DNA of 32,243 bases, taken from Desulfobacteraceae bacterium. GTDB taxonomy: Bacteria > Desulfobacterota > Desulfobacteria > Desulfobacterales > SKZT01. Positions within the stretch are counted from its first letter, which is position 1. Every line of letters starts with the position of its first letter. The translations under genes were made by a program, and so were the position numbers. The DNA lies in the NCBI GenBank assembly GCA_011389745.1, contig JAABTQ010000036.1:1-32243 (forward strand). Reading direction: 5' to 3'. Shown here piece by piece: positions 1 to 32,243 of this stretch. The notes under the pieces were generated by a model. The model did no database searches. It was not told the origin of the DNA and saw nothing but the letters and a program-made list of their open reading frames with translations.

Positions 1-85
1 TCCTGGAATATTCGAGTTCGGATTCTATTTTTTCCAGTTCCTGAACCCGTCTTTCCAATTCTTCATAGGAAGGTTTTGTTGTCAT
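1..85 (-). CDS. N-terminus of a probable PAS/histidine-kinase-type signalling protein (partial)
   Basis: Reading the minus strand from an ATG at 85, an open frame runs off the left edge of the window after 28 codons. The peptide begins MTTKPSYEELERRVQELEK and continues as a Glu/Arg/Leu-rich helix. This style of opening (a few polar residues, then YEELE-R-V-ELE) is typical of the coiled-coil leader in front of PAS domains in large sensor kinases of Desulfobacterota. No catalytic or PAS residue is visible because the gene is cut, so the assignment rests only on this leader. The ribosome-binding site is weak (AAAGGG, about 5 bases before the ATG). It could equally belong to another protein with an N-terminal coiled coil. 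Confidence 0.5.
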   Translation of the reverse strand, partial: MTTKPSYEELERRVQELEKIESELEYSR

Positions 86-409
86 ATTAGGCCCTTTTTA
101 AATGTCTGAAGCATGCATTTTTTCGATGTGCCTGATATTTCTGGCTGAGAATACTACTTTTGAGTTCACCCAAGCGCACCCTGTGGTAAGATACCTTTTC
201 CAAAAATCAATAAGTTGGAAACCTTTCTGATGCCATACTTAATCATTTCAAAGGATGGTGTTTGGGTTTTTTGACTTATCATATATACTAGTAAAAAATA
301 TATAAGGTACTGAAAACAAACAACTGTGGACAATTATGCTGTTTCGGATAATTTTCGTTGCATGCTGTTATAAAGTTCAGACTGATAAAACGTAGCCGAC
401 CGATAAAGA

Positions 410-443
410 GGCCGCCGTCTCCGGCATGAGAATGGCGGCGGCC
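410..443 (-). terminator. GC-rich hairpin downstream of the esterase gene
   Basis: The ten-base arms at 410-419 and 434-443 pair completely apart from one G-T wobble, around a 14-base loop. The hairpin starts about 35 bases beyond the stop codon of the minus-strand esterase and is followed on that strand by a short T-containing run (CTCTTTAT), so it may be a rho-independent terminator with a poor T tract. In the rest of the 86-477 intergenic region I see only AT-rich sequence with no gene and no convincing promoter. Confidence 0.4.
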
Positions 444-477
444 TATACTTTGTTTATAATATAAGTTAAGTCTTTCC

Positions 478-3120
478 TTACACTGCTTCAGCAGCAGCGG
501 TTTCTTTAATGTTAATACAATCCAGCCAGGCCTTGGCGGAAACTTTGTGATAAAGATTCGCGTTGGCGGCCAGTTCAAATGTCAAGGTTACTGTTTGGCC
601 GGCAAAGCTGCTGAGATCGATATCCCTTATTTTCATCCATTCCTGCTCGGTGTGATCCATTCCGGCTGCAAAAACCTGGTCAACGATTACACCGTTTACC
701 AATACGCTGAATCGGGCTGTTGTGTATTCGTTTGCGGCCGCACCAAGTTCCAGTTTACGAGCATAGTTTAATACTGGCATTCTACCCAAAGACAACTGCC
801 GCGATACAGACCGTACCTGATCACCAACGACATCATTTTCTCCTGAAGACACGCAACCGAACAACATTGGGTTATCACTACCAGACGGCCCCATGTCGGT
901 AAGCAACTGCCAGCCTGCGCCTTCCCAATCCGAAGCAGTTGCTGTAACACTGTCGTCGTAAACATCTGATGCGTTGGGCTGATGTTCGATCCTTTTAATC
1001 TCGGATACTGTTGCGGTGCCATTATCTGTCCCGGCATCTGATGATTTCTCCTTTGATGCTGTCATAATACCAGCTGATTCCAATGCCTTGGCGATAATTG
1101 ACGCGACATCTACACCACCTGAGGCCGCACCCATATTTCTATCTGATCCCAAGGGGCTTGTGTGTTGACTTTTTAGGACTCCTGCCGCTTCCAGAGAACT
1201 GGTGATGATTTTTGACACATCGACGCCCACTCCCGGCTTTTTCGAGACACCATGGTCCGGCATGATGCCGCTTATATTCTTGAAAAATTCGGCTGCGGTC
1301 AGGGGTTTATTAATGGTTGACTTCATCCCGATGCCATGGCGGAAATCACCATAAGTTTCTTTTGCAGCGTCATTGCCGGATGTTGAATACCGGGGATGAT
1401 ATTCCCAGTCTGCCGGCTGTTTTTCAGGCAACCCCCAAAATTTCGCGATGTGATAGGTAGATGAAATTCCCACATCAATAAAAAAAGGTGCGGCAGTGCC
1501 GTATTGATCCTCTTGGTTGCCGGGATTTACCGGTACACCATGGCCCATTCCAGCGATGGTGTAGCATTCGATCAGGTCCTCACCATCCGGATTCTGCCAG
1601 ACCTGACGTAAGTAACCATCGACATTTACCTGAATTGAGGCAGTTTCATCGAGCCCATGTATGTTAGCCCATTGTTTGACAATCTCCGTTGCATTTACCG
1701 GTTTCACAGTCCCGTCCGCATCACCATGCCATATGGAAACTTTTGGCCATTGTCCCTGGTAAGAAGAGGCGGATCGCACCAGATTGCCCCATTCTTGCCC
1801 CGATCGGTTCGGTCCTTGAAACATGCATGCAAATCCTTCTTGCAAATCGTTGGCTGCACGGTAAGGTAACCCCGCAATGATGGCGCCACCGGCGAATATA
1901 TCCGGATAAGCCGCCAGCATAATGGTGGTCATCGCTCCTCCTGAAGATACACCGGTCACGTAAATGTTTTGACGGTCGATGTTGTGTTCGGCAACCATCC
2001 GGTCGACCATCTGCTTGATGGATAAAGCTTCACCGCTGTCCCTTACCATATCTTCGGGGTTGAACCAGTTGAAGCATTTCAACGGGTTGTTCCTCTCGGA
2101 TTGCTGCGGTAATAGTAATGCAAAACCGTAACGATCCGCAAGCCTCGACCAGCCGCTGCCTTGATCATATGAGGCAGCGCTTTGGGTACCCCCATGTAAT
2201 AGCACAACCAAGGGCGCTGAGTCAGGCAGATTATTGGGGACATAGGTAAACATTCGCAATTCACCAGGGTTTGATCCAAAAGAAGTTACTTCGAAGAGCC
2301 GGTTGTCGAAGCTGTCGATTTTGTTTGTCCAGCCCTGAGCGCTCGAATAGGTAGACAAGAGTTTTTCCCACTTGGGGCGTAAACGGCTATTTTTCACAAG
2401 ATTGATCAAGTGAGATAAAGATAAATTAATATTGCGCATTGGTTTTCTCCGTTCTTTGGGTAAATTGATGAGTGAACCGATGTCGATCAGTTTTCTGACA
2501 GGAAGGAACACTCGGTAAATAAGCCCGGAATGGATTACCCTATCCCGGTCGGGATCGAGCCATGAAGGTGGTTGAGCACCTTCAGCCGGCTCAAAAAGTT
2601 GTGTTACAAGCGAACGCCGATTTCCAGACCATAACGCCAGCTGAATCCCGGCAACCGGATAACCACGGCTGACCCATAGCCCGAACAGCTCACGCGTTAA
2701 ATTTTTCCGTGCGTCTTCGCCGGCGGCTTGGCCCAGCAACCAGGACAGAATATCACCGAAACACTGATGAGCAGAAAAAAACGGCGCTTTTGGAATATCA
2801 GCCACTTCCCGCAGATTTGTTGATGAGCCTATTACAACTTCAGGTCCATCGATCCGGCGGATTAACCTGGTAGGTTGAAGGGCTCGGTAGCATCGCACCG
2901 CCTCAATAGTATGCGCTTGTTGAGGGGCCGCCATCGTGCCGATCAGCAGGTCAGAGGCGTAACCTGGAGTCACAGGCGGTGAGCCTGGTCCTCTAGGGCC
3001 GGGCCTCACCAGTCCACCTGAAACCATTAAAGTGACGCGATAGCGTATATCACGCCGGGACTCACCGAGTATCTCAGCGAGCTGCTCACTGAACTCATAA
3101 CGTCGTAAAATTTTTTTCAT
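478..3120 (-). CDS. PHB depolymerase-family esterase with N-terminal extension and C-terminal accessory domain
   Basis: The frame codes for 880 residues in three parts. Residues 1 to about 227 match no enzyme I recognise. They contain a basic, possibly winged-helix stretch (SGGLVRPGPRGPGSPP) and no signal peptide. Residues about 260-560 are an alpha/beta-hydrolase of the poly(3-hydroxybutyrate) depolymerase/feruloyl esterase type: oxyanion region VVLLHGGTQSAASYD, nucleophile elbow GVSSGGA, acid residue in WHGDADGTV, and catalytic His in GMGHGVPV. Residues about 630-690 carry two short helical repeats (VDVSKIITSSLEAAG and VDVASIIAKALESAG), and about 740-880 look like a beta-rich, possibly polymer-binding domain. 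The ATG at 3120 has no clear Shine-Dalgarno, whereas an internal in-frame ATG at 2439 has GGAG seven bases upstream, so a 653-residue esterase may be the main product. Lack of a signal peptide suggests a cytoplasmic (granule) substrate; this is inference. Confidence 0.8.
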   Translation of the reverse strand: MKKILRRYEFSEQLAEILGESRRDIRYRVTLMVSGGLVRPGPRGPGSPPVTPGYASDLLIGTMAAPQQAHTIEAVRCYRALQPTRLIRRIDGPEVVIGSSTNLREVADIPKAPFFSAHQCFGDILSWLLGQAAGEDARKNLTRELFGLWVSRGYPVAGIQLALWSGNRRSLVTQLFEPAEGAQPPSWLDPDRDRVIHSGLIYRVFLPVRKLIDIGSLINLPKERRKPMRNINLSLSHLINLVKNSRLRPKWEKLLSTYSSAQGWTNKIDSFDNRLFEVTSFGSNPGELRMFTYVPNNLPDSAPLVVLLHGGTQSAASYDQGSGWSRLADRYGFALLLPQQSERNNPLKCFNWFNPEDMVRDSGEALSIKQMVDRMVAEHNIDRQNIYVTGVSSGGAMTTIMLAAYPDIFAGGAIIAGLPYRAANDLQEGFACMFQGPNRSGQEWGNLVRSASSYQGQWPKVSIWHGDADGTVKPVNATEIVKQWANIHGLDETASIQVNVDGYLRQVWQNPDGEDLIECYTIAGMGHGVPVNPGNQEDQYGTAAPFFIDVGISSTYHIAKFWGLPEKQPADWEYHPRYSTSGNDAAKETYGDFRHGIGMKSTINKPLTAAEFFKNISGIMPDHGVSKKPGVGVDVSKIITSSLEAAGVLKSQHTSPLGSDRNMGAASGGVDVASIIAKALESAGIMTASKEKSSDAGTDNGTATVSEIKRIEHQPNASDVYDDSVTATASDWEGAGWQLLTDMGPSGSDNPMLFGCVSSGENDVVGDQVRSVSRQLSLGRMPVLNYARKLELGAAANEYTTARFSVLVNGVIVDQVFAAGMDHTEQEWMKIRDIDLSSFAGQTVTLTFELAANANLYHKVSAKAWLDCINIKETAAAEAV
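2437..2450 (-). promoter_or_regulatory. Internal ribosome-binding site and ATG inside the esterase frame
   Basis: On the minus strand GGAG (2450-2447) precedes an in-frame ATG (2439-2437) by seven bases. The peptide from here begins MRNINLSLSHLINLV, a plausible esterase start. The site decides whether the 227-residue extension is a domain of the enzyme or a separately translated reading frame. Confidence 0.45.
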
Positions 3121-3372
3121 AATTCATCATAATGCATTGATCAGGAAATACAAGAGGTTTTTTAGTAAGTGATGAAAACTAAAAAACTTTTTATATGAAT
3201 GGGAACTTCTGTGTGAAAGGCATTACCATTTGTCAACGTGGCATCCTCCAGCTTGAGGCCTGAGATTTTTGCAGCTCTATTTTATACCCGAGTTTGAAAA
3301 GATTTTTTAGATTTTGCTCGTGGGTTACTATCCTTTTTCTGAAATACCTGCCTGTCAAAACCTAATTCAGTA

Positions 3373-3972
3373 TTATTTTTTCTTCCCATTTCTTTGTTTT
3401 CCAGATCCTTTCCGAACCTGCTGCTGCAACAGTGCGGGATTACCCTCATCCGTTTTCTCCGTGGTCGCACCATTAACGTGCTTGTTATTGAGCTGTTCCA
3501 AGGATACCGGAGCCCAAATCACCTTGCGTCGAAACGCCTTGGTTACCACCAGGACTTCTTCAACATCCTTAAACTGGTCAATATCTATCCCATTGGTATC
3601 CTTGGGATCAAAGTTTTCCAAACGACGAAGCGAGCCGTCAGTGCATACCGCGATATACATAGTTTTTATTCTCCTTGGTCCAATCCACGTGATTTCATTT
3701 ATTGAAAAAAATGGTGAATTTTCCAGTTCAATTCGCTGTTCCCTTCGGAGCTGGGCACATGTGGCATACTCAGGGCACAGCGGGCATTTCAGGTAAGCCC
3801 TGTGCTGTTCGAATATGGTGCAGCGAATGGTTTTGTTTAACCAGGCATACAACGCCTGGATCTCTCCAGGCACATCCCGAATATCCGGAATATGCGTGGG
3901 GTCACCAGTATTATCCCGGCTTTCCGCAACAACTGTTATCACATGACGTCCCTGAGCTTTATTTATGTCCAT
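3373..3972 (-). CDS. Hypothetical protein with a Cys cluster
   Basis: A 199-residue protein of no recognised family. Cysteines at about residues 51, 63, 66 and 72 form C-x11-C-x2-C-x5-C (the dense part is CPLCPEYATC), which could hold zinc or an iron-sulfur cluster. The C-terminal half (TMYIAVCTDGSLRRLENFDP onward) reads as a small beta-rich domain, and the last 35 residues are Lys/Gln-rich and probably disordered. It starts seven bases after the ADP-ribosylglycohydrolase gene and so is the last gene of the dksA-like/ADP-ribosylglycohydrolase operon. The ATG at 3972 has no strong ribosome-binding site, which fits translation following from the gene upstream. Function unknown. Confidence 0.6.
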   Translation of the reverse strand: MDINKAQGRHVITVVAESRDNTGDPTHIPDIRDVPGEIQALYAWLNKTIRCTIFEQHRAYLKCPLCPEYATCAQLRREQRIELENSPFFSINEITWIGPRRIKTMYIAVCTDGSLRRLENFDPKDTNGIDIDQFKDVEEVLVVTKAFRRKVIWAPVSLEQLNNKHVNGATTEKTDEGNPALLQQQVRKGSGKQRNGKKK

Positions 3973-3979
3973 ACCATAC

Positions 3980-4768
3980 TCAAATAAATGTGGCTTGGAT
4001 TAGACCGAATTTGTGACAAAACCGTTCTGTGATCATCCAAAGTTCGGGGGTCAGGCAAGTCTTTACTTTTTTTACGATATCAGGAGATACAGGACCATAA
4101 TAGGCTTCTGCAATTGCACCAGTGATGCAGGCCAGGGTGTCACTGTCACCCCCAAGAGAAATGGCATTGCGGAGAGAATCTTCGTATGAATCCGATTCCA
4201 GAAAAGAAATGATTGCCTCCGGGACCGTTCCCTGGGAGGAAATGTCAAAACCATAGGATGGCCTTATGACATCAACTGTGCGGTCAAGGTCGTACCCGAA
4301 CCGGTGAGTCACTTCCTTTTTAATCAGTGTTTTATCCTGAGTGGTCCTGGCCAGAAAAACGGCCAATGCCGTTGCTTGTGCCCCCTTTATACCTTCGGGA
4401 TGGTTGTGGGATATTTTTGCAGTCAGCGATGCCTCATGCAGGACGGTGTCCACAGTGTTAAAAGCAAAACCCACTGGACTCACCCTCATGGCAGAACCAT
4501 TTCCCCAGGAATTGTATGGTTTGGGATTACTCGATTGGAGCCAGCGAATAAAAGCCCCGCCATAACCGGCATAAATATATTGTCGGCCAATCTCCCGGAT
4601 CCATTTTTGGTAGTTGCCGTCTTCCATGATGGCTTTTGCCACGGCGATGGTCAGAACAGAATCGTCAGTGAAGCGGCATTGCGGATCAAACAGTGGAAAG
4701 GTCTTGGTCTTGATCGGGCTGGGTTCGTATACCGATCCGATGATGTCTCCTGCAATGGCACCAATCAT
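3980..4768 (-). CDS. ADP-ribosylglycohydrolase (DraG/ARH family)
   Basis: The 262-residue product begins MIGAIAGDIIGSVYE, the standard opening of ADP-ribosylglycohydrolases. It holds the two metal-binding signatures, TDDSVLT at residues 34-40 and GGDSDTLA at about 206-213, expected to bind the dinuclear magnesium centre that removes ADP-ribose from proteins or small molecules. The length is normal for the family. The start at 4768 is preferred over a longer frame because GGAGG lies 4 bases before it. Its ATG overlaps the TGA of the upstream dksA-like gene (ATGA at 4768-4765), so the two are translationally coupled. No ADP-ribosyltransferase partner is in the window, so this does not look like a complete draT/draG or toxin-antitoxin pair. 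The substrate cannot be read from sequence. Confidence 0.9.
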   Translation of the reverse strand: MIGAIAGDIIGSVYEPSPIKTKTFPLFDPQCRFTDDSVLTIAVAKAIMEDGNYQKWIREIGRQYIYAGYGGAFIRWLQSSNPKPYNSWGNGSAMRVSPVGFAFNTVDTVLHEASLTAKISHNHPEGIKGAQATALAVFLARTTQDKTLIKKEVTHRFGYDLDRTVDVIRPSYGFDISSQGTVPEAIISFLESDSYEDSLRNAISLGGDSDTLACITGAIAEAYYGPVSPDIVKKVKTCLTPELWMITERFCHKFGLIQATFI

Positions 4769-5124
4769 TGTTCCTCCGAGGCTCGGGCACAGGATATGCA
4801 AGTCAAGAGACTAGGATCAACCCTCAGTCGTCCCTCCGCGATCTCTTCATCACAATTCATGCAATAGCCATACTCACCTGATTCCATTCGCTCAAGAGCA
4901 ATCTTAACGCGCCTGTATTCAGCATCAACCAGATGAGCCGTGGCCTGAGACATAGCCTGTTGCTGCATTGCATCCATTCGTGACAGGCGACCCATACGCG
5001 CCTGGTCAAGCTCGACCGGCTTACTCTTCTCATTATCGGCATTTTTTCCAACGTCTATGGCTTCGAGTCTTTCTTCAAGACGCTTTTTGAAATATTTTAA
5101 ATCAATATTATTGTTATATATCAA
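4765..5124 (-). CDS. DksA/TraR-family zinc-finger protein
   Basis: A 119-residue protein with the DksA/TraR architecture: an N-terminal helical region, a coiled-coil segment (LSRMDAMQQQAMSQATAH, around residues 46-63) and a C-terminal four-cysteine zinc finger (CMNC ... CISC, about residues 87-112). Family members bind the secondary channel of RNA polymerase and alter transcription initiation. The coiled-coil tip lacks the DxxDxA triplet of true E. coli DksA as far as I can see, so a TraR-like or specialised role is more likely. The start codon is TTG at 5124, chosen because a strong GGAGG sits six bases upstream. It is the first gene of a three-gene minus-strand operon and is transcribed away from recQ. 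Confidence 0.85.
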   Translation of the reverse strand: MIYNNNIDLKYFKKRLEERLEAIDVGKNADNEKSKPVELDQARMGRLSRMDAMQQQAMSQATAHLVDAEYRRVKIALERMESGEYGYCMNCDEEIAEGRLRVDPSLLTCISCARASEEQ

Positions 5125-5166
5125 TTAAAACCTCCTTTATATCAGGTATTGCATTATGAAATATAA

Positions 5167-5375
5167 TTATATTCAAAAAGTTACCCGAGGTCAAAGGAAC
5201 TTCTCAAATACATTGAAGAAATCAAAAAGCATCACAAAGACTGGCTTTAAGAGCAAGAGACCATTTTCTGGCCGGGAGGGAACGACTCCGGTTTATTACC
5301 AATCTTGATCAATTAATTGAGAATCTCAAAAATCCCGGTCAGCCTCCGATAATGCTTGACACGCAGTCAGGATAA
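5167..5375 (+). pseudogene. Frameshifted remnant of an unidentified ORF
   Basis: Two open stretches in adjacent frames join into one protein-like sequence. The first ends in KELLKYIEEIKKHHKDW with a stop at 5248-5250. The second, shifted by one base from about 5244, continues RARDHFLAGRERLRFITNLD and runs to a stop at 5375. The composition (amphipathic helices, no low complexity) looks like decayed coding sequence of about 65 codons. I do not recognise the parent. The rest of the 5125-5471 gap between the divergent dksA-like gene and recQ shows nothing else. Confidence 0.35.
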
Positions 5376-5471
5376 TGGAAAATTTCAGATTATTATTCAT
5401 TTTTTTAAGTCATTCAATTTCAGGATACTTCTCCAGATTTACCGGGGAAGGCAGTATAGGGTTCCGTAAAT

Positions 5472-7439
5472 ATGCTGAATGGAGATTTAAAAAAGCCAAT
5501 GATCGAACAAACACTTCAAAAACGATTTGGTTTTTCCGGATTCAAATCCGGACAGCGTGACGTGGTTGATAAAATCATTACGGGTGAGTCCGCTGCCGCC
5601 ATTTTTCCCACAGGAGCAGGAAAATCTCTGTGTTACCAAATTGCGGCCCTTCATGAAACTGGGTTGACCCTGGTGATTTCGCCTTTACTTTCCCTCATGA
5701 AAGACCAACTGGAGTTTTTACAATCCAAACATATCCCGGCAGCCAAGCTGGACTCGGGTATGCCTCCGGAGGACTACCGCGATGCTCTTGAAGCGGCCAA
5801 AAAGGGAAAGATCCATATTTTGATGATTGCCGTGGAACGGTTTAAAAACGAGCGGTTCAGAACCCACCTTCGACAAATGCGTGTGTCATTTCTGGTGGTG
5901 GATGAAGCCCACTGCATTTCCGAATGGGGCCATAATTTCAGGCCCGATTATCTCAAAATTCCCGCCTATCAAAAAGAGTTCGATATACCTAAAGTGCTTC
6001 TCCTCACAGCCACGGCTACGCCCCGGGTAATCGAGGATATGTGCGACAAGTTTTCGATCCCGTCAGCCAATGTCATTCGAACCGGTTTTTATCGTGAGAA
6101 CCTTTTTCTCAGAATTCTTCCGGTTCATGAAAATAAAAAAGATATCCTGTTGAAGGAAGTGCTGTCAGGTAAACCCGATGGCCCGGCCATCGTTTATGTG
6201 ACTTTGCAGAAAACAGCAAATAAGGTTGCCTCCATGCTCGACGCCCATGGTATTAAAGCCGAAGCCTACCATGCGGGGATGAAAAATGAGGTTCGGGAAG
6301 CTGTTCAGAATCGGTTTATGGCCGGAAAGACTCAGATTGTTGTCGCCACCATCGCCTTTGGCATGGGAATCGATAAAAGGAATATCCGGAAGGTGGTTCA
6401 CTATGATCTGCCCAAATCCATGGAAAGTTACAGTCAGGAAATAGGCCGGGCGGGACGGGACGGCGAACCTTCCCTGTGCTGCCTGCTGGGCAACAAAAAT
6501 AATATTCCGGTCATTGAAAACTTTGTCTATGGCGACACGCCGGATATCAGTGGAATACGTCATGTTCTGACACAAATTAAAAACTCCGGGCAAAATACCT
6601 TTGAAGTCCGGCCCTTCAACCTGAGCCTGGATGCAGATATCCGGCTGCTTCCCCTCAGGACCCTGTTGGTCTATCTTGAAATGGAAAAAATCTTATCTCC
6701 AAAATATGCCTATTTTGAACACTATCCATTTCAATACCGGTTGAAGGCACGAGAGATTGCCGATCAGTTTGAAGGTGAGAGAAAAAAGTTTGTTCAGATA
6801 TTGTTTGATTGCTCCAAGACGGCTGTAAAATGGACCAATCCGGATATGGAGGCCATTATGGTCAAATCAGGTGCGGATCGGCAGCGAATCCTGGCTGCTC
6901 TCGAGTATTTTCATGAAAAAGGTTGGATCGAGCTCCAGCCCAAATCAGGGGTTGAGGTATTCGAAATTCTTGATTCCACTTTTGACGTAAACACCGTGGC
7001 CGGAAAAATGTCAGCCCTGTTCAAGGAAAAAGAGGCTAAAGATGTGGCACGACTTCATACCATGATAGAATTATTTGAAAGCGACCAATGTCTTGCCCGG
7101 AGTTTATCCGCTTATTTCGGAGAGAGCCTGGAGGCTTCCTGCGGAAAGTGCTCCACTTGCCTGAATAAAAAATCATCGCGACTGCTATTCGAAGAGCCGC
7201 CTTCTCTTGAACGATTTAATTTTCAAGAAGTTATTCGTCCGCTGACCAGAGCCATGCCTCTACGATTGCCTGTCCATCTGATAATCCGATTTTTATGCGG
7301 CATCCGTTCACCCCGGCTTACCCAATTCAAAGCAACGGGAATGGAGGGATTCGGAGCCTTGGAAACCCACGCATACAAGAATGTGGAATCATGGGTATTG
7401 AAAAACCTACATGGAAACAAGAGCTTCAAAGTATCTTAA
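5472..7439 (+). CDS. recQ: RecQ-family ATP-dependent DNA helicase
   Basis: A 655-residue superfamily 2 helicase. Motif 0 is in FGFSGFKSGQRDVV, Walker A is FPTGAGKSLCYQ (about residue 45), motif II is DEAH (144-147) with HCISEWGHNFRPDY just after it, which is the RecQ aromatic-rich loop. Motifs V/VI are in VVATIAFGMGID and QEIGRAGRDGE. The RQC zinc-binding cysteines are present (C ... SCGKCSTC, about 557-569). RecQ unwinds 3'-tailed DNA during recombination and fork repair. After the zinc site the C-terminus is not a clear HRDC domain, and the last 80 residues are unfamiliar. An alternative start at 5499 (MIEQTLQKRFGF) would be closer to the family's usual N-terminus. Its 3' end overlaps the next gene by 29 bases. 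Confidence 0.93.
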   Translation: MLNGDLKKPMIEQTLQKRFGFSGFKSGQRDVVDKIITGESAAAIFPTGAGKSLCYQIAALHETGLTLVISPLLSLMKDQLEFLQSKHIPAAKLDSGMPPEDYRDALEAAKKGKIHILMIAVERFKNERFRTHLRQMRVSFLVVDEAHCISEWGHNFRPDYLKIPAYQKEFDIPKVLLLTATATPRVIEDMCDKFSIPSANVIRTGFYRENLFLRILPVHENKKDILLKEVLSGKPDGPAIVYVTLQKTANKVASMLDAHGIKAEAYHAGMKNEVREAVQNRFMAGKTQIVVATIAFGMGIDKRNIRKVVHYDLPKSMESYSQEIGRAGRDGEPSLCCLLGNKNNIPVIENFVYGDTPDISGIRHVLTQIKNSGQNTFEVRPFNLSLDADIRLLPLRTLLVYLEMEKILSPKYAYFEHYPFQYRLKAREIADQFEGERKKFVQILFDCSKTAVKWTNPDMEAIMVKSGADRQRILAALEYFHEKGWIELQPKSGVEVFEILDSTFDVNTVAGKMSALFKEKEAKDVARLHTMIELFESDQCLARSLSAYFGESLEASCGKCSTCLNKKSSRLLFEEPPSLERFNFQEVIRPLTRAMPLRLPVHLIIRFLCGIRSPRLTQFKATGMEGFGALETHAYKNVESWVLKNLHGNKSFKVS

Positions 7440-7872
7440 AAAAAAGCAGGTACCCTTTACAACCGTTGAATACAAGCATGAGGAAAAAGGTGCTGAATTT
7501 GCAGCCCGGGCCATTGGATTTGCACTGGAAAAAACGGTCAAAACCCTGGTAGCCGATCTCGGACCCAACGGATATGTGCTGGCGCTGATGCCCGGAGACA
7601 AACACCTGTCCATGAAAAAACTTGCGAAAGCCTGTTGTGCCAAAAAAGCCGCCATGGCGGACACCGAGACCGCCCAGCGCCTTACCGGTTACTGGGTGGG
7701 AGGCATCAGCCCTTTCGGAACTCGCCAGAAATTACCGGTGGTAATGGAAAAAACCCTTTTTCAATATGATGAGGTTGCTATCAACGCCGGACAACGCGGT
7801 ATCATGCTGATTATGAAGCCGAAGGATATTCTTCGGGCTTCGGACGGTATAGGTGCCGATTTGGTTTATTAA
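7411..7872 (+). CDS. ybaK: YbaK/EbsC-type Cys-tRNA(Pro) deacylase
   Basis: A 153-residue single-domain protein of the YbaK/ProX editing family. Visible hallmarks are the conserved lysine region LEKTVKTLVADL and the GGISPFGTRQKLPV signature followed by INAGQRG and the C-terminal DILRA segment. These proteins hydrolyse mischarged Cys-tRNA(Pro) in the cytoplasm. The gene overlaps the end of recQ by 29 bases in another frame, so it is probably cotranscribed with recQ; a functional link to RecQ is not implied. Length and order of motifs are normal for the family. Confidence 0.92.
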   Translation: METRASKYLKKKQVPFTTVEYKHEEKGAEFAARAIGFALEKTVKTLVADLGPNGYVLALMPGDKHLSMKKLAKACCAKKAAMADTETAQRLTGYWVGGISPFGTRQKLPVVMEKTLFQYDEVAINAGQRGIMLIMKPKDILRASDGIGADLVY

Positions 7873-7925
7873 CCTATCCATCGGAATTATCAATCCCGCC
7901 TTCTATCCCTATCGAAAATAGAAAT

Positions 7926-7952
7926 TTGACAATAGATCATATCACCTTTAAT
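7926..7952 (+). promoter_or_regulatory. Candidate sigma-70 promoter upstream of selD
   Basis: A perfect TTGACA (7926-7931) is followed 15 bases later by TTTAAT (7947-7952, five of six matches to the -10 consensus). The spacing is short, which lowers confidence. It lies about 120 bases before the selD ATG, in the only gap of the recQ-to-kinase run large enough for a promoter. Confidence 0.35.
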
Positions 7953-8074
7953 TATTCTGATCGGACCAAATTGTAAAGAAAACATAAAAAAAGCTTCCGA
8001 ATATTCTGGAAAAACCGGCACCCGTATTCGCCCGTCAAAGGGTGATGCGACCCGTACAGGTCAAATGGAATATT

Positions 8075-9121
8075 ATGAACAACCTTGAAAAAATTAAACT
8101 TACCCAAACAGTTTCCGGTGCAGGCTGAGCTTCCAAACTTTCTCCAGGGGACCTGGACCGGGCACTGTGCGGGCTTAAGATTCCCGTTGATAAAAACCTG
8201 ATTGTCGGCATGGGTGAACCCGATGACGCCGGTGTATATCAAATATCCGAGGATTTGGCCCTGATCCAAACGCTGGATTTTTTCACGCCCATCGTGGATG
8301 ACCCTTACGCTTTCGGCCAGATTGCAGCAGCCAATTCTCTCAGCGATGTTTACGCCATGGGCGGCGTTCCCAAAACAGCCATGAACATTGTCTGCTTTCC
8401 CTTGGAACAGATGGACATCTCTGTTCTTCGGGAAATTCTTCGCGGCGGTTTGGACAAGATGATCGAGGCCGAAGTAGCGTTGGTGGGAGGGCATAGTGTC
8501 GAGGACAAAGAGCTTAAATATGGTTTGTCAGTGACCGGTTTTATTCACCCCAAAAAGGTCCTGACCAAAAGAGATATTAAGCCGGGGTCGATGTTGATTC
8601 TGACAAAACCTCTGGGGACCGGAATTATCAATACCGCCATCAAGGCAGGTTTGGCATCTGAAGAGCTGAGCCAAAAAGTGATACATGTCATGGCTCAGTT
8701 AAACCGCTATGCTGGTGAGGCTATGGCGGATTTTCCGGTTAACGCCTGCACGGATATCACAGGATTCGGACTTGCCGGGCACCTGGCTGAAATGGTTTCC
8801 GGCTCCGGTGCGGGAATGCGTATTGATTCCAAATCCCTTCCTGTTTTTACCGAAGCCCTGGAATTTGCCACCATGGGACTGATTCCGGCCGGTGCTTATA
8901 AAAATCGGAAATTCCGGGAATCCATGTTACATATCTCTTCGGATGTTTTCCTGGCATTGGCCGATATCCTGTTTGATCCTCAAACCTCGGGCGGGCTGGC
9001 AATTTCCGTAGATAAGAGCCATGCTGAACAATTACTGAATTCACTTCACAAAAAAGGGATCGAATGGGCAAGGATTATTGGAGAAATTACAACCGGGCCG
9101 GAACGGATTTGGGTTCAATAG
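8075..9121 (+). CDS. selD: Selenocysteine-containing selenophosphate synthase SelD
   Basis: Starting at the ATG at 8075, the frame reads MNNLEKIKLTQTVSGAG, then TGA at 8126-8128 (codon 18), then ASKLSPGDL, and stays open to 9121, giving 348 residues. The position of the TGA matches the catalytic Cys/Sec of SelD (in the GAG-C/U-A-x-K motif), so UGA must be read as selenocysteine; a gene call starting at 8210 loses the catalytic loop. Later features are normal: GMGEPDDAGVY, the DFFTPIVDDPY segment, LVGGHSVED, and the NACTDITGFGLAGH and DPQTSGGL motifs. SelD makes selenophosphate from selenide and ATP for Sec-tRNA synthesis. It leads a selD-yedF-kinase-like operon. Use of Sec in SelD itself implies that the genome elsewhere encodes SelA, SelB and tRNA-Sec. 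Confidence 0.95.
8126..8157 (+). promoter_or_regulatory. UGA(Sec) codon and putative bacterial SECIS hairpin
   Basis: Downstream of the TGA, CCAGG (8144-8148) and CCTGG (8152-8156) pair around the loop GGA, with an extra T-A pair outside (8143/8157). The G-containing loop lies about 21 bases after the UGA, within the distance expected for a bacterial SECIS bound by SelB. Confidence 0.6.
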
Positions 9122-9182
9122 CTCATGATGATAGGTATTAGGTCTTTTTTTTATAATTAATCAAGCTTCAGGAGACACAGAA

Positions 9183-9806
9183 ATGAAAGAAATAGATGCC
9201 CGGGGATTATCATGTCCTGCGCCGGTTTTATTGACCAAAAATACCATTGAAACGGATAAGCCCGGACAAATCAGGATCATCCTGGACAATGAAGCTTCCG
9301 GACAAAATGTCAGCCGTTTTCTCTCCTCCAAAAATTTTTCAGTCACCCTGGATAAACAGGGTAACGACCTGATTGTAACCGGTACAATCCAGGAAGGAGG
9401 CATCTCCAAAGGAGAAGGTGCCCCGGTTATCTGCGACATTTCCCAAGAGGATCATCTACCAAAACATGATAAAAAAATCATGGTGATGATTTCGAGCAGC
9501 TGCATGGGACGAGGAGATGATGAACTCGGTGCGAAACTGGTCTTTAATTTTATCAAAACCTTAAAAGAGATGGGAAACGATCTCTGGCGCCTGGTTTTTG
9601 TCAACAGCGGGGTCAAACTGACCATCGAAAAGGCCCAAACCATCGAAGATTTAGAAGAACTCCAAACCCATGGACTCAAAATCCTTGTCTGCGGCACCTG
9701 TCTGGATCATTTTAAATTGCTTGAAAAAAAGCGGGTGGGAGAAACCACCAACATGCTCGACATTGTCACCTCCATGCAACTTGCAGACAAGGTCATCAAT
9801 ATTTAG
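9183..9806 (+). CDS. yedF: YedF-like selenium metabolism protein (TusA + DsrE-like domains)
   Basis: A 207-residue two-domain protein. Residues 1-75 are a TusA/SirA-type domain with the persulfide/perselenide motif DARGLSCPAPVLLT. Residues about 95-207 are a DsrE/F-like domain opening KKIMVMISSSCMGRGDDELG and holding a second cysteine motif LVCGTCLDHF. This combination is the sulfurtransferase-like selenium metabolism protein YedF, proposed to handle or deliver selenium in genomes that carry selD. The start has GGAG eight bases upstream. It lies 61 bases after selD and 24 before the kinase-like gene. The exact reaction is not established in the family. Confidence 0.92.
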   Translation: MKEIDARGLSCPAPVLLTKNTIETDKPGQIRIILDNEASGQNVSRFLSSKNFSVTLDKQGNDLIVTGTIQEGGISKGEGAPVICDISQEDHLPKHDKKIMVMISSSCMGRGDDELGAKLVFNFIKTLKEMGNDLWRLVFVNSGVKLTIEKAQTIEDLEELQTHGLKILVCGTCLDHFKLLEKKRVGETTNMLDIVTSMQLADKVINI

Positions 9807-9830
9807 GCATGTTCTTATCGGAACGGAAAA

Positions 9831-10334
9831 ATGTGTCAAAAACATAAAAACATTATTCTTATCGGCATGCCTGCGGTGGGGAAAAGCACCGTGGGCGTTT
9901 TACTGGCCAAAAGGCTTGGATGGTCCTTTCTTGACACGGATCTTGTCATTCAGGTGGGAGAATCCGAAAAATTGCAGAAGATTCTTGACTCAAAAGGGAT
10001 GGAAAAATTCTGTGCCCTGGAAGAGCATTATGTGCTGACAGTGCATTGCAAAAAGCATGTTATTGCTACAGGAGGAAGTGTCATTTACGGCACAAAAGCC
10101 ATGGAGCATCTGAAATCCATGGGAACGGTGATCCACCTTGACCTGTTACCCCGCTCCCTGGAGGAAAGACTAAAAAATCTTTCCACCAGAGGGGTTGTGA
10201 TGGCGAAGGGGCAAAACATCGAAAACCTTTACGCACAACGCCATCCCCTCTATTGCCGATACGCGGACATGACAATTGAGTGCAATGACCTCTCCATGGA
10301 TGAAATCGTCAATCAAATAGAATCGTTTTGCTGA
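9831..10334 (+). CDS. Shikimate-kinase-like P-loop protein, probably not a true AroK
   Basis: The 167-residue product has the shikimate kinase fold markers in order: Walker A GMPAVGKST (near residue 13), the DTD pair in SFLDTDLVIQ, a Gly-rich loop VIATGGSVI, and a lid/adenine region with QRHPLYCRYAD near the C-terminus. Two substrate-site features differ. The FRxLE arginine that holds shikimate is a cysteine here (EKFCALEEHY), and the GGG loop is GGS. The phosphate acceptor is therefore probably not shikimate. Position behind selD and yedF suggests a selenium-linked role, which is inference. Its stop codon abuts the stop of convergent floA with no bases between. Confidence 0.75.
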   Translation: MCQKHKNIILIGMPAVGKSTVGVLLAKRLGWSFLDTDLVIQVGESEKLQKILDSKGMEKFCALEEHYVLTVHCKKHVIATGGSVIYGTKAMEHLKSMGTVIHLDLLPRSLEERLKNLSTRGVVMAKGQNIENLYAQRHPLYCRYADMTIECNDLSMDEIVNQIESFC

Positions 10335-11315
10335 TTATATTTTCTGGGTATCGTCACTTTCCGAAGATCCGATTTTATCCCTCATCTGGGTATCAGCCAT
10401 GATGTTTTTCATGCGGTAATAGTCCATGATACCAAGATTTCCTTTGCTGAATGCATCGGCGATGGCCAGAGGAATTTTGGCTTCCGCTTCAACAACTTTC
10501 GCACGCATAGATTCCACCCTGGCCTTCATTTCCTGTTCCACAGCAAATGCCATGGCACGGCGTTCTTCCGCTTTGGCCTGGGCGATCTTTTTATCGGCTT
10601 CGGCACGGTCGGTTTCCAGTTCAGCACCGATATTTTTGCCGACATCCACGTCAGCAATATCGATAGAAAGAATTTCATAGGCAGTACCGGCATCCAAACC
10701 TTTTTCCAATACTCTTTTAGAGATTGAATCGGGGTTTTCCAGAACCTGCTTGTGCGTGTCGGCCGAGCCGATAGTGGTTACAATACCTTCCCCGACACGC
10801 GCCAGAATAGTTTCCTCACCGGCACCACCCACAAGGCGGTCTATATTGGCCCGCACGGTAACCCTGGAGATGGCTTTCAATTGAATACCGTCCTTGGCCA
10901 TGGCAGACACCAGAGGTGTTTCGATGACTTTGGGATTAACACTCATCTGAACGGCTTCAAGAACATTTCGTCCAGCCAGATCAATGGCTGCTGCCCGTTT
11001 GAATTTAAGGTCTATATTGGCCTTATCTGCGGCAATAAGGGCCTGAACCACCCGCATGACATCACCTCCGGCCAGAAAATGGGATTCGAGTTCATCGGTG
11101 GTGATTTCTATTCCTGACTTCACAGCCATAATTTTGGCTTTTACGATTAATTTGGGCGGCACTTTTCTAAATTTCATGAACACAATATTAAAAAGGCCGA
11201 CTTTGGCACCTGAAACCAGGGCCTGGACCCAGAGCGACAATGAGGATGCCACAAAGAAAAACATAACGATGACAATGACAACCAGAAGGAGCATCAAAAT
11301 CTGGTTAAAATCCAT
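10335..11315 (-). CDS. floA: Flotillin-like membrane microdomain protein FloA
   Basis: The 326-residue product has an N-terminal membrane hairpin ([20 protein letters not shown], about residues 6-25), then an SPFH region with [19 protein letters not shown] and [19 protein letters not shown], and a Glu/Ala/Lys-rich coiled-coil ([20 protein letters not shown] onward). This is the YqfA/FloA form of bacterial flotillin, which scaffolds lipid-ordered membrane patches. The length matches the family. The start has AAGGAGG six bases upstream. It is the last gene of an nfeD(long)-nfeD(short)-floA operon, 18 bases after the short nfeD gene, an arrangement known for flotillin genes. Confidence 0.93.
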
Positions 11316-11333
11316 ACGGTTACCTCCTTTACT

Positions 11334-11825
11334 TTAGGATTGCGTCTGTGTTTGTGTCTGCTTTTTGACGACTATTTGATTGCCTGTGATTTTAACGACA
11401 ACAACGGGGGTCCCTTTATCCAGATATTCTCCTCTTGTCACCACGTCCGTTCTTCGGTCATTGAGCAGCGCCATTCCCGAAGGCCGAAGGTCGGTCAATG
11501 CAATACCCTCAAGCCCTGAAAATTGATCCATATCTTCGGACTGGGATGTTACCCCTTGTTCCCGTGAAAGTGTTTCCCTGAGCGTTACAGGAGATCGAGC
11601 AATAAACTTAAGACCCAGAATAATTAAAACAGGTATTGTGATCAGATCGATGATCAAAAATATCATGCCTGCAGCAACGGATATATCTATAAAGACCATA
11701 TACAGGGAATAGGCAAAAATACCCACGGCCAGAATGGCAAGTATTCCCCCGGAAGGAATAATGATTTCCGCAATGATAATGCCAATGCCTGCCAATTGAA
11801 GAATAACCGGAATTAAAAGATTCAT
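11334..11825 (-). CDS. Short NfeD-family membrane protein
   Basis: A 163-residue protein with two or three hydrophobic helices in the first 80 residues (VILQLAGIGIIIAEIIIPSG; the next about residues 28-50) and a C-terminal OB-fold typical of NfeD (GIALTDLRPSGMALLND ... LDKGTPVVVVKITGNQIVV). NfeD proteins partner with flotillins, and this gene lies directly upstream of floA and 10 bases after the long nfeD gene. Its OB domain is plainly paralogous to that of the larger neighbour (LRPSGxAxxN, then KGTPVxxxxIxGNxIxV). The protease domain is absent. Confidence 0.9.
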   Translation of the reverse strand: MNLLIPVILQLAGIGIIIAEIIIPSGGILAILAVGIFAYSLYMVFIDISVAAGMIFLIIDLITIPVLIILGLKFIARSPVTLRETLSREQGVTSQSEDMDQFSGLEGIALTDLRPSGMALLNDRRTDVVTRGEYLDKGTPVVVVKITGNQIVVKKQTQTQTQS

Positions 11826-11835
11826 GTTCGCTTGT

Positions 11836-13308
11836 CTATTTCCTGGCAGAAACGATAATGGTGTTACCTTTGATTCTGGATATGAACACCGGTGTACCTT
11901 TTTCTAAAAACGATCCTTCGGTGATGACATCAAATACATCCTCATTAATCTGTGCTTTTCCCGATGGCCTCAAAAATGTAAGAGCGACACCTGAGTCTCC
12001 GATTTTTGCCCTGACCGTTTGTTCTGAATCGGCATGGACGTCCTCCAGGGTCGTCATCAGATAAGGCCCATCAGAGGTTTTAGAAAACTTCGGAAAAAGA
12101 TACTTTAGCATGAAAATTCCGAGCAGAAAAGCTCCAATAAAAGAACCCAGAACTTTACTGATATTTTTTACAAAAAGTTCTTTTTCCCATGGCAGGGATG
12201 GGTCCGGGAGAACGAACCCTTGAAGAGAAAGGATCAGGCCCACAATAACACAAGCGATACCTGCAATTCCGGCAATCCCAAACCCTGGAAGAACAAAAAC
12301 TTCAACCCCCAAAAAGACAATTCCCAATGCAATGATCAAAAATTCCGTATGATGGGCAAGACCTACAAGGTATTGGTTTAAAAAAACCAGGGCCAACAGA
12401 AGAATCCCTAAAATACCCGGCACTCCGAAACCAGGGGCCTGGATCTCGGTATAAAGGGCGGCCAGCCCTAATAGCATCAAAATCGGTGCAATGTGACCGA
12501 TAAACCTCACTAAGGACTCGGACCAGGTTTCCTGAATCCGGACGACCATGGCGTTTTCAAGGTCCATTTTCCTCAGTAATTCATCGATGTCCGATACACT
12601 CATTTGAGAAAAACCCAATTGATGGGCTTCCGTATCGTCCATGGTCAGGAGCTGTCCCTCAGCCACGACAGTCTTTTTGGACGTGATGTTTTTTTTTTGT
12701 TTCTCGGAAAGATCTTCAAACTCTTTTTTTTCAAGATATTTTTTTTCACCATTAATGATAACTTCATAGACTTCCATCTCAGCAGTCACCATGGCTTCCG
12801 CAAGGGTTTCAGGATATCCGTTTCGACGAGCCAGGGCACGAAATTTGGCTCTTAAAGGCGACTGAAATTTTTCACCCAATATCTGGGGCCCTTCGCTTGA
12901 ATAAGTGATAGGTGCGCAGTCACCTATGGTGGTATGGTGTTTCATCACTAACTGACTGGAAGCCAGGGCAATCAATGCTCCGGCGGATATGGCCTTGCCG
13001 GAAACATATGCGATTGTCTTTCCCGGCGGCACATCCAAAAGCGTATCAACAATATTTAAAGCGGCATCCACCCGGCCGCCGAATGTATCTATTTCAAGAA
13101 TATATAGCACATCCTCTTCCGGAGCCTCTTCCCTGGAAAGGGCACGTTCCATATAGGCCGCCATACCCGGGTCAACAGTCCCGGAAACGGGTATGATATA
13201 GACCGTTTTAGCACGGACATCACCATAAAACACCACATGTTCTGCAGTTAATATGATTGAAAGGAAAACGAAGATATTAATAATTTTTGATTTTATGGAC
13301 CAGTTCAT
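11836..13308 (-). CDS. NfeD1b-type membrane-bound ClpP-class serine protease
   Basis: The 490-residue product has four regions. There is a signal-anchor (residues about 10-30). A ClpP-like protease domain (about 35-215) contains LEIDTFGGRVDAA, the nucleophile region GKAISAGALIALASS and a downstream general-base lysine region around KFQSPLRAKFRALA. Then come four or five membrane helices (about 265-380, including Gly-rich EIQAPGFGVPGILGILLLAL). The C-terminal OB-fold holds LTFLRPSGKAQINEDV and GTPVFISRIKGNTIIV. Members of this family (such as archaeal PH1510) cut membrane substrates with a Ser-Lys dyad. It heads the operon with the short nfeD and floA. The start has AAAGG seven bases upstream. 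Confidence 0.92.
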   Translation of the reverse strand: MNWSIKSKIINIFVFLSIILTAEHVVFYGDVRAKTVYIIPVSGTVDPGMAAYMERALSREEAPEEDVLYILEIDTFGGRVDAALNIVDTLLDVPPGKTIAYVSGKAISAGALIALASSQLVMKHHTTIGDCAPITYSSEGPQILGEKFQSPLRAKFRALARRNGYPETLAEAMVTAEMEVYEVIINGEKKYLEKKEFEDLSEKQKKNITSKKTVVAEGQLLTMDDTEAHQLGFSQMSVSDIDELLRKMDLENAMVVRIQETWSESLVRFIGHIAPILMLLGLAALYTEIQAPGFGVPGILGILLLALVFLNQYLVGLAHHTEFLIIALGIVFLGVEVFVLPGFGIAGIAGIACVIVGLILSLQGFVLPDPSLPWEKELFVKNISKVLGSFIGAFLLGIFMLKYLFPKFSKTSDGPYLMTTLEDVHADSEQTVRAKIGDSGVALTFLRPSGKAQINEDVFDVITEGSFLEKGTPVFISRIKGNTIIVSARK

Positions 13309-13497
13309 TTTGAACCTTTCAATTTATTCCGGTTCGGAATCGGTTTAAACCCGCTGTGTCATCTCTATTTTTATTACTTTATTACCAAAAGTCAATCAGG
13401 ATTCAGCCTTGACGAATGACTATTTGGATGATAAAAATTTCAGTTTCCTTTTAACAGGGAAATAATATGTTATGATGAAGACCCGAAAAGAGGTAAG

Positions 13498-14778
13498 ATG
13501 AAAACAAAAAGTTCAAAAAATGATCTGACCCATGAGGACATTTTACGGTTTAGAAAAATAGAATCCGTGTTTCTGAACCGCTGCAAGCATTTCGGATACA
13601 AGGAAATCAAAACCTCAACCGTGGAGCCTCTCTACATTTTCACAGCTTTGGGTGCGTTGAGAGATGATAAGTTAAACCGCATTTATTCATTTATCGACTG
13701 GGACGGCTGGAGCGGTGAGCGGGTTGCGTTGAAACCCGACTCCACCACTTGTGTGGCACGCTACTACGGAGATCATCTTCGTGGTGAAAATCCCCGCCAG
13801 AAACTTTGTTATGTGGAAAATCACTTTGAATGGGCTGATGACTGGGATAAGATCTCCGAACGATGGCAGTGCGGTGTGGAAAACATCGGAAGTGCCGCTC
13901 CGGAATCTGACATTGAAATCATTTACATGGCTTTGGATATTTTAAAAAATGCCAATATCAGAAAGTTCCGGCTTTACCTGTCATACCCATCCATTATCCG
14001 CCAAATGGTTCGGGGACTGGGGCTTTATGATTCCAGACAAAAAGAGCTACTTGAAGCGATCCGCAAACGCGAAGATGTTCAGGACATGATCAAAAAGTTA
14101 GCTGTTGAACCGGAAAAAGGAAGAGAACTGAATGCGTTTCTTCAAACACCCGAAGAAATTCCCGAATACTCGGCCAACTACCTGGAAAATTTAAAATATT
14201 CGTTGACCAAAGACACTTATGATCAAATTGCACCCTGTCTGGATAATTTTATATCCATTTGCAAGAGTCTCGACAACCTTAAATGTAACTATGTGATCGA
14301 TTTTTCCATGCTGGGAGACCTTGAGTATTATACCGGAATTAAATTTCAGTTTTTATCTTCGCAGGTTCGAAAATCGAGAAAGGATATTCTTTGCTCAGGC
14401 GGTCGTTACGACAGCTTGATTAAAATGATGTGGGAAATTTCAGAACCGGTGCCGGCAGTCGGTTTTGCTTTGTTTGCCCGAAATATGATTCCATCCATCC
14501 CTGCGGTCACGGACAAACTTCAGAACATTTGCATTTACATCGGAAATATCACCAAAGGCAACGTCGAAAAGGGACAGTATCTTTGTGACAAGCTATCCAA
14601 TCTTGGATTTTCAGCCCGGATATCATTTACTCAGGTCAAACCCGAGGAATATGATGATTATGGTATGGTGATCGAAGTGGATTATGACGCATATGATGAC
14701 GGATACCAGGTGTTGTCGAGTCAAAAGATCGGGAAACCTTTGTTGATGAACCTTTTTGGAGAATTCAATGGCCGCTGA
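13498..14778 (+). CDS. HisZ-like (histidyl-tRNA synthetase paralogue) regulatory subunit
   Basis: A 426-residue class II synthetase-like protein. The opening (EDILRFRKIESVFLNRCKHF) and LKPDSTTCVARYYGD match motif 1 and the strand before motif 2. Motif 2 is degenerate: the aminoacylation FRxE is HFEWADDW here, followed by SERWQCGVENIG. DLEYYTGIKFQF and CSGGRYDSL correspond to the histidine-binding loop, and PAVGFALFARNM to motif 3. Loss of the first motif-2 arginine argues against tRNA charging and fits HisZ, the partner of short-form HisG. Unlike typical HisZ it keeps about 85 C-terminal residues resembling a degenerate anticodon-binding domain. The start has AGAGG just upstream, and a weak TTGACG/TAAAAA promoter lies at 13409-13437. 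Its end overlaps the next gene by 11 bases. Confidence 0.8.
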   Translation: MKTKSSKNDLTHEDILRFRKIESVFLNRCKHFGYKEIKTSTVEPLYIFTALGALRDDKLNRIYSFIDWDGWSGERVALKPDSTTCVARYYGDHLRGENPRQKLCYVENHFEWADDWDKISERWQCGVENIGSAAPESDIEIIYMALDILKNANIRKFRLYLSYPSIIRQMVRGLGLYDSRQKELLEAIRKREDVQDMIKKLAVEPEKGRELNAFLQTPEEIPEYSANYLENLKYSLTKDTYDQIAPCLDNFISICKSLDNLKCNYVIDFSMLGDLEYYTGIKFQFLSSQVRKSRKDILCSGGRYDSLIKMMWEISEPVPAVGFALFARNMIPSIPAVTDKLQNICIYIGNITKGNVEKGQYLCDKLSNLGFSARISFTQVKPEEYDDYGMVIEVDYDAYDDGYQVLSSQKIGKPLLMNLFGEFNGR

Positions 14779-15448
14779 TACGATAAGTGTTTGTCTTCCC
14801 AAAGGAAATTCCTTGGAACCTCTTGCCGGATATTTCGAAAAAACAGGTTTTCCGGTTTGCGAATACCACTCTAAAAACCGCACCTACCGGCCTGTCGTGG
14901 ATAATCTTCCGGTTAGAGCCAAAATCATGGCTGAAAAGGATGTTGCGATCCAGGTGTCCATCGGCAACTATGATATCGGCTTCAGCGGTTTGGACTGGAT
15001 CAGGGAACTGACCACCAAATACCGGGGAAGTGACATTCATATTTTCAAACATATGGGATTGGATCAAAAGTGTATTTATGCCTGCACCGGGATAAACGGA
15101 AACTATAATTCAGTAGATGATCTTCATTATAACAATGGTTTTGTCACCATTGTCAGTGAATATCCGAATCTTGCGGAACACTTTGCAATCCAAAACCGGC
15201 TACGAAAATTTAAGATATTTTCAGCGTGGGGAAGTGTCGAAGCTTATCCACCCGAGCATTCCGATGTGATCCTTTTAAGTGCATATAATCCGGAATCTTT
15301 ATTATCCATGGGACTGTGCAAAATCAGTTGCGAACTCGAATCCGAACTGACGCTGATAGTAAACCGCAAAAGCTTCATTCAAAAAGGTCTTTCCACAGTT
15401 TTGAGGTTTTTTTCCGATTCCATAAATTCATCCGGAGAATCAACATGA
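14768..15448 (+). CDS. HisG-like protein 1 (ATP phosphoribosyltransferase fold, PRPP loop degenerate)
   Basis: The 226-residue product opens ISVCLPKGNSLEPLAGYF, the HisG N-terminus, and has the GNYDIGFSGLDWIREL segment (HisG: DIGIVGxDxLxE) and FVTIVSEYPNLAEHFA (HisG: RVATKYPxLxxxYF). The PRPP-binding loop that should read about D-x-V-x-T-G-x-T-L is missing: residues about 167-181 read ILLSAYNPESLLSMG, with neither TG nor TL. It is therefore probably a catalytically weak or structural/regulatory subunit. ATG 14768 is preferred because GGAG lies six bases upstream and the peptide then starts MAADTISV. It overlaps the HisZ-like gene by 11 bases, and its stop overlaps the next start (ATGA). Confidence 0.78.
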   Translation: MAADTISVCLPKGNSLEPLAGYFEKTGFPVCEYHSKNRTYRPVVDNLPVRAKIMAEKDVAIQVSIGNYDIGFSGLDWIRELTTKYRGSDIHIFKHMGLDQKCIYACTGINGNYNSVDDLHYNNGFVTIVSEYPNLAEHFAIQNRLRKFKIFSAWGSVEAYPPEHSDVILLSAYNPESLLSMGLCKISCELESELTLIVNRKSFIQKGLSTVLRFFSDSINSSGEST

Positions 15449-16206
15449 CAGGCATACCTGATAAACTTAATCTGGCCGTTCCCGACGGGCACCTGATGAA
15501 CCATGTGCTTCCTTTTATCGAAGACGCAGGCCTGTTTTTCGAGGGATACGAAACAGATAAGATAGAACGAAGGCCGAAATTAAAACCACTATCTGATGAA
15601 GCCATGAAGATGGTATCCGAACCGGATAAAGTGGCCATAAAAGTTATCCGCCCGCAAGATATGCCGACCCATGTGGCAAATGCCAATTTCGATCTTGCCA
15701 TTTCAGGCACGGACTGGCTCGCCGAACATAAACAGCGATTTCCCGAAAGCCCGGTGATGGAAAAGTTACGAATGGGGTTTGGAAAAGTGCGAATTGTTGC
15801 GGCGATACACGAAGAAAAAGGCAATTCCCTGGAAGAATTCATTAAATCTTTCCGGGCCCAAAATGGTAAAACCCATCTGAGAATCGCATCGGAATATGTC
15901 TATATAGCTGATACCTTTGCACAGGAAAACAGGCTGCATCCCTATCGTGTGATCATGACCTACGGCGCGACCGAATCCCTGATTCCCGAAGATTGCGATA
16001 TGATCATCGAAAACACCGAGACCGGGAACACGCTCATAAAAAACCGTTTAAAGATTATCAGTACCCTTAAAATTCTAGGTGTGCCATGGTCCGAGGGATG
16101 CCTTATTGCCAGCGCCAGGAGTATGGAAATCGGTTGGAAACGCGAACTCATAGATGCTTTTACAACTCTGTTTAAAAAACACCTTCAGGCAAAAACAAAA
16201 ACCTGA
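15445..16206 (+). CDS. HisG-like protein 2 (ATP phosphoribosyltransferase fold, PRPP loop kept)
   Basis: The 253-residue product has the HisG order of elements: KLNLAVPDGHLMNHVLPF, NFDLAISGTDWLAEH, LRIASEYVYIADTFA, and the PRPP loop IIENTETGNTLIKNRL at about 187-202, close to the canonical DLVxTGxTLxxNgL. The helix after it (CLIASARSMEIGWKREL) matches the end of short-form HisG. It is therefore the likely catalytic member of the pair, though it is distant from ordinary HisG (PDG instead of PKG at the N-terminus). GGAG lies eight bases before the ATG, and ATG/TGA overlap couples it to HisG-like 1. No other his gene is near. The acceptor could be ATP or another purine; this is not decidable here. 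Confidence 0.78.
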   Translation: MTGIPDKLNLAVPDGHLMNHVLPFIEDAGLFFEGYETDKIERRPKLKPLSDEAMKMVSEPDKVAIKVIRPQDMPTHVANANFDLAISGTDWLAEHKQRFPESPVMEKLRMGFGKVRIVAAIHEEKGNSLEEFIKSFRAQNGKTHLRIASEYVYIADTFAQENRLHPYRVIMTYGATESLIPEDCDMIIENTETGNTLIKNRLKIISTLKILGVPWSEGCLIASARSMEIGWKRELIDAFTTLFKKHLQAKTKT

Positions 16207-16283
16207 ACTACTGAATCTTCATGCCAAACAGTTGTTTGAGCTTCAATACAGCATATGGATCAAACATCAGGTCGGACCCGGTA

Positions 16284-16808
16284 TTAATCTTGTGGTGTAA
16301 AATACAACTTCCCCACCTCAAATCCGAATAATTCGGCTTTATTGACCAGCATATCCGTTGTTTTTTCATCTAATTGCGGACTTTTCGATAAAATCCACAA
16401 ATATTTTGATGAACTTGCCACCAAAGCATATCGATACCGTTCTCTATCCAGTTCAATAATTTTGTAGTCCGCATAAAAGGGCCAAAAGAATGTAACTTTT
16501 AGGTGACCTATATTTTGTGGTCCGGCAAACCTGGCCATACCTGTAACTTTTGAATATTTTTTCTTTCGGGTGTTATATCCTTCATTGGTGACTTTTACCT
16601 TGCCATTGTTCAGGAATTCATAGGTTGCGGTCACATTGATCAAATCTTTTTCAAACCAGTTTGGTAACCTTGCTATTTCATACCACTGCCCCAAATATTT
16701 CTCTATTTGGAATTCCTGTACAGGCTCCATGCTGATTTCTTTGGTACCACGAAATGAACATGAACCGAAAAAAGATACGAAAAGAAGCATCAATAAGATT
16801 TTTTTCAT
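16284..16808 (-). CDS. blc: Outer-membrane lipocalin (Blc-type lipoprotein)
   Basis: The 174-residue product begins with a lipoprotein signal (MKKILLMLLFVSFFGSCSF, with FGSC as lipobox), so it should be lipid-anchored after Cys17. The mature part has the lipocalin signature YLGQWYEIARLPNWFEK and later FFWPFYADYKIIELD, YRYALVASSSKYLWILS and the C-terminal helix. Bacterial Blc proteins bind fatty acids or lysophospholipids in the cell envelope. The start at 16808 is preferred over a frame ten codons longer because GAGG lies seven bases upstream. It stands alone, convergent with the HisG-like operon and divergent from the eRF1-family gene. Confidence 0.92.
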   Translation of the reverse strand: MKKILLMLLFVSFFGSCSFRGTKEISMEPVQEFQIEKYLGQWYEIARLPNWFEKDLINVTATYEFLNNGKVKVTNEGYNTRKKKYSKVTGMARFAGPQNIGHLKVTFFWPFYADYKIIELDRERYRYALVASSSKYLWILSKSPQLDEKTTDMLVNKAELFGFEVGKLYFTPQD

Positions 16809-16857
16809 TTTCAATCCTCTTTTTTTCATTGTTAGCAATCGGCAAATGTTTTCATAT

Positions 16858-16905
16858 AAGCTATCAAGCTACTGTGGCTCGCTCCCTCAGAATGCAGGAC
16901 AACGG
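16858..16905 (-). repeat. Half-unit of a dispersed CCTCAGAATG repeat
   Basis: The sequence CAAGCTACTGTGGCTCGCTC followed by CCTCAGAATG closely resembles 18477-18504 (CAAGCCGCTGTGAGTCGCTA followed by CCTCAGAATG). It marks one end of a repeat family found three more times in the window (18215, 18507 and 27242). The matching outer arm is not seen here, so it is a partial copy. Confidence 0.6.
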
Positions 16906-17020
16906 ATGAATTCAACCCTGCTATATTCCGATCTTTACTTTTATGTTATTTTTCAATAAGATTCAAATATTCAAATGGAGATACCTTAAAAAAATAAATT
17001 TAGCGGACAAGGGGGATCGC

Positions 17021-18166
17021 ATGGATAAATTTACAAAAGAGGATCTTAAGGAATTATTTGAAATTAATCAATGGCCTTCCATAAGCATTTACATGCCTAC
17101 TCAACGAGCTTCAGACACTCAGCAGAATTCAATTCGATTCAAAACACTGGTTCAAAAATCCGAAAGCACTCTTTCCGACTATCAATATAAGGATGCCAAT
17201 AAATTGCTGGCGGAAGCAAAAAAATTATACAATGATATTGCATTTTGGAATCAGCGGAGCGATGGGCTCGCAATGTTTATCTCTCCGGAAAGCTTCAAAA
17301 TATATCTTTTACCCTATGTTTTCGATGAATTAGTGGTCGTCACCCGACGGTTCCATTTAAAGCCTTTGATTCCGGTAATCAGCTCCAATGCACATTTTTA
17401 TGTGTTGGCCGTCAGCCAGAATAACGTCCGGATGTTGCGCTGCACACACGACAGCGCTGAAGAATTGAAAACCGAGGCAATGCCGGCAAGTGTTCATGAA
17501 TTTCTTAAACACGATACCGATAAAAAACAGCTTCAGTTTCACACCAGAGCAAAAGAGGGCGGTTCAGGAAATCGTCCCGCCATATTCCATGGCCAGGGAG
17601 TCGGAGCTGATGAAACCAAGGATAATCTTTTCCGCTTTTTCAAAGATATCGACAAAGGTCTCCAAACCGAACTCAAAGATGAAACCGCTCCTCTTGTATT
17701 TGCCGGAGTCGATCATTTGTTTCCTATTTTTAAAAATAAAAACTCCTATCAGCATCTCCTTAACGAAGCCATCACCGGCAACCCGGATGAACTTAAAGCC
17801 GAAGAGCTTAAAACCAAAGCCTGGAAAATCGTTGCGCCCCTGTTTCGCCAGGAAGAGCAAGATGCTGCAAAACGTTACACAGATCTACGACATACCAACT
17901 CCACTTCCTGTGAACTTAATGAAATCATATCAGCAGCTTATTTTGGCCGGGTGGATTTTTTGTTTGTTGCAAAAGGAGTTCAAGCATGGGGGCGCTTTGA
18001 CGATAAAAACAACAAAGTTGTTGTTCACAATGAAAAAGAACCCGAAGATGAAGATCTATTGGACTTAGCGGCGGTGTCTACAATAGCCAATAGCGGAAAA
18101 GTGTTTGCAGTCAAACCGCCGGAAGTACCCGACAAAGGTCTTGCTGCGGCCCTATTTCGGTATTGA
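17021..18166 (+). CDS. Bacterial archaeo-eukaryotic release factor-like protein (baeRF family)
   Basis: The 381-residue protein opens DKFTKEDLKELFEINQWPSI followed by SIYMPTQRASDTQQNSIRFK. This matches the N-terminal domain of bacterial homologues of eRF1, most like the group called baeRF3. The later eRF1-like region includes LAMFISPESFKIYLLPYVFD, FYVLAVSQNNVRMLRCT and LVFAGVDHLFPIFKN, and the C-terminal part has EIISAAYFGRVDFLFVAKGV. Such proteins are proposed to act on ribosomes in stress, but the function is untested for most. No GGQ motif is visible. The start at 17021 has GGGGGA six bases upstream and is preferred to a frame 26 codons longer. It is a single-gene unit. Confidence 0.75.
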   Translation: MDKFTKEDLKELFEINQWPSISIYMPTQRASDTQQNSIRFKTLVQKSESTLSDYQYKDANKLLAEAKKLYNDIAFWNQRSDGLAMFISPESFKIYLLPYVFDELVVVTRRFHLKPLIPVISSNAHFYVLAVSQNNVRMLRCTHDSAEELKTEAMPASVHEFLKHDTDKKQLQFHTRAKEGGSGNRPAIFHGQGVGADETKDNLFRFFKDIDKGLQTELKDETAPLVFAGVDHLFPIFKNKNSYQHLLNEAITGNPDELKAEELKTKAWKIVAPLFRQEEQDAAKRYTDLRHTNSTSCELNEIISAAYFGRVDFLFVAKGVQAWGRFDDKNNKVVVHNEKEPEDEDLLDLAAVSTIANSGKVFAVKPPEVPDKGLAAALFRY

Positions 18167-18214
18167 TGTGAAGCATAACCATTTGACATTTCTATTGGGA
18201 TTTTGACCCATTGC

Positions 18215-18507
18215 TGTCATTCTGAGGAGGCCGACACCGCAAATTGTTATTTGGCACACAATCATTGGCCGACGAAGAATCTCTCGTTTTTATCATCCCC
18301 AACCGACTATTTTCCCCGGCAAACTCCGGATTTTCACTATTCATTCATTATCCCTGGATACTGGTAACCGGTAACCCATAACTGATAACTGTTTTTCCTG
18401 CCACCCGGATCCGGAGATTCTTCGGTCGCCGGGGTTTCAAGCAGCATATAAGGCAATATTTTCTTTCCACCCATCAAGCCGCTGTGAGTCGCTACCTCAG
18501 AATGACA
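18215..18507. repeat. 293-bp imperfect inverted-repeat element
   Basis: The element starts TGTCATTCTGAGG (18215-18227) and ends with the exact inverse CCTCAGAATGACA (18495-18507). A second inner pair, GGCCGACGAAGAATCTC (18268-18284) and GAGATTCTTCGGTCGCC (18414-18430), is also inverted. It holds no ORF and fills most of the 18167-18644 intergenic region. It looks like a non-autonomous MITE-like or large REP-type element. Confidence 0.75.
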
Positions 18508-18644
18508 ACAGCACCAGAATAAATTCGCCCAAAAATGCTTGATACAGCTGATATGCGGAGATTTTTAATGATTGACAGAAAGATTTCCAGTTGATAAAAG
18601 TACCAAACATTTTTTATAAAACTGAAAGGAGGTTCAATAGGTTT

Positions 18645-19235
18645 ATGAGGAAAAAGTCTTTAGTTCTAAGCTCAGTAATCGCAGTAATTGCTACATTTTT
18701 TATTGTAGTGGGAATTTTTGCGGACACTTTGGGTCCTGATGTTGTCAGAATGGAAACCCAGGGTTATGAAAAGCATGAAAGGGGTATTGTCGAATTTCAA
18801 CACAATAAACATGTTGTAGAATTTAACCTAAACTGCGGAGAATGCCACCATGATCAGGATGGCAAGCCTTTGGATTCTTTCAAGATGGGTGATAAATCTC
18901 CAAAAAGCTGTATCGAATGCCATGATTTAGACTCTACCCATAAAAGCCATGTTGGTGATTATGATGTTGCCTGTGGACAATGCCATGTGGATCAGGATGG
19001 TAAACCTTTAGATGTTTTAAAAATTGAAAGTTGTATTACATGCCACCAGACACCAGGCCTGAGTCCAAAAGAAGTAGGCGCTCCCAGAATGGCAATGGAA
19101 GAACGTTTGGAATATCATGGCGAGGCTGTCCATTTAATGTGCCGGAACTGCCACAGGGACTATAACGTGGAAAAGAAAGCCCGGTTAGCTCCCGTAGCAT
19201 GCAATGACTGTCATCCAAAAAATGGGAAAGAATGA
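18645..19235 (+). CDS. Periplasmic hexahaem class III-like cytochrome c
   Basis: The 196-residue product has an N-terminal signal or anchor (residues about 5-27, LSSVIAVIATFFIVVGIFA). Six CxxCH haem motifs follow: CGECH, CIECH, CGQCH, CITCH, CRNCH and CNDCH. Extra histidines spaced among them (HNKH, HKSH, EYHGEAVH) suit bis-His ligation. The first four motifs fall into a duplicated unit (C-x2-CHxDQDGKPLD, then CIxCH). Tetrahaem cytochrome c3 normally has four motifs, so this is an enlarged relative. It would carry electrons in the periplasm between hydrogenase or formate dehydrogenase and membrane complexes. The start at 18645 lies 12 bases after a strong GGAGG, rather far. Monocistronic. Confidence 0.88.
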   Translation: MRKKSLVLSSVIAVIATFFIVVGIFADTLGPDVVRMETQGYEKHERGIVEFQHNKHVVEFNLNCGECHHDQDGKPLDSFKMGDKSPKSCIECHDLDSTHKSHVGDYDVACGQCHVDQDGKPLDVLKIESCITCHQTPGLSPKEVGAPRMAMEERLEYHGEAVHLMCRNCHRDYNVEKKARLAPVACNDCHPKNGKE

Positions 19236-19312
19236 AACTTTCGCAGTCAAAAAATCGAGCATTATTTTCCATTAATATTTAACCAACCTCTGCCGCACAA
19301 TTCGTTAACATT

Positions 19313-19357
19313 GGACGTCCTGGTGAAAAAACCAAAGCCGCCAAAACCAGGACGTTC
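19313..19357. repeat. 12-bp stem hairpin between cytochrome and permease genes
   Basis: GGACGTCCTGGT (19313-19324) pairs with ACCAGGACGTTC (19346-19357) across a 21-base loop, with one G-T wobble. No T tract follows on the plus strand. It could be a weak terminator for the cytochrome gene or a leader structure for the permease; the sequence does not decide. Confidence 0.45.
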
Positions 19358-19419
19358 AACCAACCTTATCCATTAAAGGTTTTTCCTCCAAACTTCCTAT
19401 TATTTTCAGGCTTACCAAA

Positions 19420-20454
19420 ATGACTAAGATACCGATAATATTTGCATTGATTGCGGCAATTCTCTTTGGGTCGGCTACCCCTGCAAGTAAGTTTCTTCTT
19501 GATATTTTTGGAACATACCAACTGGCCGGGCTTTTGTATCTTGGCGCTTCATTAGGGGTTTTACCCTTTATTCTAAGGGAGAAAACATTTTCGTGGCCAT
19601 GGAAAATTGATAAAAAAACAGGGCTTCTTTTAGTTGGGTCTGTTGTATTCGGCGGGTTATCAGGTCCGGTTCTTTTTCTTTTCGGACTGAGAATTGCCTC
19701 AGCAGCTTCAGTTTCTTTGTGGTTAAATTTAGAACTTGTAGCCACCGCATTGCTGGGAATCATTTTATTTAGGGACCATTTAACCGCTTTAGGATGGTTA
19801 TCATTCGCAATCATGCTGGCAGCGGCCATACTTCTTGCCACAGGCGAGGAGCAGGCAGGTTTACAAGGCGGAATGCTTGTGGCGGCTGCCTGTTTTTGCT
19901 GGGGTTTGGATAACCATTTTACAGCATTGATTACCGGAATCAGCCCTGCGCAAACCACTTTCTGGAAAGGTTTAGTGGCCGGAACCGTTAACCTGATCAT
20001 TGGGATAGCCACCGGAGATTTCACCTTATCCATTTCAAAAGGCGCCATGGCCATAGGACTTGGTGCTTTTTCCTACGGATTAAGTGTTATGTTGTACATC
20101 AGCGCGGCTCAAAGGATAGGAGCCACCAGGAGCCAGATTATTTTTTCCGCATCTCCTTTTTTCGGTGTTCTTTTTTCAGCCCTTTTTTTGTCTGAAATCA
20201 TATCGATGTTACAAATAGTATCGACAATGATGATTCTTGTGGCCCTGGCTTTTCTTTTTTTCGATCATCACAGCCATATCCATTGGCATAGTAAGAACAT
20301 TCACAACCACTGGCATTATCATGATGACAACCATCATAATCACAGCTCTGATGATTCTTCCCACGGAGTTTTCCATACCCATCCTCATCAACATAGAAAA
20401 ACTACCCATTCTCATCCGCATTGGCCGGACCAGAACCATCGGCATGATCATTGA
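19420..20454 (+). CDS. EamA/DMT-family permease with His-rich C-terminal tail
   Basis: The 344-residue product has ten hydrophobic segments in two repeats of about 140 residues, the drug/metabolite transporter (EamA) fold. It opens IIFALIAAILFGSATPASKF, and the second repeat contains VAAACFCWGLDNHFTALITG. The last 64 residues contain 23 histidines (for example HIHWHSKNIHNHWHYH and HTHPHQHRKTTHSHPHWP). Such tails chelate Ni, Co or Zn in metal transporters and chaperones, so metal export is a reasonable guess, but EamA members more often move small organic molecules. Its start has only a weak AGG upstream. It stands alone between the cytochrome gene and the ABC operon. Confidence 0.88.
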   Translation: MTKIPIIFALIAAILFGSATPASKFLLDIFGTYQLAGLLYLGASLGVLPFILREKTFSWPWKIDKKTGLLLVGSVVFGGLSGPVLFLFGLRIASAASVSLWLNLELVATALLGIILFRDHLTALGWLSFAIMLAAAILLATGEEQAGLQGGMLVAAACFCWGLDNHFTALITGISPAQTTFWKGLVAGTVNLIIGIATGDFTLSISKGAMAIGLGAFSYGLSVMLYISAAQRIGATRSQIIFSASPFFGVLFSALFLSEIISMLQIVSTMMILVALAFLFFDHHSHIHWHSKNIHNHWHYHDDNHHNHSSDDSSHGVFHTHPHQHRKTTHSHPHWPDQNHRHDH

Positions 20455-20592
20455 TTTTTATATTTCAGGATAATCGGAAATTATTGCTTGAAAAAGACAA
20501 AGCAATGATAGTAGATGTTTCTTTGTATTTTCAATTTATTTAAATAAAACTATCGTCCTAAGTTCGGTATTTTCTCACATGGAGGAGTTGCG

Positions 20593-23112
20593 ATGAAAAG
20601 ATCCCGGCCTCCGGTGGTCAAACGCTCCATTTTTTCATGGATATTTCCCGGAAATACTAAGTTTCAGATTTTGCTTTTAATCATCATTTCAGTCACTGTT
20701 TTTGCACGGGTACTTCCCTTGGAGATGCAAAAGCGCATTGTCAACCAGGCCATCATGCTCAGTGACCTGGAAATGCTGCTGCTTTATTGCGGAATATACC
20801 TGGTAGCGGTCATCACTGCAAACGGACTGAAGTTTCTTATCAACATGATCGAAACAGTCATATCTCAGCGCACCTTGTCAAATATGAGAAAGGATCTTTT
20901 TGGGCATATCATCACACTGCCGCTTAATTTTTACAGAAAAACACAACCCGGCATGGTGGTATCGGCACTCGTAACCGAACTGTCGACGGCCGGAAATTTT
21001 GTCGGCATGGCTGTTTCCGCACCTGTAATCAATATATTGACACTGCTTGTCTTTGCGGTTTATCTGATTTATCTGAATTGGCTTTTGGCGGTCGTATCTC
21101 TTTCGATCTATCCACTGGCGCTTCTGATTATCCCACTGCTGCAAAAAAAAACCAATCAGGCTAATAAAAAGCGTGTGGACAAAACCCGTGATTTGTCGAG
21201 TAAAATCGGCGAGGCTATTTCAGGTATTCATGAAATTCATGGAAATGGTTCATACCGTATCGAAAACCGAAAATTCAAAAAACTTGTGGACAAACTTTAT
21301 CGTATTCGTATTGTCTGGACATTTTATCGATATGCCATCAAAAGCACCAATAATTTTTTTACCAATCTTGGTCCGTTTCTGGTTTTTCTCCTGGGCGGGT
21401 ACCTGACCATGATGGGTCAGCTGGAACTGGGCGCTCTAGTGGCTTTTCTTTCGGCCCAGGAAAAGCTCTATGATCCCTGGAAAGAGCTTATTGAATTTTA
21501 TCAGGTCTATCAGGATGCATCGGTAAGCTACAAGCGTACCATGAGCTACTTTAACACTCTTCCGGAACATGCACTGGAACCTTCCGGACGCGACGCTTTT
21601 GATCTGGAGCCAACCATAGAAGTCAGGGATCTTTCTTTTGTAACCGAAAGCGGTATCGTTCTTCTAGATAGACTGTCCTTTTCATTGGATAAGGGCGAGC
21701 ACATGGCTTTGATCGGCTTTTCAGGAAGTGGAAAAAGTACACTGGCTTTGTGTATTGCCCAGTTATACAAGTACTCTTCCGGAACTTTACTTTTTGATAA
21801 TAAGGATGTGGCCGATCTTTCCAAAAGGGATATGATCCGCAACATGGGATTTGTTTCACAAACTCCGTTTATTTTTTCAGGCACGATCCGGGAAAACCTG
21901 CTTTATTCATGTGTTGCAAAAGAGGAAGTAGAAGAAATTGATGAAGGAAAAGATCTTCCGTCTTTGGATGACATGATCGAAGTGCTTCAGCAAACCGGCC
22001 TGTTTGTTGATGTACTGCGTTTTGGTTTGAACGCTGTTATCGACCCCGGACAATATCAGGATATCGTGGACAAAATCATCCGGGTAAGGCATCAATTTCA
22101 GGAAAATTTCGGCCAGGTTCTGACCGACTATGTGGAATTTTACGATGAAAATGTCTATCTTTTTTATTCAAGCGTGAGCGATAATATTACATTCGGGGCT
22201 CCGAACCAGTTACCTTTTGAGGATGAACACCTTTGTGAAAACCGTTATTTTATTGAATTTTTAAACAAGGCGGACCTGACGACTCCCCTGGTAACTTTAG
22301 GCGCCGAACTTGCGAGACAGGTAGTCGATATTCTGGGAAATCTTCCTCCCGAGACAGTTTTTTTTGAACAAAGTCCCATAAAACCGGAGGAAATAGATGA
22401 TTTCAAAATCCTTGTGGAACATCTCAAAGAGACCAGACTTCATCAACTTAATGAGCAAAATCGAAAGAAATTATTAGAACTATCATTGCGTTTTACTCCC
22501 GGAAAACATAAAATGGTGGCATTGTCAAACACTTTACAAAAACTGATACTCGAAGGCCGTTCGCTTTTTAAGAAAAAAATTATTGAGGATGGCCGGCAAA
22601 CGGCATTAACATTCTTTGATATGTCTTCTTATATCCATTCTCAAACCATTTTAAACAATATTCTGTTCGGAAGAACCAAGACATCCAGCTCACAAGCCCA
22701 GGACAAAATTGATCAAAGCATAATTCACCTTCTGATTGAAGAGGACCTTTTAGAAACCATTTTGGAAATCGGTATGCATTATGAGGTAGGCAGTAAAGGC
22801 GAAAACCTGTCAGGAGGCCAGCGTCAAAAACTCGCCATTGCCAGGATTTTTCTCAAGTCTCCCCGGTTAATGATTATGGATGAGGCCACTTCGGCTCTGG
22901 ATAACAAATCCCAGGCACGCATTCAGGATTTGCTGGAAAGACGATGGAAAGGAAAGAGAACGGTCATTTCCGTAGCTCACCGTCTTGATATTGTTAAAAA
23001 TTATGACAAAATTGCTGTCATGAAAGCAGGAAAAATTATCGAAATCGGACCCTATGATCAACTCATGGATAAAAAAGGAGTTTTTTATGAACTCGTCACA
23101 GGAAAAGGATAA
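20593..23112 (+). CDS. ABC exporter-like protein with an interrupted, expanded ATPase domain
   Basis: An 839-residue half-transporter-like protein. Residues about 20-310 are a six-helix type I exporter domain (RTLSNMRKDLFGHIITLPLN is its coupling-helix region). The nucleotide-binding domain starts near 345 with Walker A GFSGSGKST (374-382) and Q-loop GFVSQTPFIFSGTIRENLLY (from about 420). About 300 residues then intervene before the signature LSGGQRQK (739), Walker B LMIMDEATSA (about 758) and H-loop SVAHRL. A normal domain has about 50 residues there. Two stretches in the insert resemble the Q-loop-following helix again (FYSSVSDNITFG at about 524 and IHSQTILNNILFG at about 681), suggesting internal duplication. 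The gene leads an operon of regulatory proteins and overlaps the next by 26 bases. Substrate unknown. Confidence 0.88.
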   Translation: MKRSRPPVVKRSIFSWIFPGNTKFQILLLIIISVTVFARVLPLEMQKRIVNQAIMLSDLEMLLLYCGIYLVAVITANGLKFLINMIETVISQRTLSNMRKDLFGHIITLPLNFYRKTQPGMVVSALVTELSTAGNFVGMAVSAPVINILTLLVFAVYLIYLNWLLAVVSLSIYPLALLIIPLLQKKTNQANKKRVDKTRDLSSKIGEAISGIHEIHGNGSYRIENRKFKKLVDKLYRIRIVWTFYRYAIKSTNNFFTNLGPFLVFLLGGYLTMMGQLELGALVAFLSAQEKLYDPWKELIEFYQVYQDASVSYKRTMSYFNTLPEHALEPSGRDAFDLEPTIEVRDLSFVTESGIVLLDRLSFSLDKGEHMALIGFSGSGKSTLALCIAQLYKYSSGTLLFDNKDVADLSKRDMIRNMGFVSQTPFIFSGTIRENLLYSCVAKEEVEEIDEGKDLPSLDDMIEVLQQTGLFVDVLRFGLNAVIDPGQYQDIVDKIIRVRHQFQENFGQVLTDYVEFYDENVYLFYSSVSDNITFGAPNQLPFEDEHLCENRYFIEFLNKADLTTPLVTLGAELARQVVDILGNLPPETVFFEQSPIKPEEIDDFKILVEHLKETRLHQLNEQNRKKLLELSLRFTPGKHKMVALSNTLQKLILEGRSLFKKKIIEDGRQTALTFFDMSSYIHSQTILNNILFGRTKTSSSQAQDKIDQSIIHLLIEEDLLETILEIGMHYEVGSKGENLSGGQRQKLAIARIFLKSPRLMIMDEATSALDNKSQARIQDLLERRWKGKRTVISVAHRLDIVKNYDKIAVMKAGKIIEIGPYDQLMDKKGVFYELVTGKG

Positions 23113-23617
23113 AGTTTGTATCATCTGCGAGTTCCAGGAAAACCTTGCGATATTAAGAGAAATAGATTTTTTTTCGGAACTTCCGCTGGATTTCCTAAAA
23201 GTTATTGCCTACCTGTGTTCACAGGAAAAGTATCAGGAGGGAGACTTTTTAATTAATAAGGGTGAAGATGACGGTCAGGCATTTTATATTATTTCGGGCA
23301 GAGCCGGACTCATGTATGATAGTGAAAATAACAAGTCTGATATGATTGATGAATATGGTTCGGGCAAATTCATAGGGGGGCTGAGCCTGATCGGCAAAAT
23401 GCGAAGACTATTTTCCCTGAAGGCATTAGAGGATACATTGTGCCTTGTTTTAACCCGGGAAAAGTTTTCGAAAGCCATTGCTCAGTTTCCGGATATAACC
23501 CCCAGGCTTTTTCAGGCTGTTCTCACCCGGATTCTCAACTGGGAAGAAAAAATATTTCTGGAGCAAGGACAAAACAGTGACACATGCAGTCGCATCGCAG
23601 GTGTAAGCCTTGTCTGA
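23087..23617 (+). CDS. Cyclic-nucleotide-binding-like domain protein
   Basis: The 176-residue product is a single cNMP-binding (CAP_ED) beta-roll. FFSELPLDFLKVIAYLC leads into YQEGDFLINKGEDDGQAFYI and ISGRAGLMYDS. The phosphate-binding cassette reads GKFIGGLSLIGKMRRLFSLK, with the usual FGE glutamate replaced by glycine, so cAMP/cGMP may not be bound in the standard way. A CIICEF pair of cysteines sits near the N-terminus. There is no DNA-binding domain after the beta-roll. ATG 23087 is chosen because GGAG lies six bases upstream; the gene overlaps the ABC gene by 26 bases, implying coupled translation. It probably acts as a sensor or docking subunit for the transporter or the regulators that follow. 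Confidence 0.82.
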   Translation: MNSSQEKDKVCIICEFQENLAILREIDFFSELPLDFLKVIAYLCSQEKYQEGDFLINKGEDDGQAFYIISGRAGLMYDSENNKSDMIDEYGSGKFIGGLSLIGKMRRLFSLKALEDTLCLVLTREKFSKAIAQFPDITPRLFQAVLTRILNWEEKIFLEQGQNSDTCSRIAGVSLV

Positions 23618-23660
23618 ATGGGTAAATGATTATTGCCGGGCTCATGAAAGGTTATCGTAA

Positions 23661-24086
23661 ATGGATACAGCCAACTTATCGCTGGAGTTTACAAATGATC
23701 TTGACGAGTTGGAAAACCTGCGTCGGAATGTTGAAAATTTTTGCAAAGCAAACGGTCTTACCAGGAGAAATGCATTTGCATTGAACCTGGTTATCGATGA
23801 GGTATTCACCAATATAGTTTCATATGGATTTAATGATAAAAAGGAACACCGGATTAAAATAGATCTTCGAATTATTAATGGAGAACTGACCGTCCGGGTG
23901 GAGGACGACGGAGTACCATTCGACCCGACGGCAGCCCCAAAAACGGACCTGTGCTGTTCTATCGAAGATCGCAAAATCGGTGGGATCGGGCTTCATCTTA
24001 TCAACCAGATCGTGGGCGAGATTATTTACAAAAGAGTAAAGGATAAAAACATTTTGGTGTTAAAAAAATGCCTGGATAAAAAATAA
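23661..24086 (+). CDS. RsbW-like serine-kinase-type ATPase (HATPase_c_2)
   Basis: The 141-residue product has the GHKL ATPase boxes of anti-sigma-factor kinases: N-box NLVIDEVFTNIVSYGF (about residues 43-58), G1 box VEDDGVPFDP and G2 box KIGGIGLHLI. Family members such as RsbW and SpoIIAB bind a sigma factor or phosphorylate a STAS protein. The STAS partner is the next gene, 25 bases downstream. No sigma factor gene is in the operon, so the output may be another target such as the transporter or the cNMP-domain protein. Size is normal for the family. Confidence 0.92.
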   Translation: MDTANLSLEFTNDLDELENLRRNVENFCKANGLTRRNAFALNLVIDEVFTNIVSYGFNDKKEHRIKIDLRIINGELTVRVEDDGVPFDPTAAPKTDLCCSIEDRKIGGIGLHLINQIVGEIIYKRVKDKNILVLKKCLDKK

Positions 24087-24111
24087 AAGACATAACAGGA
24101 GGGAGTCACCA

Positions 24112-24444
24112 ATGGAAATCATAGAAGAAAAAAATAACGAAATTAACATTTTTAAAATTAAAGGCCGGCTCGATTCCAAAACATCGCCGGAGTTCGAGGA
24201 AAAAATCGTTGAATCATCCAAAGACGGCGCAAAAAATATGATTTTCGATTTTAAGGACCTTGAGTATATTTCTAGCGCGGGTTTAAGGGTGATCCTGAAA
24301 GCCACAAAAGAAATGAAACGAACAAACGGGGTGATTGTGCTCTGCAGCATGCAGGATTATGTCAAAGAGGTTTTTGAAATTGCCGGATTTGACACATTTT
24401 TATCTATCGAAGAAACATTTGACGACGCCCTGAAAAAGTTTTAA
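24112..24444 (+). CDS. STAS-domain anti-sigma factor antagonist
   Basis: The 110-residue product is a stand-alone STAS domain: IFKIKGRLDSKTSPEFEEKI, then DFKDLEYISSAGLRVILKA, in which the first serine of SSAG is the usual phosphorylation site, and a C-terminal helix. It has a strong GGAGG upstream. As in spoIIAA/spoIIAB and rsbV/rsbW pairs, the adjacent ATPase should phosphorylate it. Phosphorylation state then sets the free amount of kinase. Length and motif are normal. Confidence 0.93.
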   Translation: MEIIEEKNNEINIFKIKGRLDSKTSPEFEEKIVESSKDGAKNMIFDFKDLEYISSAGLRVILKATKEMKRTNGVIVLCSMQDYVKEVFEIAGFDTFLSIEETFDDALKKF

Positions 24445-24508
24445 AGGAACTGGTTTGATACTATCCCAAAAATAAAATTTACAACAGGAGACTGGAAATA
24501 GAGAAGCT

Positions 24509-24994
24509 ATGGAAATATTGGCAAAAGATATTATGATTAAACAGATTGAAGAAATCAAGGCAACTTCACCAATCAAGGAAGCCGTTTACCGGATATTTCA
24601 TGGAAAAACACGTGATACCGGCCACAAAACTGTCAGTCTTATTGTCACTGATGAATTCGGAAAACTTGTCGGGGTGATATCACTTTTCGATATTTTATAT
24701 CATTTCCGACCGGAATTTTTAAATTATGGGTTGGAAACCGTTGAAAAGTGGTCGGGAAGATTAATGCCTCTGTTGGAACAGTTCAAGAACCTTACGGTAG
24801 AGCAGGCCATGAGCACACCTGTGATGACCATTGCACCCGATGATCATCTAATGGTAATTATCGATACAATGGTGAAGAAAAAACTTCGGCGGTTGCCGGT
24901 TGTAGAAAATGACAAGGTTCTTGGCGTTGTTTATCTCTACGATGTATATTATCACCTGTTCAAGAACTGGCTGAAAAAAGAATACGGTGAATAA
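24509..24994 (+). CDS. Twin CBS-domain protein
   Basis: The 161-residue product has two CBS motifs: residues about 5-70 (AKDIMIKQIEEIKATSPIKE ... LVGVISLFDILYHF) and about 95-155 (VEQAMSTPVMTIAPDDHLMV ... VVENDKVLGVVYLYDVYYHL). CBS pairs bind adenosine nucleotides and regulate attached or partner proteins. It lies 64 bases after the STAS gene and is probably the last gene of the ABC/cNMP/RsbW/STAS unit, adding an energy-status sensor. Its stop is four bases from the convergent PqqD-like gene. The ligand is not predictable. Confidence 0.92.
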   Translation: MEILAKDIMIKQIEEIKATSPIKEAVYRIFHGKTRDTGHKTVSLIVTDEFGKLVGVISLFDILYHFRPEFLNYGLETVEKWSGRLMPLLEQFKNLTVEQAMSTPVMTIAPDDHLMVIIDTMVKKKLRRLPVVENDKVLGVVYLYDVYYHLFKNWLKKEYGE

Positions 24995-24998
24995 AAAA

Positions 24999-25385
24999 TT
25001 ATTCTTTGAAACCGATCAAACCTCTTTTACCCAGGTGCCTCAGAAATTGGGTAACAGACATTTCCGCTTCTTTGGAATGGAGCCGGTAACTTTTTGAAAA
25101 CTCCCGGATCACTTGTTTTACCGAGCGTTTTCCATCCAAAAGGTCCCAAACAGCGGAGCCAAGGGTGTCAAGTTCCAATTTTTTGGTAATCGGCTTTTGA
25201 ACCGCACCCGAGAAACGTTTTATCAATGCCGCTACCCAGGGTCTTGTTCCCACGGGGTAAGTCAACATCACGGTGCCGGTTTCAAGGCGGGTTTCGTATA
25301 CCTGAATATTCTTTACAGGCTTGCAGTTTAATGCCCTGTCCCGAGAAAATTTTGGGTGCTCGCGTTGCTTTTTAAATAAGACCAT
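24999..25385 (-). CDS. PqqD-like protein
   Basis: The 128-residue product contains a PqqD-type winged-helix domain in its second half: KKLELDTLGSAVWDLLDGKR, then VKQVIREFSKSYRLHSKEAE and TQFLRHLGKRGLIGF. Stand-alone PqqD proteins present precursor peptides to radical SAM enzymes, but PqqD-like folds also occur outside such clusters. No radical SAM enzyme or precursor peptide is visible nearby. ATG 25385 is favoured over a frame 16 codons longer because it sits at a 14-base overlap with the upstream gene; no strong ribosome-binding site is seen, fitting coupling. It is the last gene of a three-gene minus-strand unit. Confidence 0.75.
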   Translation of the reverse strand: MVLFKKQREHPKFSRDRALNCKPVKNIQVYETRLETGTVMLTYPVGTRPWVAALIKRFSGAVQKPITKKLELDTLGSAVWDLLDGKRSVKQVIREFSKSYRLHSKEAEMSVTQFLRHLGKRGLIGFKE

Positions 25386-26283
25386 ATTCAGAACAAATTG
25401 AATCCAACAATTCAAAATCCATGGGTTTATCACTTTCCGCCTTTACCGCCAGGATACGATTCGCATTGGATACATGCCAAACCCTTGCCCATTTAAATAT
25501 GGGCTGTTTTCGCAATTTCCGGCGCCACTTTCTCCAAAAGGAAAGCGGAGGGAAAGATTCCAGTTCCATCGTTTCAACACTGCCTGAAAATCCTGAAACC
25601 GGACGGCATGATTTAAAAGGAAAAACTTTTTCAGCAAAACCTTGCAAGTCACTTTCAAGCAAAATGACCGACGCCGGGCTCCATCGGTAAAAAGAAATCC
25701 GGTATATCCCGGTATCGAATGTCAGCTCAAATGCTCCCGGTGAAAAAGAGTGTCGGAACAATTTAAAATGTTCCGGAAGAATGGTCCGGATGTCAAAAAC
25801 AGACCAGAGATATAGACCGTTTGCGCTGTGATCATGAAAGGAAGAGAGGATTTCTCCCTGATGAATCCTGTTAAGCCTGTCCTTCTCGTTATCCCGTCGC
25901 TCATAAAATTGCAGCAATGTCGCACATCGGCAATCTTTGCAAAATAAAATCAATCCTTTTCCGGCAAAAAGTCTGCCTTCCCACTGAAATCCTGTCATCT
26001 CATGGGATTGCAGCGCATCACACCAATTTTTAGGAACAGCCCAGGGAGATATTTCATGACCGGCTAATTGCTTATGATAATCGGATTTAAATCTTTTCAG
26101 GTGCTTTTCGGTGGAAAATTTTCCTTTGATACTCTTCCATTTCAATTCCAGTACCGGAAAATCATCGCTCTCTAAAAGCAAATAACGTTCGGCGATTCTT
26201 CCGGCTTCCCAAGCACTAGGAATAGATAATCGGATTCCGTTCCACCCCACTTCCTTCCAGCTCTGTTCGTTATTCAATGTCAT
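25372..26283 (-). CDS. Hypothetical protein linked to the PqqD-like gene
   Basis: The 303-residue protein has no signal peptide or membrane helix. It opens WKEVGWNGIRLSIPSAWEAG, a beta-rich pattern repeated loosely along the chain (YRISFYRWSPASVILLESD). It has a cysteine pair in FCKDCRCATLL. A basic stretch, FWRKWRRKLRKQPIFKWAR, lies near residue 245. I do not recognise the family. It sits between an exported protein (six bases upstream) and the PqqD-like gene (14-base overlap), so the three are one operon. The tight spacing suggests a common task, unknown. Confidence 0.7.
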   Translation of the reverse strand: MTLNNEQSWKEVGWNGIRLSIPSAWEAGRIAERYLLLESDDFPVLELKWKSIKGKFSTEKHLKRFKSDYHKQLAGHEISPWAVPKNWCDALQSHEMTGFQWEGRLFAGKGLILFCKDCRCATLLQFYERRDNEKDRLNRIHQGEILSSFHDHSANGLYLWSVFDIRTILPEHFKLFRHSFSPGAFELTFDTGIYRISFYRWSPASVILLESDLQGFAEKVFPFKSCRPVSGFSGSVETMELESFPPLSFWRKWRRKLRKQPIFKWARVWHVSNANRILAVKAESDKPMDFELLDSICSEYGLI

Positions 26284-26289
26284 AAAACC

Positions 26290-26904
26290 CTATCGCGGAA
26301 TAAGAAGGTCCCAATTTTGATCAGCCCCGGCTTTTTGATCCTGTTTTGCATCATTCACTCTTATTTCAGATTCTTTTTTATCAAAACATAGAATTTCTTC
26401 TTCTTCATAATTAAGCATGGACAACTTGACGGCATTGCCTATTTTCCTATTGGTATCTTCAATGTTGTGCTGAAGAATCATGCTGATACGGTTTCCCTCC
26501 TTGTCCGTAAAAGACCATTTCCATGCAACAAGCACATGAAATGGATCTCCTCTCCACCGGTCCGGCTTTCCAAATCGATTTTTGTATCTTTCCAGCAAGT
26601 CATTATAAAATCGCCTGCTGGAATCGTCATATTTTAATTTAATCCGAAGAATTCGTCCTGGGACCGCACAGTCACCATAAGTAATCAAACCACTCTTATA
26701 ACCGGGTATATACTGAGTCTCCACCTCTTTGAGAAACTTGGCATAGCGAATGGGAAGCATTGTTTCCATCTGAACCCTCTCCCGGTAATCTGCAATATTT
26801 TTTCCCAGGGCAAATCCCGCAATCTCAACTGGAGCCTGGGCGCTGACATTTCCAATCATCAGAAAACAAATAATCATATTTAAAAAAAAGATACGTATTT
26901 TCAT
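26290..26904 (-). CDS. Exported hypothetical protein
   Basis: The 204-residue product begins with a clear Sec signal peptide (MKIRIFFLNMIICFLMIG, cleavage expected after NVSAQA), so it is periplasmic or secreted. The mature part starts PVEIAGFALGKNIADYR and contains SGLITYGDCAVPGRILRIKL and FYNDLLERYKNRFGKPDRW. This 'GFxLG...YxxLLxxLxxxFGxP' pattern recurs in small envelope proteins of unknown function. The last 30 residues are charged and probably flexible. It is the first gene of the operon with the two genes downstream. No catalytic motif is seen. Confidence 0.7.
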   Translation of the reverse strand: MKIRIFFLNMIICFLMIGNVSAQAPVEIAGFALGKNIADYRERVQMETMLPIRYAKFLKEVETQYIPGYKSGLITYGDCAVPGRILRIKLKYDDSSRRFYNDLLERYKNRFGKPDRWRGDPFHVLVAWKWSFTDKEGNRISMILQHNIEDTNRKIGNAVKLSMLNYEEEEILCFDKKESEIRVNDAKQDQKAGADQNWDLLIPR

Positions 26905-27115
26905 TATTGGCTCTCCAATGTTTTTATATTTTTATTTTTAACCGCTTTATTATCTTAACAGGATATTAACCAATTATATTACATTTTCCCTGGATTTGCC
27001 AATATTAAATTTTTCGGATTGTTATGGATCGTCATGGTATTTGACGAAAAGAACCAAAGCCGGTTTTTTCTTCAATCATGGCATTGCAATGGTGCCTGTT
27101 TTAATTTCCAGGCAC

Positions 27116-27208
27116 AAATCCCCCTTTGAAAAAGGGGATTTAGGGGGATTTTTAAAACGGCATCGGTTTGTCAAATCCCCCCCGGCCCTTCTTTTTCAAA
27201 GGGGAGAG
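27116..27208. repeat. Dispersed C/G-run inverted repeat
   Basis: AAATCCCCCTTTG at 27116-27128 and the run GGGGATTTAGGGGGATTT (27134-27151) form a local hairpin. A farther inverse copy, CTTTTTCAAAGGGG (27191-27204), pairs with CCCCTTTGAAAAAG (27121-27134). Sequences of this kind are scattered through many bacterial genomes. It lies in the 26905-27386 gap, which has no gene. Confidence 0.65.
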
Positions 27209-27241
27209 CAGTTACTTGCCGGTTTGGGCTCGGCACGCCGG

Positions 27242-27315
27242 GTGGGACGCTGAGGAGGTCAACACCGAAATTGATCCGTTACCAAGAACAAATTGGCCGA
27301 CGAAGAATTTTTCAA
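27242..27315 (+). repeat. Half-unit of the CTGAGGAGG...GACGAAGAAT repeat
   Basis: ACGCTGAGGAGGTCAACACCG and, after a spacer, ATTGGCCGACGAAGAATTTT match the left half of the 18215 element (TCTGAGGAGGCCGACACCG ... ATTGGCCGACGAAGAATCTC). The right half is absent, so this is a solo arm about 74 bases long. Confidence 0.65.
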
Positions 27316-27386
27316 TTGACCCCCATGGGCTTTCGCCGGATAATAAATGGTCGCTGGCAAAATAACACATACCCGGGGTCAAATAT

Positions 27387-28673
27387 TCATCTACCTTCAA
27401 GAATTCGCCGGCTGCGTTTTACCGCGCACAAGTCTCCGCACATGGTACAAACATCCTGATCTATCGGTTTAGATGACTCTCGATATGCCTTTGCCTTTTC
27501 CGGGTCCATGGCCAGTTCGATCATTTTTTGCCAGTCCAGATCTTTTCTTGCCGTGCTCATGGCATTATCCCAATCCATGGCACCCGGAATCGCCTTAGCG
27601 ATATCTGCGGCGTGAGCAGCAATCCGTGCGGCAATGATGCCATCTTTCATATCCTGAAGATCCGGCAACCGAAGATGCTCGGCGGGAGTTACATAACAGA
27701 GAAAATCAGCACCGTTAGCAGCAGCAATTGCTCCCCCGATTGCAGAAGTAATATGATCGTATCCCGGCGCCACATCGGTTACAATGGGACCCAATACATA
27801 AAAGGGTGCGCCATGGCAAAGTTTTTTTTGAATCTGCATATTCGACACCACTTCATTAAGCGGAACATGCCCGGGACCTTCGATAATCACCTGCACCTGG
27901 GATTCCCATGCCCTTTTTGTCAATTCACCCAGTACAATCAGTTCCTGAATCTGGGGGGCATCTGTGGCATCATTGAGACAACCCGGACGTAAAGCATCAC
28001 CCAGGCTGATGGTCACATCAAAATCCCGGCATATTTCGATCAAACGATCAAAATATTCATAAAAGGGGTTTTCCCGGTTGTTGGATTCCATCCAGTCCAA
28101 AAGAATGGAACCACCCCGGCTGACCACATGCGTCAATCGCGGGCTTTGGCGAATTCGCTCCACAGCAACGCGGTTCAGGCCCGCATGAATCGTCATGAAA
28201 TCGACACCGTCTTCGGCATGCATAAGAACCGTGTTAAAAAAATCATCCACGGTAATCCTGGAAACATCCTTGCCGTAACTTGCCACCGCATCATAGACCG
28301 GAACGGTTCCGATCATTACGGGACTGATCTCAACAACCCGGCGACGAAAATCCCGTGTGCCTCCAAAGGTACTTAAGTCCATAATAGCATCCGCTTTAAG
28401 TGCAATAGCCTTTCGAACCTTTTCCAATTCCATGTCGATATTGCAACAATCTTCGGAAACGCCCAGGTTGACATTAATTTTGGTGGTTAACCCCGCACCA
28501 ACGCCCTTTGCTGATAAATTTTCATGATTCCTGTTGGCCGGGATTACAATTCGGCCAACAGCTACTTTCTGCAGCAATTCGCTTTCCGATATTTTTTCCT
28601 GCGCCAACACCTGTTTCATCTGGGGCGTGACAGTACCTTTCTGGGCAGCGTTCATCTGGGTGGAATATGACAT
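27387..28673 (-). CDS. thiC: Phosphomethylpyrimidine synthase ThiC
   Basis: The 428-residue radical SAM enzyme converts aminoimidazole ribotide to hydroxymethylpyrimidine phosphate for thiamine. Recognisable segments are [79 protein letters not shown] and the C-terminal cluster motif [12 protein letters not shown] (CxxCxxxxC), which binds the 4Fe-4S cluster. The length fits the short bacterial ThiC class without the plant-type N-terminal extension. AGGAG lies eight bases before the ATG. Upstream are a terminator and a TPP riboswitch, so thiamine pyrophosphate should shut off transcription. No other thi gene is in the window. Confidence 0.97.
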
Positions 28674-28852
28674 CTTGTATCTCCTTGAAAAATTATTTTG
28701 GCCTGAAATGATACGGTTTTATTGGAATTTGTTGAGCCTGGTTCTATTCTAAGCGTGAAATTTTCTTGCAACGGGCACAACGCCTTTTTTAATCGTGGCG
28801 GTCCGCACCGTGCAACTTTATCAAGTACCTGTTTTTTTCCCGGAGTCTGAAC

Positions 28853-28894
28853 AAAAAAGCCGTTTGCTTCCAACGATAGAGCAAACGGCTTTTG
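28853..28894 (-). terminator. Rho-independent terminator in the thiC leader
   Basis: On the minus strand, AAAAGCCGTTTGCT pairs with AGCAAACGGCTTTTTT around a short loop, a stem of about 13 bases ended by six T. It lies between the TPP aptamer and thiC and is the expected expression platform for TPP-dependent transcription attenuation. Confidence 0.85.
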
Positions 28895-28931
28895 ACTGTA
28901 AAAAAATATTTATCGGAATGTTTCAACAGGC

Positions 28932-29008
28932 CGCTTCCCTTCGCCGGCATTATCCGGATCAGGTTCCAAGGGTTGGATACATCCTCTCAGCGCGAATCGC
29001 ACCCCCAG
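28932..29008 (-). ncRNA. TPP riboswitch (THI box) controlling thiC
   Basis: Read on the minus strand the segment contains the THI-box elements in order: GGGGGTGCGATTCGC, CTGAGAGGATGTATC, ACCCTTGGAACCTGATC, CGGATAATGCCGGCG and AAGGGAA. These form the pyrimidine- and pyrophosphate-binding helices of the TPP aptamer. It precedes a terminator and thiC. Confidence 0.95.
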
Positions 29009-29089
29009 CAAAATTATTTAACCTGTTTAATTCTTATTTAAATTTCGGAAGGTTGTCAACATGTTTGAATATGATAAGCGGCTCAAATC

Positions 29090-29455
29090 TTATAATGACA
29101 AATATCTTTCTTTGCTCTTTCCTAGTTTACGAATATCATCACTGAGAATAGCCATATTCGCATTAAGGTGCCTTCTCATAAGCCTATTTTCTTCATGAAC
29201 CTGATTCAGAAGTGCTTTCCATTCTAAAAATAACGGTAAATCTTCAAGTGTCACCTGATTTTCGAAAGCCAGTTTCTGAAATTGTCCATCAACATATTGA
29301 ACCATTTTGTTCAGTTCCCTGCTCTGGTCAAGGAAGGCTTTTAATTTTTCCGAAGACTCTCCTTCGGAGATTTTTTTATTCAGACGCTCATAAACTTTCA
29401 TCAGTCTTCGATAACAGAAAATAGACTCCTGAAGTAACCGATGAATCATATCCAT
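29090..29455 (-). CDS. Hypothetical coiled-coil protein (FliT/FlgN-like size)
   Basis: The 121-residue product is almost entirely helical: MDMIHRLLQESIFCYRRLMK, KLKAFLDQSRELNKMVQYVD and LEWKALLNQVHEENRLMRRH. The heptad-like spacing suggests a coiled-coil hairpin. Length and pattern recall flagellar export chaperones (FlgN/FliT class), but no flagellar gene is near, so I do not assign that role. GGAAAAA precedes the ATG. The gene stands alone, upstream of the thiC riboswitch and in the same direction. Confidence 0.6.
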   Translation of the reverse strand: MDMIHRLLQESIFCYRRLMKVYERLNKKISEGESSEKLKAFLDQSRELNKMVQYVDGQFQKLAFENQVTLEDLPLFLEWKALLNQVHEENRLMRRHLNANMAILSDDIRKLGKSKERYLSL

Positions 29456-29623
29456 TGATTTTTCCTTTTTTTAATAACTTATATGTTTTTTATGCTTATC
29501 ACCCTATTTCTCATCCATTATGCCCACAAACAAAATTGTTTTTAAAGCAAATTTCATACCATTCTTTTTTTGTCGGATAAATCCGGGCTGGAATAATTCG
29601 ACAAGCTGTCGGACAAAATCCCA

Positions 29624-29925
29624 CAATAGTCAATTCCGGACGACCTTCTGGAGAGCGAACTTTCGGCTATGAAAAAGGAGCCTTTACCGGTGCTCACCGG
29701 TTAAAAATCGGCAGATTACAGCATGCAGACAAAAGCAGTCTGTTTTTAGATGAAACCGGAGACACGAAGCCGGGTCTGCAGGTAAAACTGCTCTGGGTTT
29801 TGCAAAAGCTGGTATTTGAACCCATCGGTTCAGTCAATCAACAGAAATTGACATCCGTGTAATCGCCGCCACAAACTGTAATCTGGAACAATTGGTCAGC
29901 AACGGAAATTTCAGAGAAGAACGCA
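29624..29925 (+). pseudogene. Degenerate sigma-54-dependent activator AAA+ fragment
   Basis: Pieces of the bacterial enhancer-binding AAA+ domain are readable in shifting frames: SIPDDLLESEL, then (one base lost near 29661) FGYEKGAFTGAHRLKIGRL with the sigma-54 contact loop GAFTGA, SLFLDETGD (Walker B region), VKLLWVLQKLVFEPIG, then after a second shift near 29840 IDIRVIAATNCNLEQL and NFREE. The Walker A part and everything after NFREE are missing, and a TAG precedes the first piece. It is a truncated relic; the parent would have been an NtrC-type regulator. The rest of the 29456-30044 gap shows no gene. Confidence 0.8.
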
Positions 29926-30044
29926 CCACCCTTCTGGAAAATATTAAAAAAAGAAAGCCGGCTTTTAGAAGCTGGACACTTCCAAAATGGATCAACCCAA
30001 AAAGCAATCCCGTCAGTACAGGTAATAACTATTCATGCACTGTT

Positions 30045-30476
30045 TCAGAAAGCACCCAATTGACACGGTTTGATTTTGATCTTCAAGGCCTCGCAGGCAC
30101 TGCTGATAGTCATTTTATGGACATCAAAACGGGCAGCAATCTCCCAGGCAGTTTTGCACGGTAGCCGATCGTTTACCATGCCATCTTTGATTGCATCGAT
30201 GATCTTATCATTTTCAGGAAGTTTTGCTTCAACAATGCTGTGGCCGGGTTTGTATCCAAAAAGCCCGAGCTGACATTTAACCAGACGGTATTCCAGAAGA
30301 TCAGCTGTTTTACCCACCTCGGACGGTTTTACACCTAACTTATCCGCAATTTCAAATGCTACTGCGCAGGCCACTTCATCCTTTTGAGTTCCTTGTAAAA
30401 TCTGTTCTTTAATTAACGGATCCGGTACTTCATCCGGGCCGTACTTTTCTGCAAACTTACTTTTTTCCTCTTTCAT
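30045..30476 (-). CDS. Hypothetical protein with two HTH-like repeats
   Basis: The 143-residue protein is a tandem duplication of a unit of about 40 residues. Unit 1 (about 32-75) runs VACAVAFEIADKLGVKPSEV ... CQLGLFG. Unit 2 (about 103-143) runs LPCKTAWEIAARFDVHKMTI ... CQLGAF. Each looks like a helix-turn-helix (EIA-x3-x-V pattern) ended by the same Cys-Gln-Leu-Gly tag. The two Cys per unit could bind metal. ATG 30476 is chosen with GGAG ten bases upstream. I do not recognise the family name. A DNA-binding or redox-sensing role would be inference only. Confidence 0.65.
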   Translation of the reverse strand: MKEEKSKFAEKYGPDEVPDPLIKEQILQGTQKDEVACAVAFEIADKLGVKPSEVGKTADLLEYRLVKCQLGLFGYKPGHSIVEAKLPENDKIIDAIKDGMVNDRLPCKTAWEIAARFDVHKMTISSACEALKIKIKPCQLGAF

Positions 30477-30551
30477 ATTACACAAACTCCTAAATTTCCT
30501 GGCAGTTTTAAGTTTTCAGAACAACCTGAAATCAATTATTGTCAATCTTTT

Positions 30552-30589
30552 TATATCGTCATTTCGGCGAAATCCGGAATGACGATATA
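30552..30589. repeat. 16-bp stem hairpin (REP-like)
   Basis: TATATCGTCATTTCGG (30552-30567) pairs with CCGGAATGACGATATA (30574-30589) across a six-base loop (CGAAAT), with a single T-G wobble. It resembles the TCATTCCGG-type small palindromes dispersed in many genomes and sits upstream of the pentapeptide-repeat gene. It may also end transcription of one or both flanking units. Confidence 0.7.
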
Positions 30590-30703
30590 AACGGGAACAT
30601 CGGGGTTTTACAAAATTACGGAATTCTTATATTCTTACCTTTAGATTTCAATCGGGATTTTATCGTTCCGCCTCAAAAAAATCCAGTCAATTTTATTAAG
30701 AAT

Positions 30704-31447
30704 ATGGAGAATATGAAAAATCCTATTCACTTGAGCCTTTTAATTTTTGCCGCCGGCTTTTTTTCAGTTTTTAATCTCCAGGCGTTTGAGGTAAGGGTTC
30801 CTGGTGATATGCCGGTTGATAATGCATGCAAGGGATGCAATTTTAAATACGCCGATCTTGAAGGTGTTCGATGGATCGGCATTGATCTTTCAAACGCGGA
30901 TTTAAGCGGTGCAAACCTGAAAAGAACCCATTTGAAGCGGGCTGTTCTTAAAAACGCCGATCTCTCATTTTCACAACTGCAAGCCTCCAATCTTAAAGAT
31001 GCCGACTTAGAGAACGCTTGCCTTCATGGTGCTGATCTTAATAATGCATTCCTTATGGGGGCTAGGCTTTCAGGAGCTGACTTGACTCATTCAAATATGG
31101 AATATGCATATTTACTTTCTGCCGATCTCCGGGGGGCGGATCTTAGCAATGCTATTTTAAAAAAAGCCCGGCTTATTCGCGGAGATTTTCGCCAAAGCCG
31201 GTTTACCGATTCGGATCTGGCCGAAACCGATTTCACTGACTCACTATTGAACGGCGCTGATTTTTCGGGCGCCAATTTAGGCGGTGCCGACTTCACCAGA
31301 GCGGATATGCGTAATGCGAATCTTAAAAGAGCATATTTAAAACAAAATAACAAAACACCAAAATTTAACGACACTAACCTGGAAGGCGCTATCTGGATTA
31401 ATGGAACCATATGCAAAAGTGGTTCTTACGGCAAGTGTCTTCAATGA
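30704..31447 (+). CDS. Secreted pentapeptide-repeat protein
   Basis: The 247-residue product has a signal peptide (PIHLSLLIFAAGFFSVFNLQ, cleavage near QAFE). About 36 pentapeptide repeats of the A(D/N)LxX type follow (for example IDLSNADLSGANLKRTHL and ADLSNAILKKARL), forming a right-handed beta-helix. A CKGC pair opens the domain, and a Cys-containing cap (GTICKSGSYGKCLQ) ends it, a cap common in exported pentapeptide proteins. Family roles range from gyrase mimicry to unknown; export argues against a gyrase role here. The ATG at 30713 is an alternative start. The long frame from 30539 is unlikely because it puts the signal peptide inside. Confidence 0.88.
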   Translation: MENMKNPIHLSLLIFAAGFFSVFNLQAFEVRVPGDMPVDNACKGCNFKYADLEGVRWIGIDLSNADLSGANLKRTHLKRAVLKNADLSFSQLQASNLKDADLENACLHGADLNNAFLMGARLSGADLTHSNMEYAYLLSADLRGADLSNAILKKARLIRGDFRQSRFTDSDLAETDFTDSLLNGADFSGANLGGADFTRADMRNANLKRAYLKQNNKTPKFNDTNLEGAIWINGTICKSGSYGKCLQ

Positions 31448-31551
31448 GATATTCTTATCCTTTTCCCGGATACTCTATGGTCAAGCCTCTAAAGCTAACC
31501 ACCGTTAGAATAGCTTCCATAAAAAATCAACAACAATCCGGGTCCTATAGT

Positions 31552-31935
31552 CTATGATGCAATATAAACACCGCGTTTGGCGGCTTTTATTTTATTTTGT
31601 TTCTTCAGCTTATAGATAATGTTTCTGACTTTCTTCTCCTCAAAATCTGTTTCTTTAATCAGATCAGAAGTAACAATTCCCGCTTTTTTTGATTTGATGA
31701 CTCGAAATACGGTTTCAGAAGCGGTCGTCGCTTTTCCTGTCCTGACAATTTTTCTTCTTTTAGAACCGCCGTTGTTTGGTTTAACTTCCACCGCCCCGGC
31801 ATTCTTTGTAAATTCGGACCCGGCCGTATTAAATTCCTGCAATTGCCCGGATTTATCGGCCAGGGTATCGACTATTCCAGCTAATGACCTCAGCCCCTCT
31901 GCCACATTTTGTAAAAAAGTTTCTAATTCCTTCAT
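31552..31935 (-). CDS. Hypothetical protein with C-terminal winged-helix-like domain
   Basis: The 127-residue protein has a helical N-terminus (ELETFLQNVAEGLRSLAGIV), a basic linker (GGSKRRKIVRTGKA), and a C-terminal module (TASETVFRVIKSKKAGIVTS, then KVRNIIYKLKKQNKIKAAKR and GVY) with the look of a winged helix used for DNA binding. The layout resembles small nucleoid-type or regulatory proteins of Desulfobacterota. No ligand site is visible. A G-rich run (GGGGGAAGGGTGGGGA) precedes the ATG. Directly upstream is the 224-bp inverted-repeat element. Confidence 0.65.
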   Translation of the reverse strand: MKELETFLQNVAEGLRSLAGIVDTLADKSGQLQEFNTAGSEFTKNAGAVEVKPNNGGSKRRKIVRTGKATTASETVFRVIKSKKAGIVTSDLIKETDFEEKKVRNIIYKLKKQNKIKAAKRGVYIAS

Positions 31936-32019
31936 TCCCCACCCTTCCCCCTGGTTGAAAAAGTTTCGTCTGATTGGTTTTTCCGCAATTCAACTTTTGA
32001 CTTATTTTTTGATACCTTT

Positions 32020-32243
32020 TGAGTGTAACCTGTTTGTGTGAAATCCGATTTTTCTGTAGGTGCGAATTCATTCGCACTTAAAATCCGGCACGGATTTACA
32101 GAAAATTCCTTAGAGTCCCCCAGCAACTTTTTTCCTGGGGCAACGGGCATAGACTTTATATTGGACAACGGGGTTCACATTGTGCGAATGAATTCGCACC
32201 TACAATTGAGCACAAGTCTTTTCACACAAACAGGTTACACTCA
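32020..32243. repeat. 224-bp element with perfect nested inverted repeats
   Basis: The outer arms at 32020-32043 and 32220-32243 (starting TGAGTGTAACCTGTTTGTGT) are a perfect 24-base inverted repeat. The inner arms at 32055-32077 and 32182-32204 (TGTAGGTGCGAATTCATTCG then CAC) are a perfect 23-base inverted repeat, and each inner arm is itself nearly self-complementary. There is no transposase. It looks like a MITE-like mobile repeat whose right end coincides with the window edge. Confidence 0.85.

Follow-up and report, generated by a model that had tools for sequence, protein, structure and literature searches.

Three overlapping genes at positions 13498-16206 of the window (the whole 32,243-nucleotide stretch of DNA that was analysed, from a sulfate-reducing member of the Desulfobacteraceae) encode, on the (+) strand, a HisZ-like protein followed by two HisG paralogues, referred to here as HisG1 and HisG2. 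We consider it likely that this HisZ-HisG1-HisG2 cassette encodes the ATP phosphoribosyltransferase of the histidine pathway in a three-subunit form, in which HisG1 and HisG2 make up a heterodimer with a composite active site, regulated by the HisZ-like protein. The genes lie as follows:

13498..14778, + strand: putative HisZ-like regulatory subunit, a HisRS paralogue (426 aa; PF13393, tRNA-synt_His, 148 bits)
14768..15448, + strand: HisG1, a pseudocatalytic HisG paralogue (226 aa from ATG; PF01634, 62.8 bits; TIGR00070, 79.0 bits)
15445..16206, + strand: HisG2, a HisG paralogue with a PRPP loop (253 aa from ATG; PF01634, 99.1 bits; TIGR00070, 103.8 bits)

The HisZ and HisG1 frames overlap by 11 nt and the HisG1 and HisG2 frames by 4 nt (ATGA). 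A preliminary description of this DNA had reported three overlapping HisRS-like, HisG and HisG genes, and the open reading frames, both overlaps and the Pfam and NCBIfam matches all bear this out. HisG1 and HisG2 both exceed the NCBI HisG cut-off (TIGR00070 hisG, 75.75 bits), and the two are therefore expected to receive the same name from automatic annotation. Their matches cover the catalytic domain only and a HisZ gene adjoins them, as is the case for short-form HisG. In agreement with the preliminary description, a profile search of the scanned window ORFs found no further his gene near the cassette. Downstream of it, at 16943-18166 on the (+) strand, lies a gene for a baeRF-family protein, which comes closest to the NCBI model of a ribosome hibernation factor but scores below its cut-off; an ORF resembling this protein is also present downstream of the cassette in another carrier genome, G001.

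The evidence for a composite site comes from the active-site residues, which were compared, using the numbering of P. arcticus (Pa) HisG, in an alignment of 12 HisG1, 11 HisG2 and 26 long-form sequences that includes carriers from a second class of the phylum. In the P. arcticus enzyme, Arg56 of one subunit extends across the dimer into the active site of its partner, where it reaches the PRPP pyrophosphate, and the R56A substitution reduces activity 42-fold without HisZ (PMC9734150); Arg73 contacts the ATP gamma-phosphate (PMC10795190). The corresponding features in the window are:

14801..14806, + strand: HisG1 Lys12-Gly13 (KG motif, corresponding to Pa Lys30); the Lys is present in 12/12 HisG1 and replaced by Asp in 11/11 HisG2
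14879..14881, + strand: HisG1 Arg38, aligned with the cross-dimer Pa Arg56 across a one-residue difference in loop length (the same match without and with the second class); Arg in 12/12 HisG1, 0/11 HisG2 and 25/26 long forms
15275..15301, + strand: HisG1 LSAYNPESL, the degenerate counterpart of the PRPP loop; loop positions 176 and 179-183 unconserved in HisG1
15649..15651, + strand: HisG2 Arg69, which aligns with Pa Arg73, the residue contacting the ATP gamma-phosphate; kept in 11/11 HisG2 and replaced by Ala or Ser in HisG1
16009..16035, + strand: HisG2 PRPP loop ENTETGNTL; residues 176, 180, 181 and 183 conserved in 11/11 HisG2

The PRPP loop pattern E/D-x-x-E/D-T-G-x-T occurs in all 11 HisG2 sequences and in none of the 12 HisG1 sequences, consistent with the earlier observation that the loop is kept by one paralogue and lost by the other. 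Long-form relatives retain Lys30, Arg56, Arg73 and the PRPP loop almost throughout (25-26 of 26); in the same alignment, neither HisG1 nor HisG2 presents the full set of active-site residues. The catalytic/pseudocatalytic HisG pair with its own HisZ, as first proposed, is thus real and conserved, but its portrayal as one intact and one dead subunit is incomplete, since HisG2 has also lost the KG-motif lysine and Arg56, both of which are kept by HisG1.

In the HisG tree each paralogue is a single clade and the two are sister to each other (100/98); the stem of HisG1 is longer than that of HisG2 (2.91 vs 0.67 in a first tree, 1.77 vs 0.78 in a second). Because the tree has long branches and a midpoint root, a single duplication behind HisG1 and HisG2 is well supported but not proven. 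For the closest pair of cassettes, dN/dS is 0.04 for HisZ, 0.10 for HisG1 and 0.04 for HisG2, with dS near saturation. AlphaFold2 models of HisG1 (pLDDT 88.6; Z 22.2 to 6fu7) and HisG2 (pLDDT 91.9; Z 23.5 to 6fu7, rmsd 1.9) match solved HisG enzymes with Z of about 19-23, the next folds reaching only about 11-12, and both proteins are accordingly predicted to have the HisG fold.

Since the residue losses are complementary and Arg56 acts across the dimer, one complete site would be expected per HisG1:HisG2 heterodimer, and we infer that this heterodimer is obligate, with one composite active site. HisG1 and HisG2, the presumed products of one old duplication, would pair where ordinary enzymes have a HisG homodimer. 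HisG2 would give the cleft for PRPP and ATP; the cleft of HisG1 would be dead, its Arg38 reaching across the dimer to aid the departure of pyrophosphate, and HisG1 would perhaps also give the KG-motif lysine. The complete site would then consist of the HisG2 cleft and HisG1 Arg38, leaving the opposite site with neither a PRPP loop nor a cross-dimer arginine. HisZ would bind HisG1:HisG2, activate it and carry the histidine feedback site; ATP is presumed to be the substrate of the enzyme and histidine feedback to act through HisZ.

Some points speak against a composite site. HisG2 Arg42 and Arg43, which are conserved and neighbour the lost Arg56 position, might replace this residue, and the loss of Lys30 from HisG2 is unexplained unless Lys30, too, acts across the dimer. 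The same two arginines would suit a different arrangement, in which HisG2 homodimers catalyse the reaction and HisG1 is a purely regulatory or structural pseudoenzyme that modulates the complex, or whose former cleft accommodates an effector, giving no active-site residues. HisG1’s lack of the PRPP loop and of Arg73, its longer stem and its higher dN/dS are likewise in keeping with such a role. However, Arg56 and Lys30 are kept in every HisG1 and lost from every HisG2 aligned, and a HisG2 homodimer alone would miss residues that nearly all long-form relatives retain, making this alternative an unlikely one, albeit one that deserves consideration.

As for the regulatory subunit in the proposed three-subunit enzyme, the first ORF is termed HisZ-like, and not HisZ, because its best NCBIfam match, TIGR00443 (HisZ), scores 163.1 bits, under the equivalog cut-off of 271.65 bits. 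Its score against the histidyl-tRNA synthetase model TIGR00442 (161.2 bits) is also below the respective cut-off (286.75 bits). Both aminoacylation arginines, that of motif 2 and that of RGLDYY, are gone in 12/12 HisZ orthologues, so that the broken motif 2 initially noticed in the window ORF extends to all 12 aligned orthologues. From the former histidine site the protein keeps a Gln and a Glu, and it has also kept the GGRY motif, a combination that fits a histidine-binding regulator. The true HisS of the genome is encoded separately, on contig C14 (351.5 bits, TIGR00442). In Ca. Magnetocorallium a HisS gene adjoins the cassette, and in two second-class genomes one lies close by.

The gene order HisZ-HisG1-HisG2 is kept at every locus of sufficient length, in Desulfobacterales and in the second class of the phylum. 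HisG1 was found in 8 of 389 genomes of the order, with one more genome bearing HisG2 at a contig end, and three more carriers were found among 395 genomes of the phylum, all from the other class; beyond the phylum, the search comprised one pattern-based scan, which would overlook carriers as remote as those of the second class. Among the named carriers are Desulfonema magnum 4be13, whose chromosome is complete, Desulfococcaceae bacterium HSG9 and Ca. Magnetocorallium paracelense, and a search for a plasmid copy of the cassette returned no match. That relatives share the three-gene order, a check named in the preliminary description, is seen down to ~45-50% protein identity, and this recurrence, along with dN/dS values of 0.04-0.10, indicates that the cassette is more than a chance arrangement. 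A decaying remnant, whose genes are becoming pseudogenes in an organism that takes up histidine, would account for the strong sequence divergence and for the key residues gone from HisG1; yet given open frames, a conserved order and low dN/dS in many genomes and two classes, and given that other histidine pathway genes are kept, we find it scarcely credible. In D. magnum, the region downstream of the cassette (L042:5909-6768) holds several copies of a short repeat that encode MSKFSDKIRTKTLSFLRKQES-like stretches and are open on both strands.

The window genome is 99.9% complete, and HisG1 and HisG2 are its only HisG matches; the second, canonical HisG envisaged in the preliminary description was not found in it. 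Because no other HisG exists, the cassette is taken to be the histidine enzyme and not one with a new substrate. The genome encodes HisB-like, HisC-like and HisD proteins, together with the true HisS, on contig C14, HisI elsewhere, a HisH-HisF fusion in a single 526-aa frame (L121:1029-2606, contig C5) and, at the end of a contig, a candidate HisA. In an ordinary relative, G022, HisH and HisF matches lie side by side on L149. When 146 relatives were compared, none of the eight cassette genomes had a further HisG, and a long-form HisG of ~292 aa was present in the majority of the others; four additional cassette genomes also had no other HisG, i.e., 12 of the 12 searched. With randomly assigned labels, the chance that all eight cassette genomes fall among the 20 without an ordinary HisG is 3e-8, a figure to be read in light of the genomes being, by relatedness, far from independent. 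Moreover, long-form hisG adjoins hisI in relatives, and hisI of the window genome (L123:937-1326, contig C1) has no such neighbor, which is compatible with loss of the ordinary enzyme. These observations fit a scenario in which the cassette replaced the ordinary HisG, and disfavor a second, unrelated phosphoribosyltransferase.

None of three cassette genomes (the window genome, G000; D. magnum, G115; and G438) yielded a canonical HisE (PRA-PH), their PF01503 matches being marginal (21-28 bits), and a HisE motif scan around hisG and hisB gave nothing. This would be compatible with a product that bypasses PR-ATP, and with it the preliminary proposal of a new phosphoribosyltransferase acting on a substrate other than ATP, e.g., ADP or AMP, as would the strong divergence of both HisG1 and HisG2. 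Nevertheless, HisE was also not found in the ordinary relative G022, of which 2.06 of about 2.6 Mb were read, a portion that did contain hisB, hisD, hisF, hisG, hisH and hisI, and a link between the cassette and HisE loss was dropped on this ground. Furthermore, the cassette holds the sole HisG of a genome that keeps other histidine genes, relatives have either the cassette or an ordinary HisG but not both, and HisG2 retains the arginine for the ATP gamma-phosphate, all of which argue against a new substrate and render this proposal very improbable.

A further histidine gene in the window genome has an unusual architecture. Its sole IGPD match is a 640-aa fusion protein that combines a HAD domain with two weak IGPD-like domains (L037:6155-8077, contig C14). 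Compared with E. coli HisB, the first of these IGPD-like domains has the later HH motif but no DHHTVED stretch, whereas the second has HxxxED but no later HH motif. The same fusion is present in two other genomes (G001:C311, L119; G143:C283, L120), and the HisB of D. magnum is ordinary. As the metal-binding motifs that appear to be lost differ by domain, the fusion resembles the HisG pair and is possibly a second instance of complementary loss. A bolder version of the heterodimer hypothesis, which we offer tentatively and hold to be somewhat doubtful, is that the enzyme is an obligate heterodimer of complementary half-enzymes in which the emptied cleft of HisG1 now serves as a new effector site, and that the window genus also remade HisB by duplicating and splitting it, leaving two histidine enzymes as complementary pseudo-pairs.

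Taken together, the HisG1/HisG2 pair is best read, on its residue pattern, as an undescribed short-form ATP phosphoribosyltransferase variant whose active site is split; no description of two paralogous HisG subunits was found in the literature searched. ATP phosphoribosyltransferase serves as a standard model of allosteric and feedback regulation. If our reading is true, the PRPP/ATP half and the cross-dimer arginine half of the site reside on different genes, and each could be separately mutated or titrated, which is impossible in a homodimer. It would also constitute a bacterial, operon-encoded pair of enzyme and pseudoenzyme, old enough to be present in two classes.

The cassette resembles the known short-form HisZG enzymes (P. 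arcticus, A. baumannii, L. lactis and T. maritima) in having HisG proteins of the same fold without the C-terminal regulatory domain alongside a HisZ, and in the PRPP loop and ATP arginine of HisG2. Unlike these enzymes, which are hetero-octamers of HisZ and a single, homodimeric kind of HisG, the cassette encodes two paralogous kinds with complementary losses. The long-form HisG of Desulfobacterales relatives, the commonest form among them and found beside hisI, performs the same step and needs no HisZ (PMC8305728), but is encoded by a single gene (~292 aa) and has the complete set of residues. A parallel to the proposed heterodimer is found in trypanosomatids, where deoxyhypusine synthase and AdoMetDC with its prozyme each involve a dead paralogue that activates an impaired enzyme in a heteromer (PMC3663545). 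Those are unrelated eukaryotic enzymes, whereas the pair described here, in which such activation is presumed, is bacterial, encoded in one operon and accompanied by a third, putatively regulatory subunit.
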